Shown: positions 1 to 64,000 of the stretch, piece after piece | How the letters are laid out: each line of letters starts with the position of its first letter | Numbering within the stretch: position 1 is the first letter of the stretch | Assembly (NCBI GenBank): GCA_947446645.1 | Contig: CANFHA010000004.1 | Span: forward strand, 1-64,000 | Reading direction: 5' to 3' | Length of the DNA stretch: 64,000 nucleotides | From: Chitinophagaceae bacterium | GTDB taxonomy: Bacteria > Bacteroidota > Bacteroidia > Chitinophagales > Chitinophagaceae | Position numbers and translations under genes: made by a program | Notes under the pieces: generated by a model | What the model was told of the DNA's origin: nothing | Seen by the model: only the letters and a program-made list of their open reading frames with translations | Database searches by the model: none

Positions 1-79
1 AAAAAACATTTTGCAACTTGTGACGTTGACGCGTCATGAACAACGACAACTAATTGATAATCAGTAAAATAGTATATGC

Positions 80-104
80 GGTGTGAGTACCTCTCTCTCC
101 GCCA
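80..104. other. possible attachment site (tRNA-Ser 3'-end-like)
   Basis: Bases 85-104 end in CTCTCTCCGCCA, which resembles the 3' acceptor end of a serine tRNA with encoded CCA. No complete tRNA can be folded from the bases to its left. It lies about 270 bases before a tyrosine recombinase gene, the usual arrangement at the end of an integrated element. The first 79 bases show no gene, only a 10-bp palindrome TGACGCGTCA at 27-36. The att assignment is inference. Confidence 0.35.
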
Positions 105-128
105 AGTGACTATCTAAAAAAGTCCAAA

Positions 129-161
129 AGCGTCTAAATCAAGCATTTAGGCGCTTTTTTG
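129..161 (+). terminator. rho-independent terminator-like hairpin
   Basis: An 11-bp stem (AGCGTCTAAAT at 129-139 with ATTTAGGCGCT at 145-155, one G-T pair) closes a 5-base loop and is followed by a run of T. It would end transcription entering from the left of the window, ahead of the integrase gene. Confidence 0.6.
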
Positions 162-216
162 TTTTAGTTCTGTTCTAAAAATGTATCGTTTTGTCTATAG
201 TTTGGGTTTCTAAGCG

Positions 217-248
217 GGTTTCTTTTTAGAACGCTCAAAAAAGAAACC
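217..248. repeat. perfect 11-bp inverted repeat before the integrase
   Basis: GGTTTCTTTTT (217-227) and AAAAAGAAACC (238-248) are exact reverse complements with 10 bases between them. It may be an integrase arm site or a second hairpin. Nothing else recognisable lies between 161 and the integrase start at 375. Confidence 0.5.
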
Positions 249-374
249 AAGCAGTTAGACAGATTTGGACATAATAAGACTGAAAAACAACAAGTTATGC
301 GCACTTTTTCTTCCTTAGAAATGTAATTTTGTAATCACAAATGGGGGGCACAATTATTAAAAAATTGCGCCAAT

Positions 375-1580
375 ATGGTTTCTCAAAAAGCAAACTTCTC
401 GCTGGTCATTTACATCAGCAGAACCAAGACAAAACAGAACGGAGAAGTTCCCGTTCTGATGAAGATTAACATCAATGGAGAGCGTGTAGTCATGCAGCTC
501 CATCGTAGCATTCACCCAGATCAATGGGATAGCAAACGTAACCGTGTGAGCGGTCGTTCGCATGAGGCTACGGAATTTAATCGTTACATCGAATCCGTGC
601 TCACCAGGGCACGACAAAAGTATTCGGAGCTAATTACCCTTCATGAGACGATAACGCCTCAGATGCTTCGAGATTCGATTCTAGGAGTAAATACAGCTAA
701 GGCAAGAATGATCGTTGAAATTTGGGATGATCATATCTCCGGATTGCGAAAACTCATCGGTAAAGAATGTACGGTTGCAACATGCCAGAAGTATACCTCT
801 GCTAGAAATCATTTCGTCAATTTTCTGAAACTTAAATACAAGACTTCAGATGTTCCGGTAAAGGCAGTCGACCATTACATGATTACCGAGTTTGCGATGT
901 ATTTGAAAACTGAAAGAGGTTGCAATTTCAATACAGCAAATAAGTTTCTTCAAAACCTTAAACGTATAACATTCCGTTGTCTTCATCATGGTTGGATATT
1001 GAAAGATCCATTCGCAGGAATCAGCCTAAAAATGAAAGAAGTTGACCGTCCCTATCTGACAGAAGAAGAACTCCAAAAGCTAATGGATTTCACGTCGCCG
1101 TTTGATCGGTTAAATCGGGTGCGTGACTTCTTCATTTTCTCCTGCTTTACGGGGCTTGCTTATGCGGATGTCAAGAAACTCAAGCGTAGTGAAATTGAAG
1201 TCAATGAAGCCGGCTATTGGATAAAGACCAAGCGACAAAAGACTGGAGGCCGTGCTAACATTCCATTACTAGATGTACCGATTAAAATCATCAACAAGTA
1301 TGTCAATATTGATATGCTTCAGGACAATGATCCAATCCTTCCTATCCTCAGCAATCAAAAGATGAATGCCTATATCAAGGAGATTGCAGACCTATGTGGA
1401 ATCACCAAGGTATTGTCTTACCATGTCGCACGTCACACCTTTGCTACAACGGTAACTTTAACCAATGGCGTTCCTATTGAAAGCGTGAGTAAAATGCTAG
1501 GTCATAAAAACATCAACAGCACACAGCATTATGCTCGGATTGTAGATAAGAAAGTTGGTGATGTGCATTTTGGTCTATGA
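375..1580 (+). CDS. tyrosine-type site-specific recombinase (integrase)
   Basis: A Bacteroidota-type tyrosine recombinase that would cut and rejoin DNA at the element's attachment site. An arm-binding N-terminal region covers about residues 8-95, a SAM-like core-binding domain about 105-200, and the catalytic domain the rest. Visible motifs are TGLAYADV, HVARHTFA (His-x-x-Arg) and LGHKNINSTQHYA with the nucleophile Tyr386. The first catalytic Arg of the family is replaced by Ala in TGLAYADV, a variation also known from Bacteroidota integrases such as IntDOT. The protein stops only 15 residues after Tyr386, and its stop codon directly meets the broken regulator gene on the other strand, so the extreme C-terminus may have been replaced at a junction. 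It marks the left end of the island. Confidence 0.93.
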   Translation: MVSQKANFSLVIYISRTKTKQNGEVPVLMKININGERVVMQLHRSIHPDQWDSKRNRVSGRSHEATEFNRYIESVLTRARQKYSELITLHETITPQMLRDSILGVNTAKARMIVEIWDDHISGLRKLIGKECTVATCQKYTSARNHFVNFLKLKYKTSDVPVKAVDHYMITEFAMYLKTERGCNFNTANKFLQNLKRITFRCLHHGWILKDPFAGISLKMKEVDRPYLTEEELQKLMDFTSPFDRLNRVRDFFIFSCFTGLAYADVKKLKRSEIEVNEAGYWIKTKRQKTGGRANIPLLDVPIKIINKYVNIDMLQDNDPILPILSNQKMNAYIKEIADLCGITKVLSYHVARHTFATTVTLTNGVPIESVSKMLGHKNINSTQHYARIVDKKVGDVHFGL

Positions 1581-1818
1581 AATATCCTCGATTTGATTTT
1601 GAATATTCAATGTCAATACCAAAAATGTTTCTGATTTCCCGAATGTCTCTTTGAAGTGTGCGTTGTGAAAAAGCAATGTTCAAAGTATCGTCCTGCATTT
1701 GCAAATACTCAAACTGGCTTTCAACATAGTCTTGCAAATCCTCATAAGTCGAATATGGTTTTGCCTTCAGTTTTTTGACAATTAAGAGGTAGCGTGATAT
1801 GTAGCCGCGTTTAGACAT
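1513..1818 (-). pseudogene. truncated WYL-type transcriptional regulator (N-terminal HTH part only)
   Basis: From the ATG at 1818 the protein begins MSKRGYISRYLLIVKKLKAK and continues to a recognition-helix-like FSQRTLQRDIREIRNIFGID. This is the winged-helix N-terminus of WYL-domain regulators from Bacteroidota. Such proteins are usually around 300 residues, but this frame is recognisable only up to RGYFI. It then reads the antisense of the integrase 3' end for about 20 residues and stops. The WYL ligand-binding domain is absent. The gene begins 5 bases after the stop of the DUF262 gene, so it is the last gene of that operon. Full-length relatives are typically regulators. This remnant may still bind DNA, but that is unproven. 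Confidence 0.65.
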
Positions 1819-1823
1819 ATTGG

Positions 1824-3899
1824 TTATTTGACTTTGTAACAATCTTCAACACTCGGTCTTTTATAACTGCCAAATAGATAACAAAACTCTCCTGAATTGG
1901 GGATGCCGAAATACTTAGATTGACAATGTTTATCTAATAATTCCGGCTCCTTTATCAGGCGCTTTTTCCAATTAGGCATATTGTCTGGACAATGGAAATC
2001 ATTAATCACTTCACTTGCTGGTTTGTTTATTAGTAGCATTAGCAAATCGCGCAAATAATCTTTATAATAGCCATCGGTGAAATTATTTTTCAAGTCACTT
2101 GTGTTTTCTATCAAACACCGTTTGTTTGCATCGGTATTGTAGCTCCACGTACCCCAGTAGGTATAGAAGTCGTTGCCTTTTATAGTCAATAAAGCACGGC
2201 GGAATTCATTTGTGACGTCTGATTCGTTTAGATATTGTTTGATTACTTTTTGTACTTCCGATAATATACCCGCATCAAATTGTTTCTTTGAATCTGAGAA
2301 ATCAATACAATGCAATGGGAAAGCTATTTCTCCCATACAAAAGTTCGTGTCCTCTGTTTGAAAAATGACGTGCCTGTTAGACGAATTAGCCTGTATAATT
2401 TTTGCCTTCAAAATTTCTTCAGAAACCTGCGTAGAAGCGAAGTTCGACTTTGGATTATTTCTGGAAAGATATTGATAGATATTTCCTATCCCGCTCGAAA
2501 TTTCCTTAAGTAATCCAATTGCGCCGATAAAGGATGTGGCACTATCAATCGTAGAATTGTGAACGATATTGCGCACCACTCGCATCCAGTCGGAAAATGT
2601 CGTTGACTCAAAATTCTCGTCTCCTATTGCTTGTGTTTGAGCGAAAAATAAGGCACGCTGTTTATAGGTGATTTCCTCTCCGTTTATGAACTCGGTAAAA
2701 ATTGTCGCTCCAGGAGTGCAATAATCCCAGAGCGGCAAGTTCTCCGGAAGTAATTCATCATTAAAGAACTTATTATCTCTTCTTACTGCGTATTTATCAA
2801 AACAAGTTTTCAAACAATCAAAGCCCTTTTTGCTCGGAAAGTCATGAGGCTCGATATTAGTTGGGGCGTTAACTAAATCGGATATTCTTCTCTCTATCCT
2901 TTCCCGCTTTATTGCCTCAATTGTGACTGGCTTACCTTTTGATTTTGCTGCGAGTTCATTCTTGACTATTTTGTCAGCTTCAAAGTCCTCATAAATTTCA
3001 AGGTTTTCGGCATAGTTACTAATTGCTATTCCAACGATAAAATTGAGCAGTTCTCTGTCAATTAAATTATCCGCATTTTTATACTTCCAAAACAAATCAG
3101 TCCAACAAGAATCTATTTTGTGAGAAAAATGAGCATTAAAACTCAGTCCGGCCTCCCAATTACATTCAATTATATACTGCTCGAATTTCGCCTTGAATTT
3201 TTCAAAATCAGTAAGCGCTTTCCCACGAGCATTCATTTTGATGTATAGATCATCCGAAAGACCAAAATGTTTTAGTGGGATATGAAGAAAGCTGATTCTG
3301 TTTCTTATTGTCAGTTCTTCCCAAATGTTACCCCTGCCGCCAAGGCGTTGGAATTTTTGATGAATTGCATCCAGCATAATCAGCATGGCTTCAATTGTTG
3401 GGTCTTTCTTCCACGAGAGAAAAAACCAAGAGCTGTCAATTAGACTTTTAGATAAGCTATTGTATAAAGGCTCCCCATTGGCATCATTATCAGAGTCCAA
3501 GAGCTTGTTGAAATCTATCCCATGCTCAACTAACTGATTGCAAAATTCACGTGAACTTGTTCGCGTTTCGTATGTGAACTTTTTAAGTGTCGCTTTATTT
3601 ACGTTTAGCAAGTTTTCTTTAGCAGCTATATACCAGTGTAATAAAAAAAGAGTTGTTAGCCGCTGCTGTCCGTCCAATGGCTGCAAGCAATTGTCTTGTT
3701 CATTCCCATAGATGAAGTCAAGCTCAATAATTTTCCCCTCCTCTATAGTACTTAACAAGGCATCCAAAAACTTGTTCCGTATCTCAAATCTATCCTTTCT
3801 ACCTTGCGCATAATCCCTTTGTATAATCGGGATTTCTATTCTCGATTTTTCAATTAATTGCCAAAAAGTCAACTTGTCAGCCAACGGATTGCTATTCAT
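1824..3899 (-). CDS. DUF262 domain protein (GmrS-like NTPase family)
   Basis: A 691-residue protein with the N-terminal DUF262 signatures IPIIQRDYAQGR (residues 24-34) and LDGQQRLTTLFLLHWY (around 75-90). DUF262 is the ParB-like nucleotide-hydrolysing domain of the GmrSD type IV restriction proteins and of several anti-phage proteins. No clear HNH motif is visible in its C-terminal part, unlike its partner. Its ATG overlaps the end of the upstream DUF262-DUF1524 gene by 8 bases, so the two are translationally coupled and probably form a complex. The likely role is sensing or cutting foreign or modified DNA, inferred from the family and the island setting. The substrate is unknown. Confidence 0.85.
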   Translation of the reverse strand: MNSNPLADKLTFWQLIEKSRIEIPIIQRDYAQGRKDRFEIRNKFLDALLSTIEEGKIIELDFIYGNEQDNCLQPLDGQQRLTTLFLLHWYIAAKENLLNVNKATLKKFTYETRTSSREFCNQLVEHGIDFNKLLDSDNDANGEPLYNSLSKSLIDSSWFFLSWKKDPTIEAMLIMLDAIHQKFQRLGGRGNIWEELTIRNRISFLHIPLKHFGLSDDLYIKMNARGKALTDFEKFKAKFEQYIIECNWEAGLSFNAHFSHKIDSCWTDLFWKYKNADNLIDRELLNFIVGIAISNYAENLEIYEDFEADKIVKNELAAKSKGKPVTIEAIKRERIERRISDLVNAPTNIEPHDFPSKKGFDCLKTCFDKYAVRRDNKFFNDELLPENLPLWDYCTPGATIFTEFINGEEITYKQRALFFAQTQAIGDENFESTTFSDWMRVVRNIVHNSTIDSATSFIGAIGLLKEISSGIGNIYQYLSRNNPKSNFASTQVSEEILKAKIIQANSSNRHVIFQTEDTNFCMGEIAFPLHCIDFSDSKKQFDAGILSEVQKVIKQYLNESDVTNEFRRALLTIKGNDFYTYWGTWSYNTDANKRCLIENTSDLKNNFTDGYYKDYLRDLLMLLINKPASEVINDFHCPDNMPNWKKRLIKEPELLDKHCQSKYFGIPNSGEFCYLFGSYKRPSVEDCYKVK

Positions 3900-5574
3900 T
3901 TTTTGATTTAATTTGACGTGGTAAATACGGTTTTAATGTTGTAATAATGTCTTTTATATAGGCACTTCTGTCAATCTTACCCCAAAAAGTCATTTGTGAA
4001 ACCTCATTGCTGTAAAATTTCATAAATACATTTTTAGTACATACAGGTATAAATGTTCCATTTTTGTCTCTTTCGATTATTGTCTTCCGCTTCACGGGGA
4101 ACACAGCATTTTTATAGCTCCGATTAGTTCCTGCATCCAGTAAAACAAGGTTCGAAATATCATTAATATCTTCGTGGATTTTAGATTCACTAAAGTGATC
4201 TAAGACTTCCGCATATACCCGTTCAAAATTTTCTTTTTGATATTCTGACATCCGTTTTCTCAATTCGTTGTCCTTGACAAAGAAGGACACTTCCTTTAAC
4301 CAGTCGTTTTGATGCGCTTCTGTAGTAGGCATGTCTTCCGCAACTGCCGCGATATGTTCGACATCCCAATTTTCCTTTTTGTATCGGTCAAAAGGGAAAC
4401 GATTAGTTTCATTTACATTGTTAAGCATGGTTTGAATATTGTGAAGTAACAAAACGTTTCTAATGAGGCCACTTCCATATTCTAAGTCGTTAACCTGGAC
4501 TTTCACCTTCTCTTTTATTTTGCTGTCTATTGATGCCTTTAGCTCTGTTTTAGAGAGTTCTTTTTTGAGTTTTACTATTTCTTTTATGTTTGTCCCTGTA
4601 GCTACTAAAAAGCCAATTTTGTGATATAATTCTCGATCAATAAACCACTCTTCTAAGACCTGATAATACTTTTTTATTTCTTGCCAATTTTCGACAATCT
4701 CGCTTTCTGTATATTGTTTAAACTTTTCGTTGAAATGCCTGAAGGTGAAAAAATCATCGGCATTTGAAGGCTTATTTGCTATCAAATCGAAAATGAACTC
4801 TATTCGTGTGGGCAGCGTATTTTTTTCCTTATTTAAAAAATACCAAAAAGCGTTGTTTTGTAGAGCGTATTCAATTTGGTCCCATTCGGACGCAATTTCC
4901 AATTGCTTCAGTTTAATTTTTTCGTTGTCTGAATTTCTAAAATTCGAGCTATTCAGGAACGATGCTTTTATCAACTCCGAATTTGTTAGAGGTATCTTGC
5001 CGCTATTTATACGTGTGAAAATATCTATAGAATCGTTGGTGGTTTCGTACCAGATCACCTTTGTAAAATGCAGGAACTTAGACTCGAACCCATTGGTGTC
5101 GAAATTCTGCCCTCTTTTTTCAAACCAAGCTGCAATATTTTTGTAGGCCGAGGATATGAAGTAATAGTCAATGTTTGAATCGTCAATTGCATCCTCAGTT
5201 AGATCCTTCAAATAACTCTCTGAGCCTGTCCTTGTTTCATATTGAAGAGCGAATAGTTTTTTTCTTCTATTCTCTGCACCTTGATTTAGATAGTGGAGTA
5301 TTAGGTAAATTGTAGTCAACCTTTGTTGCCCATCTATAACGTCCCATTTCCCATCATTCTCTTTCACGACAATTGGTTGCAAACAATACCACGTTTTATC
5401 ACTCAAACCTGTAATCTCTTTTGGTGAAAATTCTGCAATATCATTAAGAATGTCTTCTACCTGTTGCTTTGTCCAACGATACCCTCTCTGGTATGATGGG
5501 ATAAAGAAGCTGTATTGCAACAGATCGCCAATTGTTTTCGTCGTTAAAGGGATTTTATTTTCTACTATTGACAT
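3892..5574 (-). CDS. DUF262-DUF1524 (HNH) protein, GmrSD-like putative nuclease
   Basis: A 560-residue protein carrying both halves of a GmrSD-like enzyme. The DUF262 region has IPSYQRGYRW (25-34) and DGQQRLTTIY (81-90). The DUF1524 HNH-type nuclease region has WDVEHIA, with His407 as the likely catalytic histidine, and ISNLVLLDAGTNRSYKN ending near residue 488. GmrSD enzymes couple NTP hydrolysis to cleavage of modified DNA. Whether this one does is inference. The gene overlaps the exonuclease gene upstream by 20 bases and the second DUF262 gene downstream by 8 bases. Its partner lacks an obvious HNH part, so this protein may supply the cutting activity for the pair. Confidence 0.88.
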   Translation of the reverse strand: MSIVENKIPLTTKTIGDLLQYSFFIPSYQRGYRWTKQQVEDILNDIAEFSPKEITGLSDKTWYCLQPIVVKENDGKWDVIDGQQRLTTIYLILHYLNQGAENRRKKLFALQYETRTGSESYLKDLTEDAIDDSNIDYYFISSAYKNIAAWFEKRGQNFDTNGFESKFLHFTKVIWYETTNDSIDIFTRINSGKIPLTNSELIKASFLNSSNFRNSDNEKIKLKQLEIASEWDQIEYALQNNAFWYFLNKEKNTLPTRIEFIFDLIANKPSNADDFFTFRHFNEKFKQYTESEIVENWQEIKKYYQVLEEWFIDRELYHKIGFLVATGTNIKEIVKLKKELSKTELKASIDSKIKEKVKVQVNDLEYGSGLIRNVLLLHNIQTMLNNVNETNRFPFDRYKKENWDVEHIAAVAEDMPTTEAHQNDWLKEVSFFVKDNELRKRMSEYQKENFERVYAEVLDHFSESKIHEDINDISNLVLLDAGTNRSYKNAVFPVKRKTIIERDKNGTFIPVCTKNVFMKFYSNEVSQMTFWGKIDRSAYIKDIITTLKPYLPRQIKSKNE

Positions 5575-6052
5575 TGTTTTGTTTTAAATGCAACTGAAAT
5601 AGTTCTGCACATGCTAACGCATCGCTTAAGGCATCATGGTGATTAAGGTTAATGCTGTGCACTCTGCATAGCGAGGCCAAATTAGCACGAAAAATTTTAT
5701 ACGTACAGTGTCCAAAAAATGAAGGAACTTCTATGTCATAATACGCCAATGTTTGATTGAGGCATTGAAAGTCAAACGCAAAGCCATTGTGCGCAACTAC
5801 GTTTTGCCCAGTAATATATGGCTCAATTTGCTTCCAAATTCCATTGAAGGTTGGAGCATTTGCAGTGTGCTCAGGAGTAATGCCATGAATTTCAATGAAG
5901 TTATTCCAGTAGTAATTATTGGGTGGCTGTACCAAAAGAGACAGCCGCTCCGTAATAATTCCATTTTCCATGCGAACCAAGCCTACCTGACAAATACTCC
6001 AACGTTTGCCCTGCGCAGTTTCAAAATCAATGGCTGTAAAGGAGTTAATCAT
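5555..6052 (-). CDS. 3'-5' exonuclease, DEDDh (DnaQ-like) family
   Basis: A 165-residue single-domain exonuclease. Motif ExoI is TAIDFET (Asp9, Glu11), ExoII is VVAHNGFAFD (Asp94), and ExoIII is HHDALSDA (His139 and Asp144, H-x4-D). All four acidic residues and the histidine of the DEDDh class are therefore present. Small proteins of this type degrade single-stranded DNA or RNA 3' ends. The gene is tightly coupled in an operon with DUF262 nucleases, overlapping the next gene by 20 bases and starting 2 bases after the repeat-protein gene. That suggests it processes nucleic acid products in the same defence pathway rather than acting as a polymerase proofreading subunit. Confidence 0.9.
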   Translation of the reverse strand: MINSFTAIDFETAQGKRWSICQVGLVRMENGIITERLSLLVQPPNNYYWNNFIEIHGITPEHTANAPTFNGIWKQIEPYITGQNVVAHNGFAFDFQCLNQTLAYYDIEVPSFFGHCTYKIFRANLASLCRVHSINLNHHDALSDALACAELFQLHLKQNNVNSRK

Positions 6053-6054
6053 TT

Positions 6055-6357
6055 TTATGCGCTTCTTTCACTCAGTCTTTTACATTTCTTGTCATACGTC
6101 CTCAGCCAACTTCCCTCTTTTGTCGTGAAAGTTTGTCCGGCGGCAGTTCTTACCTCCTTGCCACTTGCTGACATTTCCGCAATTCTTTTGCAATGCTCAT
6201 CATAAGTCCGTATCCATGAACCTTCTTCGGTTACAAAAAAGTCGGAACCGATGCCCACTACCTCCTTATTAGAAGCGGACATTTCTGAGATTCTCTTGCT
6301 TTTCTCATCGTAAACTCTAATCCAAGAGCCTTCGTTTTGTACGTTTGAAATTGCCAT
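6055..6357 (-). CDS. small protein of three GSWIRTYD-type repeats, function unknown
   Basis: A 100-residue protein made almost entirely of three copies of a ~35-residue unit. The units begin EGSWIRVYDEKSKRISEMSA, EGSWIRTYDEHCKRIAEMSA and EGSWLRTYDKKCKRLSERSA, joined by linkers with KEV and a Gly/Phe pattern. The alternation suggests paired beta strands, as in a small propeller or solenoid, but no fold can be assigned by eye. There is no signal peptide and no catalytic motif. It lies 2 bases before the exonuclease gene and 56 bases after the AAA gene, inside the defence-like operon. Two of the three units have Cys where the first has Ser. A binding, sensor or inhibitor role is possible. No function is claimed. 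Confidence 0.75.
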   Translation of the reverse strand: MAISNVQNEGSWIRVYDEKSKRISEMSASNKEVVGIGSDFFVTEEGSWIRTYDEHCKRIAEMSASGKEVRTAAGQTFTTKEGSWLRTYDKKCKRLSERSA

Positions 6358-6413
6358 AATTCTATTTTATTTAATTTTTACTGCCTACTCTATACAGTTT
6401 TCGACATCCCTGT

Positions 6414-7553
6414 TTATTTTGAAGATATACATTTAAAACCAATGGGAGCATTTTTTATCTCCTGTTGAAAGTCTTTTTCCTCTTGATTATATATTGCCGT
6501 CAAGGACATCGGCTTATTAATAATGGTAGCAAACCCTAATTTCTCGGACAGCTTCTGCGCTTTTTCAATTTCCAGCTCCTTAAATTCATATTTAGCGATT
6601 AATCTTCCTTTGCGCATTAATGCCGAATCAACCTTTGATATGTCCGTATTAAACGAACATATTACCTGTATATTGAGACAGTCTGAAAGCAGTCCATCCG
6701 AAATATTCAGTAGTGCCGAAACAGGCGAACTGCCGTCTTTTTCCCGGTCAACAACGATATTTTCGGCATCTTCAATCACAAATACAGAATTTGGATTTTC
6801 GATTAGCACTGAAATCAAATCAGGATTAGTTATGGCACTTGCCATATTGGGAGGCAAGAAAATAACATCTTTTTTTAGTAGTGAAATAAGATACCTGATA
6901 TAGGAGGTCTTGCCAGTTCCTGGCTTGCCATGCAACAATACCAGCCCCTTATCATTTTTCTTTGACAGTCTCTTCAGAATTGTTTGATGAATTTCTGTAA
7001 AATCATCATTGTAGTTGTCGGTAATATTCAGCTTCGGTTTTGTTACCTCTAACGACTTAGTATCAATACCAAGTTTTGAAGACACTAAGAGAGAAATTTC
7101 GGGTTTTCTACGGGTTTTCTTTTCCCGAAACTTAACTACACCACTAATAATTTCTTCAACTTTTTCAATTGAGGTTTTACGAAAGAGGAACCTTACGGTA
7201 GATTGATTTGTATCGAAGTCAACAATTAAGTCTTCATCAAGGATATAGAAAATATCGTCAAGCTCGGCTTTCTTTCGGCTATCGAAATACCTTTTGTCGA
7301 AATGAAAGCCTTTTATGTCATTCTTATATGTCTCTATAAACCACCGATTGGCTTTTCTGCAATCAATATTTATTTCATTTATGAAGTTTGGAATGGTATT
7401 AAAATAAGCGAGAAACAAGGTGAATTCGTTTAGATAAGAACCATTCCGTTCTGCAAAAACTTCTGATATGTTCATTCTTGCGACTGGCTTTTCTAATTCA
7501 AATTCTCTTGCTTGTAACTCCTTAAAACATACAGTTTGTGATGCCATATACAT
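6414..7553 (-). CDS. AAA-family ATPase with unique N-terminal domain
   Basis: A 379-residue protein with an AAA module in its C-terminal half: Walker A GKPGTGKTS (209-217), Walker B VFVIEDAE (257-264), a sensor-1 Asn in CSFNTD (302), and MRKGRL giving arginine-finger candidates Arg314 and Arg317. The layout resembles BCS1-like and other small AAA ATPases. The N-terminal ~195 residues match nothing I recognise and may be the sensor or substrate domain. It is the first gene of the operon, with a TAnnTTTG box 14 bases upstream. It probably remodels or loads the nucleases encoded downstream (inference). An alternative ATG lies two codons in, at 7547. Confidence 0.85.
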   Translation of the reverse strand: MYMASQTVCFKELQAREFELEKPVARMNISEVFAERNGSYLNEFTLFLAYFNTIPNFINEINIDCRKANRWFIETYKNDIKGFHFDKRYFDSRKKAELDDIFYILDEDLIVDFDTNQSTVRFLFRKTSIEKVEEIISGVVKFREKKTRRKPEISLLVSSKLGIDTKSLEVTKPKLNITDNYNDDFTEIHQTILKRLSKKNDKGLVLLHGKPGTGKTSYIRYLISLLKKDVIFLPPNMASAITNPDLISVLIENPNSVFVIEDAENIVVDREKDGSSPVSALLNISDGLLSDCLNIQVICSFNTDISKVDSALMRKGRLIAKYEFKELEIEKAQKLSEKLGFATIINKPMSLTAIYNQEEKDFQQEIKNAPIGFKCISSK

Positions 7554-7566
7554 TGATATTGTGTGT

Positions 7567-7574
7567 CAAAAGTA
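7567..7574 (-). promoter_or_regulatory. -7 promoter box of the AAA-DUF262 operon
   Basis: On the minus strand TACTTTTG matches the Bacteroidota -7 consensus TAnnTTTG, 14 bases before the AAA start codon. A TTTG lies at 7589-7592 with a 14-base spacer, shorter than the usual 17-23. Confidence 0.55.
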
Positions 7575-7696
7575 GATTTCGAAAACGCCAAACTGTGTCG
7601 CCGTGAAACTATTTCTTTAAAATCCTCTCTAAATTTTTTCTGCTAAAGTCAATTTTTATTAAGAAATGACTTTTCCGGGGGCGAACGACTGATTTT

Positions 7697-7777
7697 CGAC
7701 TGAATCCAATCTTAATCTAAACAGCGGCCATATCGTTTCCGTAATTGAAAAAATATGCTGGCAAATAGCAAATTATG
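7697..7777. repeat. imperfect ~80-bp direct repeat, copy A
   Basis: This segment aligns along its length with 13470-13549, keeping AATCTAAA, GCGG-CAT, TCGT-TCCGTA and GCAAATAGCAA in the same order. It lies about 145 bases upstream of the AAA operon start and just before the PIN-like gene. Apart from this repeat and the promoter box, 7554-7849 has no recognisable gene. Confidence 0.65.
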
Positions 7778-7849
7778 TCCCAAGTGAATGAAACATACAG
7801 CAGGTATGCTGCTATTAATGAATGAGCAAACAAATTCCTAACTTTAAAT

Positions 7850-8980
7850 ATGATCACTCAATTTGGTAGCGGGGGAATTTCTTTGATATTTGACAAGTCG
7901 GCTTTTCAGATATTTAGTCGCGATGAAATGCACCTCTTATACAAATATTTCTGGATAAACATAACCCCTATTTTGATAATGGAAATACTCGGGGATCTTG
8001 CGAAAGAAAAGAAAGGTTTTGAAACCGATTCAAAAGTGGCCGAGTTCGCAAGCAAGCTTTGGGGGTTCAACTCCTCTGTGAATACGTTTTACCTTGACCT
8101 GATAGCTGCCGAACTTCAAGGGCAGGCAATTCCTTTTTATAAACCGTTGGTGGACACCGCGCAACCTGTTGAAATGTCAGATGGACAAATAGGTATTCGC
8201 ATTCATCCATCCGACGAACGGAATGCCCTTGACCGCTGGCAAGAGCAAAAGTTCCACAGTTGGGAGCATGTATTGTCAAAAGAATGGAGAGCAAATACGA
8301 AGGCACCGGAATTGCTGATAACATTGAAAGAGAAGATTAATCGGAGCAACCCCGGCGCAAGGAACCTCGTCGGGCAAAGGGAGATTTTAGCCGCGTTCGA
8401 CAGCTATGTAGAATTGAAACGGGACAGCAATGAACTACTGCAATTATTAATTGAACAATTTTCTATTACTACGGAAGTAGCCGGTGCCGCGTTTTATCGT
8501 TGGGAAACTGAAGGGAAGAAGCCCATCAGCGCATTCGCACCCTATTCCCTATTTTGCCTGCGGGCGAACTATTTTTTTCAGACCTGCCTTCAAAATGAAT
8601 TGATCGGCACCCGTCCGACCAACTTGTTGGATATGCAATACGTTTACTACCTCCCATTTTGTAGAGTTTTTGTTTCCAACGACAAGTTTCATGATTCAGT
8701 AGTACCTTATCTGATGACTGAAAAACAGAAGTATATCAAAGGGGCAGAATTAAAAGATGATTTAAAGAGAATTCTTTTGATGAAAAAGCAACTTACTGGA
8801 TCAGATTTAAGACGTATTGAAAATGAACCGCCAGAAAATCCCGACTCTGTTATGTACAGATTATGGAAGGATATGCTTTTGAATTGGTTACCCGGACGGA
8901 ACAACGTTGTAACGGACGATGAATTACGAATGGCAGATGAAATGATACGCAAAATGAGGCAAGCAAGACCTATCGAATAG
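7850..8980 (+). CDS. large PIN-like domain protein, putative ribonuclease
   Basis: A 376-residue protein of no family I can name. The start has SLIFDKSAFQ with Asp15 after a beta strand, followed by Glu45 in ILIMEILGDL. After a long helical insert come LLDMQYVYYLP (Asp261) and FCRVFVSNDKF (Asp278). Four acidic residues in this strand-helix order are the layout of PIN-type metal-dependent nucleases with a helical insertion, where an aspartate sits in a late 'F-V-S-x-D' strand. The fold is inferred from pattern, not proven. It is the only plus-strand gene between the two defence-like operons and lies just after repeat copy A. A near-consensus TAACTTTA box at 7839-7846 is very close to the ATG. 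Confidence 0.6.
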   Translation: MITQFGSGGISLIFDKSAFQIFSRDEMHLLYKYFWINITPILIMEILGDLAKEKKGFETDSKVAEFASKLWGFNSSVNTFYLDLIAAELQGQAIPFYKPLVDTAQPVEMSDGQIGIRIHPSDERNALDRWQEQKFHSWEHVLSKEWRANTKAPELLITLKEKINRSNPGARNLVGQREILAAFDSYVELKRDSNELLQLLIEQFSITTEVAGAAFYRWETEGKKPISAFAPYSLFCLRANYFFQTCLQNELIGTRPTNLLDMQYVYYLPFCRVFVSNDKFHDSVVPYLMTEKQKYIKGAELKDDLKRILLMKKQLTGSDLRRIENEPPENPDSVMYRLWKDMLLNWLPGRNNVVTDDELRMADEMIRKMRQARPIE

Positions 8981-9000
8981 ACAAACAATCATCGTTCAAA

Positions 9001-9342
9001 TTAAGCGGTGCCCTTTACTTTCCAGATTTTCCAATCAAAAATGATAGTCACGAAAATAAAACTTGCAATGACATAGTCGATCAAATGCCACGTGGCTTTT
9101 TGAAACCAAAATTTTATGAACGGGTTAAAAAGTAATGCTGTTGCAATGGAGAAAATAAGAAATCCAAAGTTGCGCTTTTTATAATTTTTATACCCGAAAT
9201 AGATGAACGTAACCATTACCAGCCAGCGCAAAAGAATATAATAACTGTATTCCCGATCGGTTGACGCACCAATAATTAAGGCGGCCACAACCAATAATTT
9301 TAAAGCCAATGAAGAAGCCTGTTCGATATTGATATTTTTCAT
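9001..9342 (-). CDS. small multi-pass membrane protein (DUF6804-like)
   Basis: Starting at the ATG at 9342, this 113-residue protein has about four hydrophobic segments. It carries the pattern YSYYILLRWLV followed by ALLFNPFIKFW and WHLIDYVIASFIF, which recalls the DUF6804 family of short membrane proteins with unknown function. It is the last gene of the J-domain/WG/FGE operon, 23 bases after the FGE-like stop. The ATG was chosen over an upstream TTG. As the only membrane protein of the operon it could anchor the complex or act as a membrane effector (inference). Confidence 0.7.
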   Translation of the reverse strand: MKNINIEQASSLALKLLVVAALIIGASTDREYSYYILLRWLVMVTFIYFGYKNYKKRNFGFLIFSIATALLFNPFIKFWFQKATWHLIDYVIASFIFVTIIFDWKIWKVKGTA

Positions 9343-9365
9343 AATCAGGCGCAATTTGAACTAAG

Positions 9366-10229
9366 TCAATTAACACTATCACAAGCAAGTCGGAAGCCAA
9401 TGCAGTCTCCTCCGATGGGAGGATAGCAACTTCGCATTGTTAATGTAGATGTAATACCATTCTCCCAACGGTAGGTCCCACCTCTAACCACGGGATCTCC
9501 GCCATCAGTACATTTAGGATTTTCATTTCGCAATATTTGAGAATAATCTCGTCTAAATTTATCCGCGCACCATTCAGCAACATTTCCGCTCATGTCATAT
9601 ATCCCCAATTCATTTGGTTTTTTTGTTCCTACGGGCTGAATACTTGAGCAATTTCCCGCATACCATCCTACGTCGGCTAAATTATTACTTCCGCTATGTC
9701 TGTAATTATTACTTTTCACCCCGCCTCTTGCAGAATATTCCCACTCGGCCTCGGTAGGGAGGCGATACTTATTTCCAGTTCGTTCATTTAGCTCGGCGAT
9801 AAATCTATTGACAAGCTCCAGGCTAATATTTGTGATCGGCAAATTACCATCCGATGGCCGATTTTCAATTCCGCTCGATCTATTTTTAGCACCAACAATA
9901 TTCTTTATTTTAGACATAAAGCCATCGCGAATTCTAAATTTCTTATTTAATTCGCCTAAAGAAGCATCAGAACCGTTACCTATTATTTTATTCCATTCTC
10001 TTGTCGTAACAGGAAATTTTCCGATATAATAATCACTCAATTTTACGGAATGTGGAGGGTTTTCGATGTCACTATCGCTTCCCATATTAAAGTATCCACC
10101 TTGCACAAATACCATTTGAATTCCATGATTAACTAACTCAATTCCTGTCAGTAGCTTGTTAGTAATGGCTATTTGTTTCGAGACTTTTTCAAGGCCGGTA
10201 TTTATTTTAATTAGTTTATTGTCGTCCAT
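9366..10229 (-). CDS. formylglycine-generating-enzyme-like (SUMF1/FGE-sulfatase fold) protein, likely non-catalytic
   Basis: Residues 1-30 form a helix (GLEKVSKQIAITNKLL) that also begins the next two genes upstream. Residues 36-287 are an FGE-sulfatase (C-type-lectin-like) domain with VQGGYFNMGS, KFPVTTREW, YRLPTEAEWEYSARGG, GIYDMSGNVAEW, RGGTY and the terminal GFRLACD. The two active-site cysteines of true formylglycine-generating enzymes, which follow the RGGSY motif, are absent here. A sulfatase-activating role is therefore unlikely, and ligand or protein binding is more probable. An extra segment of about 35 residues is inserted between the EW of the N-terminal part and the PITNIS strand. 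It is part of a five-gene operon, 10 bases after the WG protein. Confidence 0.85.
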   Translation of the reverse strand: MDDNKLIKINTGLEKVSKQIAITNKLLTGIELVNHGIQMVFVQGGYFNMGSDSDIENPPHSVKLSDYYIGKFPVTTREWNKIIGNGSDASLGELNKKFRIRDGFMSKIKNIVGAKNRSSGIENRPSDGNLPITNISLELVNRFIAELNERTGNKYRLPTEAEWEYSARGGVKSNNYRHSGSNNLADVGWYAGNCSSIQPVGTKKPNELGIYDMSGNVAEWCADKFRRDYSQILRNENPKCTDGGDPVVRGGTYRWENGITSTLTMRSCYPPIGGDCIGFRLACDSVN

Positions 10230-10239
10230 TTTGCAAAAA

Positions 10240-11181
10240 TTAGTCGTCCCAATAATGTTGTCCTGCTTTATTAATATAACCTTTCCTATTGTTGTATTTT
10301 ACCAATGCCAACCCATGAAAAAAGTCTTCCACGCTGTCATAAACACATTGGATGACTTGTTTGCCAGTTTTATCAATAAAACCCCATTTGCCGTTTAGTT
10401 GTACAGCGGCTAACCCTTGTGAAAAATTACGCGCATAGTCAAAAATACATGGGATGATTACATTGTATTTTTTATCAACAAAACCAGATTTCATATTGGG
10501 AGGCAAGGCATAGCTTCTCAAACCTTCTCTAAAATGATATTCATTGGTGTTTTCTATCTGTACTTTCTTACCGGTAGCGTCAATAAAAAAATCCAATAGC
10601 GAATTTGAGAATTTCTCTGAATCATAACCCTCGCTATCGTCAGCCGTTTCTACCCAAGCAACCCCATTGAAAAAACCGGTTATTACGTCATCATAGAGAA
10701 AAGCTATTTTCTGGTTACCAGCTTTATCAATAAAACCGAACTTCCCATCACGTTGAACTGCTGCCAGTCCTTCTGAAAACAATGATGTTTCCCAAATAAA
10801 CCCATGATACCGACAAGGAATAATTTGTTTTCCTGTTGAATCTATATAACCCAATCTTGAATTTAATATTACCGCCGCAAGCCCCCCGGAAAACACCGAA
10901 ACTTGCGAATAAATATTTTGAATTAGCATTTTACCATCACTGTTAATAAAGCCCCACTTCCCATTTGATTTAACTGCTGCTAACCCTTCAGAAAATATAT
11001 TGGCGTCATCAAAAACGCATTCCAAAACAATTTTTTTCTCTGGATTACAAAATCCCCACTTGCTTTTTCTGCGATACGGTATCAATGGAGGATCATTAAA
11101 CTGTAAAAGTTTATTGACAATACCGATCTGTTTAGAAACTACTTCAAGACCCGATGTTACTTTTATCAGAGTGTTGCTCAT
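10240..11181 (-). CDS. WG-repeat protein with shared N-terminal helix (copy 1)
   Basis: A 313-residue protein. Residues 5-27 carry the helix GLEVVSKQIGIVNKLL, nearly identical to that of the FGE-like protein. From about residue 40, seven or eight WG repeats follow. Each has the form K-W-G-F-I-D, a Gly-Lys turn, I-I-P-C-x-Y-D, and F-S-E-G-L-A-A-V (for example GKWGFIDKTGKQVIQCVYD). One middle repeat is degenerate around residue 170-190. WG repeats build beta-rich, propeller-like binding surfaces and have no enzymatic activity of their own. The last repeat ends in HYWDD, echoed by QFWED in the neighbouring copy. It is 4 bases after that copy, so the two arose by duplication and are probably co-translated. 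Confidence 0.85.
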   Translation of the reverse strand: MSNTLIKVTSGLEVVSKQIGIVNKLLQFNDPPLIPYRRKSKWGFCNPEKKIVLECVFDDANIFSEGLAAVKSNGKWGFINSDGKMLIQNIYSQVSVFSGGLAAVILNSRLGYIDSTGKQIIPCRYHGFIWETSLFSEGLAAVQRDGKFGFIDKAGNQKIAFLYDDVITGFFNGVAWVETADDSEGYDSEKFSNSLLDFFIDATGKKVQIENTNEYHFREGLRSYALPPNMKSGFVDKKYNVIIPCIFDYARNFSQGLAAVQLNGKWGFIDKTGKQVIQCVYDSVEDFFHGLALVKYNNRKGYINKAGQHYWDD

Positions 11182-11185
11182 AAAA

Positions 11186-12322
11186 TTAATCCTCCCAAAA
11201 TTGAACGCCTTTTTTGTCTATATACCCCCAATTCCGATTAATTTTTACGTGTGATAATCCATTATTAAAATAATGGGCCCAATCGTAAATTAGAGGTATT
11301 ACTTGTTCTCCAGCTCTATTAATATACCCTCTCTTACCATTTAATTCAACTTCCGCCAATCCCTCACAAAAACTGCTGGCACTGTCAAAAATAAAATCTA
11401 TTAACTGCACCCCATTTTTATTTATGTATCCCATTTTTTTCTTTGACTGAACATTTACCACCCCATCAGAGAAGTCGCCTGCATAGTCATAAATACATTC
11501 AATTTTGCGGTCGTTTGATTGGGTGATAAAACCATATTTACCATTTAGTTGAATACTTGCTAAGCCCTCGGAAAATCTTCCATAGTCACCTGTCCGTGAT
11601 AGACTGGTAAACTCATCTTCGTCAACGCCGTAAACACAAGGAATAATCTCATTACCCCTTTTATCAATGAAGCCGACCGCATTTTTCAACCGGACTTTCG
11701 CAAGCCCTTCAGAAAAATTGCCAACATAATCATACTTGAATGGGATTATCTCTTCGCCAGCAGCATCAAGGAAACCGTATTTGCTATCGATTTTAGCAGA
11801 GAATAGTCCCTCGTTCATTGGCCCCAACGCATCATAGAGTAGTGGTATAATTTGATTTCCGTCTTTGTCAATGCATCCCCATTTATTGTTTAGTTTAACT
11901 CTCGCCAGCCCATTTGAAAAATCATGCGCATGTTCATACCTACATTGAACAACATGAACGCCTGTTTTATTTATGAAACCATGCTTACCATCAATTGCTA
12001 CCCGCGCTAATCCTTCTGAAAAGTTGCCTCGTGTTTCATATACGCAGGGCGTAATTATCTTGCCGTTTATATCAATGAAGCCTAATTTATTATCAAGCTT
12101 GATTGTGCCTATTCCTTCGAAAAAGGGAAAAGACGATTCATATATACAAGGAATTACTATTGCTTTGTCAGGTGAACAAAAACCCCATTTGTTTTTCTTA
12201 CGGTAGGGTATAAGGTCAGGTGTCGTCAAAAGAAGAAGCTTCTCGATCAAAGCTATTTGCTTCGTCACCCTCTCTAACGAGTTTTTTTGACTAATAAGGT
12301 GGGAAATTTGCTCTTCTGCCAT
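11186..12322 (-). CDS. WG-repeat protein with shared N-terminal helix (copy 2, ten repeats)
   Basis: A 378-residue protein. The N-terminal helix NSLERVTKQIALIEKLLLL matches those of the two downstream genes. It is followed by the linker LIPYRKKNKWGF, which is also shared with copy 1. Ten WG repeats of 33-38 residues fill the rest, with cores such as NKLGFIDINGKIITPCVYE and GKRGYINRAGEQVIPLIYD, each closed by F-x-E-G-L-A-x-V. One repeat carries a ~12-residue insertion (DEDEFTSLSRTGDY). No signal peptide or membrane segment is seen, so the protein is probably cytoplasmic. It lies 11 bases after the J-domain gene. It is most likely a recognition or scaffold subunit of the system (inference). Confidence 0.85.
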   Translation of the reverse strand: MAEEQISHLISQKNSLERVTKQIALIEKLLLLTTPDLIPYRKKNKWGFCSPDKAIVIPCIYESSFPFFEGIGTIKLDNKLGFIDINGKIITPCVYETRGNFSEGLARVAIDGKHGFINKTGVHVVQCRYEHAHDFSNGLARVKLNNKWGCIDKDGNQIIPLLYDALGPMNEGLFSAKIDSKYGFLDAAGEEIIPFKYDYVGNFSEGLAKVRLKNAVGFIDKRGNEIIPCVYGVDEDEFTSLSRTGDYGRFSEGLASIQLNGKYGFITQSNDRKIECIYDYAGDFSDGVVNVQSKKKMGYINKNGVQLIDFIFDSASSFCEGLAEVELNGKRGYINRAGEQVIPLIYDWAHYFNNGLSHVKINRNWGYIDKKGVQFWED

Positions 12323-12333
12323 CTGTTACTAAT

Positions 12334-13311
12334 TTATAATGCAATAATTTCCCTCTCCAGCCTTTCCAGTTCCCGGCTCAATTTTTCTTTTGTTTCCGAA
12401 AAATATGTATTCCAATCCTTTATAGCAGCAATAATTTGGTAGGTTTCGGCAGCTTTGATTTGGGCGATCTTTTCCTGTAGTTTCAATATAAGTGATCTGA
12501 GATTTTGAACTTCTTGTTTCAGAACCTGCTTTTCATTTAGGCTTTCATCCTTTTGCTTAAACGGTGTTCCAGTTATTAGATAGGCATATATTTCTCTTAA
12601 TGCTTCAAGATCATTATTGTTTTTTGCTTCTTTCGCTTTCATGAAGAGATTTCCAGCCTCTTTCTCAAATTTTTTGTCAACGCAATCGGGATGGGTTAAT
12701 TTACTAATCTTCCTAAACAGCGACTTTAATTCTTGTTCTTGTGCTTCGGTTAATAGATGCATGGGAGTTTTTTTCGTTGCTTCATACTCTCCTTTGTATT
12801 GTTGTTCCTCTTCTTTAGCATTTTCATAATCTTGCTTCGCAGCATCATCAAACGGCCTTTCTTTGGCTTTTTCTGCCGCTATTTTCTTCTTTATATCGAG
12901 AATTTTTAGGATTAAGCCGCCAAGTGCTTCAGAGTGTTTAACTTCAAATTCGTGAATTAATTTCTCTATATCACTTAATTCACTCTCAAGATTGCTTATC
13001 GTTGCGGTGAGCGACCGAACTTCTGTTTGTAATCCTTGTACTTCGGGATCTTGCCATTTAGTAATCGTGTTATATTTCTGTAGCAAGTCATTTAGCAGTC
13101 GCATTGCATCGCCGTATGCTTTGTTGTCAATATGCTTGACAAGAACGTCAATTTCAAGAGTTAACTGGTTTTCCGAAGCGGTTTCAAGTATTTTTTTAAG
13201 CTTGCCAGTTTGGTACTCAATATCATCACCATCTTGAATGGCTATGACGTTTTTAATAATTTCAAGTCGCTTAAGTAGCGGTACTATATCGGTAGTCTCT
13301 GTTCCAGACAT
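12334..13311 (-). CDS. coiled-coil protein with a C-terminal-half J domain
   Basis: A 325-residue protein that heads the five-gene operon. An N-terminal helix (LLKRLEIIKNVIAIQDGDD) loosely resembles that of the other operon members. Coiled coil runs from about residue 90 to 175. A J-domain-like segment spans about 190-245 with LFRKISKLTHPDC, in which His207-Pro208-Asp209 is the HPD motif that stimulates Hsp70 ATPase, and a following helix EAGNLFMKAKEAKNNNDLEALREI. A second coiled coil fills 255-320. J proteins deliver clients to Hsp70, so this one may recruit the host DnaK to the WG/FGE partners. That is inference, and no DnaK gene lies nearby. Confidence 0.75.
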   Translation of the reverse strand: MSGTETTDIVPLLKRLEIIKNVIAIQDGDDIEYQTGKLKKILETASENQLTLEIDVLVKHIDNKAYGDAMRLLNDLLQKYNTITKWQDPEVQGLQTEVRSLTATISNLESELSDIEKLIHEFEVKHSEALGGLILKILDIKKKIAAEKAKERPFDDAAKQDYENAKEEEQQYKGEYEATKKTPMHLLTEAQEQELKSLFRKISKLTHPDCVDKKFEKEAGNLFMKAKEAKNNNDLEALREIYAYLITGTPFKQKDESLNEKQVLKQEVQNLRSLILKLQEKIAQIKAAETYQIIAAIKDWNTYFSETKEKLSRELERLEREIIAL

Positions 13312-13343
13312 ATGGGAATGTATATTTGTTTTTGATTAGTCTT

Positions 13344-13380
13344 GTACTTTGAAATGTCTCAAAGTACATGCATAAAAGTA
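13344..13380 (-). promoter_or_regulatory. promoter box and 9-bp palindrome upstream of the J-domain operon
   Basis: On the minus strand TACTTTTA (13373-13380) is one base off the TAnnTTTG -7 consensus. Directly downstream is a perfect inverted repeat, GTACTTTGA (13344-13352) and TCAAAGTAC (13359-13367), with a 6-base loop, about 33 bases before the start codon. The position fits an operator or a leader hairpin controlling the five-gene operon. Confidence 0.5.
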
Positions 13381-13469
13381 GTGATATTATTCGCTGATTT
13401 TTACAACGTACATTTTTTAGAGGAAGAATGAGTTATTAAATACCATCCGGAGATAACACAAATTACTAC

Positions 13470-13549
13470 CGACTAATTCTAACTCTAATCTAAATCGCGG
13501 GCATGTCGTATCCGTATTTAGAACTTATGTGAGCAAATAGCAAGTAAAG
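13470..13549. repeat. imperfect ~80-bp direct repeat, copy B
   Basis: The partner of 7697-7777, in the same orientation, with shared blocks AATCTAAA, GCGGGCAT, TCGTATCCGTA and GCAAATAGCAA. It lies about 160 bases upstream of the J-domain operon, matching the position of copy A relative to the AAA operon. The pair brackets the PIN-like gene and the five-gene operon. Confidence 0.65.
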
Positions 13550-13941
13550 ACAGTTATTGCATTTAACTTCCCTTCTAAATATAGAATAGCACCACCAATC
13601 AGCATCCAATTTGCGATTAAATCGCCACAGTCCGTTTTGGTTTGTTATTTAATTGTCTTTTGCGATGGTTTGCGATAGGTAATTGTTTTTAGTTTGTTAC
13701 CTTATGGTTGTCGGTAGGTACAGTTATATCTGTTTAGCCTGCCGCTTATGGTTACATGGGTTGCCTCAGTTTTCCCCGCAATTCCCCCTTTAATTTTTTG
13801 TAATAATCTTTCACTTTCTTTCGCTGAAAGTCAATGTCTGCGGATATCCCCCGCAAATATCCCGCAATAATTTTTAAGGCCGTAACTGTAAAAATGTCCT
13901 GACCTCAGTTCTGTTTGTCGCAGGGCAGCAAAATATATATT

Positions 13942-14010
13942 CGGAAAGTTCGGTACAATCGGGAACGTTTGGGAATGATTGGGATTATTCGGGCATAATT
14001 GGGAACATTC
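13942..14010. repeat. decamer array of GGGA type (seven units, period exactly 10 bp)
   Basis: Successive 10-base units CGGTACAATC, GGGAACGTTT, GGGAATGATT, GGGATTATTC, GGGCATAATT and GGGAACATTC, preceded by a 9-base partial unit, begin at 13942, 13951, 13961 and so on. The GGG(A) start is constant and the rest varies. A period of 10 excludes a coding repeat. The flanking stretch 13550-13941 has no gene, only a short repeated TGCGAT at 13661 and 13671. Confidence 0.8.
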
Positions 14011-14135
14011 AAAAATTGGCATCAAAAAATCGGTCTGTTTATTGATGTACTATATACTGGTGAATATTTGTAAAGTATGACCGGAATGTCCGTAAAGTAT
14101 AGGAGATGTTGTTAGTTATTAGTATCTCCGTCGGT

Positions 14136-14170
14136 TTTTGCATGATTTCGAAGGATTTTGCATGATTTCA
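14136..14170. repeat. 20-bp-period repeat TTTTGCATGATTTC
   Basis: Two exact copies of TTTTGCATGATTTC, one at 14137 and one at 14157, are spaced exactly 20 bases apart. They share the same coordinate phase as the decamer arrays on either side, and the spacer between them is unrelated sequence. Confidence 0.7.
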
Positions 14171-14280
14171 TACGATAACGACAATTATCGAAAAATAACA
14201 ACAAGCAACGTCTGAAATCCGCCCGATAGCTGTAAGCGGCACTTTTAGCCGACTATACCTTTGTTCCATCGGGAGCCAAA

Positions 14281-14430
14281 ACTGGTACAAACTGGCAACA
14301 ACTGGCATTTATGGGCATAAACGTGCCATTACTTGACGTTTGTTGACGTTTGTTGCTGTTTGTTGACGTTACCGAGCATAATCAATCATTTCATGCTGTT
14401 TCATTACGTTTCATGCGCTAACTGGAAAGT
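14281..14430. repeat. composite decamer array (ACTGG, TTGACGTT and TCATG families)
   Basis: Fifteen consecutive decamers, all in one register. ACTGGTACAA, ACTGGCAACA, ACTGGCATTT and ATGGGCATAA are followed by ACGTGCCATT. Next come ACTTGACGTT, TGTTGACGTT, TGTTGCTGTT and TGTTGACGTT, then two unrelated units. TCATGCTGTT, TCATTACGTT and TCATGCGCTA follow, and the array closes with ACTGGAAAGT. One family passes into the next without losing the 10-base phase. No plausible gene covers it. Confidence 0.8.
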
Positions 14431-14540
14431 GCGCCCTTTGCGCCACAGTACCTTTATCCCAATCAGGGCAAAAAGGTTAGGATGCAGACCGGCAGCGCAG
14501 GTAATCCGCGCAATTAGCGTGAGAAATGTTTAATCATTTT

Positions 14541-14570
14541 CAAAATCGTATGCAAACGGTCAAAATCGTA
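14541..14570. repeat. 20-bp-period repeat CAAAATCGTA
   Basis: CAAAATCGTA occurs at 14541 and 14561, exactly 20 bases apart, separated by TGCAAACGGT. Both lie in the same decamer register as the arrays upstream. No gene is visible from here to 14739. Confidence 0.65.
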
Positions 14571-14739
14571 AAAGTGCCTATGATGTCCGTTGGAACTTTG
14601 CAGCACCAAAGGATGAAATACAGTTTGAAAAAGTTTTTAAAAGGGATAGTTATATGAAAGCAAGGGAACCGCCGCTGATGTGGCAAGCAAAAAAGTAGAA
14701 TTGGATTGAAAACGTAAGTAAAACAAAAAAGGAAAAATT

Positions 14740-15015
14740 ATGAAAAGAGTATTAACAACGAAGGAACTGGAAGTGCCGGTAGGTGCAATGATACAGGTAG
14801 CAGACCTGCTGATTGAAAATGAAATATCACATGCGCTCGTTGGCACCGACGAAGACAATGATACAGTTACTATTGAGGTAGAATATTCCACGAGTGATAG
14901 GGAGACCATTCATGCAATCGAGGATGTCATTGATGATAACACCGCTGAGAGTGCGGAAGACGAGGACGAAGAAGATGACCAGGAGGATGATGAAGATGAA
15001 GACGACCAGAAGTAG
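14740..15015 (+). CDS. small acidic protein of unknown function
   Basis: A 91-residue protein preceded by a purine-rich AAAAAAGGAAAAATT. The first 60 residues look globular (LTTKELEVPVGAMIQVADLL, then VTIEVEYS). The last ~25 are almost entirely Asp/Glu, giving a strongly acidic tail. Such tails occur in DNA-mimic and histone-like antagonists, but nothing here proves that role. It lies between the decamer arrays and the serine recombinase, on the same strand, and ends in its own terminator. It is therefore an independent gene, possibly controlling the recombinase or the element. Confidence 0.75.
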   Translation: MKRVLTTKELEVPVGAMIQVADLLIENEISHALVGTDEDNDTVTIEVEYSTSDRETIHAIEDVIDDNTAESAEDEDEEDDQEDDEDEDDQK

Positions 15016-15039
15016 TCGCAACATTCATAGAACATAATT

Positions 15040-15070
15040 CATAGAGGGGCGTTTCGCCCCTCTATGTTTC
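15040..15070 (+). terminator. rho-independent terminator after the acidic protein
   Basis: A perfect 12-bp stem (CATAGAGGGGCG and CGCCCCTCTATG) with a TTT loop is followed by TTTC, 25 bases after the stop codon of the acidic protein gene. Confidence 0.8.
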
Positions 15071-15145
15071 TGCGTGAACTACTGTAGATAAATAGTTAAA
15101 ATAGGAATTTGAGAAAGATTGTTGTTCATTGAAACTGTATTTTAG

Positions 15146-15424
15146 ATGTGGAAAAGGGAAGCAAAGAAGAATAGGAGGTTACCAAAGGAAATTGTACAGC
15201 CAAGAATTGAAATAGAAGACAAGATGCCATTATCAAAGTGTCGGCAGATACTGAAACAGATGGAGGTAAAATATACCGATGAAGAGATACTTCTTGTAAG
15301 GGATTGGCTCTATGATCTCGCGGCGATAACCTACGATGAATATTTTAATGACAAGGGGAATATTATACCACTAACGCAAAAACCAGACGATTATGAGGAA
15401 AGCAATTATTTACGTGCGAGTTAG
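15146..15424 (+). CDS. small protein coupled to the serine recombinase
   Basis: A 92-residue protein with a basic N-terminus (MWKREAKKNRRLPKE) and a helical body (MPLSKCRQILKQMEVKYTDEEILLVRDWLYDLA cannot be assigned to a family by eye; key residues are Cys35 and the DWLYDL helix). Its 3' end overlaps the recombinase start by 32 bases in another frame, so translation is probably coupled. Small genes in this position commonly accompany Bacteroidota serine recombinases. A role as a recombinase partner or directionality factor is possible but not shown. Confidence 0.65.
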   Translation: MWKREAKKNRRLPKEIVQPRIEIEDKMPLSKCRQILKQMEVKYTDEEILLVRDWLYDLAAITYDEYFNDKGNIIPLTQKPDDYEESNYLRAS

Positions 15425-17084
15425 TACAGACGAGCAAAGTGAGAAGGGGTACAGCCTCGCACATCAGGAAGAACGGCTAAGATTGTATTGCAAGCAACAC
15501 GACATAGAAGTAGCGGGTTTTTATAAAGAAGACCATTCAGCTAAGAGCTTTGACCGTCCGGCATTCGCACAGCTATTAACCTTCCTGAAGAAAAATAAGA
15601 AAGCTATTGATTTGCTATTATTTCTAAAGTGGGACAGGTTTAGCCGTAACGCCGGAGATGCCTACGGCATGATTAATCAGCTCAACAAACTTGGTGTAGA
15701 GCCGCAGGCAATCGAGCAGCCGCTGGACTTAAATGTACCCGAGAATAAGATCATGCTTGCCTTCTATCTTGCTGCACCGGAAGTAGAGAACGACCGCCGT
15801 TCCCTCAATGTAATAGCAGGTACTCGCAGAGCGATGAAAGAAGGGCGGTATTGCACGTGGGCTCCTATCGGTTATCGTAATATCCGAACAGAAGAAAACA
15901 AGCCAATTATTGTTCCGAGCAAAGACGCTCATTTAGTACGCTGGCTGTTTGAGGAAGTAGCCAAGCAGGAAAACAACGTGGTGGATATTTGGCGCATGGT
16001 GGTAACGAAAGGGCTAAAGGTCAGCAGAAGCAATACGTTTAACATGCTCCGCAATCCCATATACATGGGTAAGATTTTTCTGCCAGCTTATAAGGACGAA
16101 GAAGCTATGTTGGTTCGGGGCATACATGAGCCTGTCATTTCAGAAGGTCTTTTCTACATGGTGCAGGATATTTTGGATGGCCGGAAGCCTAAACATCCGT
16201 CAATACACACCGGAAAGGACGAACTGCCATTAAGAGGGTTTCTGATGTGCCGCAAGTGCGGGGCTAAACTGACAGGTAGTGCATCAAAAGGGCGTGGGGG
16301 CAGATACTTCTACTATCATTGTACCAGTTCTTGCGGTGAACGGTATCGGGCAGAAGAAGTAAATCAGCATTTCTTTACCGAACTGCAAAAGGCAGTTCCA
16401 AATGAAGAGGCTATCTGCTTTTTTGAACATATTGCAGCAGACTATTTTAGAAAAGTTGGGAAGGCAAAGTCAAACAACCTGCAAGCTGTTGACGAGGCAA
16501 TAGAGAAAACCCGTGCGAGAATAACCAATGCTTTACGGCGAATGTCGGACGAGGAAATCACTCCTGCCGATTACAGGGATATAAAAAATCTATATGAGCC
16601 TGAAATAGAGAAACTGATAAAAAGGAAACAAGAGATAAAGCTGGTTGATGATAACCTTGTAAGGTATATAAACGTAGTAACGACGGGGCTTAGAAGGCTG
16701 CCTGTATATTATCAGACGGCATCATTATCTACAAAGCAGCGGATTATTAGTTCGATGTACCCTGAAAAGTTGGTTTATGAAAATAAAAGTTATCGAACCC
16801 CGGCAATAAATGAAGCCGTGCGCATAATAAGCAAGCCAGACGGGGTTTTCAGCGAGGTAAAAGAAGAACAGGTCTCCGAAAATGGAGACCTGTCTAAATG
16901 GGTAGTCCGACCTGGATTCGAACCAAGACAAACAGAGTCAGAGTCTGTTGTGCTACCGTTACACAATCGGACTGATTGTGATAAAAAAAGCTGCCCAAAA
17001 AGCTGCTTTTGTAGTTCCATCTGGATTCGAACCAGAACAAACAGAACCAAAATCTGTTGTGCTACCGTTACACCATGGAACTAA
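15393..17084 (+). CDS. large serine recombinase whose 3' end runs through tRNA-Gln genes
   Basis: A serine resolvase/invertase-family integrase. The catalytic domain covers about 1-150, with YVRVSTDEQ (nucleophile Ser10) and LKWDRFSRN. A recombinase domain follows, and then a zinc ribbon with CRKCG and a later pair of Cys (HCTSSC), and a coiled-coil region. The recognisable protein ends near residue 490. Beyond that the frame reads antisense through a hairpin at 16868-16893, then tRNA-Gln(CUG) (peptide VVRPGFEPRQT) and tRNA-Gln(UUG). This shows that the element was inserted at the tRNA 3' end and its own stop was lost or replaced. The 563-residue length is therefore probably inflated, and the last ~70 residues are not native recombinase sequence. 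Confidence 0.9.
   Translation: MRKAIIYVRVSTDEQSEKGYSLAHQEERLRLYCKQHDIEVAGFYKEDHSAKSFDRPAFAQLLTFLKKNKKAIDLLLFLKWDRFSRNAGDAYGMINQLNKLGVEPQAIEQPLDLNVPENKIMLAFYLAAPEVENDRRSLNVIAGTRRAMKEGRYCTWAPIGYRNIRTEENKPIIVPSKDAHLVRWLFEEVAKQENNVVDIWRMVVTKGLKVSRSNTFNMLRNPIYMGKIFLPAYKDEEAMLVRGIHEPVISEGLFYMVQDILDGRKPKHPSIHTGKDELPLRGFLMCRKCGAKLTGSASKGRGGRYFYYHCTSSCGERYRAEEVNQHFFTELQKAVPNEEAICFFEHIAADYFRKVGKAKSNNLQAVDEAIEKTRARITNALRRMSDEEITPADYRDIKNLYEPEIEKLIKRKQEIKLVDDNLVRYINVVTTGLRRLPVYYQTASLSTKQRIISSMYPEKLVYENKSYRTPAINEAVRIISKPDGVFSEVKEEQVSENGDLSKWVVRPGFEPRQTESESVVLPLHNRTDCDKKSCPKSCFCSSIWIRTRTNRTKICCATVTPWN
16859..16893 (-). terminator. terminator of the tRNA-Gln transcript
   Basis: A perfect 10-bp stem (ACAGGTCTCC and GGAGACCTGT, 6-base loop) is followed on the minus strand by TCTTCTTTT. 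It lies 10 bases past the tRNA-Gln(CUG) 3' end and inside the recombinase reading frame. Confidence 0.7.
16903..16973 (-). tRNA. tRNA-Gln (anticodon CUG)
   Basis: A 71-base tRNA on the minus strand. The 7-bp acceptor stem is AGTCCGA/TCGGACT with discriminator A. The D arm has GTAACGGTAGC. The anticodon stem ACAGA/TCTGT holds loop CTCTGAC, which gives anticodon CUG, and the T arm contains GGTTCGAATCC. CCA is not encoded. Its 3' end faces the accessory island, as expected for an integration target. Confidence 0.93.
17012..17082 (-). tRNA. tRNA-Gln (anticodon UUG)
   Basis: A 71-base tRNA on the minus strand with acceptor AGTTCCA/TGGAACT, D arm GTAACGGTAGC, anticodon stem ACAGA/TCTGT with loop TTTTGGT (anticodon UUG), and T arm GGTTCGAATCC. 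It is 38 bases upstream of tRNA-Gln(CUG) and very similar to it in the D and T arms, so the two form one duplicated transcription unit. Confidence 0.93.
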
Positions 17085-17103
17085 AACCCAATTTAAGGGG
17101 CTG

Positions 17104-17111
17104 CAAAGGTA
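17104..17111 (-). promoter_or_regulatory. -7 promoter box of the tRNA-Gln pair
   Basis: Minus-strand TACCTTTG matches TAnnTTTG, 22 bases before the first base of tRNA-Gln(UUG). Confidence 0.65.
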
Positions 17112-17223
17112 ATTGTTGTCTTCTAAAAAAACAACATTATTTTCTTCCTCGTTACTCACTTTGCCTGTATAAATACTTACTGATTTTTTCAATCTTTTAT
17201 GTTCTCCACCCGCCTTTTTATGG

Positions 17224-17231
17224 TAGGTTTG
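17224..17231 (+). promoter_or_regulatory. -7 promoter box of the PBP2 gene
   Basis: TAGGTTTG matches TAnnTTTG, 32 bases before the PBP2 start codon. No good -33 TTTG is seen at the usual spacing. Confidence 0.5.
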
Positions 17232-17262
17232 CAGCAAGAATAAAAACAAGAATCCCCAACAC

Positions 17263-19281
17263 ATGGCAGCCGCGCAAAACCCGCGCCAATACATCATCAG
17301 CTTTATATTTATAGGCGTTGCGTCTGTAATATTGCTGCGGCTTTTTTTCCTTCAGAATTTTGAATCAAAGTATAAGGTGCTGGCAAACGATATTGCCATT
17401 TACAAAAAGGTGGTCTATCCGCCCCGGGGTGCCATACTGGACAGAAAGGGCAAAGTGATGCTCTCGAATACCACCATTTACGATCTGATGGTAACGCCTC
17501 ATAATGTGCCTAAAACATTTGATACCACTCAGTTTTGCGAAGTGCTGGATATAGACCGGGCTACTTACCTGAAGATAATGGAGCGTGTGCTGACCCGCAA
17601 TATAGACGTGCGGCAAAGCTCATTCATGGAGCAGCTTAGCCAGGAGCAGACTGCAAAATTCCAGGAGAATGCGTATATGTTCGCCGGTTATGAACTGGTG
17701 GAGCGCAACATACGCGCGTATGAAAATGCGAGCGCAGGCATAGTGCTTGGGTATATAGGTGAGGTATCTCCCGAGATGCTAAAACGCCAGCGATATGCTT
17801 CATACCGGCAGGGAGATTATACTGGTTTCAGCGGGCTGGAACTGGAGTATGAAGAAGTGCTGCGTGGGCAACGCGGTGTGCACTATCTGGAGCGAGACAA
17901 GTTCAATCGTCCGCGTGACCCCTATAAAGGTGGTATACTCGACAGCCAGGAGGTTTCAGGGCGGCAACTAGACCTTTATCTTGATGCAGACCTTCAGGCG
18001 TATGCAGAGAAGCTGATGCAGAACAAGATAGGCAGTGTAGTGGCTATAGATCCTCAAACCGGGGGTATACTTACCATGGTGAGCAGCCCTACTTACGACC
18101 CCAACTTGCTGCGAGGCAGAGACAGAGCCAAGAACTATGCAATGCTGTACCGCACTGCCACACGGCCATTATTCAACCGTGCCATACAGGCTACATATCA
18201 GCCCGGATCTACGATTAAGCCTATGACCGGGCTCATTGGTCTGGCTACGGGCGCTATAAATCCTCATTTTGGCCTTGCGTGCTATGGCAGTTATAACTAT
18301 TGCGGGCGGCCTATAAAGTGTGAGCATAAGGATGCAGGCCATGCTGCAAATTTCAGGCTGGCACTTGCACATTCTTGCAATTCGTATTTCTGTCATATAT
18401 TCCGGCTTACAATAGACTACTCCAAATTTGAAAGTGTAAAGGCTGGTGTGCAGGTATGGCACGACTATCTTTCAGCAATAGGGTTTGGCAGGCAGACAGG
18501 TGTTGATATTCCTTTTGAAGGTTCAGGACGTGTACCTGATTCTGCCTATTACGACAACCGGTATCACTTTAACTGGAATTCCTGTACTGTCGTGTTCGTT
18601 GGCATGGGACAAGGAGAGCTTTCGGTAACTCCATTGCAAATGGCCAACGGCATGTGTATGATAGCCAATAAGGGATGGTACTACACACCACACTTTGTAA
18701 AAGCTATAGGAAAGAACGCGGACGACAGCCTGCTGAAAAAATACCAGGAAAAGCATACTGTACTTAACATCCCTGATACAACCTTCAGCGTAGTGCAGCA
18801 AGCTATGCAGGATGTGGTGGAGAGTGGCACAGCCATAGGTGCCAAAGTAGACGGCATAACTATATGTGCAAAGACCGGCACGGCTGAGAACAAAGCGATA
18901 GTAAACGGAGCTGTAATAAAGATGGAGAACCACTCCATGTTTGTGGCGTTCGCTCCCCGTGACAATCCGAAGATCGCCATCGCGGTTGCAATTGAGAATG
19001 CAGGTTTCGGTGCCACATGGGCAGCTCCTATTGCAAGCTTACTGATAGAAAGGTATCTTAAGGACAGTGTGACGGTAAAGCGAAAGCCCATAGAAGATAA
19101 AATGATGAACGCGCGCCTTATTAACAAATACGTTTATACAATTGACTCTGTTTCGCGCCTGCATGATGCGGAGGTATACAGGGCCCGTATGGAGCGGAAA
19201 AGGATAGCAGACAGCACGAGGGATGCAAATGCCGATGTAGTATTGCAGCGGTGGTTGAACAAGAAACTGAGAAAGAAATAG
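17263..19281 (+). CDS. mrdA: penicillin-binding protein 2 (peptidoglycan transpeptidase)
   Basis: A class B PBP that cross-links peptidoglycan during cell elongation. One N-terminal membrane anchor spans about residues 10-30. A dimerisation/pedestal region with PPRGAILDRKG (53-63) comes next. The transpeptidase domain has STIK (Ser316, Lys319), SCN (371-373) and KTGTAEN (from 537), so all three active-site motifs are intact. The 672-residue length is normal for the family. It is followed 155 bases later by RodA on the same strand, its glycosyltransferase partner in the elongasome. Between the two is a repeat GAAAATGCGCA plus a palindrome AAAATGCGCATTTT that could act as a weak terminator. Confidence 0.95.
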   Translation: MAAAQNPRQYIISFIFIGVASVILLRLFFLQNFESKYKVLANDIAIYKKVVYPPRGAILDRKGKVMLSNTTIYDLMVTPHNVPKTFDTTQFCEVLDIDRATYLKIMERVLTRNIDVRQSSFMEQLSQEQTAKFQENAYMFAGYELVERNIRAYENASAGIVLGYIGEVSPEMLKRQRYASYRQGDYTGFSGLELEYEEVLRGQRGVHYLERDKFNRPRDPYKGGILDSQEVSGRQLDLYLDADLQAYAEKLMQNKIGSVVAIDPQTGGILTMVSSPTYDPNLLRGRDRAKNYAMLYRTATRPLFNRAIQATYQPGSTIKPMTGLIGLATGAINPHFGLACYGSYNYCGRPIKCEHKDAGHAANFRLALAHSCNSYFCHIFRLTIDYSKFESVKAGVQVWHDYLSAIGFGRQTGVDIPFEGSGRVPDSAYYDNRYHFNWNSCTVVFVGMGQGELSVTPLQMANGMCMIANKGWYYTPHFVKAIGKNADDSLLKKYQEKHTVLNIPDTTFSVVQQAMQDVVESGTAIGAKVDGITICAKTGTAENKAIVNGAVIKMENHSMFVAFAPRDNPKIAIAVAIENAGFGATWAAPIASLLIERYLKDSVTVKRKPIEDKMMNARLINKYVYTIDSVSRLHDAEVYRARMERKRIADSTRDANADVVLQRWLNKKLRKK

Positions 19282-19436
19282 AAAAATATGAAAATGCGCA
19301 AATTTGAAAATGCGCATTTTATGCAGATAATTTAATAATTACTTGATTTAGATAAGTGGATCAATTGTTTGATAATGGAAACTGACTACATAAACCAATT
19401 TTCAAATTTCCACATTTTCAAATTTTCAAATCGGAT

Positions 19437-20756
19437 ATGAGCTCATTAAGAAAATCATTGTTTTACCGGATAGATGGGGTAGTGCTCCTGCTATACACAT
19501 TGCTTGTGATAGTCGGCATTCTTGCCGTCTTCTCTGTGGAGCATCGCGCCAGCGACGCGCTGATAATGATGAACAAGAGCTACATGAAACAGCTGGTATG
19601 GTTCGGGTATTCTTTACTTTTTGGTATGGTTATTCTGCTTACAGACAGCAAATTCTTTTCCTCTTTTGCATTCCTTACGTATACAGCAGGTATCGCCGTG
19701 CTTATTATAACCATATTTGCAGGGGTAGATGTAAAGGGGTCGCGATCATGGCTGGGTATTGGTAGTTTCCGGTTTCAGCCGGGCGAAGTGGCCAAAATAT
19801 TTACCTCACTGGCTATTGCCAAATTTCTTTCGCTGCCGGAAACCAATTTCAAAACACTTAAGCATCGCTTCATTGCCGTTGGTATAGCTCTTACGCCAGC
19901 ACTGCTCATTATTTTGCAAAATGAAACCGGCTTGGCCCTGGTATACCTCTGTTTTTTCCTGGTGATGTACCGTGAGGGACTTCCCAATACGGTGTTGGTA
20001 ATCGGTTTTTCAGTAATAGCCCTTGTGCTTGCAACTTTGCTGATCGATAGAAAAGTTCTCTTTGTAGTGCTGACGGTGGGGATGGGAATAGTGGCAGTGT
20101 TGATGAGAAATACGCTGAGGCGCAGATGGGAGCCACGTGTGTTTCTTTTGTCAATATGGTTCGTTTGCATACTTTTCTCACAAGTCGCCGTGCCTTTTGT
20201 TTTTAAGCATGTACTAAAGAAGCATCACATAGAGCGCATTTACTCTATGATTGGTAAAGAGGTGCCAGATGAGTATGATAAAACCATGGTTGCCGGTGAA
20301 GAAAAAAAAGGAAATAGCTCAGAGTATAATGTCCTGCAGTCTAAGATAGCTATAGGCTCTGGTGGTTTTTGGGGCAAGGGCTTTCTCAATGGTACATCAA
20401 CAAAGAATCAGTTTGTTCCCGAACAAAATACCGATTTTATATTCTGTGCCATTGGTGAGCAGTTTGGATTTTTTGGGAGTGCTATATTACTCATTCTTTA
20501 TGTGTCATTGATGTTGAGAATAATATATATCGGTGAGCGGCAACGGTCTGCATTTACGCGGGTTTATTCATACTGTGTAGCCTGCATATTGTTTTTTCAC
20601 TTTGCAGTAAATATTTCCATGACGGTTGGCCTCGCACCGGTTATTGGTATCACGCTGCCGTTCCTTAGCTATGGAGGGTCATCACTTATGTCTTTCAGCA
20701 TCCTGATTTTTATCCTTATTCGGCTCGATGCCGACAGGCAGGTGCTGATCAGATAA
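19437..20756 (+). CDS. rodA: rod shape-determining protein RodA (SEDS glycosyltransferase)
   Basis: A 439-residue polytopic membrane protein of the SEDS family, which polymerises lipid II into glycan strands with PBP2. Family landmarks are VKGSRSWLGIGSFRFQPGE near residue 110, NETGLALVY around 162, and the C-terminal EQNTDFIFCAIGEQFGFFG with PVIGITLPFLSYGGSS. About ten membrane segments are visible. A longer than usual soluble segment (about 225-330) includes HHIERIYSMIGKEVPDEYDK. The gene directly follows mrdA, the classical pairing. The ATG at 19437 follows an A/T-rich stretch of TTTTCAAA repeats. Confidence 0.95.
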   Translation: MSSLRKSLFYRIDGVVLLLYTLLVIVGILAVFSVEHRASDALIMMNKSYMKQLVWFGYSLLFGMVILLTDSKFFSSFAFLTYTAGIAVLIITIFAGVDVKGSRSWLGIGSFRFQPGEVAKIFTSLAIAKFLSLPETNFKTLKHRFIAVGIALTPALLIILQNETGLALVYLCFFLVMYREGLPNTVLVIGFSVIALVLATLLIDRKVLFVVLTVGMGIVAVLMRNTLRRRWEPRVFLLSIWFVCILFSQVAVPFVFKHVLKKHHIERIYSMIGKEVPDEYDKTMVAGEEKKGNSSEYNVLQSKIAIGSGGFWGKGFLNGTSTKNQFVPEQNTDFIFCAIGEQFGFFGSAILLILYVSLMLRIIYIGERQRSAFTRVYSYCVACILFFHFAVNISMTVGLAPVIGITLPFLSYGGSSLMSFSILIFILIRLDADRQVLIR

Positions 20757-20888
20757 GTTCCGCAAATAACCGGTATCTCGCTTTCGGATGCTATCGCTTT
20801 ACCAGCAATGTCCTCTCGTTATGGTGGAGTAAATAATTTCGATACCTGATGTCGAGTTAGGGTGAGCCTTTAGGTTTTATCTTTGTGC

Positions 20889-21629
20889 ATGATCTATCCA
20901 TTATCAGAGGGTGTATTTACGGTGGGGCACGACAAGCAATTTATTCCCTTTAGTCTTGCAAATGACGAGCTTACAGACAGACCAACAGGCTCACTGCTTG
21001 TGGAAGTGCAGCCATTCCTCGTAGTGACGGATAAGGATGTAATATTGCTTGATACTGGACTTGGTTTCAGGAATGCCGATGGCGTACTGCAGATTCACGA
21101 CAATCTTCGCAAACATGGCTATGAACCGGCACAGGTAACAAAAGTTCTGTTGTCCCACCTGCACAAAGATCATGCAGGGTGCCTGGTATTTAAAGACGAC
21201 AACGGACTGGTTAATGCTACATTCCCAAATGCCGACTACTATATTTACACGGCCGAAGCCGACTTTGCATTGACTACAGGTTATCCGTCCTATCATCCTG
21301 ATGAAATAGAACCACTGCTAGGCACTTCCCAGGTAAAATGGCTGGATGGAGAAACGGGACTTATCGATGGCCACATTAAATTCATGCACTCGGGCGGGCA
21401 TTGTCCACAGCACATTGTATACCTTATTGAAGACGGAAATGAAAAGATTTTCTTTGGCGGTGATGAGGCGCCTCAATTTAAACAGCTTAAGATGAAGTAT
21501 GTGGCCAAGTATGATTTTGACGGTAAAAAGGCTATGCACCTGCGCGAGCAATATGCGGAGCAGGGGAGAAGAGAAGGGTGGAAATTTCTTTTTTACCATG
21601 ATGTGAAATGCCCCGTAAGCAGCCTGTAA
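20889..21629 (+). CDS. metallo-beta-lactamase-fold hydrolase
   Basis: A 247-residue cytoplasmic MBL-fold enzyme. The zinc-binding motif is SHLHKDHAG (His90, His92, Asp94, His95), followed by a downstream histidine in SGGHCPQH and an aspartate in FFGGDEAP. The lactonase/glyoxalase-like layout suggests hydrolysis of an ester, lactone or thioester, but the substrate cannot be told. I chose the ATG at 20889 over an in-frame TTG two codons earlier. A TATCTTTG box at 20878-20885 ends only 3 bases before it, so the mRNA may be leaderless. It is followed on the same strand by peptide deformylase, with no visible functional link. Confidence 0.88.
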   Translation: MIYPLSEGVFTVGHDKQFIPFSLANDELTDRPTGSLLVEVQPFLVVTDKDVILLDTGLGFRNADGVLQIHDNLRKHGYEPAQVTKVLLSHLHKDHAGCLVFKDDNGLVNATFPNADYYIYTAEADFALTTGYPSYHPDEIEPLLGTSQVKWLDGETGLIDGHIKFMHSGGHCPQHIVYLIEDGNEKIFFGGDEAPQFKQLKMKYVAKYDFDGKKAMHLREQYAEQGRREGWKFLFYHDVKCPVSSL

Positions 21630-21682
21630 TAACAGACTGAAGCAGTATCCTGTATATCTCCTGTAAATCAGTAAATTCTAAT

Positions 21683-21690
21683 TAACTTTG
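21683..21690 (+). promoter_or_regulatory. -7 promoter box of def
   Basis: TAACTTTG matches TAnnTTTG, 30 bases before the def start codon. Confidence 0.6.
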
Positions 21691-21720
21691 CCCACTTTAA
21701 TAACAACCATAGATTAATTC

Positions 21721-22299
21721 ATGATTTTGCCTGTAGTAGCATATGGCAGCCCCGTATTGCGTAAAGTTTGTGATGACATAACTCCACAGTACCCGGAGCT
21801 TACTAAGCTTATTGCTGATATGTGGGATACAGTATACAATAGTAATGGGGTAGGCCTTGCGGCTCCCCAGATCAATAAGCCAATACGGTTGTTTGTAATT
21901 GATACAGTGCAGATAGTAGAAGATTTTAATGATGAAGACAGGCGTAAGTATCCTGACGAAAAGGCCATAAAGCAGGTTTTCATTAACGCGAAGAAAATAG
22001 AGGAAACGGGTAGCATGTGGCCTTATAATGAAGGTTGCCTGAGCATTCCAAAAGTTCGCGAAGATATTCAACGTCTTAGTCACGTACGCCTCACTTATCT
22101 CGACGAAAATTTCGTACCACATGAGCAGGAATTTTATGGTATCACAGCCCGTGTAATACAGCATGAGTATGACCACATAGAAGGTAAGCTCTTCATTGAC
22201 TATCTCTCACAGTTGAAAAAGCGCCTTATTAAAAAGAAGCTGGATGATATCTCTGCCGGCAAGGTAAAGACCGACTACCGGATGCTTTTCCCTAAATAA
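21721..22299 (+). CDS. def: peptide deformylase
   Basis: Removes the formyl group from the N-terminal methionine of new proteins. It is 192 residues long. All three family motifs are intact: GVGLAAPQ (43-50), EGCLSIP with metal ligand Cys106, and QHEYDHIEG with His148, catalytic Glu149 and His152. Residues between motifs 1 and 2 include an acidic insertion (EDFNDEDRRKYPDEK) typical of Bacteroidota enzymes. A TAnnTTTG box lies upstream. The next gene, an ECF sigma factor, has its own promoter, so def is probably monocistronic. Confidence 0.96.
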   Translation: MILPVVAYGSPVLRKVCDDITPQYPELTKLIADMWDTVYNSNGVGLAAPQINKPIRLFVIDTVQIVEDFNDEDRRKYPDEKAIKQVFINAKKIEETGSMWPYNEGCLSIPKVREDIQRLSHVRLTYLDENFVPHEQEFYGITARVIQHEYDHIEGKLFIDYLSQLKKRLIKKKLDDISAGKVKTDYRMLFPK

Positions 22300-22314
22300 T
22301 CAGGAGTCGTTTTC

Positions 22315-22346
22315 TTTGGCAGTTTACGGTATACTATATACATTTG
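22315..22346 (+). promoter_or_regulatory. full Bacteroidota promoter of the ECF sigma operon
   Basis: TTTG (22315-22318), a 20-base spacer and TACATTTG (22339-22346) fit the consensus TTTG-N17-23-TAnnTTTG exactly, 16 bases before the sigma start codon. The operon therefore seems to be read by the primary sigma factor and not only by its own product. Confidence 0.75.
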
Positions 22347-22362
22347 AATCGAAATCATACTC

Positions 22363-22914
22363 TTGCCCGATACAGAAGTATTATATAATGAAGAACAACT
22401 GGTTTTGCTGCTCAGGCAGGGGAGCCGTGAGGGGTTCAATTACCTCTATCGCCAATATGGCGCAGTTCTCTATGGGGTGATCAACAAGATCGTTTACGAT
22501 GAGCAAAGCGCCGAAGATGTGCTCCAGGACGCTTTTGTAAAGATCTGGAATAACATAGCTCAATATGACGCAGCCAAAGGCCGGCTATATACCTGGATGA
22601 TCAATATAGCGCGCAACAGCGCTATTGATAAGCTGAGATCGAAAGGAGAGATAATGAAGGCTAAAATCCAAACCGGTGACGAGGTCGTAAATAATGTGCA
22701 GACAGGACGAAAAACCGAGCTGGTAACCGATGCTATTGGCCTGCACAATATGGTAGCCGGGTTAAAACGTGACTACGAAGTAATAGTAACGCTCGCATAT
22801 TTTAAAGGCTACACGCTGGATGAAATTTCAAAGACTTTGGAAATACCACTTGGTACAGTGAAAACCCGCATGCGTGCTGCTATGCAGCAATTAAGAGAAA
22901 TTTTTGATAAATAG
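22363..22914 (+). CDS. ECF-type RNA polymerase sigma factor
   Basis: A 183-residue sigma-70 family protein with only regions 2 and 4. Region 2 contains EQSAEDVLQDAFVKIWNNI and WMINIARNSAIDKLR. Region 4 contains YEVIVTLAYFKGYTLDEIS and the HTH PLGTVKTRMRAAMQQL. It begins at TTG (22363), because no ATG is available before region 2 and the promoter lies just upstream. Its stop overlaps the GTG start of the anti-sigma gene by one base, so the pair is made in a fixed ratio. The regulon cannot be predicted. Confidence 0.93.
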   Translation: MPDTEVLYNEEQLVLLLRQGSREGFNYLYRQYGAVLYGVINKIVYDEQSAEDVLQDAFVKIWNNIAQYDAAKGRLYTWMINIARNSAIDKLRSKGEIMKAKIQTGDEVVNNVQTGRKTELVTDAIGLHNMVAGLKRDYEVIVTLAYFKGYTLDEISKTLEIPLGTVKTRMRAAMQQLREIFDK

Positions 22915-23747
22915 TGAATATTGCAGAATACATAGCGTCTGGTCACCTTGAAGCTTACATGCTGGGTGCGCTTTCGGAAACGGAAGTTGCAGAGGTGCTG
23001 TCTATGGCAGCCATGTATCCCGAAGTTGCTGCTGAATTGAGGGAGATGGAAACGGTGATGGAGCGCTTTGCTTTGTCGCTGGCTAAACTCCCTCCCGCTA
23101 CGTTAGAAGACAAAATATGGGGCAGGCTGCCTGCTGCTCAGGGCAATATAGCTTCTGAAACGGCATCAGTAAAAAGAAGCAATACAATTCCGTTTCAACC
23201 ACAATACCGAAAGCCTGCCGCGTGGAAATATGCGGCAGTGGTAGCTGGCCTTGGTGGTAGCATAGCGCTGAATGCAGTATTGTGGATGCGCAACGAGCAT
23301 AAAAATGATGACATTGCGGCACTGACGACTAAAATAAAATCAGCGGAACAGGATCAGAAAATTATTGCGGCTGTTCTTAATGATTATAAAAAGAACAAAG
23401 CAATGATGTCGGATACTGCCATGCAGACAATTGTGATGCACACAGTACAACCGGGCCATCCTATGGCCGCTACACTTTACTGGAGCAAAACCAAGGGTGA
23501 AGCTTATGTGAGTGCGGATGGTCTGCCCACGCCACCTGCTGGCATGCAATACCAACTATGGGTGATGCAGAATGGCAAACCGGTAGATATGGGTGTATTG
23601 CCTATAGATCTGGCCGGAACTCCAGGTATGCAAAAAGTGAGTAAACTGGTGACCGATGGTCAGGCATTTGCTATATCACTGGAAAAACAAGGAGGAAGCA
23701 TTTCTCCTACCATGCAGAATATCTACGTAATGGGCAAAGTGTCTTAG
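22914..23747 (+). CDS. RskA-type anti-sigma factor
   Basis: A 277-residue membrane protein that should hold the upstream ECF sigma factor inactive. The N-terminal sigma-binding part (about 1-75) begins MNIAEYIASGHLEAYMLGAL and lacks the His-Cys-Cys zinc motif of ZAS-type anti-sigmas. One membrane helix lies around 103-122 (YAAVVAGLGGSIALNAVLWM), followed by a short coiled coil. The C-terminal extracytoplasmic domain has YQLWVMQNGKPVDMG and FAISLEKQGGS, typical of the RskA family. The start is GTG, overlapping the sigma stop. Its 3' end overlaps the convergent lipoprotein gene by 4 bases. Confidence 0.92.
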   Translation: MNIAEYIASGHLEAYMLGALSETEVAEVLSMAAMYPEVAAELREMETVMERFALSLAKLPPATLEDKIWGRLPAAQGNIASETASVKRSNTIPFQPQYRKPAAWKYAAVVAGLGGSIALNAVLWMRNEHKNDDIAALTTKIKSAEQDQKIIAAVLNDYKKNKAMMSDTAMQTIVMHTVQPGHPMAATLYWSKTKGEAYVSADGLPTPPAGMQYQLWVMQNGKPVDMGVLPIDLAGTPGMQKVSKLVTDGQAFAISLEKQGGSISPTMQNIYVMGKVS

Positions 23748-24376
23748 TGCCCGCTCCATTGAAAATAATATTGTAATACGCTGTATTTACGTGAACCGAT
23801 AGATGGTTTTTCATCGGTTTGTATCTGAACGGTCCTCATTGGTGCATAGTATAAGTTTTGCTTGATCTCGGTCCAGATCGTTTTTTTGAATGTCTCGACG
23901 TACAGCCCTTTCACTTTATTGTTGGTGATGTCTATAGTGATCAGCAATTTCTGAGTAAATAAGTCATCATCATTGGCGCGATAGTAGAAGTTGCGGGTGC
24001 CTTCCATATTGTCGTCAAACTGGCTGAATGTGTACTTACCCAGGTACTTACGGTCGCTGATATCGGTGGCAAAAAAAACTTCAAAAATACTACCCCAGTT
24101 AAGTGTGTCCGAATTAGTGTAGATACTGTCTGTTTTAGCTGATGACATATCTTTCACTTTCTTCGCATCACCCTTTACTTCCTTTGTCGTTTTGATTATA
24201 GTAAAAGGCTCCCCGCGAAAAGTTTTCCATTCGTCCAGCGCAAACTGGCGTATGGAGAAGTAGCTACCTTTTACATCAGCATAAGGGTCTTTTTCATCCT
24301 TCTTTTTGCACGATGAAAACATGGTTACGCCAAGCGTAATGAGCAGAACAAAATGGAATGCTTTAATTTTTATCAC
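23744..24376 (-). CDS. hypothetical lipoprotein
   Basis: A 210-residue protein with a type II signal peptide and lipobox FSSC (Cys23), followed by KKKDEKDPYAD. Lys after the lipid-anchored Cys is common in Bacteroidota lipoproteins. The mature part is predicted beta-rich with many charged and aromatic residues (KGSYFSIRQFALDEWKTF), without a motif I recognise. Such proteins are usually at the outer membrane. It is convergent with the anti-sigma gene. Confidence 0.8.
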   Translation of the reverse strand: MIKIKAFHFVLLITLGVTMFSSCKKKDEKDPYADVKGSYFSIRQFALDEWKTFRGEPFTIIKTTKEVKGDAKKVKDMSSAKTDSIYTNSDTLNWGSIFEVFFATDISDRKYLGKYTFSQFDDNMEGTRNFYYRANDDDLFTQKLLITIDITNNKVKGLYVETFKKTIWTEIKQNLYYAPMRTVQIQTDEKPSIGSRKYSVLQYYFQWSGH

Positions 24377-24467
24377 AGGCTAAAATTAGCGATAGTTTTG
24401 CGGAAACAGTCAATGCTGAAGCAAGAGAATCTAAATAAAACAAGTGTAAGAGTGGGATGGAAAAAGA

Positions 24468-24740
24468 TTAATAATTTTCTACGCAAAACTTGAAATTATC
24501 CACAAGGCGGCTCAGTATCTTGTCCTTGAGATCCGCGTTTTGCAGCCACTCTTGCTGGTCTGTTTGCAACAGCCACAATTGAAGCTTCGTTTTTTTATTT
24601 ACTGTATGAGGCCTGATTTGGCAAACAACTGTCACCTTTTCCTCCTTGTACATATTCTTTACTCTAGACTGAAAGGTGGCAATACATTGCGGGTGTACTT
24701 TGTCCGTGTAATAATCATATTCCGCTAACATACTTTCCAT
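24468..24740 (-). CDS. small hypothetical protein
   Basis: A 90-residue soluble protein with a beta-rich middle (TVVCQIRPHTVNKKTKLQLW) and a helical C-terminus. It has no signal peptide and belongs to no family I know. AACAGGAA lies directly before the ATG, and a near-consensus TAATTTCG box (24766-24773, minus) lies 25 bases upstream. These two signals make it likely that the gene is real despite its size. The gene's neighbours say nothing about function. Confidence 0.6.
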   Translation of the reverse strand: MESMLAEYDYYTDKVHPQCIATFQSRVKNMYKEEKVTVVCQIRPHTVNKKTKLQLWLLQTDQQEWLQNADLKDKILSRLVDNFKFCVENY

Positions 24741-24903
24741 TTCCTGTTATTCTTTTTTTGCGGCCTCGAAATTACATAATGTTTACAGAATGTACAATAA
24801 ACAATTAAATTTAATTTAATTTTATGCTGCGAATCTTCTTTGGGTGTTTTAATAATATTGTTTTTACGCTTAAATACGGCCTTAAAGGGGAGACAAAAAA
24901 TAG

Positions 24904-24911
24904 TAACTTTG
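24904..24911 (+). promoter_or_regulatory. -7 promoter box of the small lipoprotein gene
   Basis: TAACTTTG matches TAnnTTTG, 32 bases before the ATG at 24944. Confidence 0.6.
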
Positions 24912-24943
24912 TCATACCCACCTTCAAGGTGCAACGCTGACAA

Positions 24944-25126
24944 ATGATATTTAAAAAAGCTATTGCTTATTTTTTTTTACTCGCGTTTTTGTTCATCACG
25001 GCCACAGGTTGTCATACTCCACGCTATTACACCAAATATAAAAAGAACCGTAAAGAGTATGACCAGCACTACAACCCCTATAGCACCAAGTGGTACAAGT
25101 GGAGCTTTAAGCACGGTGTTATTTAA
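24944..25126 (+). CDS. small lipoprotein (60 residues)
   Basis: A 60-residue protein with a hydrophobic signal and lipobox TATGC at about residue 23. The mature peptide is short, basic and rich in Tyr, Lys and His (RYYTKYKKNRKEYDQHYNPY). A consensus -7 box supports expression. The family is unknown. A highly basic, aromatic lipid-anchored peptide may interact with the cell wall or LPS, which is speculation. Confidence 0.7.
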   Translation: MIFKKAIAYFFLLAFLFITATGCHTPRYYTKYKKNRKEYDQHYNPYSTKWYKWSFKHGVI

Positions 25127-25185
25127 ATTTTTCGTTTCACTCGGGTAAAGAGTCTTTTGTTATATTTACTGCAAAAGTTCTCCTG

Positions 25186-25728
25186 ATGAGAAAAATTTTG
25201 TTACTGTTTACTTTCCTGCCGTCATTTTGTTTAGCCCAGGGCCAGTTTTACGACCGGTTGGCAACCGATGAGATAGATAACGAAACAAAGCAGTCTGTAA
25301 AAAGAAGCTATTGGCAGGTTTTTGAAAGAGGGAACCTGCATAGAACGATGAATACGTTTTATCGGATATCCTCGATTGATGGTTCATTTTTCCTTGATCT
25401 GAAGGTGATACAAGGTGGTGATGTATTTGTGGTGCCAAGAAACGGGGAATTCGAATTGCTTTTGGAAAGCGGATCTATTTTAACGCTGCACAATACTGTT
25501 TACAAGGCATCGTCGGTAGGTGATGGTGCCAGGAGATGGGCTGGTAGTAATGCTGAAGGTATTATGCTTACTTTCCCACTAAGCAAAAAAGATATGGAGC
25601 AACTTATGCATGACTATGTTGCCAGTATCAGGCTTTACACAGGTGAGGGCTTCGTGCAAAGGAAAATCACAGCCACACATAGCGAGCTTTTCAGTGACGA
25701 GATATCTTTGCTGTTCCATGCAAAATGA
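25186..25728 (+). CDS. hypothetical exported protein
   Basis: A 180-residue protein with a cleavable signal peptide (MRKILLLFTFLPSFCLAQG, cut after Ala17). The mature part has predicted beta strands (FYRISSIDGSFFLDLKVIQG and FELLLESGSILTLHNTVYKA) and a C-terminal segment resembling small periplasmic domains in which a residue of the type 'LSKKDMEQL' follows a beta hairpin. The family is not recognised. It lies 59 bases after the small lipoprotein on the same strand and may share its transcript. Confidence 0.75.
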   Translation: MRKILLLFTFLPSFCLAQGQFYDRLATDEIDNETKQSVKRSYWQVFERGNLHRTMNTFYRISSIDGSFFLDLKVIQGGDVFVVPRNGEFELLLESGSILTLHNTVYKASSVGDGARRWAGSNAEGIMLTFPLSKKDMEQLMHDYVASIRLYTGEGFVQRKITATHSELFSDEISLLFHAK

Positions 25729-25870
25729 GTGCTTTTCAAACCAGATTTTCTCCTCTGGAAACCGCCGCTTTTTTTCGAATATCTAATATGCTGAAAATCC
25801 TGAAATTTTAGTAATAAATATTTCACGTAACTGTATAACTATTTGGGTCAAAGAACATTATATTTGTTTT

Positions 25871-26164
25871 ATGGAGTTCCTAGGGCAGCAACAAGATCTG
25901 ATTATTACTCGTCTCAAAAATGGCGTAAAGTTTGGCCTGTATGACGGTGGCAAGAGCTGTTATTTTGAGGATGGGACTCGCGTTGATTACAAGCAACTTT
26001 GGGAGGCTATCAGGACTATAAATAACCTCGAAAAGGCGCATAATAAAACCATTTTTGAGCTTTGCCCCGATACCTATCTGGGTATCTTTCCGCACAAGTT
26101 TAGAAAAGCAAGGTGGAAACGTAATGTTTTATCCGCGATTTTCAGTCACTTCTCCAGCAACTAA
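25871..26164 (+). CDS. small hypothetical cytoplasmic protein
   Basis: A 97-residue protein without signal or membrane segment. The centre reads LKNGVKFGLYDGGKSCYFED, a beta-rich stretch, and the C-terminus is basic (HKFRKARWKRN). A perfect TATATTTG box at 25859-25866 ends 4 bases before the ATG, which supports the gene being real and suggests a nearly leaderless transcript. No family is assigned. Confidence 0.65.
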   Translation: MEFLGQQQDLIITRLKNGVKFGLYDGGKSCYFEDGTRVDYKQLWEAIRTINNLEKAHNKTIFELCPDTYLGIFPHKFRKARWKRNVLSAIFSHFSSN

Positions 26165-26260
26165 ATTCATAAAATCATTTACCAGCAAGGCTTTAATGCA
26201 TGCGACATACGGATGATTGCTTGAGGCTATCGTTTACTTCAGTAGTTAGCTAGCGCAATA

Positions 26261-27937
26261 TTATCGCCTGATCACAAAGCTTGCGCTCCCGGCAATGCCT
26301 TTGTGCATACTGCGCAGAAGATAAACGCCATCATTCAGATCAGATGCATTGATCCGTACTTCACGCTCTGCTCCGCTTAATATGCTTTGATAAATAACCT
26401 TACCGGTGCAATCGAATATGCCAATGTTATCGTACCCTGTTTCCTCAAAAGATACGATCATTGAGCCATTATTTGGATTAGGGTACACACGCATGCAGTG
26501 GCTGGCAGCGGTTACGGGCGTCACAAAAAGCTCGCCCTCGCTATACTTTGCAACGAAAATATCAGATGTGCCGGTATGTATCGCATTGTGCAGGGTATCC
26601 AAACCAAACCAGAATGTGGTATCACTATAGTCGCCGGCAAGGAATATCTGGCCGGGTGCAAACGCTACGCCATTAGCATTTCCGTGGCTGGCACCCGTTG
26701 TTTTTGCCCATGATACATTTCCGGCCCCATCGTATTTTGCAAGGAATAATGCGCTTACTCCCGTGCCATCGTAAGTTACTGTATACGCATCAAAATGAAG
26801 GGTCGGGCTGACGAAGTTGCCTGTAAGTATTATATTGGAAGAATCATCGATCACCAGTGCATGCGGTATGTCGTCCGCAGTTCCTCCATTCGCACGCGCC
26901 CAGATCACGTTACCTCCACTACCATACTTTGTGAGAAAAATGTCGTTGCCGCCTGAGTTTATCAATGTTGTAGTCCCAAACTTAATGGAAGATCCGGCAA
27001 AGTTACCACCCACGTATACGTTCCCGGTAACATCTGCGGATACACAAGTAGCCATTGCATTGCCAGAGTCGGCCGAATGGCGTGCCCATTGCACCGTACC
27101 CGTGGTGCTGTATTTCACCAGGAACATATCATTTGCGGCAGGATCGGTATTAGTGAGTACCGTATCTCCGAAAGTGATAGTTGGGCTTCCGAATTTACCT
27201 GCTACGTATACATTGGTAGCGGCATCCGTGGTTATTGCATTACCAAAATCATAGCCTGTGCCACCTGCTCCGGCGCTCCACTGGTAGCTCCCGGCGCTGT
27301 CGTACTTCACTACAAATGCTTTATCTACCGTGGACAACGTTCTTAACGTGTCTGGTCCGAAAACTAAAGTTGGGCTTTCAAAACTGCCTGTCATCACCAC
27401 ATTTCCCCATGCGTCTGCCTTTATGCTGTTGATGCGGTCGTTGTCTGAGCCGCCGGCACTCCTGGCCCACATCACATTACCAAGTGAGTCGTACTTTACT
27501 ACATACATGTCGCTGGTGCCTGAAGGACCATTGTTATTCAGTGTTATACCACCGAAGGTAACAGAAGAGCTGAAGAAATAGCCGGCAATATATATATAAC
27601 CCGATGGATCTGCGCTGATAGAAGTGGCGTAGTCATTGGAAGTGCCACCACCGCTCTGCGCACCTAAAACGGTACCACTACGGTCATATTTCACAAGGTA
27701 TACATCGGCTGATCCGCCAGAAGTATTATTGACGGGGAAGAAACCGAAGGAAAAAGAAGAAGTCGTAAAATACCCGGTTGCATAGACATTACCGGACCGG
27801 TCTGTAGTAATGGCAGTAGCGCTTTCCGTACCTGAGCCGCCTGCAGACTTGGCCCAAAGCCACCCCTGAGCGTTCACCGTCTGTGGTAAAACGAGCGAGA
27901 ACAAAGCAACTATAAAAGAGTATGTTTTCAGGTTCAT
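26261..27937 (-). CDS. secreted SBBP-repeat protein with type IX (type A) sorting tail
   Basis: A 558-residue secreted protein. The signal peptide starts MNLKTYSFIVALFSLVLPQT and is cut after VNAQ. About eight beta-propeller-like SBBP repeats follow, each with a core such as AITTDRSGNVYATGYF, a beta hairpin ending DVYLVKYD, and W-A-K/R-S-A-G-G. The last ~80 residues are a type IX secretion sorting domain beginning RVYPNPNNGSMIVSFE and ending in a basic ARG-like FVIRR. The protein is therefore exported by PorSS and probably cell-surface attached or released. The start at 27937 was chosen because a TAGATTTG box (minus, 27953-27960) covers the earlier in-frame ATG. Confidence 0.9.
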   Translation of the reverse strand: MNLKTYSFIVALFSLVLPQTVNAQGWLWAKSAGGSGTESATAITTDRSGNVYATGYFTTSSFSFGFFPVNNTSGGSADVYLVKYDRSGTVLGAQSGGGTSNDYATSISADPSGYIYIAGYFFSSSVTFGGITLNNNGPSGTSDMYVVKYDSLGNVMWARSAGGSDNDRINSIKADAWGNVVMTGSFESPTLVFGPDTLRTLSTVDKAFVVKYDSAGSYQWSAGAGGTGYDFGNAITTDAATNVYVAGKFGSPTITFGDTVLTNTDPAANDMFLVKYSTTGTVQWARHSADSGNAMATCVSADVTGNVYVGGNFAGSSIKFGTTTLINSGGNDIFLTKYGSGGNVIWARANGGTADDIPHALVIDDSSNIILTGNFVSPTLHFDAYTVTYDGTGVSALFLAKYDGAGNVSWAKTTGASHGNANGVAFAPGQIFLAGDYSDTTFWFGLDTLHNAIHTGTSDIFVAKYSEGELFVTPVTAASHCMRVYPNPNNGSMIVSFEETGYDNIGIFDCTGKVIYQSILSGAEREVRINASDLNDGVYLLRSMHKGIAGSASFVIRR

Positions 27938-27952
27938 AAGCCGATTTTCCTG

Positions 27953-27960
27953 CAAATCTA
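27953..27960 (-). promoter_or_regulatory. -7 promoter box of the SBBP-repeat gene
   Basis: Minus-strand TAGATTTG matches TAnnTTTG, 15 bases before the chosen start. It decides between two in-frame ATGs, because the earlier one lies inside it. Confidence 0.6.
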
Positions 27961-28074
27961 GCCATTTTTCTATCCCGCAGTTTATGATTAAACACTTTCA
28001 CCCTCAAAAGCGCTCTGGTATTCTATTTTATTTTTTTTCCAAACCAAATTTTCTGAATTCGATAACAAATTAGC

Positions 28075-28082
28075 TATATTTG
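28075..28082 (+). promoter_or_regulatory. -7 promoter box of the 67-residue protein
   Basis: TATATTTG matches TAnnTTTG, 27 bases before the ATG at 28110. Confidence 0.6.
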
Positions 28083-28109
28083 TAGTCCTAACACTAAAGT
28101 AAAAGATAT

Positions 28110-28313
28110 ATGGAACTGAAACTAGGCGGTATTGTCGCATTAAGAGAAAGGCCAACACTGGGTTGGACTGTATCATTCATAGAAGGCAAGAAGGTATACT
28201 GTTATCGCCATGATGATGACTGGTATTCTTCTATAGTTGTTGATGCTTCATTACTTATGGAGCCGGAGATCGTAAATAATTCTACTTATACAAGGGTTAT
28301 CCGCAGCTATTAA
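28110..28313 (+). CDS. small hypothetical protein (67 residues)
   Basis: A 67-residue soluble protein. The first half is beta-rich (GGIVALRERPTLGWTVSFIE) with a short SH3-like look (GKKVYCYRHDDDWYSS). A consensus promoter box lies upstream. The start and stop are well defined and the codon use resembles the neighbours, so it is probably real. No family or function is recognised. Confidence 0.65.
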   Translation: MELKLGGIVALRERPTLGWTVSFIEGKKVYCYRHDDDWYSSIVVDASLLMEPEIVNNSTYTRVIRSY

Positions 28314-28403
28314 AATTTACTGATATATCAATTTTGATCATTGTCTTTACAGGCAATGATGTTTTATGTCGTTATTATTCATTTGCCTGAGCTATACCTA
28401 ACC

Positions 28404-28919
28404 ATGAATAGACCGCAACCGGGAGAGTATAATCCCTATTTCGACAGGTACATTAAGCTCGTACCGGACGGGGAATTTAATACCATGCTGGCTGACAACA
28501 CCCGCGCCACTCTTGATTTTTTTGGAGAGATACCAGTGGAAAAGCATGATCACAGCTATGGGCCCGGTAAATGGACGATAAAGCAGGTATTGATGCATAT
28601 AATAGATACTGAGCGCGTAATGGCTTACAGGGCGTTTGTTGCATCACGGGCAGATAACATGGTCACCCTGCCTGCCATGGATGAGAATCATTATGCGGCA
28701 CACGCCGATGTTTCTGACAGAGATATGGCCAGTCTTATTAACGAGTTTACCGCCGTAAGAGCTGCTACCTCTGCCATATACGGTAACTTGAACGACGACC
28801 GAAGCAAATTTGCGGCAAAAGGGGAGACACATCCCTTTACCGCCCGGGCTTTGGGCTACATAATGATCGGCCATATTGAACATCATTTCAGGATCACGAG
28901 GGACCGGTATTTACAATAA
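28404..28919 (+). CDS. DinB-family four-helix metal protein
   Basis: A 171-residue protein of the DinB/YfiT superfamily, thiol-dependent transferases or metal-binding four-helix proteins. The first helix region has YGPGKWTIKQVLMHIIDTER with metal-ligand candidate His65. The C-terminal helix GHIEHHFRITRDRYL has His157 and His161. Three histidines in this layout form the typical metal site. I chose the ATG at 28404 because the first residues match the family start; an in-frame start lies 21 codons earlier. It may detoxify or transfer thiols, but the substrate is unknown. Confidence 0.88.
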   Translation: MNRPQPGEYNPYFDRYIKLVPDGEFNTMLADNTRATLDFFGEIPVEKHDHSYGPGKWTIKQVLMHIIDTERVMAYRAFVASRADNMVTLPAMDENHYAAHADVSDRDMASLINEFTAVRAATSAIYGNLNDDRSKFAAKGETHPFTARALGYIMIGHIEHHFRITRDRYLQ

Positions 28920-28943
28920 CTTCTTTGGCTTTGCAATTGTAAA

Positions 28944-29063
28944 ATGAAGAACAATAATGATCCGGATTTTTATAAAAGGTTCGCTCCACTCATCTGGTTA
29001 CTTGCAGGCCTGGCCGTAGCACTCGCCGGCGCCTATATCTATTCTGCGCTGGGTGGCACGTGA
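28944..29063 (+). CDS. very small single-span membrane protein
   Basis: A 39-residue reading frame, 24 bases after the DinB gene. It starts MKNNNDPDFYKRFAPLIWLL and continues as a clean hydrophobic helix (AGLAVALAGAYIY) ending GGT. A charged N-terminus plus one membrane span is a typical small bacterial membrane protein. It is probably co-transcribed with the DinB gene. The evidence is composition and spacing only. Confidence 0.55.
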   Translation: MKNNNDPDFYKRFAPLIWLLAGLAVALAGAYIYSALGGT

Positions 29064-29124
29064 TCCGTATATTGTAGGGTTTTGTTAAATAGTACAGCGG
29101 CAAAACATATGCGGGCATATTTAT

Positions 29125-29132
29125 TAACTTTG
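29125..29132 (+). promoter_or_regulatory. -7 promoter box of the 160-residue lipoprotein
   Basis: TAACTTTG matches TAnnTTTG, 16 bases before the ATG at 29149. Confidence 0.6.
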
Positions 29133-29148
29133 TCCGAAACAGGCCTTC

Positions 29149-29631
29149 ATGAAGTTTATCCCCGCAGCAGCACTTTTATTTGTTCTCTTTTGTTTTTCTT
29201 GTAAGAAGAGCAGCACTACAACAACTACTGCCACGGTAAGTTCCACAGTTGCCAACGTTGATAGTATTAAAGGCTACTACTATGGCACTACAACCGGCGA
29301 CAGCATTTATTACTACGTTGCTACAGATGGGACTGTGAAGTATGCGTTTCGCAGTTTTTCCAGCGCAGACTCATTGGTAGTTACCGCCACTGATACATCA
29401 AGTATTACGGTTACTTCGCGGTATTATTCTGTTTCTTTCCCTTATGTTTACTACTACACCGGCAGCGATTCTATAACTGTACTGCAATATCAGGCAACCG
29501 GTGACGGCGGCAACGTAACAACCAGCGCAGTACTGGTGGATACTGCCAATAATATCAACCACATCAATCTCAATATTTCTACTGGTCACAATAAGCGCTT
29601 CACTTCTACATTTGCGCTTTATAAGCGCTAA
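29149..29631 (+). CDS. hypothetical lipoprotein rich in Thr, Ser and Tyr
   Basis: A 160-residue protein with a signal peptide and lipobox CFSC (Cys18), followed by KKSSTTTTTATVSSTV, a Thr/Ser linker. The mature part is beta-rich with repeated aromatic residues (YYYGTTTGDSIYYYV). This is typical of small outer-membrane lipoproteins. No family is recognised. It is followed 69 bases later by another lipoprotein gene on the same strand. Confidence 0.78.
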   Translation: MKFIPAAALLFVLFCFSCKKSSTTTTTATVSSTVANVDSIKGYYYGTTTGDSIYYYVATDGTVKYAFRSFSSADSLVVTATDTSSITVTSRYYSVSFPYVYYYTGSDSITVLQYQATGDGGNVTTSAVLVDTANNINHINLNISTGHNKRFTSTFALYKR

Positions 29632-29700
29632 TGAATGTGTGGTGTTCCTATGCTGGCACGGTTTTCATTGATTGTTTAGCGGATATAAAAAACTACAATC

Positions 29701-29928
29701 ATGAAAACGACAAAAGTATTAACGGTAATAGCGCTCCTTGGATTAGCAACATTTACTTCGTGCAAGAAAAACTATACCTGTACCTGTACAACTGTGGTAG
29801 CCGCTGGCTCAGTAAACGAAACGCATAGTATTGATAATGCTACCTATACTGACGCCAAAAAGAGCTGCAACAACTATGAAGATCAGGCTAACAATGCACT
29901 GCCAGGCGGCACTACTTGCCATCTTTAA
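29701..29928 (+). CDS. small Cys-rich lipoprotein
   Basis: A 75-residue lipoprotein with signal MKTTKVLTVIALLGLATFTS and lipid-anchored Cys21, then KKNYTCTCTTVV. Besides the lipobox Cys it has four more (CTC, then one near 56 and one in TTCHL). These could form two disulphides in the periplasm. The family is unknown. It ends just before a hairpin terminator. Confidence 0.75.
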   Translation: MKTTKVLTVIALLGLATFTSCKKNYTCTCTTVVAAGSVNETHSIDNATYTDAKKSCNNYEDQANNALPGGTTCHL

Positions 29929-29952
29929 CTCTTTTAAGTTAAGAACTGCTTC

Positions 29953-29989
29953 AAATATCCCCATGCTGTAGAACGGTATGGGGATATTT
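29953..29989. terminator. hairpin after the small lipoprotein gene
   Basis: A 12-bp perfect stem (AAATATCCCCAT and ATGGGGATATTT) with a 13-base loop lies 25 bases past the stop at 29928. There is no long T run, so termination strength is uncertain. Confidence 0.55.
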
Positions 29990-30129
29990 AGTTTCAGCAG
30001 CAAATGATGTAGTTAGCGGATTTATTTTCTGGAAAATGTCACTTAAGTCACATTTTATCAACAATACATAAGGGCGGCATCGCAGGCCGGAAATATATTC
30101 ATAAATTTATAGCAAACATTATTTTTTTG

Positions 30130-31059
30130 ATGACCCCTAGAGTGCGTACCGCGTTATATATCACCTCCGGCTTCATGGCGGGTATCTTGTTAGTTACCGC
30201 TATCGCTTTGAAAAAAATAGATTCCGGTGCTACAGCAGTTGAGGTAAGCCCTGACGGCAGGCCCCAATATAAATGGTATGCGCCGGTTTTGCCCGCCAAA
30301 ATGGAATTTGCCGGTGAGAATGTGCCGCTGGAGAAGTGGGAAGTGAAAGAGAAACTGGACCGTGAACTGCTGGTGAACTCCTACCTGCACGGCAGCCAGC
30401 TATATATCCAGAAGCTTGCGGGCCGCTATTTTCCAGCCATTGAAGCACGGCTAAAAGCAAACAGTATCCCCGATGACTTTAAATATGTATGTGTTGCTGA
30501 AAGTTCATTGCAGCAAAATGCGCTTTCTGGTGTTGGTGCGGCCAGTTTCTGGCAATTTATGAAAGACACTGGCCCCGGCTACGGACTTGAAGTGAATGAC
30601 GAAGTAGACGAACGCTTTAATGCGGTGAAAGCCACTGATGCCGCCTGCAAATACTTCCAGACTGCCTACAATAGATTTGGTACATGGACTGCGGCTGCGG
30701 CATCCTATAACTGCGGCATGCAGGGATACGCTAATCAAAGCGATTTTCAGCAGGCAACCAACTACTACGATCTTATCTTCCCCGATGAAACAAACCGTTA
30801 TGTGTACCGTATTCTCGCGTTGAAATATATACTGTCTCACCCCCAGTCATTTGGCAACATCCTCGATGAATCTGAGCAATATAAACCGCTTAAGTCAAGG
30901 ATAGTAGAGGTGGATAAAACCATTGAAAATCTTACGGATTTTGCGAAAGCTAATGGCAGCTCTTACAAGATGCTTAAAATATACAACCCGTGGCTGCGGG
31001 CACATAAGCTAACGGTGAAGAACGGCAAGAAATACCAGGTAGAATTTCCTGCGCAATAG
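30130..31059 (+). CDS. membrane-anchored lytic transglycosylase (SLT domain)
   Basis: Cleaves peptidoglycan glycan strands. From the ATG at 30130 it has 309 residues, one N-terminal membrane anchor (8-27), and an SLT domain in about 90-235. The catalytic Glu124 lies in CVAESSLQQN, followed by VGAASFWQFMKDTG and AAAASYNCGMQGY. The C-terminal part (about 255-309) resembles a LysM-like cell-wall binding unit (KMLKIYNPWLRAHKLTVKNG). It has the general layout of MltD/MltE-type enzymes with a catalytic and a wall-binding part. It is probably periplasmic and tethered to the inner membrane. Confidence 0.88.
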   Translation: MTPRVRTALYITSGFMAGILLVTAIALKKIDSGATAVEVSPDGRPQYKWYAPVLPAKMEFAGENVPLEKWEVKEKLDRELLVNSYLHGSQLYIQKLAGRYFPAIEARLKANSIPDDFKYVCVAESSLQQNALSGVGAASFWQFMKDTGPGYGLEVNDEVDERFNAVKATDAACKYFQTAYNRFGTWTAAAASYNCGMQGYANQSDFQQATNYYDLIFPDETNRYVYRILALKYILSHPQSFGNILDESEQYKPLKSRIVEVDKTIENLTDFAKANGSSYKMLKIYNPWLRAHKLTVKNGKKYQVEFPAQ

Positions 31060-31187
31060 GCTTTTATCACTTTAGCATCGCTTAGTTCCTCATCGCCTTT
31101 TCAACGTACAGGTCAGGATGGGTATAGTAGAAGACGGTATTTTTTCTCCCCTCTTTTAGATATATTTACATTAACCAAAAATCGGCA

Positions 31188-33641
31188 ATGCAGCAAAGTA
31201 ACGTCAGACGCTCATATAAGGGATGGGGAGTATTGGTAATAGTTACTGTGCTGGTGTACCTGCTGGACAGGCCCATGGGAGCGCTGCCTGCACTGGGCCG
31301 TTTGCTTGACCCTGTAAATGGCTGTATGGCAAATGCTGAGCCGGTAAATAAAAGCTTTTCTGCCGACCTTAAACTGCCTGTAAAAAGTGGCGCGACCGTG
31401 TGGATAGATGAGCGGCTGGTGCCGCATATACATGCAGCGAACGATCACGACCTTTACTTTTTAGAAGGTTATATTCATGCTCAGTTCCGGTTGTGGCAAA
31501 TGGACATGGAAACAAGGGCTGCCGGTGGCCGTGTAAGTGAAGTAGTAGGGGAGAAAGCCCTGGCATACGACCGTAAACAACGGCAGAAGGGTATGGTATA
31601 CGCCGCCGAAAACTCTTTGCAGGCTATGGAAGCCGACCCGCTTACCAGGGCTATGATGGATGCCTATACCGAAGGAATTAACCAGTACATCGCCAATATG
31701 AAATTCCGGGACTATCCGCTGGAGTACAAGTTGATGGGCTTTGCACCTGAGAAATGGACCAATCTACGCACAGCCTTGTTGATGAAGTATATGGCCGATG
31801 ATCTTACCGGTAAGACAGATGATATAGCCATGACCTATCTGCGCGATGTATTGCCGAAAAATGATTTCGACCTTCTTTATCCCCGCAGGATAGAAGGCGC
31901 GACACCAGTAATACCACAAGGAACAGCATTTGATAAGCCATCCCTCAGTATACCAACAGCACCGCCGGATAGTGTTGCGTTCCCGCATTTTAATGCCGCA
32001 GATTTTGGCGAAAAAAGAGAAGATGGAAAGGGTAGTAACAACTGGGCAATCAGCGGATCGCGGACAGCTAGCGGCGCTGCCATACTCTGCGATGACCCGC
32101 ATCTGGGGCTAAACCTGCCTTCGCTATGGTTCGAGGCTCAATTACAAACACCGGATATGAATGTATGCGGTGTTTCGCTTCCCGGCGCGCCAGGCATTAT
32201 CATAGGCTTCAACGACAGCCTTACCTGGGGACTTACTAACAACTATCGGGATGTAAAAGACTTTTATCTGATAAAACCTGTAGAGGGTAATAAGAACAAA
32301 TACTGGTTTGCAGGCAAGCAGCTGGACTTTAATAAAAGAGTAGAGCGCATACGGGTAAAAGGTAAACCCGACATTATTGACACCATAGACTACACCATAC
32401 ATGGCCCGGTAACCTATGAAGTACAAAACGCCAAAGATGGCGGACTGAAAAAACCACTGGCCATGTGCTGGATGGCGCATAGGGCCAGCAATGAGATGCA
32501 GGCCATCTACAAACTCAACAGGGCAAGGAATTACAACCAGTTTGTAGACGCCATTATGAATTTTCAGTGCCCTGCACAGAATTTCGCCTATGCCGACAGG
32601 ACGGGTAATATAGCGCTGTGGGGACAAGGCCAGTTTGTAAACCAGTGGAAAGATCAGGGCCGCTTTGTAATGAACGGAAGCGATAGCTCAACCCTATGGA
32701 GAGAACTGATACCAATGCGCGAGAACCCGCATGTGCTGAACCCGGTGCAGGGTTATGTAGCTTCTGCTAACCAGGTGACGACGGATAGTACATATCCATA
32801 TAATTATACGAATAGCGGCTGGGTGAATTTGAGGGCATGGAGAATAAACAATTTATTGGCTGGTATGCAAAAGGCCTCAATTGCGGATATGCAGGCGATG
32901 CAGAATGATACTTATTCGGAGCTGGCGGCTGGTGCGTTGCCTATTATGCTGAATTTTGTAAAAATCAACACGTCAATAGATCCACAAGCAAAATATTTTA
33001 TTGAGTCTTTGGAAAAATGGGACTACAAGTTGTCTGCAGATAGCGTGAACGCAACATTTTTTCAAATTTGGTGGTCTTGTCTTGATCACGATTTTTGGCA
33101 TAACTACATAAAGAATAAGGTACCTGGTAATTTGGTACCCTTGCAAGAACGGACAATGCAGGAGTTGCAAGCACTAAACCTGGGTATACTTTTAAGTCAT
33201 TCAATTCCAGGTGTTCATGAGTCGACCATCCTGCATATGCGAAATGTAGTTGGTAAAAGTTTTAGAGCGGCTATTGATAGCATTAATAAACTGAAAAAAA
33301 CAGGAACTGAATGGTACAAAGTAAAAAATACATCAATCACCCACCTCGCCAAACTCCCCGCATTCAGCTATGATCATCTAAAAATAGGAGGGTGGGGGAA
33401 TACAATAAATGCTGCCAAGGGAGACCATGGGCCATCTTGGCGTATGATCGTACAGATGGGTAAGGAGATAGAGGCCTATGGCGTTTATCCCGGTGGGCAA
33501 TCCGGTAATCCCGGCAGTAAATACTACGCTGATTATTTACAGCATTGGGTAGATGGGAAATATTATAGGCTGGATTTTTTGCCTAATACGGATAAACAGG
33601 ATGATAAAGCGATAAAATATACATTGACAATTCATAACTGA
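31188..33641 (+). CDS. penicillin acylase family (Ntn-hydrolase) protein
   Basis: An 817-residue protein of the penicillin amidase family. It has an N-terminal signal or membrane anchor, an alpha-like part, and the autocleavage point before Ser283 in DGKGSNNWAISG, where Ser becomes the N-terminal nucleophile of the beta chain. The following CDDPHLGL is also conserved. These enzymes hydrolyse amide bonds of N-acyl compounds, including acyl-homoserine lactones and beta-lactams. The true substrate here is unknown. Bases about 32980-33330 (residues ~600-715) are visibly more A/T-rich than the rest of the gene. Confidence 0.92.
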   Translation: MQQSNVRRSYKGWGVLVIVTVLVYLLDRPMGALPALGRLLDPVNGCMANAEPVNKSFSADLKLPVKSGATVWIDERLVPHIHAANDHDLYFLEGYIHAQFRLWQMDMETRAAGGRVSEVVGEKALAYDRKQRQKGMVYAAENSLQAMEADPLTRAMMDAYTEGINQYIANMKFRDYPLEYKLMGFAPEKWTNLRTALLMKYMADDLTGKTDDIAMTYLRDVLPKNDFDLLYPRRIEGATPVIPQGTAFDKPSLSIPTAPPDSVAFPHFNAADFGEKREDGKGSNNWAISGSRTASGAAILCDDPHLGLNLPSLWFEAQLQTPDMNVCGVSLPGAPGIIIGFNDSLTWGLTNNYRDVKDFYLIKPVEGNKNKYWFAGKQLDFNKRVERIRVKGKPDIIDTIDYTIHGPVTYEVQNAKDGGLKKPLAMCWMAHRASNEMQAIYKLNRARNYNQFVDAIMNFQCPAQNFAYADRTGNIALWGQGQFVNQWKDQGRFVMNGSDSSTLWRELIPMRENPHVLNPVQGYVASANQVTTDSTYPYNYTNSGWVNLRAWRINNLLAGMQKASIADMQAMQNDTYSELAAGALPIMLNFVKINTSIDPQAKYFIESLEKWDYKLSADSVNATFFQIWWSCLDHDFWHNYIKNKVPGNLVPLQERTMQELQALNLGILLSHSIPGVHESTILHMRNVVGKSFRAAIDSINKLKKTGTEWYKVKNTSITHLAKLPAFSYDHLKIGGWGNTINAAKGDHGPSWRMIVQMGKEIEAYGVYPGGQSGNPGSKYYADYLQHWVDGKYYRLDFLPNTDKQDDKAIKYTLTIHN

Positions 33642-33647
33642 TTCAGC

Positions 33648-33998
33648 ATGCGATTTCTTCTCCTGGTTATATTGATAGCAGTACTTTCCGCTGTAGCAGA
33701 GATGTTCTTGCCATGGTGGAGTATAGCAATAGTAGCTTTTGTTATTTCGGCTTTTGCAAAGCAAAATTCCGGACGTGCATTTCTTGCCGGCTTCTGCGGG
33801 ATAGCGCTTTTCTGGCTCACGGCTATACTCCTGCGCGACATTCCTAACCAACACATCCTTTCTGCAAGAATGGCTACACTGTTTAAGTTACCTAATCACG
33901 CATTGTTCATAGTGGTAACCATTTTTATCGGTGGGCTGGTAGGTGGTTTGAGTGCATGGGCCGGGTCGCTGATCAGGCCGCGCCTGGAAGTGCGTTAA
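33648..33998 (+). CDS. small multi-pass membrane protein
   Basis: A 116-residue protein with three to four membrane segments (MRFLLLVILIAVLSAVAEMF, WSIAIVAFVISAFA, ALFWLTAILL and a Gly-rich IFIGGLVGGLSAWAGSLI). It is 6 bases after the penicillin-acylase gene, so the two are co-transcribed. There is no recognised family. An accessory role to the acylase is possible but only suggested by spacing. Confidence 0.75.
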   Translation: MRFLLLVILIAVLSAVAEMFLPWWSIAIVAFVISAFAKQNSGRAFLAGFCGIALFWLTAILLRDIPNQHILSARMATLFKLPNHALFIVVTIFIGGLVGGLSAWAGSLIRPRLEVR

Positions 33999-34004
33999 AA
34001 ACAC

Positions 34005-34012
34005 TACCTTTG
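34005..34012 (+). promoter_or_regulatory. -7 promoter box of a putative small RNA
   Basis: TACCTTTG matches TAnnTTTG, directly after the membrane-protein stop codon and just before the structured region 34017-34100. Confidence 0.55.
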
Positions 34013-34016
34013 TACC

Positions 34017-34100
34017 GGTGCCAAACCTCGGGCTGCAACGGGTAAGCAATTACCAGGCTTGCAGCACCAACAAAGCCTCTGTGAAAACGGAGGCTTTTGT
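34017..34100 (+). ncRNA. putative structured small RNA with terminator
   Basis: No protein is encoded here, but the sequence folds well. GGTG (34017-34020) can pair with CACC (34065-34068), CTGCAA (34033-34038) with TTGCAG (34059-34064), and GGTAA/TTACC (34041-34054) closes a GCAA tetraloop. A strong terminator follows: AAAGCCTCTGT and ACGGAGGCTTT with a GAAA loop (34072-34097), then TTTTG. A TAnnTTTG box lies 5 bases upstream. Promoter, nested stems with two GNRA loops, and terminator together suggest a free ~85-nt RNA. I do not recognise its family. It could also be a leader of a lost gene. Confidence 0.5.
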
Positions 34101-34124
34101 GTGTTTCGTAAGCTTCTTATTCCT

Positions 34125-34161
34125 TTAACAACAAACCCCAACGGTTGTTGGGGCTTGTTAA
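34125..34161. repeat. long inverted repeat, possible bidirectional terminator
   Basis: TTAACAA (34125-34131) and CCCCAAC (34136-34142) pair with GTTGGGG (34147-34153) and TTGTTAA (34155-34161) around a 4-base loop. It lies between the plus-strand RNA and the convergent efflux operon. Confidence 0.6.
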
Positions 34162-34222
34162 TCTGAATGTCTACATCGGCATCTACGTTCAAGCTTTCGT
34201 TACGAGCTTACGCCCCCCACAA

Positions 34223-34264
34223 CTTTTGGCTTTTGGCTTTTGGATTTTGGATTTTGACTTTCTA
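34223..34264. repeat. heptamer array TTTTGG(C/A)
   Basis: Five to six tandem 7-base units of the type CTTTTGG and ATTTTGG run into the stop codon of the MFS transporter. Similar TTTTGAA/CAAAATT heptamers occur at 35844-35871 and 36051-36075. Confidence 0.7.
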
Positions 34265-35839
34265 ATGCGCATCCGCAAGATCTTCCTTTCTCACAGGTTT
34301 TGCGCCTTTCACCATAAGCATAAATGGTATGCATAGCAGGAACATAATGCCCAGGTACAGGAATACATCCATATACGATAGTACTGCTGCTTGTTTCCTC
34401 ACCATAAATTCCAGGTATTGGTAGGCTGCAGTAAGTGCATTGTCGGGTGTCATGCCATGCGCTATATTATTTCGTTGCATGCCGCTTACGCGTTGTTGCA
34501 CAGCAGCGTTATCGTATGCCAGATGTGCCTTTAGCGCGCTCTGATGTACGACGTTCTGATGCGCCATAAATGTAGTTATCAGCGCCACTCCAAATGAACC
34601 TCCCAGCTGCCGCATCATGCCTGTAAAGGCTGCGCCCTGGCCAATAGCCTGTCCTTTAAGAGTAGATAACGACAGAGCCGTAATAGGAATGAACAGCATA
34701 CCCAAGCCTACACCACGCAGTATCAGCATCCAGAAAAATGCGTCTTTGCCCGTATCAGGTGTGAGTATCTTATAGCCCCAGAAACTGTAAAGGAAGAAAA
34801 TGAACATACCCATCGCTACAAGGTATTGCTGCTTTGCTCCCCGCTGCAGCAGCTGCCCTATTATGGGCATCATAAAGGCCGTGGTAAGGGCCGCAGGTAT
34901 CATCAGGGCACCGGCCTGCTGCGCTGTCCAGCCAAGAGTGCTTTGGGTATACAAAGGGATAATGAATGTAGACCCATAAAGACCGAAGCCAAGAATGAAT
35001 GAGAGGATGGTGCCCACTCTCAGGTTACCGTTTTTCAATACCCTTAGCTCCACAATAGGGTGCTCTGCGGTAAGCTCTCGCCAGATAAAGAAAAAGAAAC
35101 CCATGACGGCGGTGGCAGTAAGCGTGGTTATGACCGGACTGGAAAACCAGTCGTCTTCCTGTCCGCGTTCCAGCACATATTGCAATGATCCTACGGAAAT
35201 TGCCAGCAGTCCTATACCTATCCAGTCTACCTCGCTTGCAGATTTTTTCGCAGCATACTTAGGGCTTCTTACAAACTGAAGGGTAAGCAGCGTAGCAATA
35301 ATACCTATAGGGATGTTGATGTAGAATATATAGGGCCATGATGCATGGTCTACTATATAACCACCTAATGGCGGTCCCAGCGTAGGACCTATTATCACCC
35401 CAAGTCCGTATATAGCCTGAGCCATACCACGCTTTTCAGGCGGGTAGCTCTCAGTGATAATCGTTTGAGAAGTTACCAGCAGCGCGCCGCCACCTATACC
35501 CTGGCAAAACCGGAAGAAGACCAGCTGCCAGATACCATCAGCATTGCCACAGAGGTAAGAAAATACGGTGAATATCATTATGGATGCCGCAAAGTAATTG
35601 CGCCTGCCAAACTGTGCTGAAAGCCAGCTGGTCATTGGTACTATAATAACATTACCAATCGCATACGCCGTAATTACCCAGCCTATTTCATTAAGCGTGG
35701 CGCCGAGGTTGCCCTGCATATTAGTGAGCGCCACGTTCACGATGGTGGTATCTACTATCTCCAGCAGCGCACAAAAAATCGCCGTGATCGTAATGATCAC
35801 CCTCCGTGGCCCATATTCTACTAATGATTCGTGTTGCAT
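34262..35839 (-). CDS. emrB: MFS drug efflux transporter, DHA2 (EmrB/QacA) family
   Basis: A 525-residue, 14-span proton-driven exporter. The DHA2 motif ALLEIVDTTIVNVALTNMQ is near residues 18-36, and LPGxG-like loops include AQAIYGLGVIIGPTLGPPLGG. Together with the HlyD-type and TolC-type genes upstream it should form a tripartite pump across both membranes. It is the last gene of a TetR-led operon, separated from the EmrA-type gene by 233 bases that hold no gene, only heptamer arrays at both ends and an A/T-rich middle. The substrate class (drugs, bile-like or lipophilic compounds) is inferred from the family. Confidence 0.93.
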   Translation of the reverse strand: MQHESLVEYGPRRVIITITAIFCALLEIVDTTIVNVALTNMQGNLGATLNEIGWVITAYAIGNVIIVPMTSWLSAQFGRRNYFAASIMIFTVFSYLCGNADGIWQLVFFRFCQGIGGGALLVTSQTIITESYPPEKRGMAQAIYGLGVIIGPTLGPPLGGYIVDHASWPYIFYINIPIGIIATLLTLQFVRSPKYAAKKSASEVDWIGIGLLAISVGSLQYVLERGQEDDWFSSPVITTLTATAVMGFFFFIWRELTAEHPIVELRVLKNGNLRVGTILSFILGFGLYGSTFIIPLYTQSTLGWTAQQAGALMIPAALTTAFMMPIIGQLLQRGAKQQYLVAMGMFIFFLYSFWGYKILTPDTGKDAFFWMLILRGVGLGMLFIPITALSLSTLKGQAIGQGAAFTGMMRQLGGSFGVALITTFMAHQNVVHQSALKAHLAYDNAAVQQRVSGMQRNNIAHGMTPDNALTAAYQYLEFMVRKQAAVLSYMDVFLYLGIMFLLCIPFMLMVKGAKPVRKEDLADAH

Positions 35840-35843
35840 ATTT

Positions 35844-35871
35844 CAAAATTCAAAAGCCAAAATTCAAAAAG
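35844..35871. repeat. heptamer array CAAAATT/CAAAAGC
   Basis: Four heptamers (CAAAATT, CAAAAGC, CAAAATT, CAAAAAG) lie 5 bases upstream of the emrB start. They are the reverse complement of the TTTTGAA/TTTTGGC type seen at 34223 and 36051. Confidence 0.65.
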
Positions 35872-36050
35872 TTGATTGGTCCTTCTTAGAATTATGATAT
35901 TGGTGTTTTACTGGAAATAAGGATTTTTGACAAATCATCCGCTTCATTGATAAACGTTTAGGCACGATGCTTAATATTATAAGCCACTTCCTTGCCGCTT
36001 TCGTTTTGTGCTCCCTCTAAATTCATAGTACAGCATTTTTATCGCCTACA

Positions 36051-36075
36051 TTTTTGAATTTTGACTTTTGAATTA
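36051..36075. repeat. heptamer array TTTTGAA/TTTTGAC
   Basis: Three heptamers of TTTTGAA and TTTTGAC type overlap the stop codon of the EmrA-type gene. Confidence 0.65.
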
Positions 36076-37188
36076 GTCAAGGTGCACATCTACGTTCACG
36101 TTCATTCCGGGCCTTAGATTCTTAACAAGCGGGTCGCTGCCGTTGAACTCTATCTTCACGGGCAGGCGCTGCACTACCTTTACGAAGTTGCCAGATGCGT
36201 TATCAGGTGGCAACAAAGAGAACCGCGAGCCGGTAGCAGGGGAGAAGGAAGCAACTTTTGCCTCAAAGTCGTGGCCGGGCCATGCATCTACATGTATGAT
36301 CACTTTCTGGCCTTCACGCATTTTTTCCAGCTGAGTCTCTTTAAAGTTGGCAACTACCCATGGGTTTGTGTCCAGTACTATATTAAACAGAGCCTGTCCT
36401 GTTTGCAGAAACTGCCCTATCTGCACATTTACTTTAGATAAGCGGCCATCTTCCGGAGCAATTATAACTGTATACGAAAGGTTAAGCAGTGCGTTGTCAA
36501 GGTCGGCCTGGCGCTGCTGTATAGTAGCATTGGCCACATTTACCTGCTGGCCGGTCGCATTACTCTGTGAGTTTGCGGCGTTGGTTTGGCGGGCTGCAGC
36601 ATTCTTTTGGTCCGATAGTACCTGCAACTGGCGTTCTGCAGTTTGCTTAGCCGCTTCTGCCTGCTCAAATTGTTGCTGGGTTATTGTATGGTCCTTTATC
36701 AGGTTGGCATACCGCTCATAGTCCTGTGTAGCGCGGCGCAGGGTTACCTTTGCAGCCTCTATCTGGGCATTTGCGGTAGATACATTTGCCTCATAAGTGG
36801 CTACGTTAGCCCTCGAAAATGCTGTTGTAGCATTGGCAACGCTAAGGTTGCTCTTAGCTGCGGTAAGTGCGGCAGTTGCCTGCTCTACCTGTATTTGTTC
36901 ACTGCGGTTGTCCAGTATTACCAGGGTATCGCCCTTTTTTACCTTCATATTGTCTTTCACGCGCACTTCCAGCACATAGCCGGCTATGCGGGGTATCACC
37001 GGGCTTATGTTGGCCTCTATCTGTGCGTCATCAGTTTCTTCGTGGTGCTGACCGTGTATGTACTTTGTAACACCAAATGTACCGCCACCCAGCACCAGCA
37101 CTATCAGGGCAATCATAAACCCTTTGCTTTTCTTTTTAGGCGCTTCTTTAGTATGTGCGGCGTTGTTTGCTTCGTTCTGTTGAGACAT
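36073..37188 (-). CDS. emrA: HlyD/EmrA-family membrane fusion protein
   Basis: A 371-residue periplasmic adaptor of a tripartite efflux pump. One N-terminal membrane helix (about 24-43, GFMIALIVLVLGGGTFGVTK) is followed by a biotinyl-lipoyl-like half (HHEETDDAQIEANISPVIPR). A long alpha-hairpin (about 90-215) is rich in Ala, Gln and Asn. The beta-barrel half includes VIIAPEDGRLSKVNVQIGQF and NPWVVANFKETQL. It should link the MFS exporter to the TolC-like channel. It lies 39 bases downstream of the TolC-family gene in the same operon. Confidence 0.93.
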   Translation of the reverse strand: MSQQNEANNAAHTKEAPKKKSKGFMIALIVLVLGGGTFGVTKYIHGQHHEETDDAQIEANISPVIPRIAGYVLEVRVKDNMKVKKGDTLVILDNRSEQIQVEQATAALTAAKSNLSVANATTAFSRANVATYEANVSTANAQIEAAKVTLRRATQDYERYANLIKDHTITQQQFEQAEAAKQTAERQLQVLSDQKNAAARQTNAANSQSNATGQQVNVANATIQQRQADLDNALLNLSYTVIIAPEDGRLSKVNVQIGQFLQTGQALFNIVLDTNPWVVANFKETQLEKMREGQKVIIHVDAWPGHDFEAKVASFSPATGSRFSLLPPDNASGNFVKVVQRLPVKIEFNGSDPLVKNLRPGMNVNVDVHLD

Positions 37189-37227
37189 AAAATATTTTTT
37201 ATGGATGATGTATTGTGGTTTGTGTGT

Positions 37228-38547
37228 TTACTTAGTTAGTGTTCCTGATGTTTGTTGTAATTTCTTATAGGCAACCAGGGCATCAGCTTTAGATAACAAT
37301 GCCGCGAGCTGAGCTTGTAGCTGGGCCACGTCTGCTTCCAGCAGGTCGGTTGTCGTTACAAGGTTGTTGTCATACTTGTTTTTAGTTATTCTGTAGTTCT
37401 CATTTGCCTGGTCCATCGCTTTGCGGTAAACATCTATTTTCTTCAGGCTCAGCAGGTAATTCTGGTAAGCTTGGGTCACCTCCAGCCGCACCCTGTCAGA
37501 GAGCATGCCTTCTGTAGCCTTTAGCTCGTGTAGGCGGGCGCTGGCTTGTGCTACTTTTGCACCCGTTTTCCACAGCGCACCAAAATTGTATTGCAGGCCC
37601 AGACCTATGTTAAGCGCATTGCTCACGGTAAGCACATTCGGCACGTCCACCGCTATAAGTCCACCTGTTACCGCTATGCCCGGGTAGTATTCACCTTTCG
37701 TAGATTTTATTGCCGTAGTGGCTGCTTTTTCGCGTAGGGAAAGAGCGGCGATATCTCTGCGGTTCGTATGTGCCGACAGCTCCCACTGCTGCAGTGTTCC
37801 GGGGTCCGCAAGGTGAAAACCCGAGGTATCCGGATTTACTTCAGTTCCTTCCGGCAGGCCCAGCATCAGGTTTACATTTGTGTAGGTGATCTGCAGGTCA
37901 TTCTCTGCTTCCAGCAGTGTCAACTCGACATTCGATGCCTGCAGCTGCACCTTTAAAAGGTCGTTACGTGCTATCAGTCCGTTTTTCTCCAGGTTAGTGA
38001 AGTCGCCTACACGCTGCTGCTGCTGCTTCAGGTTTTGTTTCACCAGCCCCACATATTCTCTTGCTTTAAACAATGCACTGAATGCGTTTGCAGTATTCAG
38101 TATCACCTCAGCCTTATCATTTTCTACGTCCAGCTTAGCAGCTTGCTCCAGGTACTTTGCAGACGCAACGCCGTATTTAATACGCAGTCCGGAAAAAACA
38201 GGCACCGAGGCGTTTACCATGGCATAGGCCGCCTGTTCTACTTTTACCGGGCTGCCTGATGAGCTACCGCTGCCGAGCTTTACTTTCAGGTCCACACTGG
38301 GGCTGTTGAGGCGCAAATAGCTCCCTGTCGTCTTCAGATCTGGCAGGTGGTTGTTCCACATTTCATGCGTGTAGCCAACAGCCTCCTCTACCTTGGCTTT
38401 GTCCACTTTCAGCTGCCCGCTGTTCTTTATGCTCATTTCCACCACCTGGTCCAGTGTCAGTACCCTGGTTCCCTGGGCGTGAAGTGAGCCCGCAGCCATT
38501 ATGCTTATGGCAAGAGTGCTTAACCTCATATATATTTTATTATTCAT
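37228..38547 (-). CDS. TolC-family outer membrane efflux channel
   Basis: A 439-residue protein with a signal peptide (cut around SLHAQG) and two repeated ~190-residue OEP units. Each holds long helical stretches (VILNTANAFSALFKAREYVG and VRLEVTQAYQNYLLSLKKID) and beta strands that build the outer-membrane barrel. It forms the exit duct of the EmrAB-type pump encoded downstream. Its ATG overlaps the end of the TetR gene by 8 bases, so regulator and channel are coupled. The 439-residue length is normal for the family. Confidence 0.92.
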   Translation of the reverse strand: MNNKIYMRLSTLAISIMAAGSLHAQGTRVLTLDQVVEMSIKNSGQLKVDKAKVEEAVGYTHEMWNNHLPDLKTTGSYLRLNSPSVDLKVKLGSGSSSGSPVKVEQAAYAMVNASVPVFSGLRIKYGVASAKYLEQAAKLDVENDKAEVILNTANAFSALFKAREYVGLVKQNLKQQQQRVGDFTNLEKNGLIARNDLLKVQLQASNVELTLLEAENDLQITYTNVNLMLGLPEGTEVNPDTSGFHLADPGTLQQWELSAHTNRRDIAALSLREKAATTAIKSTKGEYYPGIAVTGGLIAVDVPNVLTVSNALNIGLGLQYNFGALWKTGAKVAQASARLHELKATEGMLSDRVRLEVTQAYQNYLLSLKKIDVYRKAMDQANENYRITKNKYDNNLVTTTDLLEADVAQLQAQLAALLSKADALVAYKKLQQTSGTLTK

Positions 38548-39178
38548 TTGTCAGTACTGCTTTAAATAAATGTTTCAGATGTATGTTTAGCTTCTTTTGT
38601 ATATGTTTTTTAAAGTCAGCATCGTCCATGGTTTCCAGGTTACTTACTTCCCGGTAGTAGCATTGCGACGTTATCACCTGGCTAATGGTACCCACCAAAG
38701 TAGCCATCATCATCACTATATCAATGTTTTTCTTGAACTCTCCATTTTTCTGCCCACCTGATATCAATTTTTTTATTGAAGACAGGTTCCTTTTTTTGAG
38801 TGCCAGTATATGCTTTGCCAGTACGGTGCCATTTTCAGTTACCTGCTCCCGTATCATTATCTTATGAAAAGCCTGTTGGCTTACAAACCGCTCCACGTAG
38901 TCGTCTATCAGCGTATATACTTTTTGCAGGTAGGAAAGGCCTTCATCCTGTATCAGGGTTTCCACCATCAGGGTTAGCTTATTCGATTTCTGTTCGAAAA
39001 GTATCTCCATCAGCTTTTCCTTAGACCCGAAATAGTACGATATCATCGCCACATTTACACCTGCCTCCTGCGCAATATCTCTTACCGAAGTACCACTAAA
39101 ACCATTTTGTGCAAATAGCTTTTCTGCGGTATCCATTATTGCCAGCTGTTTATCATTGTATTCCATACTCACCGCCAT
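38540..39178 (-). CDS. TetR-family transcriptional repressor of the efflux operon
   Basis: A 212-residue regulator. The HTH lies in the first 50 residues (IMDTAEKLFAQNGF, then TSVRDIAQEAGVNVAMISYY, then FGSKEKLMEILFEQ). The rest is the all-helical ligand-binding domain. Two starts are possible, 39178 (MAVSMEYND) and 39166 (MEYNDKQ). It is the first gene of the operon and lies directly behind a promoter whose -33 region and spacer contain two palindromes. This strongly suggests that it represses itself and the pump genes until a ligand is bound. Confidence 0.93.
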   Translation of the reverse strand: MAVSMEYNDKQLAIMDTAEKLFAQNGFSGTSVRDIAQEAGVNVAMISYYFGSKEKLMEILFEQKSNKLTLMVETLIQDEGLSYLQKVYTLIDDYVERFVSQQAFHKIMIREQVTENGTVLAKHILALKKRNLSSIKKLISGGQKNGEFKKNIDIVMMMATLVGTISQVITSQCYYREVSNLETMDDADFKKHIQKKLNIHLKHLFKAVLTNE

Positions 39179-39209
39179 TTACAGAATTTTTATATCGTGA
39201 ATGACAATG

Positions 39210-39250
39210 CAAAACTAAACAACTGTTTAAAATTAAACAAACGTTTGATT
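39210..39250 (-). promoter_or_regulatory. promoter with two palindromic operators (TetR site)
   Basis: On the minus strand a TTTG (-33), a 20-base spacer and TAGTTTTG (-7, 39210-39217) form a full Bacteroidota promoter. Two palindromes overlap it: AAACAACTGTTT (39217-39228) and CAAACGTTTG (39238-39247), with centres 20 bases apart. Such placement fits repression by the adjacent TetR protein. Confidence 0.75.
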
Positions 39251-39308
39251 AGAATTTTATTGATGGTGGGATAAACGAAATTTATGACCTCCGGCTATGC
39301 ATTGGGAC

Positions 39309-39887
39309 TCAATGATTTTTTTGCGTATTCCGCAACCTTATGATTATACCAACGTGGCGAATGTTATAGGTCCATTCCTTGAGAAGGATGGACATCAGCA
39401 ACCCTTCCATTTCCGAGATCACACCAAGGGCCAAAGCAATCGGCAGAAAAGGAAAAGCAATCCCAAACCCCATTATAGCTATGGATGCCACTAGTAAAGA
39501 CACACCAAATATTTTTGCACTTATGGCGTGGTAACTGGCACCCCGCCTGAACTTGGCGAGGTCATAAACATACCGTAGCATTTCCAGCCCTACAACCAAT
39601 TCTATTCCCAATGCATACTGTGTATAAATCTCCGGGTAAGCAAACCAAATGCCACCCAGCACGCCTACGAAGAAAACTGCGTCTGCAATACTGTCCGCCT
39701 GTCGCAGCAGGGCGGTCTCGGTGCCGTACTTCCTGGCCAGTACACCATCATAGTAATCTGTGCCTGCAGCGAGCAGCAGCAGTACTGTATATATAGAACC
39801 TGTAAAACCATAGACGCCAAACAAAACCGCCGGAACAGTAAGCAGAAAACGTATCCATATCAGCAGCCATGGAAGGTATCTTTGCAT
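39309..39887 (-). CDS. CDP-alcohol phosphatidyltransferase family protein
   Basis: A 192-residue membrane enzyme with about five spans. Enzymes of this family join a CDP-linked lipid and an alcohol. The signature is at residues 44-69: DYYDG (Asp44, Asp47), AR (51-52) and QADSIAD (Asp65, Asp69). All four metal-binding aspartates are present, but the conserved Gly nine residues after the AR pair is Leu61. This may alter substrate preference or activity. Likely reactions are phospholipid head-group transfer, such as PgsA- or PssA-type, but the exact product cannot be told. The gene is separate from both neighbours. Confidence 0.82.
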   Translation of the reverse strand: MQRYLPWLLIWIRFLLTVPAVLFGVYGFTGSIYTVLLLLAAGTDYYDGVLARKYGTETALLRQADSIADAVFFVGVLGGIWFAYPEIYTQYALGIELVVGLEMLRYVYDLAKFRRGASYHAISAKIFGVSLLVASIAIMGFGIAFPFLPIALALGVISEMEGLLMSILLKEWTYNIRHVGIIIRLRNTQKNH

Positions 39888-39985
39888 AGGTCACGGAAAT
39901 TCAATGAGTGTAAAATTAAAAATAGGAAGCAACCAAAGCCGCTCCCTATTAAACTATTTAACCAATCAACTATTCAACCAATCAA

Positions 39986-40843
39986 CTAACCCAGGTACAC
40001 TTTCAGGGCATTGCTATACCGGGCCTTTTGCAGGCGCTTTATAGCACGTTCCTTTATCTGGCGTATACGCTCCTTGGTAAGGTCATACTTTTCACCTATT
40101 TCTTCTATGCTCGGTCCGCTGTCGCCTTCCAGGCCAAAGTAAGCGGCAAGTATCTCCGCCTCACGCTGGCTCAGTGATTTCAGTATCCGGCGTATTTCAT
40201 TGCGCAGTGAGTCTTTCATCACATCGTCATCTGTATCGCTGCTGCCCGCCAGCAGGTCGCCCATAGCCACATCTTCTGCTTCATGCACAGGTGCATCCAG
40301 AGAAGTGTGGCGGGTATTGCTGGTAAATATGTTTGTTACTTCCGTTTCGCTCATCTCCAGTATATCAGCCAGTTCCTCGGTCGAGGGCTCACGCTCATTT
40401 TCCTGTTCAAAAGCTATAAACGCCTTATTTGCTTTATTATAAGTGCCTATCTTATTCTGCGGCAGGCGCACAAGACGGCCCTGCTCTGCCAATGCCTGCA
40501 GTATAGACTGGCGGATCCACCAAACAGCGTATGAAATAAATTTGAAGCCCTTGGTTTCATCAAAGCGCTGTGCGGCTTTAATAAGACCCAAGTTGCCTTC
40601 ATTAATAAGATCACTGAGCGATAAGCCCTGGTGCTGGTACTGCTTGGCTACAGAAACTACGAAACGGAGATTCGATTTGACTAGCTTTTCCAGCGCGCGC
40701 TGGTCGCCCATATGTATTTTCTGGGCTAGGGTAGTCTCTTCTTCCGGCGTTATCATCGAAATTTTGCTGATCTCCTGCAAATACTTCTCAACCGCCTGCG
40801 AATCTCTGTTGGTAATTTGGGTTGCAATTTTTAATTGCCTCAT
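39986..40843 (-). CDS. rpoD: primary RNA polymerase sigma factor (RpoD/SigA)
   Basis: A 285-residue sigma-70 of the Bacteroidota type, lacking the long N-terminal region 1.1 of E. coli RpoD. Region 1.2 has AVEKYLQEISKISMITPEEE. Region 2 has LRFVVSVAKQYQHQGLSLSD and KGFKFISYAVWWIRQSI. Region 3 begins around NKIGTYNKANKAF. Region 4 has LSQREAEILAAYFGLEG and the HTH TKERIRQIKERAIKRL. Region 1.1 loss and the unusual region 4 HTH go with the phylum's TTTG/TAnnTTTG promoters, which recur across this window. The gene stands alone, with a 321-base gene-free stretch before the next start. Confidence 0.96.
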   Translation of the reverse strand: MRQLKIATQITNRDSQAVEKYLQEISKISMITPEEETTLAQKIHMGDQRALEKLVKSNLRFVVSVAKQYQHQGLSLSDLINEGNLGLIKAAQRFDETKGFKFISYAVWWIRQSILQALAEQGRLVRLPQNKIGTYNKANKAFIAFEQENEREPSTEELADILEMSETEVTNIFTSNTRHTSLDAPVHEAEDVAMGDLLAGSSDTDDDVMKDSLRNEIRRILKSLSQREAEILAAYFGLEGDSGPSIEEIGEKYDLTKERIRQIKERAIKRLQKARYSNALKVYLG

Positions 40844-41125
40844 ATGTGTACTATAAATTTAATTTCAATTAATAAAGACGGATATTTCTGCCCGAATGTT
40901 TGAAAACTCTTGCTAAAATACCTGTATGTACATACGCACAAAATACGTTCCACACTTTCATAAAATTCGTTAACAAATCGTCATTTGTTCGTAAATCGTT
41001 AACAAATCCGCAATGGTAAACGTTTTCAGGGATTATTATTATTACCTATAGCCTTATAAAAATTGGTCCGCCGGGTTTCACAAACGTTTATGCTTTGCAA
41101 AATTATACGAATATGCCAAAAATGC

Positions 41126-41133
41126 TACCTTTG
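41126..41133 (+). promoter_or_regulatory. -7 promoter box of gcdH
   Basis: TACCTTTG matches TAnnTTTG, 31 bases before the gcdH start. A TTTG at 41094-41097 is 28 bases further upstream, longer than the usual spacer. The rest of 40844-41164 shows no gene. Confidence 0.55.
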
Positions 41134-41164
41134 CCCCACATTTTCATACCAACTTTAACAAAAC

Positions 41165-42343
41165 ATGGAAAAAGATCTGTATCAGCATCCCGATTATTTT
41201 TTAGTAGATGAACTGTTAACCGATGAGCATAAGCTCATTAGAGATACGGTAAGAGCATATGTGAAAAAGGAAATTTCTCCCGTTATTGAGGACTATGCCC
41301 AAAAGGCAGAATTTCCTAAACAGATAATAAAAAGCATGGGAGAACTCGGCTGCTTTGGTCCGTTCGTATCTCAGAAATATGGCGGTGCCGGCCTCGACTA
41401 CATTTCTTATGGCATAATGATGCAGGAACTGGAGCGTGGCGATTCTGGCGTGCGGTCTACAGCTTCCGTGCAGGGATCTCTCGTTATGTTCCCAATCTAC
41501 AAATTTGGTAGCGAAGAGCAAAAAATGAAATATCTGCCAAAACTGGCAACAGGGGAGTGGATGGGCTGTTTCGGTCTCACCGAGCCAGACCATGGCTCAA
41601 ACCCTGCCGGTATGCTCACAAACTTCAAAGATGCAGGCGACCACGTCATCCTCAATGGATCTAAAATGTGGATATCAAATGCACCATTTGCTGATATAGC
41701 TGTAGTATGGGCAAAAGATGAGCAAGGAGAAATACGCGGTCTTGTCGTAGAGCGTGGTATGGAAGGTTTTTCTACGCCGGAGACCCACGGCAAGTGGTCA
41801 CTCCGTGCATCAGCTACCGGTGAGCTGGTGTTCGATAATGTGAAAGTACCAAAGGAAAACATTTTCCCTACAATAAAAGGCCTTAAAGGCCCGCTTACCT
41901 GCCTTTCCAGCGCGCGCTACGGCATAGCCTGGGGCGCCCTCGGCTGCGCTATGGACTGCTATGATACTGCACTGCGCTATGCAAAGCAGCGTATTCAGTT
42001 TGGCAGACCAATCGCAGGTTTCCAGCTTACACAGAAGAAACTGGCAGAGATGATCACAGAGATTACCAAGAGCCAGCTGCTCAACTGGCGCCTGGGTGTG
42101 CTGCGCAATGAAGATCGCGCTACACCGGCACAGATATCTATGGCAAAACGCAATAGCTGCGACATAGCCCTGAAAGTAGCGCGCGAAGCACGCCAGATAC
42201 TGGGCGGCATGGGCATCACCGGCGAATTCAGCATTATGCGCCACATGATGAACCTGGAATCAGTAGTCACCTACGAAGGCACCCACGACATACACCTGCT
42301 CATTACAGGTATGGATGTTACCGGTATCAATGCGTTTCAGTAA
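41165..42343 (+). CDS. gcdH: glutaryl-CoA dehydrogenase (acyl-CoA dehydrogenase family)
   Basis: A 392-residue FAD enzyme that converts glutaryl-CoA to crotonyl-CoA in lysine and tryptophan breakdown. The glutaryl-CoA dehydrogenase features are DSGVRSTASVQGSLVM, CFGLTEPDHGSNPAGM, the FAD/substrate loop LSSARYGIAWGALG, and the C-terminal TYEGTHDIH with catalytic base Glu371. The length and the position of Glu371 match the family. Other acyl-CoA dehydrogenases are less likely because of the SARYGIAWG and EGTHDIH combination. The gene is monocistronic, with a good terminator after it. Confidence 0.93.
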   Translation: MEKDLYQHPDYFLVDELLTDEHKLIRDTVRAYVKKEISPVIEDYAQKAEFPKQIIKSMGELGCFGPFVSQKYGGAGLDYISYGIMMQELERGDSGVRSTASVQGSLVMFPIYKFGSEEQKMKYLPKLATGEWMGCFGLTEPDHGSNPAGMLTNFKDAGDHVILNGSKMWISNAPFADIAVVWAKDEQGEIRGLVVERGMEGFSTPETHGKWSLRASATGELVFDNVKVPKENIFPTIKGLKGPLTCLSSARYGIAWGALGCAMDCYDTALRYAKQRIQFGRPIAGFQLTQKKLAEMITEITKSQLLNWRLGVLRNEDRATPAQISMAKRNSCDIALKVAREARQILGGMGITGEFSIMRHMMNLESVVTYEGTHDIHLLITGMDVTGINAFQ

Positions 42344-42369
42344 TTGAAATTTTCTTTAGAATATTAATC

Positions 42370-42403
42370 ATGTCCCATGCTGCAAAGTGTGGGACATTTT
42401 TTT
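42370..42403 (+). terminator. rho-independent terminator of gcdH
   Basis: A stem ATGTCCCA (42370-42377) pairs with TGGGACAT (42390-42397) and is followed by seven T residues, 26 bases after the stop. The rest of 42404-42646 shows no gene. Confidence 0.8.
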
Positions 42404-42646
42404 GTGCTTAGGTAAACTCCATTAATCTAGCCTGCAATCTATTAAAGGATAGCGATGCTCCCGTTCAGACTCTCCCAATATTTGATTCCGCCTTAGGAGA
42501 GGGAAGCTTCCAAAACCAGGTATTTTAACTCCTTTATTCTCCTTAACATAATGTAAATTATAGAACAAGTCCTTGAATAAAGATTAAGCGCCCAAACATT
42601 CGCATGCGGGTGATTAACGGAGTTTAAGGATGAAAAACACACGAGT

Positions 42647-42841
42647 ATGAAACTGCGATACAAGTTGGCTTTATTTTGCAACAAGTTGTTCTTTCCCGAA
42701 ACTCATCAGGATGAGATTAAAATCGGTTTGGACAAGCTAATGCCCGAGCACATCCATTTTAGTTGGCGCGCTGGATTTTGTTTTATGTGGAGTGTGGAGA
42801 AAACGAGGGCGTTCCTTAATCGACCGGATTGGGGAATTTAA
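42647..42841 (+). CDS. possible small protein (64 residues), doubtful
   Basis: A 64-residue frame beginning MKLRYKLALFCNKLFFPETH, with no domain known to me. An AAGGAT lies upstream, but it is 13 or more bases from the ATG and no promoter box is clear. Its 3' end overlaps the minus-strand gene at 42816, which has a perfect promoter. It may be a real small gene, a remnant, or chance. The low confidence reflects the overlap. Confidence 0.3.
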   Translation: MKLRYKLALFCNKLFFPETHQDEIKIGLDKLMPEHIHFSWRAGFCFMWSVEKTRAFLNRPDWGI

Positions 42842-43064
42842 TATTACTCTCTCTGCAATAGTTGGGTAGAAACCCCCACCATCTATCGCCGCTTGACGGG
42901 TTGAGGTAATTAGACGTATAGGTAACAGTATGGTAGTCCGTGTCGTCAAGCAACTTTAAAGTTTTCGCCTGAATACTTACTATCACATATCCAGGTATTG
43001 ATATTGGGCTGCCGATTAAATGTTGGAAATCCCGAGCATACTGCTCCGATTCAGATTTTGTCAT
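42816..43064 (-). CDS. small hypothetical protein (82 residues)
   Basis: From the ATG at 43064 the protein has 82 residues: MTKSESEQYARDFQHLIGS, then a beta-rich middle (PGYVIVSIQAKTLKLLDDTD), and a C-terminal part with YLNPSSGDRWWGFLPN. It is soluble and matches no family I know. The start at 43064 was chosen because a perfect TATATTTG box (minus, 43089-43096) covers the earlier ATG at 43091. That box argues strongly that the gene is expressed. Confidence 0.6.
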   Translation of the reverse strand: MTKSESEQYARDFQHLIGSPISIPGYVIVSIQAKTLKLLDDTDYHTVTYTSNYLNPSSGDRWWGFLPNYCRESNIKFPNPVD

Positions 43065-43088
43065 CTTATTTGCTTTAGTAGTGAATTG

Positions 43089-43096
43089 CAAATATA
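43089..43096 (-). promoter_or_regulatory. -7 promoter box of the 82-residue protein
   Basis: Minus-strand TATATTTG matches TAnnTTTG, 25 bases before the chosen start at 43064. Confidence 0.6.
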
Positions 43097-43098
43097 GC

Positions 43099-43127
43099 GA
43101 AACCCCACCTTTGATAGGCGGGGTTTC
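43099..43127. repeat. hairpin GAAACCCC...GGGGTTTC
   Basis: GAAACCCCACC and GGCGGGGTTTC pair with one mismatch around a 7-base loop and are followed by CTTTTAT on the plus strand. It may end transcripts from the left. The stretch 43128-43827 has no other recognisable feature. Confidence 0.55.
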
Positions 43128-43827
43128 CTTTTATCTCCCATTCAGCCATCGATCCAACTCCCAGCCCATAAATCTGCGTGGGCTTCGATTTTAGCTGCCC
43201 GTAAAAATTCTTATGATAAGCAGAAATGCTCAATCCACCACGCCCATTTCTTGCTCATCATAATAATTTACACGGTAAATATCTACGCTCAGACCCACTC
43301 CGATTTATTACTATTAGCTGTAGTGCTAAACATTAAGCTCCGGCCTTTTTCTATAATTTGACGTTATATTAAGCAGGAATCAAGGCTAATACTTTTTCAG
43401 GGGCAATTCCTTGCTTAACATAACGCAATAAACATTATAGAACAATTGCGGCAAAAATTTTAACTGATTCAATTGATAACCAAACATCTACACCAAGGCG
43501 GTATCGCTTAACTACCGAATTGTTGCAGAGGATGACTATTGGGCCAAGCTAGGGAATGGAAAATGAAAATTCAAATTTTTCAACAATTATTTACCCCCAT
43601 TCCAGGGGTTTAATAGTTTTAAATATTACGGCAACTAATCTGGTTATTCACCGTCCATTTAAGTAAGCTACTTTCATTCCCACCGCATACACCACTAGTT
43701 TCCATTCATTTACCCCTAACCATTTACAGCAAATTACAAACGGTACAAAATTTGCATTAACATTTAAACAACGCAATTATTGTTAAATAAATATACAGAC
43801 TATTGTTAACACTCTAAATGTTAGATT

Positions 43828-43977
43828 ATGATTATCACAGCTATCGTTTTCGTACTTTATGTGATTATGCCATCCGTAATTGGCAGCAAGAAGCACAACA
43901 AAGGCCATCATCTTGGCAAGAACCGTTCTTACGAGGCCTGGGACCGCAGCCGCGAGCTGCACCGCCTGTCTCACTAA
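43828..43977 (+). CDS. small membrane-anchored protein (49 residues)
   Basis: A short frame from the ATG at 43828. Its hydrophobic N-terminus MIITAIVFVLYVIMPSVIGS forms one membrane span, followed by a basic, His-rich cytoplasmic tail (KKHNKGHHLGKNRSYEAWDR) ending RLSH. The span-plus-basic-tail layout is typical of small bacterial membrane proteins, and the frame ends at a proper TAA. Two longer overlapping frames here are less convincing. The function is unknown. Confidence 0.5.
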   Translation: MIITAIVFVLYVIMPSVIGSKKHNKGHHLGKNRSYEAWDRSRELHRLSH

Positions 43978-44149
43978 CAGTTCACAACGTTGCGGCCCGA
44001 GAGCGAGGATACTGCAGGCGCTGGCCCAAACCCTCCCTCGGCTCATCACCCGGCGAAGGAAAAGTCTCTCGCACAGGCGCAAAGAAGCAGTTTTTCCGAA
44101 GAGCTTGAACTAACCTCTATGCATTCGCACCTGGCGAGCTTAAAAACCA

Positions 44150-44285
44150 AATGAGTGAATTGCGCCTCCGCGCCTTTGCGGGATAAACCTTCTCGCACTT
44201 AGTTTCGCCGCTCTTTGTCTGCTTACAGGCAGGTTTGCGAGAGAAACCCTTTTTGCGCTCAGCGAGAAACTTCCCCCGAAATTCA
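44150..44285. repeat. low-complexity intergenic repeat (CGCCTTTGCG/GCGAGAAAC type)
   Basis: The stretch repeats words such as GCGCCTTTGCGGG, TTTGCGAGAGAAACC and TTTGCGCTCAGCGAGAAAC. Similar short 'cgc/ctttgcg' words recur in intergenic DNA of many bacteria. No gene is visible in 43978-44345. Confidence 0.5.
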
Positions 44286-44345
44286 TATAACAATTTGAGA
44301 ACTAATGCTATTTTTACAGGGTAACTTTCCAAATACCTCTGTAAA

Positions 44346-44750
44346 ATGACACGTACACTGCTGCTTTCCCTGCTATTTCTGGCATTCTTCATTTCCGGCA
44401 CCCACAATTCCAGTGCGCAATCTGCCGTGTATTATTGTCCCGATATGGGATCCATCGGCTATTCGTATAGCGACGACGAAACCGGCCACGATCTTAAAAA
44501 CATTAAAGACCTGGCTAAAAAATCCTGCGAACAAATGGGCGGTAAAAACTGCACGCTGCTGTATGCCACTCCCAAAGTTGGCTGGGGCGGATTCGTAAGC
44601 GGTAAAAACCTGGCCGGCGATCCCATAGTTATAGCCGTAGGCCATCAGCTAAATGAGCGCTTTGTTCGCAGCGAGCTAAAAAGAAGGTACTTGGCTGCAG
44701 ATGGCATTGAGTTCAATGATGTGCTGCTGATAACATGGCACGCAGACTAA
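44346..44750 (+). CDS. hypothetical exported protein with conserved Cys
   Basis: A 134-residue protein with a signal peptide (cut near SSAQ). The mature part has three Cys residues (YYCPDMG, KKSCEQMG and KNCTLLY) and the pattern A-K-x-S-C-x-x-x-G-G-x-x-C. This resembles small periplasmic Cys-containing proteins such as DUF4189-like ones, though the match is loose. It ends LLITWHAD. The function is unknown and it is probably monocistronic. Confidence 0.7.
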   Translation: MTRTLLLSLLFLAFFISGTHNSSAQSAVYYCPDMGSIGYSYSDDETGHDLKNIKDLAKKSCEQMGGKNCTLLYATPKVGWGGFVSGKNLAGDPIVIAVGHQLNERFVRSELKRRYLAADGIEFNDVLLITWHAD

Positions 44751-45000
44751 GACAAAAGTTTCACCGTAATTCTAATTCTGCGTTTATCATTCAATTAGTT
44801 GATTTTCAATTAATAATAGCGTGTAACAATACTAAAATACAGGCAATATGTACTGCTTTCTTGCTACTTTTCATTAAAATAGAGCTTTTGTAGATCATTT
44901 TTTGTTGTTTAAACAATGATTATCAAACAGTTACATAGTTTATCGATAGTCCAAAATAGGCCTCATTACCCCCCTTTCCCCTGAAACATATATACATTTT

Positions 45001-46890
45001 ATGAACAAATATTTTCTCGTATTTACAGCACTCATTTTCCTGCTCCTGTCTTTTGCACAGCCACCGCATACCGAAGATTCTACCTGGCTGGCAGAGCATT
45101 ATACCAAGAAGGAAGTATATATCACCATGGGCGATGGCGTAAAATTGTTCACCGCCATTTACGAACCTACCGATATTTCCACCACCCACCCCATCCTTAT
45201 CAACCGCACTCCATACTCCATCGGTCCTTATGGCGAAGATAAATTCAAAGCCTTCTGGATCACACCATACATAGCTTATTTCCGCGACAACTATATTATA
45301 GTACTGCAGGATGTGCGTGGCAAGTACATGAGCGAGGGCGAGTTTGTAGATGTCCGGCCCTACCGCAAGAAAAAGGAGGGGGTAGACGAAAGCACAGATA
45401 CCTATGATGCCATCGACTGGTTAGTGAAAAATGTAAAGAACAATAATGGCAAGGTGGGTGCCTTCGGTATATCCTATCCCGGATTTTATGCCACCATGGC
45501 CGCCATATCCGGCCACCCGGCACTAAAAGCGGTGAGCCCCCAGGCACCCGTCACCGACTGGTTTATGGGCGATGATTTTCACCACAATGGCGCGTTTATG
45601 CAAATGGACGGGTTCAATTTTTATTCCTCATTCGGCAAGCCCCGGCCAAAGCCAACAAAGACCAACGCAGATGGTTTTCAATACTATACAAAGGATAATT
45701 ACAAATTTTATTTAGAAGCTGGTACTTTAAGTAACCTCGCTAACTACATGGGAGACAGTATAAAGTTCTGGAGAGATCTGTATGCACACCCTAACTACGA
45801 TTACTTCTGGAAAGACCGCGATCCCCGCAATTTTGTGAAGCATATTTCAGACAGCTGTGCCACTTTAGTTGTTGGCGGCCTGTTCGATGCAGAAGACTGC
45901 TATGGTGCCTGGAACCTATATAAATCTATTAATGAAAAGGCACATAATACCAATAAGATAGTTATGGGCCCATGGAGTCACGGCGGCTGGTCTCGCGGCA
46001 CAGGTGAATACCTGGGCAACATCCGTTTCGGCTCTCCCACCTCCGTTTTCTATCACGAGAACATCGAAAAGCCCTTTTTCGACTATTACCTGCAGGGCAA
46101 GGGCGATATTGAAAACATTAAAAAGTCAACCATATTCTTCACTGGTGCTAATGAGTGGAGAACCTATAGTCAATGGCCTCCTGCCGAAAAGCAGGACAAA
46201 ACCATGTACCTCCACACCCATGGCTATATGAACTGGCAGGCCTCCCCTGCCGCCGGCACAGACATATATAACAAGTATACCAGCGATCCCGCCCACCCCG
46301 TACCCTATGCCGATGGTGTGCACATGGGCCGCACCCGCGAATATATGGACGACGACCAGCGCTTTGCCTCCCGCCGGCCCGATGTACTCGCTTATAAGAC
46401 CGACACACTCACCGAAGACATTACCCTCGCCGGCCCGGTTGTAGCCGACCTGTTCACCACCCTCTCCACCACCGATGCAGATTTTATAGTAAAGCTGGTA
46501 GATCTATTTCCAGACAACTTTAAGTACAGTGACGAAACAGATGGTAAGGGAGAGGGCAAAGCCTACCCTATGGGCGGCTACGAAATGCTGGTTCGCGGCG
46601 AGGTAATGCGCGGCCGCTACCGCAAAAGCTTCTCTGAGCCCGAGGCATTCACCCCCGGCGAGGTCACCGAAGTGAAGTATACCCTGCCCGATGTGGCCCA
46701 CACCTTCAAAAAAGGTCACCGCATCATGATACAGATCCAAAGCACATGGTTCCCCTTAGTAGATCGTAACCCCCAGCAGTTTGTAGATATCTACCACTGC
46801 ACCAAAGACGACTTCATCCCCTGCGAGGTAAAAATTCACTGCAGCAAAGACCATCCATCCGGAATTATATTGCCGGTGGTTGCTAAGTGA
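45001..46890 (+). CDS. CocE/NonD family (X-Pro dipeptidyl-peptidase S15) hydrolase
   Basis: A 629-residue exported alpha/beta hydrolase. The signal peptide MNKYFLVFTALIFLLLSFAQ is followed by a catalytic domain with the nucleophile elbow GISYPG (Ser158). The acid is likely in GLFDAEDCYG and the histidine in GPWSHGGW. The C-terminal ~200 residues form the jelly-roll beta domain of the X-Pro/CocE family (YEMLVRGEVMRGRYR, TFKKGHRIMIQIQSTWFPL). Members cleave X-Pro dipeptides or act as esterases on beta-lactam or cocaine-type esters. Which applies here is open. It is preceded by a 250-base gene-free, A/T-rich stretch. Confidence 0.93.
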   Translation: MNKYFLVFTALIFLLLSFAQPPHTEDSTWLAEHYTKKEVYITMGDGVKLFTAIYEPTDISTTHPILINRTPYSIGPYGEDKFKAFWITPYIAYFRDNYIIVLQDVRGKYMSEGEFVDVRPYRKKKEGVDESTDTYDAIDWLVKNVKNNNGKVGAFGISYPGFYATMAAISGHPALKAVSPQAPVTDWFMGDDFHHNGAFMQMDGFNFYSSFGKPRPKPTKTNADGFQYYTKDNYKFYLEAGTLSNLANYMGDSIKFWRDLYAHPNYDYFWKDRDPRNFVKHISDSCATLVVGGLFDAEDCYGAWNLYKSINEKAHNTNKIVMGPWSHGGWSRGTGEYLGNIRFGSPTSVFYHENIEKPFFDYYLQGKGDIENIKKSTIFFTGANEWRTYSQWPPAEKQDKTMYLHTHGYMNWQASPAAGTDIYNKYTSDPAHPVPYADGVHMGRTREYMDDDQRFASRRPDVLAYKTDTLTEDITLAGPVVADLFTTLSTTDADFIVKLVDLFPDNFKYSDETDGKGEGKAYPMGGYEMLVRGEVMRGRYRKSFSEPEAFTPGEVTEVKYTLPDVAHTFKKGHRIMIQIQSTWFPLVDRNPQQFVDIYHCTKDDFIPCEVKIHCSKDHPSGIILPVVAK

Positions 46891-46950
46891 TAAGAAATAG
46901 GTTTATATAAGGGTACACCTAAGCAAAATGAAAGCGAAAACTTGGACACG

Positions 46951-47012
46951 TAACACCTCCCCTCCTGTTTTTAGGAGGGGATGGTCGGCGCTAGCGCCGG
47001 CCTGGGGTGGTT
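46951..47012. repeat. REP-like compound palindrome
   Basis: A hairpin of CCCCTCCT (46959-46966) and AGGAGGGG (46973-46980) is followed by the 14-base palindrome CGGCGCTAGCGCCG (46986-46999) and GGGGTGGTTAG. The flanking AACACC and GGTGGTT can pair as well. The shape is typical of dispersed extragenic palindromes (REP) in Bacteroidota genomes. No gene is seen between 46891 and the ABC-F terminator. Confidence 0.55.
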
Positions 47013-47128
47013 AGCTCGCACACTACACTGTGCTCATTTCACACATTTCTATTAGCTGACTACCAAATACTTACCAGCCATAACATGGGTAGAGATTGAC
47101 GACGGGCTGAGGTGGGTCTGAGGTGCCT

Positions 47129-47167
47129 AAAAAATTATAGAGGAAAGCGAACCGCTTTCCTCTATAA
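47129..47167 (-). terminator. terminator of the ABC-F gene
   Basis: On the minus strand TTATAGAGGAAAGCG and its exact complement form a 15-bp stem with a 3-base loop, followed by TTTTTT, 47 bases after the stop. Confidence 0.8.
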
Positions 47168-47213
47168 ATAAAAATATCAATTCCAAACTCCCAAAGGAAC
47201 CAATTCCAGAAAA

Positions 47214-48845
47214 CTACGCTAGTACCGCGCCGTTCATTTCCGCCCTCAGGGTTTTCACGCGGTCATTGGTCATATATTCATCAAATGGCATTTCGCGGTC
47301 TATAAGTCCGCTTGGGGTCAGCTCCAATATCCGGTCGGCTACAGTGTTGGCCAGCTCATGGTCACGTGTGGTGAACAGTACCGTGCCTTTAAAATCCTTC
47401 ATGCCATTGTTCAGCGCAGTAATACTTTCCAGGTCCAGGTGATTGGTTGGTTCGTCAAACATCAGCACATTACCCTTCAGCATCATCATGCGACTCATCA
47501 TGCAGCGCATTTTTTCGCCCCCGCTAAGCACCGTAGATTTCTTTAATGTCTCTTCACCAGAGAACAGCATGCGGCCCAGGAATCCACGGATAAACGTCTC
47601 ATCTTTTTCCTCCGAGTACTGGCGTAGCCAGTCGATCAGGTTATTATCTGTATCAGGGAAATACTTGCTGTTGTCACTAGGCAGATAGGTGGTTGTGGTA
47701 GTCACACCCCAGCGGAAAGTGCCGGTAAAGTCTTTGTCTTCTCCTGCAAGTATCTCGTAAAATGCCCTTGTAGCCAATGAGTTAGAAGAAAGTATCGCCA
47801 CCTTCTGTCCACGCTTCAGATCGAAGCTTATATTCTTGAACAGGGTATCACCGTGAAACACTTTTTTAAGGTCTTTCACCACTAGTATCTGGTCACCGGC
47901 CTCGCGCACCTGGTTGTTAAACAGGATAGCAGGGTACTTACGGTTGCTCGGACGCATATCATCCAGCTTTATTTTATCCAGCGCCTTTTTACGGCTGGTC
48001 GCCTGTTTCGATTTCGATGCATTGGCCGAGAAACGGGCAATGAACTCTTTAAGTTCAGCTATCTTGTCTTCAGCCTTCTTGTTCTGGTCACCGCGCTGCT
48101 TCAGCAGCAGCTGGCTGCTCTCATACCAAAAGGTATAGTTACCGGTATAAGTATTGATTTTGCCAAAGTCTATATCGGCCACATGCGTACACACCGTATC
48201 CAGGAAGTGACGGTCATGCGATACAACCAGTACTATCTTATCATAATCTGCCAGGAAGTTCTCCAGCCATATCACAGTTTCCAGGTCCAGGTCATTCGTA
48301 GGCTCATCCAGCAGCAATATGTCTGGATGTCCAAACAGTGCCTGCGCCAGCATTACCCTCACTTTCTGGTTACCATCTATGTCTTTTACCAGTTTGCTGT
48401 GATATTCTTCCTTTATCCCCAGGTTGCTCAGCAGCGTTGCGGCATCGCTTTCCGCGTTCCAGCCATCCATTTCTGCAAAAAGCCCTTCCAGTTCTCCCGC
48501 CTTTATGCCGTCCTCTTCGCTAAAGTCTTCCTTGGCATAGATAGCATCCTTTGCTTTCATTACGTCGTACAAGGTCGTATTACCACGTATCACTGTGTCT
48601 AGCACAGTCACTTCATTATACTCATGGTGGTGCTGTTTCAGCACGCTCATGCGCATACCTTTACTTATGTCTACCCTGCCCGTAGTCGGCTCTATCTCGC
48701 CGGATATGATCTTAAGGAAGGTAGACTTCCCAGCGCCGTTGGCGCCAATGATACCATAGCAATTACCCTCTGTGAATTTCGTATTCACATCTTCAAACAG
48801 CACGCGCTTACCATAACGAAGCGATATATTATTTACTGAAATCAT
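47214..48845 (-). CDS. ABC-F family ATPase (YbiT/YkpA type)
   Basis: A 543-residue soluble protein with two ABC domains and no membrane part. ABC-F proteins act on the ribosome, releasing stalled complexes or antibiotics. Domain 1 has Walker A GANGAGKST, a signature that departs from LSGG (DIDGNQKVR), Walker B ILLLDEPTNDLD and VVSHDRHFL. Domain 2 has LSGGEKMR and VLMFDEPTNHLD, but its Walker A is degenerate (VAILSSNSLATRAF, with no GxxGxGK). The linker between domains is rich in Lys and Glu (KKALDKIKLDDMRPSN). Length and layout fit the YbiT/YkpA branch. It stands alone between a good terminator and a TAnnTTTG box. Confidence 0.9.
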   Translation of the reverse strand: MISVNNISLRYGKRVLFEDVNTKFTEGNCYGIIGANGAGKSTFLKIISGEIEPTTGRVDISKGMRMSVLKQHHHEYNEVTVLDTVIRGNTTLYDVMKAKDAIYAKEDFSEEDGIKAGELEGLFAEMDGWNAESDAATLLSNLGIKEEYHSKLVKDIDGNQKVRVMLAQALFGHPDILLLDEPTNDLDLETVIWLENFLADYDKIVLVVSHDRHFLDTVCTHVADIDFGKINTYTGNYTFWYESSQLLLKQRGDQNKKAEDKIAELKEFIARFSANASKSKQATSRKKALDKIKLDDMRPSNRKYPAILFNNQVREAGDQILVVKDLKKVFHGDTLFKNISFDLKRGQKVAILSSNSLATRAFYEILAGEDKDFTGTFRWGVTTTTTYLPSDNSKYFPDTDNNLIDWLRQYSEEKDETFIRGFLGRMLFSGEETLKKSTVLSGGEKMRCMMSRMMMLKGNVLMFDEPTNHLDLESITALNNGMKDFKGTVLFTTRDHELANTVADRILELTPSGLIDREMPFDEYMTNDRVKTLRAEMNGAVLA

Positions 48846-48980
48846 ATTTCTATAATGAAAATTTTAAAAATTGTCATAGTTAGCGCAGCCGAACTACGAA
48901 AGTATTTAGTAGAAAGTAGAAACCTGCGAACCAATCCGAATTACAGGTTCCTGATTCCCAATTCCTCTTTTTTCGGGCTG

Positions 48981-48988
48981 CAAAGGTA
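48981..48988 (-). promoter_or_regulatory. -7 promoter box of the ABC-F gene
   Basis: Minus-strand TACCTTTG matches TAnnTTTG, 136 bases before the start codon. The long A/T-rich 5' leader has no other feature. The stretch 48846-49201 holds no gene. Confidence 0.55.
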
Positions 48989-49201
48989 CGTATAAAATCT
49001 AATCTATTTAAGTTTAAATGACTAAGTCTAGTCTAAGATTAACAAGGAAATAATTACTTTCTGATTTGCCGGCTTTTATTTCACTTTTATTTCATTTGTT
49101 GGGTCAGGTTCCCCACGCCCCCGGTATTTCTAATAACATCGATGTTCGCAATTGTTATGCTCTTTGTATACAAGGCACAGTTTTTCTATAGGTATCAGAA
49201 A

Positions 49202-49828
49202 ATGACGATCTTGGAAAACACACTTGTACCGCAAAACATAGAGGGAAAACATACCGACCTCAAATTTTCAACTGATTTAAAGACTGCGGATGAGGCGATC
49301 CGTTGCTTTCAGCGGGCATCAAAACGCATGCTCAATCCATCTATATGGCACGATCTCTGCGGCCCCCTTAGTGCGAAATTCAAACTGGTTACTGAAAAAG
49401 GCATGGATCCGCACAGGCTGGCCGAGATAAATGACTACTTCAGGATAGATATACCGGGCCCAGGGACAAAGGCCGGCAGCGGCTACGACTGGGTAAAGGT
49501 AGAAGCTATCGAAGATCACTCCTTCGCTGGCGCAGAACAAGAAAGTGCGGGTTTGCGCGTGCGTCCTTGCAGGCAACCCGGCAAGGGGCAAGAAGCTGTT
49601 GCACACTTTTTTCAAAACAAAGCTACCTCCACATTCATTATTCATAGAAAAGGCAATGTAGTATCTGCCTGCTACCATGGCCGCAACGAGCTAGCCAACA
49701 CCCAGACAGATAGTACTACAGACAACATCAGGAATGCCATAATATCTTCAGGAGCCTTATCCGGCCTTAGTGAAGCACAGTGGCTGTCCTTGCTCAAGGC
49801 GTTCTTGCAGGACGAGATAGGAGGATGA
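49202..49828 (+). CDS. hypothetical cytoplasmic protein
   Basis: From the ATG at 49202 it has 208 residues: a hydrophilic N-terminus (MTILENTLVPQNIEGKHTDL), then AIRCFQRASKRMLNPSIWHD, later RIDIPGPGTKAGSGYDWVKV, and a C-terminal helix (NIRNAIISSGALSGLSEAQW). There is no signal, membrane span or catalytic motif. A longer frame begins 20 codons earlier, but its extension is not protein-like. The family is unknown to me, though the compact mixed pattern looks like a real soluble protein. A helix-rich tail and a Gly/Pro loop might bind ligand or protein. Confidence 0.7.
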   Translation: MTILENTLVPQNIEGKHTDLKFSTDLKTADEAIRCFQRASKRMLNPSIWHDLCGPLSAKFKLVTEKGMDPHRLAEINDYFRIDIPGPGTKAGSGYDWVKVEAIEDHSFAGAEQESAGLRVRPCRQPGKGQEAVAHFFQNKATSTFIIHRKGNVVSACYHGRNELANTQTDSTTDNIRNAIISSGALSGLSEAQWLSLLKAFLQDEIGG

Positions 49829-50042
49829 TCGATTAGTAAGGAACATTTTAACGCTATCCACAATATACCCATAGAAAATTCGTCTTGGCCCACATCGCTC
49901 CGCTTTGTAAATTTGTGCCATATTACGTCCTTTCTATTCCGGGTAGTTGCGGACGAGTGAGCATTTTTATGCTTCGGCATATACCAGTTCAAAGCATGGA
50001 GGTAAATTCTAAAATTTCTGAAATTCCAGAACTTCCAGTACA

Positions 50043-50074
50043 GATTACCACAAATGGGGCATTTTGTGGTAATC
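50043..50074. repeat. perfect 12-bp inverted repeat GATTACCACAAA
   Basis: GATTACCACAAA (50043-50054) and TTTGTGGTAATC (50063-50074) flank TGGGGCAT. The word GGGGCAT recurs at 50198 and 50321, and as ATGCCCC at 50284. It is part of a 782-base gene-free stretch (49829-50610). Confidence 0.65.
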
Positions 50075-50281
50075 ACGGGTAAATATGGGACATTCTGGCA
50101 ACGGATTGCACTGCCAAATATTTAGAATTTTGCAGGACACCCCTTCCAGAAAATCTAAAAATCTGTAAATCCTGAACACCCACCCGTGGTAAAACGGGGC
50201 ATAACGGGAAATTTTGTATTTTTTAATAAGATTAGTTAACGCAATAATTATCAACTAATTATACTAAAATAGCCAAAAATA

Positions 50282-50329
50282 AAATGCCCCATATACGCAC
50301 AATATTTATTTGATACAATTGGGGCATTT
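50282..50329. repeat. inverted repeat AAATGCCCCA ... TGGGGCATTT
   Basis: Ten-base perfect arms at 50282-50291 and 50320-50329 with a 28-base loop. It shares the word TGGGGCAT with the repeat at 50043. Confidence 0.55.
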
Positions 50330-50582
50330 AGTATGCTTAGCCTTGGTTAATCCGGTTTACCTGCTTCAATATTCCAGGCAAAGTAGGCGTTTTTTATAAT
50401 AGGTGGCTAAATTAATTATGCCATTATAAAAGCGCGAAACTTCCTTTCTTTTTCCACCAACACGCTCTGGGAGAACAACCACCCTACTCCTGAAAATTTA
50501 TCAAATTCCTTGATACACCCCACAATTAACCTTTATTAACCACCTGACCGTATAAAATACGTTGCAAACTGACAACTTTTGC

Positions 50583-50590
50583 TATTTTTG
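50583..50590 (+). promoter_or_regulatory. -7 promoter box of the DUF2723 gene
   Basis: TATTTTTG matches TAnnTTTG, 20 bases before the ATG at 50611. A TTGC lies 17 bases further upstream as a possible -33. Confidence 0.6.
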
Positions 50591-50610
50591 TCTCTCTCTA
50601 ATAACATATC

Positions 50611-53600
50611 ATGAACTATCGTAAGATTAATAATATCATAGGTTGGATTACTGGTGCGATCGCCTTTGTTGTTTATTTAAAAACAATGGAGCCAACTACA
50701 AGCTTTTGGGATTGTGGTGAGTTCCTTTCCTGCGCTTATAAGCTTGAAGTTGGTCACTCACCGGGCGCTCCTTTCTTTATGCTCGTTCAGCGTCTTTTTG
50801 CCTTGTTTGCAGGCGGCACTACCACCGGTGGGGCCTCTGTCAGCGACATCACCCATGTAGGCGCCGCTACGTTAATTAACTCATTATCAGCGTTTACCAG
50901 CGCTCTTTCCATTCTTTTCCTCTTCTGGACGATCTCACACTTCGCTAAAAAACTAACAGTCGAAGGAAAAGAAGAACCGGACTCCAACCAGACAATCATT
51001 ATCATGGGGTCTGCACTCGTTGGTGCGCTTGCTTATACATTTTCAGATACGTTTTGGTTCTCTGCCGTTGAGGCCGAAGTTTATGCAACGTCTTCCTTCT
51101 TCACTGCCATTACCTTTTGGGCAGTCCTCAAGTGGGAAGATGTAGCTGATGAAAAGCATGCAGACCGCTGGCTGGTACTTATCGCCTACCTCATAGGCAT
51201 ATCTGTCTGCGTCCATCTGCTTAACCTCCTTACCATCCCTGCCTTGGCCATGGTATACTACTTCCGCCGCTTTAAGAATACCACCTGGTTAGGCACGGTT
51301 CTGGCATTTGTGGCTGGTTGTGGTGTGCTTGGTTTCGTACAGTTTGGTGTTATCCAGTACATTCCACGCATTGCATCAGCGTTCGATATTCAGTTCACTA
51401 ACAGCTTTGGTACTTCGTTCGATGTTGGTGCACTTGTTTTCTTTGTACTCTTCATTGCACTCCTGGCGTTCCTCCTTGTGCTTGCTAAGCGCAAAACATG
51501 GCATGTGCTCCACACCAGTGTGCTTTGTATCGTATTCATTGTTATAGGTTACTCTAGCTATTTTTCAGCTATCATCCGCTCGCGCGCAGATGTAGCTATT
51601 GATATGACCAACCCCGATAATCCTATTAGCTTCCTCGATTATGTAAATCGTGAACAATTTGGCCAGCAGCCGCTCTTCTTCGGCCCTTATTACAATAGTG
51701 TTTATACCGATCTCGATACGTCAAAGAGGCTTTACGCTCAGACCAAAGTTGAGGGTAAAGACCGTTACGAAGTCGTAGGCCACAAAATGGAAGCGATATA
51801 TGGTACGAGCCAGGACGGAGTGAGTCAAAGCCACTTCTTCCCCCGTATATATGACAACAACGAACCCGGACATATCCGGTTCTACAAGAGTTTCCTCGGC
51901 CTTAGTGATAGTGACGAACCGGGTTTCTCTGATAACATGAAATATTTCTTTGGCTACCAGATGAACTGGATGTGGTGGCGTTTCTTCATGTGGAACTTCG
52001 CAGGCCGTCAGAACGACATTGAAGGCCAGGGAGACCCACAACGTGGCAACTGGATATCTGGTATCACCTTTATAGATCAGATGCGTGGACTCGGTAATAC
52101 CGACAAAATGGGTTCCGGCTATAGCGACAATGATGCCCACAACAAGCTGTACTTCCTGCCGCTGATACTGGGTATCATGGGCCTTGTGTTCCAGTTCAAC
52201 AGGAAATCAAAAGATGGCATTGTGGTAGCAACGCTGTTCTTCTTCACCGGTGCAGCCATTGGTATCTACTTGAATATGCCGCCAAATCAGCCCCGTGAAC
52301 GTGACTACGCATTCGCCGGCTGCACATACACCTTCGCCATCTGGATAGGGCTGGGCGTGCTCATGGTATATTCCTGGTTCAAAAAGGCCACACAGAGTCC
52401 TATGGCTGCCTATGGTTCTATCGCGCTTTGCTTTGTAGCTGTGCCTATGCTTATGGCCAATGTAGAATGGAAAGACCATGACCGTTCTAAGAAGACCTTG
52501 GCACGCGATGTAGCTTACAATACGCTTTCATGCTGCGCACCAAATGCCGTCCTCTTCACCTTTGGCGATAACCAGACCTACCCGCTGTGGTATGCACAGG
52601 AGGTAGAAGGTTACCGTCGCGACGTTCGCGTTATCAACACCAGCCTTCTGGGTATCGATTGGTATATTGACCAGCTCAATTACAAGATCAATGACGCTGA
52701 CGCAGTACCTATGATCTGGAAACGCGAAGACTACGTTGGCGACCGTCACAACTACGTTCAGTATTTCGATAACCCTGGCAAGAGGATACCGAAAGACCAG
52801 TACTTCAATCTGACTGATGTATGTAATTTCATTATCAGTAAAGACCAGAGCAATATGGCTGGCCGCGGTCGTGGCGATATGGTTAACTATATACCATTGA
52901 AGAACTACTTTGTTCCTTCACTCAGCAAGGAAGAACTGATCAAGCGCGGGCTTATCAATGCAGCAGATAGTGGTCGTGTTAGCAACGAAATGAAATGGAC
53001 ATACCCGAAATCTGCAGCACAGAAAGGTGACCTCGCAATACTTAATATCATTGCAGCAGTAGCAAATGCAGGCTGGAATCGTCCTCTTTATTTCGATGCA
53101 GGTCTCCGCACCGGCGACTACGGTGGCACAGGCGATTACCTCCACATGGAAGGCCTCGTTTACCGTCTTATGCCATTTAAGTATAACGACTCGGCCATTA
53201 AAGTAAATCCACAGGTGCTCGGCTCTATCAATACAGACAAGGGCTACGATATGTTCATGAACAAATTCCTGTGGGGTGGTGCTGATCGTAATGATGTATA
53301 CTTCGATGAGCCTAACCGCCACGAATTTGTTACCTACCGTATGGATGGTGCATTCCTTGCTAACCAGCTCGTTGCCGAAGGCAAAAAAGACAAGGCAATA
53401 CAGGTACTGGATAAAGTAATGGCCAAAATCACTGAGCATTCTTATTGCTATGATTATACCGGCTACTTCATCGCAGCCTCCTACTATCGCGCCGGTGCCC
53501 TTGCAAAGGCCGATAGCCTTACCAACAAGATCATGCGCAATGCAGACCAGGACTTTGAATGGTGGGCGGGCTTGCCAGATGGCAGCAAGCTCTCCGTTAC

Positions 53601-53955
53601 GGAAGATATCAGGTCCCAGTTCCAGATCATGCAGTCGCTCGCGCAAACAGCCGCCCAAAGCAATGATATGGCTATGGCAAAAGCTTTGTCAAACCGTATT
53701 ATGGGCCATGCAGAGGAATACATTAACTGGGTATCAACCATGTCTCCCGATAATCGCGCACAGCTGGCAGACGATGTGAAACAGAAATTTTATGTTATGC
53801 AGATGCTTGGCCAGATGCAGGCAATGTCTGGAGATAGCGTAGCCGCAAAACAGATCGGCAACCGCATCAACAGTCTCGCATCTAAAGTTAAGGAGTTGCT
53901 TCAGCGCAGCAATTCAGTCGGCCCTCAGCAGCAAGGCGGCGGCGACGAGGAATAA
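50611..53955 (+). CDS. DUF2723 membrane protein (TMEM260-like, putative O-mannosyltransferase fold)
   Basis: A 1114-residue protein. The N-terminal ~590 residues hold about 12 membrane spans and the family start TMEPTTSFWDCGEFLSCAYK, with GHSPGAPFF in the first loop. This is the DUF2723 family, whose eukaryotic member TMEM260 is a protein O-mannosyltransferase of GT-C type. Invariant Asp and Glu in the first loop (WDCGEF) fit a GT-C active site. The soluble C-terminus (about 600-1114) contains TPR-like helices, ending with a Gln/Gly-rich tail. The gene is long, monocistronic and strongly terminated. A role in lipid-linked sugar transfer to proteins or envelope is inferred. Confidence 0.9.
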   Translation: MNYRKINNIIGWITGAIAFVVYLKTMEPTTSFWDCGEFLSCAYKLEVGHSPGAPFFMLVQRLFALFAGGTTTGGASVSDITHVGAATLINSLSAFTSALSILFLFWTISHFAKKLTVEGKEEPDSNQTIIIMGSALVGALAYTFSDTFWFSAVEAEVYATSSFFTAITFWAVLKWEDVADEKHADRWLVLIAYLIGISVCVHLLNLLTIPALAMVYYFRRFKNTTWLGTVLAFVAGCGVLGFVQFGVIQYIPRIASAFDIQFTNSFGTSFDVGALVFFVLFIALLAFLLVLAKRKTWHVLHTSVLCIVFIVIGYSSYFSAIIRSRADVAIDMTNPDNPISFLDYVNREQFGQQPLFFGPYYNSVYTDLDTSKRLYAQTKVEGKDRYEVVGHKMEAIYGTSQDGVSQSHFFPRIYDNNEPGHIRFYKSFLGLSDSDEPGFSDNMKYFFGYQMNWMWWRFFMWNFAGRQNDIEGQGDPQRGNWISGITFIDQMRGLGNTDKMGSGYSDNDAHNKLYFLPLILGIMGLVFQFNRKSKDGIVVATLFFFTGAAIGIYLNMPPNQPRERDYAFAGCTYTFAIWIGLGVLMVYSWFKKATQSPMAAYGSIALCFVAVPMLMANVEWKDHDRSKKTLARDVAYNTLSCCAPNAVLFTFGDNQTYPLWYAQEVEGYRRDVRVINTSLLGIDWYIDQLNYKINDADAVPMIWKREDYVGDRHNYVQYFDNPGKRIPKDQYFNLTDVCNFIISKDQSNMAGRGRGDMVNYIPLKNYFVPSLSKEELIKRGLINAADSGRVSNEMKWTYPKSAAQKGDLAILNIIAAVANAGWNRPLYFDAGLRTGDYGGTGDYLHMEGLVYRLMPFKYNDSAIKVNPQVLGSINTDKGYDMFMNKFLWGGADRNDVYFDEPNRHEFVTYRMDGAFLANQLVAEGKKDKAIQVLDKVMAKITEHSYCYDYTGYFIAASYYRAGALAKADSLTNKIMRNADQDFEWWAGLPDGSKLSVTEDIRSQFQIMQSLAQTAAQSNDMAMAKALSNRIMGHAEEYINWVSTMSPDNRAQLADDVKQKFYVMQMLGQMQAMSGDSVAAKQIGNRINSLASKVKELLQRSNSVGPQQQGGGDEE

Positions 53956-53979
53956 GAAAATGTACAGATGATTAATTTC

Positions 53980-54016
53980 GCAGATGCCCCGCCTCAAACG
54001 GGGCATCTGCTTTTTT
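53980..54016 (+). terminator. rho-independent terminator of the DUF2723 gene
   Basis: A 12-bp stem (GCAGATGCCCCG and CGGGGCATCTGC) with a 7-base loop is followed by TTTTTT. Confidence 0.88.
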
Positions 54017-54225
54017 AATACAGCAACTACACAGCCTGGACATTGCCATCACTTCAGGGACTCCCAGCTAAACTATCGACACATATAATCCCAAAAAACA
54101 TAGCCCAGCCCAAAAGTCGAAGCCATTAAAACGTCCAATAATGGGCATGCCTTGATTGATATGAACTTGGGAACTACGCTTACTCAATGAATATTTTATT
54201 ATTTTTACCGACCTCAAAACCTTTT

Positions 54226-55080
54226 ATGAATAAAACCTATAAAATCCTTGTATTCATTGCATTACTTATCACTTGCACACCTGTTTCGCGCGCCCAAAGT
54301 ACTTCAGCGGTAAACTTAGATTCAACGGCCCAGACCGCCTTGGATACTCCTGTAAGGAAAATGCTAACAGCCATCTTAGTACAACTAAGGTCGGAACGAA
54401 ACCGGATTACAGCCCTCACCAAAAACACGCAAACTAAATTACTCCAGCAGGTGAAAATAGACGCGAGCGCAGTAACCACAAAAATGATCGCAGATTTCCA
54501 CGACCATCTGAATTTCTGCCCGGTCTACTACTTCGTCGACTCAAACATTGATCTTATAAAAAAACACCTGTTCACAGGTGTCTTGTTCAATGCAGATAGT
54601 ACTCCGGTATCTAACAGCGCAATATGCGATACCAATCACGACTACCTCATCGTTTACTACGGCTATCCTGATATTCAGTCGCATACAGACGACTCAGCAA
54701 CCTATGACACAATTAGAAAATTCAACTACGGAGACCCGTCAAACCCACCCAAATTTTCAAGGATCAGCGATTCGGCAGTTACAACAATGGAGGACAGCTA
54801 CGCAAATTATGGCGAGCCCTTTGGCCGTGGACTTGTCATAAACAACAGCCGCTTCAGGCAAATATCATTTATCTATAAGCTTGGCTACAACGAGATTGCA
54901 TTCCGGTTAAGAAGAGTAAACCGGAAATACATTTACCATTCCCACCACTTCGATATCGAATATTTCCCTTTTGCAGATGAATTGAATACAAGGTTAATGG
55001 AGGGACGGCGCAAGATTCCATTCACACATTATGTCGGTACGCCCGGTTTCTGGCAAGGGGTCTTCGGAAATAAAAAGTAG
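54226..55080 (+). CDS. hypothetical exported protein
   Basis: From the ATG at 54226 it has 284 residues: a signal peptide (MNKTYKILVFIALLITCTPV, cut after RAQ), a helical region (MLTAILVQLRSERNRITALT), and a mainly beta part with VYYFVDSNIDLIKKHLFTGV and YLIVYYGYPDIQSHTDDS. There is no lipobox and no sorting tail. The C-terminus is basic and aromatic. The family is not recognised. An in-frame ATG 13 codons earlier gives a poorer signal peptide. It is convergent with the desaturase gene. Confidence 0.75.
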   Translation: MNKTYKILVFIALLITCTPVSRAQSTSAVNLDSTAQTALDTPVRKMLTAILVQLRSERNRITALTKNTQTKLLQQVKIDASAVTTKMIADFHDHLNFCPVYYFVDSNIDLIKKHLFTGVLFNADSTPVSNSAICDTNHDYLIVYYGYPDIQSHTDDSATYDTIRKFNYGDPSNPPKFSRISDSAVTTMEDSYANYGEPFGRGLVINNSRFRQISFIYKLGYNEIAFRLRRVNRKYIYHSHHFDIEYFPFADELNTRLMEGRRKIPFTHYVGTPGFWQGVFGNKK

Positions 55081-55092
55081 TCTGAGTTCAGT

Positions 55093-56187
55093 CTACTCTC
55101 TCCCCATCTTCTTCAGCATTTTTGCATGCTCGCCTATAGCATTTACAAAAGTAGGCATCACCTTATAAGGCAATCCGTACTCTTCAGCCGTGCGCTTTAC
55201 GATCTTCGCGATCTGTGGATAATGCACGTGAGAGATATGAGGAAATAGATGATGCTCTACCTGGTAGTTTAGTCCGCCTACAAACCAGAATACCCAATGG
55301 CTCTTAGGTGAAAAATCCGCGGTGTTCAATAACTGGTGTATCGCCCAGCTATTTTCCATCTTCCTGTCTTCAGTAGGCAGCGGGAACTCAGATGACTCCA
55401 GTACATGTGCCAGCTGAAAGATCAGAGACAAACCAAGACCGGCAGTAAAATGTAGCGTCAGGAAGCCGAGAACCACATAATGCCAAGGCATGTGAGAGAA
55501 GATCAGCGGCAACACAAGCGCATATCCAAAATAGATAACCTTATAAATGGTAAGCTCCAGCAGCGCCTTATTCAAAGAAATCTTCTCTTTTTTCAGCAAG
55601 CCCTTAGCCTCATACTGAAACAGCAACCTGTAATCCTTATAAGTCACCCATTGCAGTGTAAGCAGGCAATACAGGAACCATGCATAGATATGCTGAAAAC
55701 GATGCAGCTTATGTTTCTTGGCGTGTGGCGAAAAACGCATCAGCCCACCCACTTCAATATCCTCGTCCAGTCCTTCTATATTGGTATAAGTGTGGTGCAA
55801 TATATTGTGCTGAATTCGCCAGGTCACGTCATAACCACCCACCACGTTAACTATGTCCCCTATTATCGTATTTACAGTCTTGTTGCTTGAGTAAGATCCA
55901 TGGTTAGAATCATGGTGCACAGAGCATCCTATTCCTATCATGCCAAGCCCCATCAGGAACCAAAGCCCAAAAAACAGGTATGTGCTCGAAGCGCCTACAC
56001 CCGTAATGATTAGAATGCTTGGTACAAAGAACAATGCAAGCATTACTACGGTTTTCCACCTTAGCGCGCTATTACCAGTTGGGGCAATGTTGTTTTGTTT
56101 AAAGAAGTCGTCAATGTTCTTTTTAAGCGAATCGTAAAATCCTTCTCCATTCTTTGGTGCGAAACGCACAATATTCAATTTACTCAC
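55093..56187 (-). CDS. membrane fatty acid desaturase (acyl-lipid / front-end type)
   Basis: A 364-residue di-iron desaturase with four membrane spans. The three His boxes are HHDSNHG (first), QHNILHHTYTN (second, HxxxHH) and QVEHHLFPHISH (third). The Gln in place of the first His of the last box (QxxHH) is the mark of front-end desaturases that add a double bond near the carboxyl group. It should introduce double bonds into membrane acyl chains, using ferredoxin or a cytochrome as electron donor. A TATATTTG box lies 23 bases before the start. Length and box spacing fit the family well. Confidence 0.93.
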   Translation of the reverse strand: MSKLNIVRFAPKNGEGFYDSLKKNIDDFFKQNNIAPTGNSALRWKTVVMLALFFVPSILIITGVGASSTYLFFGLWFLMGLGMIGIGCSVHHDSNHGSYSSNKTVNTIIGDIVNVVGGYDVTWRIQHNILHHTYTNIEGLDEDIEVGGLMRFSPHAKKHKLHRFQHIYAWFLYCLLTLQWVTYKDYRLLFQYEAKGLLKKEKISLNKALLELTIYKVIYFGYALVLPLIFSHMPWHYVVLGFLTLHFTAGLGLSLIFQLAHVLESSEFPLPTEDRKMENSWAIHQLLNTADFSPKSHWVFWFVGGLNYQVEHHLFPHISHVHYPQIAKIVKRTAEEYGLPYKVMPTFVNAIGEHAKMLKKMGRE

Positions 56188-56210
56188 CTTATGCTATTTA
56201 AAAATCTGTG

Positions 56211-56218
56211 CAAATATA
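56211..56218 (-). promoter_or_regulatory. -7 promoter box of the desaturase
   Basis: Minus-strand TATATTTG matches TAnnTTTG, 23 bases before the desaturase start. Confidence 0.6.
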
Positions 56219-56281
56219 CGCTTCTTTAGCTATTCGATAGACATGAATATGTAAAAACAAAATCCACAACATAACACATTA

Positions 56282-57637
56282 TTAATCCATTCGGTCCAGT
56301 CGCAACTTTATATCTTGTACCTTGTCCATTTTATTTTGCAGGGTGTATATGTCGCGCAGGGCCTGTAGCGCTGTTTTGAAGCTTTCTTTGTCCTCATTGG
56401 GTATTGTCTTGCCATCAGGCGCAAACAACGTCAGCGACTTCTCAAAATAAGGCATAGCTTTCGCTAAAAGGTCATTGCGTTTCGCCTTTAGGGCGTCATA
56501 CTTTTTCTGCTCCTCTTTCGACATTCCGCTCACCGCATTCATCTGCGTATTCACATCAGAGCCCAGGTTAAAATACAGTGAGCCAAAGTTATAGTTGTAA
56601 ACAGCGTTGTTAGGCGATACCTTCAGCGCATGCATATATGCTTGTTCCGACTTAGCCACAAGGTCTGCTTCATTAGCTGGTCTTGGCCCCTGCTTAGGCA
56701 TAGCCATTGCGAGGTAGGCCGTCGCCAGGTTAAACTGTATGTCGGCATCATTAGGGTCAGCTGCGGCACTTTCTTCCAGCTTCTTTACAATCTCATCCTG
56801 CTTGCCCAGTTTTATGTAGTAATTAAGCTCATCATTCCGTAGCATCACATCTTCCGGAAAGGCCGCCCTGCCCTCTTGCAGTGCGGCAAATTCTTCCTTC
56901 TGGTTCGCCGTTTTGTTATATGCTGATGTAAGAAATTTGTACACCATTGGGCCCTTGGTTATTGGGCTGTTCTTGGCAGCCACCAGCATGGGGATGGCCA
57001 TATTATAATCGGCCAATGCGTAATAGCTGTTAGCTAGGGTTAGCGTAGCACTTGCCGCCACTGTGTCCAGCTGCTTTGCCGCAGCAGACTCAGCAAATCG
57101 TTTGCCATCACCCAGATTATATATTTTCAGTACATTGTTCAGGCATTCTGTTGCTTCTTTATATTTCCGCTCGTTAAATGCGCGTGCACCATCATTGTAA
57201 TAATAGAAAGCACAGTTTAGTAATGATATATCAACAGATGGCTTCTCGTACTTTGGCTTTGCATTAACCAGTTCAAAGAGCGACTGCGCAGCCTCACGAT
57301 ACGGATTCAGGTCCTTATACTTTGCCATCGTCTGCAGCGACATATATATCTGGGCTTTCACAAACAGCGTTTTGGGCTTACTGTTCACTTCCGGGCTCTC
57401 CATTGCCCGGTCTATGTCCTGCTTTGCTTCGTCCAGGTTTCCTGAGTTTAGCGCATCATTTGCCGCAACAACATACTTATCAGGAGATACAGCCAGTAGA
57501 TTGTCATTGCTGTTCTCAATGGCTACCTTTTTCTTTACATGGTGCAGCGAGTCTACCTTCGTATTCTGGCTGTCCTGCGCAATACAGCAGGTTATGGAAG
57601 CCACATTAAGTGTGATTAACCAACAGATCTTTTTCAT
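56282..57637 (-). CDS. secreted TPR-repeat protein, tandem copy 3
   Basis: A 451-residue protein with a signal peptide (MKKICWLITLNVASITCCIA) and a longer N-terminal extension than its neighbours (QNTKVDSLHHVKKKVA). The rest is TPR-like: ALNSGNLDEAKQDIDRAME, KTLFVKAQIYMSLQTMAKYK, and a distal LNYYIKLGKQDEIVKKLEES and YNYNFGSLYFNLGSDVNTQM. The same blocks appear in the two genes upstream, so the three are duplicates. It is probably periplasmic or surface-exposed and a protein-binding scaffold. It is the third gene after gyrA, 41 bases after copy 2. Confidence 0.88.
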   Translation of the reverse strand: MKKICWLITLNVASITCCIAQDSQNTKVDSLHHVKKKVAIENSNDNLLAVSPDKYVVAANDALNSGNLDEAKQDIDRAMESPEVNSKPKTLFVKAQIYMSLQTMAKYKDLNPYREAAQSLFELVNAKPKYEKPSVDISLLNCAFYYYNDGARAFNERKYKEATECLNNVLKIYNLGDGKRFAESAAAKQLDTVAASATLTLANSYYALADYNMAIPMLVAAKNSPITKGPMVYKFLTSAYNKTANQKEEFAALQEGRAAFPEDVMLRNDELNYYIKLGKQDEIVKKLEESAAADPNDADIQFNLATAYLAMAMPKQGPRPANEADLVAKSEQAYMHALKVSPNNAVYNYNFGSLYFNLGSDVNTQMNAVSGMSKEEQKKYDALKAKRNDLLAKAMPYFEKSLTLFAPDGKTIPNEDKESFKTALQALRDIYTLQNKMDKVQDIKLRLDRMD

Positions 57638-57678
57638 ACTGCCTTATTTATAAGATGAACTGTTTTAGCGACAGAAAG

Positions 57679-58980
57679 CTATTTCATGGCATCATACTTT
57701 TTCTTCATCTCAGCAGCCTTCTCAGGTTTGTTTTGGTCGGTATAAACTTTTACAAGTGCAGATAGCGTTCCCTTATAGTTTACATGATCATCACCCCTCA
57801 GGTTAGCCTCGCTTCCGGAGAAAACAGTATAGGCTTTCTCCATGTATGGTACCGATTTTGAGAACAGTGCATCGCGCTTCACTTTCAGCTCATCATACTT
57901 ACGCTGGTCAGGCGTAGCTGCAGCAGCTATTGTGTTCATTTGCTCATTAATGTCTATACCCTGGTTAAAGTACAGGGCACCAAAGTTGTAATTCGATGAT
58001 CCGCTTTCTGGGGAAAGTTTCAGTGCATTTTTAAAAGCATCTTCAGATTTGGCAAGCAGTTCAGCCGCGTTCGCTGGTCTTTTCCCGTCTTTGCCGCTGG
58101 CCATTTGTAGATAAGCAAATGCAAGATTGCTCAGTATTTCAGAGTTATTGGGCTCCTTCACCGCTGCTGATTCCAGCTTCCTTACCAGGTCGTCATACTT
58201 GCCTGCCTGCAGATAGTAGTTCAGTTCCTGGTTCCTGATGATAAGATCTTCAGGATACGCTGCTCTTGCCTCCTCTATCACGCTATATACATCGCGTGTG
58301 TTCTTTTGGTGGTTGTAGGCGTCTACAAGGCACTCATACACCGCAGTCGATTTCGTGATAGGATTGTTCTTAGCTGTAATAAGCAATGGTATAGCCTCTT
58401 CGTATTTCAGTAAAGTATAAGCACTATTAGCCATGCTCAGCGTTGCATTCGCATAAACTGTGTCAAATTGCTTTGCCATGGTCAGCTTCTCAAATTTCTT
58501 CTCACCGCCATTAATGTCATGTACCCTTATGACATTCTTCATGATTTCTATCGACTCACTGAATTTGTGATCGTTATACGCCTTCACCCCATCATTAAAA
58601 AAGCAAAAACCGGTGAAGAAAAGCAACTGGTCCACGGTAGCCTTTTCGTAGTCTGGCTTCATTTCCACTAGCTTGAACAATGCTTTTGCAGCCTCCTGGT
58701 AAAGCCCGGCACTCTTGCTCTGCTGGTAAAGGGATACATATATTTCAGCCTTTACAAACAGCGCCTTTGCTTTGTCCTTTGTGTCAGGGCCAAATGCCTT
58801 ATCTATTTGCGTTTTAGCCTCATCCAGGTTATTCGCCTTAAGCGCTGTAAGCGCAGCAATAATAAATTTATCATCACCACTAGTAGCGGCTGGCTTGGCA
58901 GTCTTTACCTGGGCAAACGATTGCACGCTAAATGCAGTACCAATTACTAACAAAAAAAATACCCTAAACTTATTCATCAT
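57679..58980 (-). CDS. secreted TPR-repeat protein, tandem copy 2
   Basis: A 433-residue paralogue of its two neighbours. The signal peptide (cut near VQSFAQ) is followed by TPR units with FIIAALTALKANNLDEAKTQ, KALFVKAEIYVSLYQQSKSA, LNYYLQAGKYDDLVRKLES and NYNFGALYFNQGIDINEQM. An NPITKS block precedes the helical YECLVDAYNHQ and matches NPITKG and NPITKA in the other copies. It is probably a scaffold for periplasmic or outer-membrane complexes. It starts 9 bases after copy 1. Confidence 0.88.
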   Translation of the reverse strand: MMNKFRVFFLLVIGTAFSVQSFAQVKTAKPAATSGDDKFIIAALTALKANNLDEAKTQIDKAFGPDTKDKAKALFVKAEIYVSLYQQSKSAGLYQEAAKALFKLVEMKPDYEKATVDQLLFFTGFCFFNDGVKAYNDHKFSESIEIMKNVIRVHDINGGEKKFEKLTMAKQFDTVYANATLSMANSAYTLLKYEEAIPLLITAKNNPITKSTAVYECLVDAYNHQKNTRDVYSVIEEARAAYPEDLIIRNQELNYYLQAGKYDDLVRKLESAAVKEPNNSEILSNLAFAYLQMASGKDGKRPANAAELLAKSEDAFKNALKLSPESGSSNYNFGALYFNQGIDINEQMNTIAAAATPDQRKYDELKVKRDALFSKSVPYMEKAYTVFSGSEANLRGDDHVNYKGTLSALVKVYTDQNKPEKAAEMKKKYDAMK

Positions 58981-58989
58981 CTCAAAAAA

Positions 58990-60258
58990 TTATTTACCAC
59001 CCATTTTCTTTTTGATCTCGTTCAACTTATCCGTCTTATTCTGGATGGTGTATATCTGTGACAACACCTTCAGCGATCCTGTATAAGAGTTCTTCTCACT
59101 TCCCTTCAGCGTTGCAGCCTTAGGGTCCAGCAAAGTATAAGCTTTTTCTACGTATGGCAATGCCTTGTCAAAAAGGGCATCACGTTTTGCTTTAAGCACA
59201 TCATATTTTTGCATTTCTGCCTTAGATGTACCCAGGGCATTCATCTGGTCATTTATTTCCTTAGCATCATTATTCAGCATCGCGCCGTAGTTATAATTAA
59301 GGTCTGCATTTTCCGGAGCCAGTTTCAAAGCGCCCAGGTACGCGGCATCAGCTTTTTTCATTAGTTCTGCGGCGTTTGCTGGCTTATCTCCTGTCTTCGG
59401 GTTAGCCATGCCAGTGTACACTATAGCCAGGCTAAACATCAGCTCAGAGTTGGTTGGGTCTTTTGCTGCTTCAACCTCCAGTTTCTTCATCAGGTCGTCT
59501 TGCTTTCCCGTCATCATGTAGTAGTTAAGCTCGTCGTTCCTCAGGTTCTGATCAGCAGGATATGCTGCGCGTGCTTCCTGTATCACGGCAAGAGCTTTGT
59601 CCATTTCCTTTGTCTTTTCATAGGCATCGATCAGGTCTTCATACAGGTAGTTTGCCTTCGTTATCGGGTTATCTTTTGCTGCAACCAGCTGTGGTATCGC
59701 ATCCGCATAGTTCTTTGCATAGTAGTTGCAAAGGGAAATATACATGCTCGATCTCGCAACGGTTGTATCTATCTTCTTAACCATCGGAAATTTTTCAAAC
59801 CTCTTGCCACCGTTCAGATCATGTATTTTCAATACGTTCTTAAACATATCCATCGCCTCTGTATAGTTCTTCGGGTCGGTCTTTCCCTCACCAAACTTTT
59901 TCACACCGTCATTAAAATACAGGCTCCCTGCTCCAGCTAGCATCAGGTCTACCATTTCTTTTTCATATTCCGGTTTGATCTCTGCAAGCTTCATAAGCGC
60001 CTGTGCACCCTCCCGATAGGGGGACGCACTTTTATATTTATCTACCCCCATCATAGCGATATACACTTCTCCTTTTACAAAGAGTGCCTTAGGCTTTTCC
60101 TGCATTTCAGCATTGGACATTGCTTTATCTATGTTCTCCTTTGCTTCGTCTATGTTGTTGGCATTTATCGCCATGCTGGCTCCGGTTACATATTTTTCCT
60201 GCGCAATACCTGTTAATGTCATACCTAGAACGGCGGTGGTCAGAAGTACTCTTTTCAT
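58990..60258 (-). CDS. secreted TPR-repeat protein, tandem copy 1
   Basis: A 422-residue protein with a signal peptide (MKRVLLTTAVLGMTLTGIAQ). The first TPR block is SMAINANNIDEAKENIDKAM, then KALFVKGEVYIAMMGVDKY and LNYYMMTGKQDDLMKKLEVE, with a C-terminal helical region (YTLLDPKAATLKGSEKN) shared with the others. It lies closest to gyrA (48 bases after its stop), so it may be read through from it. The three copies have drifted enough to suggest an old duplication kept by selection. The function is unknown. Confidence 0.88.
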   Translation of the reverse strand: MKRVLLTTAVLGMTLTGIAQEKYVTGASMAINANNIDEAKENIDKAMSNAEMQEKPKALFVKGEVYIAMMGVDKYKSASPYREGAQALMKLAEIKPEYEKEMVDLMLAGAGSLYFNDGVKKFGEGKTDPKNYTEAMDMFKNVLKIHDLNGGKRFEKFPMVKKIDTTVARSSMYISLCNYYAKNYADAIPQLVAAKDNPITKANYLYEDLIDAYEKTKEMDKALAVIQEARAAYPADQNLRNDELNYYMMTGKQDDLMKKLEVEAAKDPTNSELMFSLAIVYTGMANPKTGDKPANAAELMKKADAAYLGALKLAPENADLNYNYGAMLNNDAKEINDQMNALGTSKAEMQKYDVLKAKRDALFDKALPYVEKAYTLLDPKAATLKGSEKNSYTGSLKVLSQIYTIQNKTDKLNEIKKKMGGK

Positions 60259-60306
60259 TATTTTAAATTAAAGTTTCAAAATCATTTTTCCTGGTTCAAT
60301 ACGCAA

Positions 60307-62982
60307 CTATTCAGCCGCAGGTGGCTCTGATGCTTCAGCATCACCTGCTGGCGCTTCATTTTCTCCGGCAGCATCACTGGCTTCACCTTCTTCTGTGTCG
60401 TCTTCCTGGTCAGCAATTCGGGCTATAGCGGCTATCTTGTCGCCTTCATCTATGTTTATCAGTTTCACACCCTGCGTAGCCCTGCCCGCCTCGCGTATCG
60501 CCGATACTTTCATGCGGATGGTAACACCAGATTCGCAGGTTATCATCAGGTCATCACTCTCTTCTACACCCACCAGCCCTATCAAGCCACCGGTTTTCTC
60601 CGTTACATTTATTGTTTTCACGCCCTTGCCACCCCGGTTGGTTATACGGTAGGCAAGCAGGTATTTTTCATCCCCTATCTGCACCAGGTTATGCGGTTCT
60701 ACTTCACCTTCTATATCCACAGCACCTTCCGTCTTCTCTATTTTCTCAAGGAAAGGAGTTCGTTTGCCAAGGCCTTTTTCTGATACCACAAGCACCTGCT
60801 TAGTCACATCCGCTTTTGCCACACATAGCATGCCTATCACTTCGTCATTATTGTCATCCAGTTCTATGCCAAACACGCCTATTGCACCACGACCGGTAGC
60901 ACGCACTTTCTCCTGAGGGAAACAAATTGCACGGCCAGACTTAACTGCCATCATTATGTAGTAATCCTCCTTAGTGAGTGATACATCAAGCAGCTGGTCT
61001 CCTTCCTCTATGGTGATCGCAATGATACCATTCGCACGCGGACGGCTGAAGTCGGCAAGATTGGTCTTTTTAATGATACCCTTCTTAGTACACAATACTA
61101 CATAGTGCGACTTGATAAACTCTTCGTCCTGTAGCTTTGGCACATCTATCACCGTGCGGATCTTGTCATCCGGCGGTATCTGTATCATATTCTGTATTGC
61201 CCTTCCCTTGCCATTCTTATCTGCTTCCGGTATCTCATACACCTTCAGCCAGAAGCACCTGCCTTTTTCGGTAAAGAACATTAGTGTATGGTGAGTAGAT
61301 GCTACAAACAAATGCTCTATAAAGTCAGCGTCTCTTGTTCGGCCGGCCATAGCACCACGGCCACCGCGGCGCTGTGCACGATACTCGGCTGTTGAGGTAC
61401 GCTTTATGTAGCCAAGGTGAGAAACCGTGATAACCACATCTTCCTTCTCTATCAGGTCTTCGATGCTCATTTCATCGGCCATATAGTGTATCTCGCTCTT
61501 CCGCTCGTCACCAAATTTCTTCTGTACTTCCAGCAACTCATCCTTTATTATCTGGTAGCGCAGGCTCTGGTTACCCAGTATTTCTTCAAGATGAGCTATC
61601 AACTTCATCAGCTCAGCATGCTCTTCGCGTATCTTATCGCGCTCCATGCCGGTAAGGCGCTGAAGGCGTAGTTCCAATACTGCTTTCGCCTGTATCTCGG
61701 TCATCTGGAACGATGAAATAAGCCCGTCTTTAGCTATCTCCGGGTTAGCAGAGTTACGTATCAGCTTTATTACTTCGTCCAGGTGATCCAGTGCTATCAG
61801 GTAGCCTTCCAGTATATGTGCACGCTTCTTAGCCTCCCTTAATTCAAACTGTGTACGGCGCACCACAACCTCATGGCGGAACGTGATAAACTCAGAGATG
61901 AGGTCTTTCAGATTCAGTGTACGCGGCCTGCCGTTTACCAGCGCCACATTGTTGATGCCATAAGACGTTTGCAGCTCACTGTATTTATACAGCTGGTTGA
62001 TTACTACCTGCGCTACAGCATCTTTACGAAGCTCAACTACAACGCGTGTACCTTCCTTATTCGATTCATTACCTACATGGGTAATGCCTTCTATTATTTT
62101 ATTATTTACCAAGTAGCCTATCTTTTCTGCCAGTGCATCGCGGCTTACCTGGTAAGGCACTTCGGTAATGATGATCTGTTCTTTACCACTCTTCATGGTT
62201 TCCACAGTCACCCTTCCGCGCAATACTACCCTGCCCCTGCCCGTGTGGAAACCTTGCTTTATACCCTCAATGCCGAATATGATACCGCCCGTAGGAAAAT
62301 CAGGTGCCTTCACATACTTCATCAGTTCATCTATAGTGATCTCATTATTGTCAATATAAGCCAGACAACCATCTATCACTTCAGTTAAGTTGTGCGGCAT
62401 CATATTGGTTGCCATACCCACAGCTATGCCGGAAGATCCGTTAAGCAGCAGGTTAGGCAGGCGTGTAGGCAATACCGTGGGCTCTTCCAGCGTATCGTCA
62501 AAGTTCAGGGAAAAGTCTACTGTTTCCTTTTCAATATCCTCCATCATCGCCTCGCCCAGCTTCAGCATACGCGCTTCCGTATACCTCATCGCCGCCGGGT
62601 TATCGCCGTCCTGCGAACCAAAGTTACCCTGTCCATCCACCATCATATAACGCATGCTCCAGGGCTGCGCCATACGTACCATTGCATCATATACCGATAC
62701 ATCTCCATGGGGGTGATACTTACCAAGTACTTCACCCACTATACGTGCACATTTCTTATGGGGTTTATTGAACGTATTACCCAGCTCATGCATGGCAAAA
62801 AGCACACGACGGTGAACAGGTTTCAATCCGTCACGCACATCAGGTAATGCACGGCCTACTATCACCGACATGGAATAGTCGATATAGGCCGTTTTCATCT
62901 GCTCCTCTATGTTTATCTGAATTATTTTATTGGTCTCTTCAGGGTTTTCCTGCGGCAGAAGTTCGTCGTTATTTTGGTCCAT
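60307..62982 (-). CDS. gyrA: DNA gyrase subunit A
   Basis: The breakage-reunion subunit that introduces negative supercoils with GyrB. It has 891 residues, with catalytic Tyr135 in [10 protein letters not shown]. The quinolone region reads [10 protein letters not shown] (90-99), with Val95 where E. coli has Ser83, while Asp99 corresponds to Asp87. The C-terminal DNA-wrapping domain shows repeated blades, with a GyrA-box-like [11 protein letters not shown] (gyrA rather than parC). The tail (about 860-891) is acidic and Ala-rich ([20 protein letters not shown]). A TATATTTG box lies 23 bases upstream. It is followed by three TPR genes. Confidence 0.97.
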
Positions 62983-63005
62983 AATTCACATTAAAATAAG
63001 TTGTG

Positions 63006-63013
63006 CAAATATA
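63006..63013 (-). promoter_or_regulatory. -7 promoter box of gyrA
   Basis: Minus-strand TATATTTG matches TAnnTTTG, 23 bases before the gyrA start. The rest of 62983-63319 holds no gene apart from a terminator. Confidence 0.6.
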
Positions 63014-63220
63014 ACGTTTTAGTGCCGCATTTAAGAAGAAAACACCACTATTTAATACGTTAAAATAAAGGGTGTTAATAACCCTGTGGACAACTATAAC
63101 AATAGGGAAAAAGGCAAGGATTTCATGAGCATAGACTCAGCCTATTTGCATTATCCACATGATATCAAAACAAACAAACGAATAAATATTAAAATGCATA
63201 CGTATGAGGTCGATGTAAAA

Positions 63221-63250
63221 TAAAAAGGCACAATACTTTCGCATTGTGCT
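63221..63250 (-). terminator. terminator of the sorting-domain gene
   Basis: On the minus strand GCACAAT and ATTGTGC form a 7-bp stem with an 8-base loop followed by CTTTTTATTTT, about 70 bases after the stop at 63320. Confidence 0.65.
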
Positions 63251-63319
63251 TTATAAATATGTTTTCCAAAAATGTAAATGTCTAAGCAAAAGGAGAGTAA
63301 AACGTAATGGATTAAGGTT

Positions 63320-64000
63320 CTACCTCACCAGCGTCAGATCTCCCTTCTCCTCTATGGTATTACCACCGCAATCATACTTAATGTAGTAGAAATATACGCC
63401 CAGATCCTGTTGTACACCACCAAAACTGCCGTCCCACGTAGGGTAGCTATTGGCGCTTTCAAATACAGTTTGGCCCCACCTGTTCACGATCCTGAATTCA
63501 TGGAAATTATGATACCCGCTCAGTATCGGCCGGTAAACGTCATTACGGCCATCCCCGTTAGGCGAGAATGCTGTTGGGAAAAGTACAGTGCAGCACGCAT
63601 CCGGGCTTATTTGCTGGCTCGCAGACGCAGTACATCCGAATGGATCAGAAACCGTCAGCGTTATCTCAGTTCTGCCTTTTTCCACCCTGCCCCATATATT
63701 CGCCTTGTTGTAATTATTACAGCAGTGTTCAGGCTCCCACAAATAAGAAAAATTAGCGTCCTGTTGGTGGGCACTGAACAGTATGCTGTCTTCAAGACAA
63801 AGCGCTCCTGTAGACTTCGGCTTCATATCAAAAGTTGCATCCGGCAATCCATGCACATCAAACGTATCACTGATAGGCTTAGATGGGCAATTTCCATTAG
63901 ACAAAGCTATCATTGTCACTATTTTGATACCGGGTGTAGGCCAAACGATAAGGAATGGGCCACCGTGGTTTGACGATGAATTGATCATTTCATAAGACCC
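63320..64000 (-). CDS. secreted protein with type IX (type B, CHU_C) sorting domain, 5' end beyond the window
   Basis: The C-terminal ~225 residues of a larger protein that is open to the right edge. The visible part has PKD- or Ig-like beta strands (CLEDSILFSAHQQDANFSYL, TLTVSDPFGCTA). It ends in the gliding-motility/CHU_C sorting domain FPTAFSPNGDGRNDVYRPIL, then FRIVNRWGQTVFES, WDGSFGG, and LGVYFYYIKYDCGG with a terminal LVR. This is the type B signal of the Bacteroidota type IX secretion system. The protein is exported and bound to the cell surface, probably as an adhesin or large surface protein. Only the tail is seen. Confidence 0.9.
   Translation of the reverse strand, partial: GSYEMINSSSNHGGPFLIVWPTPGIKIVTMIALSNGNCPSKPISDTFDVHGLPDATFDMKPKSTGALCLEDSILFSAHQQDANFSYLWEPEHCCNNYNKANIWGRVEKGRTEITLTVSDPFGCTASASQQISPDACCTVLFPTAFSPNGDGRNDVYRPILSGYHNFHEFRIVNRWGQTVFESANSYPTWDGSFGGVQQDLGVYFYYIKYDCGGNTIEEKGDLTLVR

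Follow-up and report, generated by a model that had tools for sequence, protein, structure and literature searches.

What holds together five closely spaced genes in a Chitinophagaceae genome, three of which begin with nearly the same short helix, is the question raised by this locus. The genes lie in the window, which here means the whole 64,000-nucleotide stretch of DNA that was analysed. The cluster appears to encode a modular system for alarm or defence that has so far gone undescribed. With modest confidence, and from sequence comparison, we read the operon as a variant of a modular sensor system in which the helix would dock interchangeable sensors on a J-domain hub that is often fused to a nuclease.

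All five ORFs named in the first-pass annotation are present on the minus strand. They are arranged in the order J-domain coiled-coil protein (J-CC; 12334..13311), WG-repeat protein 1 (WG1; 11186..12322), WG-repeat protein 2 (WG2; 10240..11181), an FGE-like protein of the FGE-sulfatase family (9366..10229), and a small DUF6804 membrane protein (9001..9354), with intergenic gaps of 11, 4, 10, and 11 bases; the last gap, between the FGE-like and DUF6804 genes, is 23 bases if DUF6804 starts at an internal ATG. These genes were assigned from ORFs and Pfam, which gave WG repeats in WG1 and WG2 (E 2e-89 and 8e-66), FGE-sulfatase in the FGE-like protein (E 5e-42), and DUF6804 in the membrane protein (E 1e-21). 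A helix profile placed a docking-type helix at the N-termini of WG1 (12224..12304), WG2 (11092..11175), and the FGE-like protein (10137..10220), all on the minus strand. By eye, the FGE-like protein has no cysteine pair at what we take to be the catalytic position of formylglycine-generating enzyme. The idea that it is the target of a diversity-generating retroelement was discarded, as the assembly (98% complete) contains no RVT_1 match.

The operon lies in an island edged by a tyrosine integrase (375-1580) and a serine recombinase (15393-17084). The island also holds two GmrSD_N genes, one RNase_T gene, and one AAA gene (Pfam), in agreement with the earlier description of a recombinase-flanked island with nuclease genes. 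The AAA gene (6414-7553) is separated from the operon by an opposite-strand gene. No PADLOC model matches the five operon proteins. The operon was compared with other J-CC loci, 45 in all including its own, for which ORFs, distances, and fold labels were assigned by us. The total may be 44, as L095 and L131, both at contig ends in the same genome, could be two parts of a single locus. The proposal that the five genes co-occur as a unit was not borne out, the exact set being seen at none of the 44 other loci. The recurring unit elsewhere is J-CC with at least one helix-tagged protein, accompanied in some cases by DUF6804; five other genomes have a DUF6804 gene no more than about 8 kb from J-CC.

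The window J-CC consists of N-terminal helices, a long coiled-coil hairpin, a J domain, and C-terminal helices. Its HPD motif (residues 207-209), which in J-domain proteins sits between helices II and III, is flanked by helices in an AF2 model with pTM 0.48. Pfam DnaJ matches it at E 1.8e-4 and 22 bits, under the gathering cut-off of 27.8, and a Foldseek search with the model returned no match at E≤0.001. HPD is kept in 44 of 46 J-CC pieces, and the remaining two pieces are broken. The window protein has no PLD domain. An N-terminal PLD-length region is present on J-CC at 26 of the 45 loci, and the PLD motifs HKD and GSxN/TGS are present in 22 of these regions and absent in four. Both this fusion and the TerY-P link described below are seen at other loci, outside the window. 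J-CC scores above 100 bits in 19 of 396 class genomes, counting the best candidates (at most five per genome); the refined-helix class scan covered the same 396 genomes, judged from listed genome labels. Some matches were set aside. Two plasmid records (Enterobacter and Salmonella) show similarity in the J region only and have unrelated neighbours, while four phage-collection records resembling the PLD form show similarity confined to the PLD region. Class-sample matches below 100 bits and phylum matches at 53-92 bits (L123-L130), for which no helix partner was found, were left out of the counts.

The helix is about 25 residues long and amphipathic, with a consensus near LI-x(5-6)-L-x-K/R-V-x-N-x-I-x-I-T-N-K-L-L. 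In the AF2 model of WG1, it occupies residues 2-30 at pLDDT 41-71 and is followed by a short linker and a beta-rich body mostly above 90. The refined helix profile was built from 27 sequences, 26 of them from J-CC loci. Of 654 ORFs encoded at these loci, it matches 29, training sequences accounting for 27, and six ORFs of later-fetched loci are matched as well at E≤0.01. One hundred column-shuffled profiles matched none of the 654 ORFs, and 100 shuffles preserving the hydrophobic pattern matched a mean of 0.05 ORFs (maximum 2), none of them outside the family. Judged by these shuffles, the near-identical helix on the FGE-like protein, WG1, and WG2 is specific beyond general composition. The weaker version claimed for the J-domain protein was not recovered: profile-profile comparison (hhalign) with seven J-CC N-termini gave a probability of 0.2, and the helix-profile matches include no J-CC protein.

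The helix is linked to J-CC in the genome. A helix-tagged protein lies near J-CC at 29 of the 45 loci (26 at E≤0.05), and a genome-wide search of 26 J-CC genomes with the first helix profile gave 26 matches at E≤0.01, 25 of them adjoining the J-CC gene. Among 831 N-termini from 44 J-CC loci and 14 other loci, 31 match at E≤0.001, 30 of these on J-CC loci; the scan leaves out L087 (too short), whose three helices score E <2e-9 separately. Of 38 candidate partners (E≤1.5), 25 either overlap the J-CC gene or are separated from it by at most 30 nt. The first helix profile comprised 11 sequences, and ten matched genomes are absent from it (G174, G276, G252, G333, G103, G191, G113, G323, G012, and G305). 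At E≤0.001 it matched 7 of 18 J-CC class genomes (G000 excluded, the profile containing no sequences from the 18) versus 1 of 160 genomes without strong J-CC (Fisher p 2e-7), the 160 being hand-listed from those with a weak J-domain match and the lone match being G474, which was added knowingly from an earlier refined-profile match. At E≤0.01 the counts were 9 of 18 versus 5 of 160 (p 2e-7). With the refined profile, 11 of 12 matched genomes carry J-CC (Fisher p 1e-15), an overlap that is largely by construction because 11 of the 12 supplied profile sequences. The informative linkage evidence is the single refined-profile match, G474, in 377 genomes without strong J-CC, together with the first-profile tests and the later-fetched loci.

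The tagged proteins span nine Pfam families (about six folds) and a W repeat not listed in Pfam; most W repeats, and the LRR in L014, L015, and L081, were read by eye. There are three tagged proteins in the window operon, three in L087, and four candidates in L167, and many loci have one. At four loci, an adjacent LRR or TPR protein has no scored helix; helices at L094, L133, and L166 are weak (E 0.25-1.2), and five loci have no clear partner of J-CC. Helix identity is 0.51 between differently folded proteins within an operon (10 pairs from 5 operons, 2 of the 10 involving an L087 protein of unknown fold that was counted as different) versus 0.40 between proteins that share a fold but come from different operons (88 pairs; permutation p 0.008). 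The helix sequence goes with the operon more than with the attached fold. Between loci, helix similarity correlates with that of the coiled coils of J-CC (rho 0.22; p 0.03 and 0.04 in Mantel tests) and not with that of the J domain (rho 0.01, p 0.43), with rho 0.16 for both the whole J-CC (p 0.09) and its N-terminal part (p 0.10), all of these being weak values from five tests with uncorrected p. One helix on nine families, nearly always beside J-CC, rare in genomes lacking J-CC, and following the operon, gives good comparative support to the swapped docking module that the first-pass annotation had suggested.

At 7 of the 45 loci, a TerY-P-like triad replaces the tagged sensors, and no scored helix is present at these seven. 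The PADLOC models TerY, PP2C, and STK_OB match at L091 and L097 and TerY alone at L017, with TerY E-values from 6e-48 to 6e-59 at these three loci; the remaining four triads were identified by eye. Class B vWA N-termini that resemble the helix by eye (L017 and L169) are not claimed, because they score E 8.5 and 33. According to the available text of PMC11090510, TerY-P has been described in tellurite resistance and hypothesised to be a metal-sensing switch, and OB-fold TerY-P modules have been reported as antiphage systems; J-CC paired with TerY-P was not found in that text. J-CC was also found on three viral contigs. Judged from gene content, the PLD fusion, the TerY-P-like partners, and the viral contigs favour immunity, which we regard as more probable than not. 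Among 112 neighbour proteins, hand-picked from 208 passing the filter with the window and TerY-P loci left out, PADLOC recognises established systems, AbiE and type II restriction-modification among them, and no enrichment is claimed. By eye, many J-CC loci lie among ordinary genes.

In the mechanism we propose, J-CC would be the constant hub, and each sensor would bring its own N-terminal helix of about 25 residues. The helix would dock, with the coiled-coil arms of J-CC as the most probable site, and sensors of different folds would therefore be swappable. The trigger would be either target binding by a sensor or a disturbance of that sensor. Cellular DnaK may then be recruited through the HPD motif of the J domain, the complex would be remodelled, and remodelling would release or activate an output, presumably for use against phages or other invaders. 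At 22 of the 45 loci, the predicted output is the motif-bearing PLD nuclease fused to J-CC. The window output would have to act in trans, because the window J-CC lacks PLD; candidates are the DUF6804 membrane protein and the neighbouring nucleases. More tentatively, and possible rather than probable, the family may be a chaperone-centred immune platform. Through a single docking helix, a J protein dedicated to this task, and in many cases itself a nuclease, would accept interchangeable sensors from nine Pfam families (about six folds), with Hsp70 remodelling as trigger and no NTPase core of its own. Lineages would shift detection by acquiring, next to the hub gene, another repeat protein that carries the helix.

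Other explanations were weighed. The first-pass annotation itself had named likeness through common heptad composition alone, and a helix so short (about 25 residues) and amphipathic invites that suspicion. This is extremely improbable and is rejected because of the shuffle controls, whose pattern-preserving versions match no non-family ORF, and the first-profile genome comparison with its strong J-CC linkage; later-fetched loci were found as well. A general stress-signalling switch, with sensors reporting cell damage and J-CC integrating the reports, as has been proposed for Ter stress modules, would fit the triads found in place of tagged sensors at seven loci and the tie of TerY-P to tellurite resistance and hypothesised metal sensing (PMC11090510, available text). 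We consider it unlikely, since the patchy distribution (above 100 bits in 19 of 396 class genomes), the viral contigs, and the variable sensors suit conflict better, and OB-fold TerY-P modules act as antiphage systems according to the same text.

Two further readings seem to us quite unlikely. The helix could be a homotypic adaptor as in effector-associated domain (EAD) systems, sensor helices binding each other and a related core helix in a multimer. Operons with several tagged proteins (the window operon, L087, and L167) would suit this, and it is in this way that exchangeable domains are linked to the core in EAD systems (PMC7159879, available text). However, no helix copy was found on J-CC, many loci have a single tagged protein, and tagged partners are also present where J-CC lacks its N-terminal part (L020 and L090). 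Alternatively, the helix could be a client tag by which DnaK and J-CC fold difficult repeat proteins, with no alarm involved. The J domain does carry HPD and the putative clients are mostly repeat proteins, but a plain chaperone would not be expected to have a PLD-length region, as J-CC does at 26 of 45 loci, or TerY-P-like partners, as at seven, and the other WG genes of the window genome are not among its significant helix matches.

The sensor system that we favour resembles several known systems. The available text of Kaur et al. 2020 (PMC7159879) describes EAD-coupled conflict systems, in which adaptor copies connect exchangeable domains with a core. As here, one small module without catalytic activity recurs on many different domains encoded by adjacent genes, copies that are neighbours are alike, and superstructure-forming repeats and FGE-type domains take part. 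For the docking-type helix, copies indeed lie on diverse domains in adjacent genes and are more alike within operons, the latter in a small sample (10 pairs in 5 operons). EAD systems differ in carrying an adaptor copy on the core as well, where none was found on J-CC, and in having NTPase or GTPase cores in place of the J-domain coiled coil of these loci. The docking module also differs, consisting of a single helix of about 25 residues. None of the five operon proteins was identified by Pfam as an NTPase, GTPase, or ternary core. The same text describes predicted GAP1-N2 conflict systems that join DnaJ and HSP70, share with J-CC loci a J domain and repeat proteins, and include group members that link kinase, PP2C, and vWA. 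They differ in being based on a GTPase, in encoding HSP70 and GrpE themselves, and in having a protein with FNIII repeats, and the available text mentions neither a PLD-J fusion nor a common docking helix; no Pfam match to GTPase, HSP70, or GrpE occurs among the window's five proteins. TerY-P triads consist of vWA, PP2C, and kinase, none of which is among the five window genes. In bNACHT25, host DnaJ is needed for phage sensing and HPD changes abolish it (PMC12169576, available text); there a housekeeping DnaJ serves a NACHT defence protein, whereas here a dedicated J protein is encoded within the operon. J-CC has the J domain with HPD in common with the DnaJ (Hsp40) family, but in J-CC the J domain alone is recognised, under the Pfam cut-off and inside a coiled coil.

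If our reading is true, J-CC would be a new hub type for conflict systems of bacteria, with the NTPase core replaced by a co-chaperone of Hsp70 that often carries a nuclease. It would join TerY-P-like signalling, DUF6804, WG, FGE-like proteins, and the unlisted W repeat in one testable system. The first profile found partners in genomes outside its build and few elsewhere, and therefore the sensors can be collected and their targets tested. A one-helix docking rule would then predict new components from sequence alone.

Five consecutive minus-strand ORFs run from 13311 to 9001 in the window, separated by 4-11 bases (23 if an internal ATG starts the last gene), in agreement with the five-gene operon of the first-pass annotation. 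Pfam assigned them to DnaJ (22 bits, below cut-off), WG repeats (two ORFs), FGE-sulfatase and DUF6804. The first gene encodes J-CC, a coiled-coil protein around a J domain and putative hub. From the N-terminus onwards, its AF2 model (pLDDT 83, pTM 0.48) comprises four helices, an extended coiled-coil hairpin, the J domain and further helices at the C-terminus. PADLOC matched none of the five proteins. The recombinase-flanked island beside nuclease genes was also located: a tyrosine integrase (375-1580) and a serine recombinase (15393-17084) enclose two GmrSD_N genes, an RNase_T exonuclease and an AAA gene, predicted by Pfam. The latter genes, with the GmrSD_N pair adjacent, occupy 1824-7553 and possibly form a separate defence system within the same island. 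A plus-strand ORF of 376 residues (7850-8980) that matched no Pfam family separates the AAA gene from the operon. At its 3' end the serine recombinase ORF overlaps two minus-strand tRNA-Gln genes (16901-17082), suggestive of integration into a tRNA-Gln locus.

J-CC relatives were found in 9 of 99 related genomes, including the window's own and one weak match. The relative, class, phylum and order samples overlap. Among 396 class genomes, 240 matched at E<=0.001 and only 19 exceeded 100 bits; we take the matches below 100 bits to be ordinary J domains, since those listed align near the J region with scores of only about 22-53 bits. A total of 21 of 392 phylum genomes matched at E<=1e-12 (4 of these above 100 bits), and 16 of 396 order genomes at E<=1e-20. 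With one named MAG locus (L011, 55% identity) and three viral contigs added, 45 J-CC loci were compared, of which L095 and L131 may be halves of one locus. The HPD motif is present in 44 of 46 J-CC pieces, and the remaining two are fragments that lack the J region. At 26 of the 45 loci, J-CC carries an N-terminal region of the length of a PLD nuclease domain, 22 of which contain HxKx4D plus GSxN or TGS motifs; Pfam, run on L015 only, identified PLDc_2 there (E 3e-22). The four regions without these motifs (L092, L170, L171 and L172) are perhaps inactive nuclease forms. The other 19 loci, including the window, encode J-CC without this region. J-CC is interrupted by a stop in L165:406-1326, and in L131:6347-7282, at the end of a contig, it is shortened close to a transposase-like ORF, so the system may be decaying in some genomes. 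Another coiled-coil J protein family (L123-L126, from G597, G635, G752 and G639; 85-92 bits to the J-CC profile) adjoins a gene resembling MutS by eye in one genus; the helix profile found no helix partners at these loci.

The central observation of the annotation, one N-terminal helix (here about 25 residues) on unrelated folds, holds and extends well beyond the window. In 26 whole J-CC genomes, an 11-sequence helix profile gave 26 matches at E<=0.01, and ten of the genomes matched had not contributed to the profile. All but one of the matches (25) adjoin a J-CC gene; the odd one out is an LRR-like gene of G091, at the end of a contig. The remaining WG genes of the window genome showed no significant match in a whole-genome search. 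The helix is attached to nine Pfam families (WG, FGE, Fib_succ_major, PQQ, receiver, LRR, TPR, WD40 and GyrA_C). By our count they represent about six folds: WG, WD40, PQQ and GyrA_C are, or could be, propellers, and FGE may have its fold in common with Fib_succ_major. Foldseek with the WG1 AF2 model, in which the helix is loose, retrieved beta-propellers (best E 2e-9) with low TM-scores of about 0.2-0.5. Helix-tagged partners at L012, L084, L094, L095, L166 and L167 share a W-rich tandem repeat, W..LS.N..LPWS..LIEKY..KW (L012:7062-8495; L084:5975-7294; L095:708-2048; L167:1746-2975 and 4043-5308). No Pfam family matched the three copies scanned (L012, L084 and L167:4046-5308), and the repeat is possibly an undescribed family.

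Shuffled helix profiles gave zero non-family matches, which speaks against chance likeness of heptads. The 11-sequence profile matched 9 of 18 J-CC class genomes (G000, the window's own, left out) versus 5 of 160 without strong J-CC at E<=0.01, and 7 of 18 versus 1 of 160 at E<=0.001 (Fisher p 2e-7 for both); four of the five control matches, as listed, are short or interrupted frames (20-48 residues, or containing a stop). At E<=0.001, a refined 27-sequence profile matched 12 of the 396 class genomes. Eleven belong to the 19 strong J-CC genomes, largely by construction because these eleven supplied profile sequences. The informative part is the single outside match, a 68-residue ORF of G474 (L176), apparently a relic, which to the eye is similar to the beginning of the L088 LRR partners. 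Among the eight strong J-CC genomes that the refined profile did not match are four loci of the vWA, PP2C and kinase triad TerY-P (L091, L093, L097 and L098). Mean helix identity was 0.54 within one operon and fold (6 pairs) and 0.51 within one operon across folds (10 pairs, 5 operons); between operons it was 0.40 for the same fold (88 pairs) and 0.39 for different folds (599 pairs). The difference between 0.51 and 0.40 gave a permutation p of 0.008. Across 27 loci, in five tests with uncorrected p values, helix similarity weakly followed both coiled coils of J-CC (rho 0.22 for each; p 0.03 and 0.04) and did not follow the J domain (rho 0.01, p 0.43); rho was 0.16 for the whole J-CC (p 0.09) and 0.16 for the N-terminal part (p 0.10). 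This co-variation, though weak, would fit docking on the J-CC coiled coils.

Helix-tagged neighbours (E<=0.05) occur at 26 of the 45 loci, with weaker candidates (E 0.25-1.2) at three more (L094, L133 and L166). At L134, L168, L172 and L173, J-CC adjoins an LRR or TPR protein in which no helix was scored. Genes for vWA, PP2C and kinase-like proteins lie at seven loci (L017, L091, L093, L097, L098, L169 and L174), matched by PADLOC for L091, L097 and the vWA of L017 and otherwise called by eye. Helix-less FGE genes lie upstream of the PLD-J-CC fusion and TerY-P-like genes at L017:7991-8821 and L169:3-857; FGE thus recurs with the hub in another form. Five loci have no clear partner: L018, which stops at a contig edge and carries a helix match (E 0.002), L082, L096, the incomplete L131, and L175, with an 85-residue TPR-like ORF. 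DUF6804 was present in 13 of 36 J-CC genomes tested versus 4 of 36 relatives in which J-CC had no match (Fisher p 0.025), a comparison unmatched for kinship, with controls mostly from the genus and family of the window. In 6 of the 13 (G000, G078, G091, G220, G236 and G887), DUF6804 and J-CC are no more than about 8 kb apart.

Among 112 hand-picked neighbour proteins, analyzed with no control set, PADLOC matched AbiE, type II restriction-modification and several candidate systems. On viral contigs, by eye, J-CC and a TPR partner lie beside lysis- and tail-like genes (L133), and other copies near an integrase (L132) and a muramidase-like gene (L134). Among openly licensed PMC papers, covered mostly by listing, no description of J-CC, of its fusion to PLD or of the helix was found. 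Related papers treat the effector-associated domain principle together with GAP1-N2 systems that include HSP70 and DnaJ (PMC7159879), and CoCoNuTs and TerY-P (PMC11090510); further literature includes PMC8195603 and PMC12169576. Judged from sequence, the helix probably serves in docking, and an immune role of the J-CC system is held with moderate confidence. The shared helix of the window operon is the visible edge of a broader modular arrangement.
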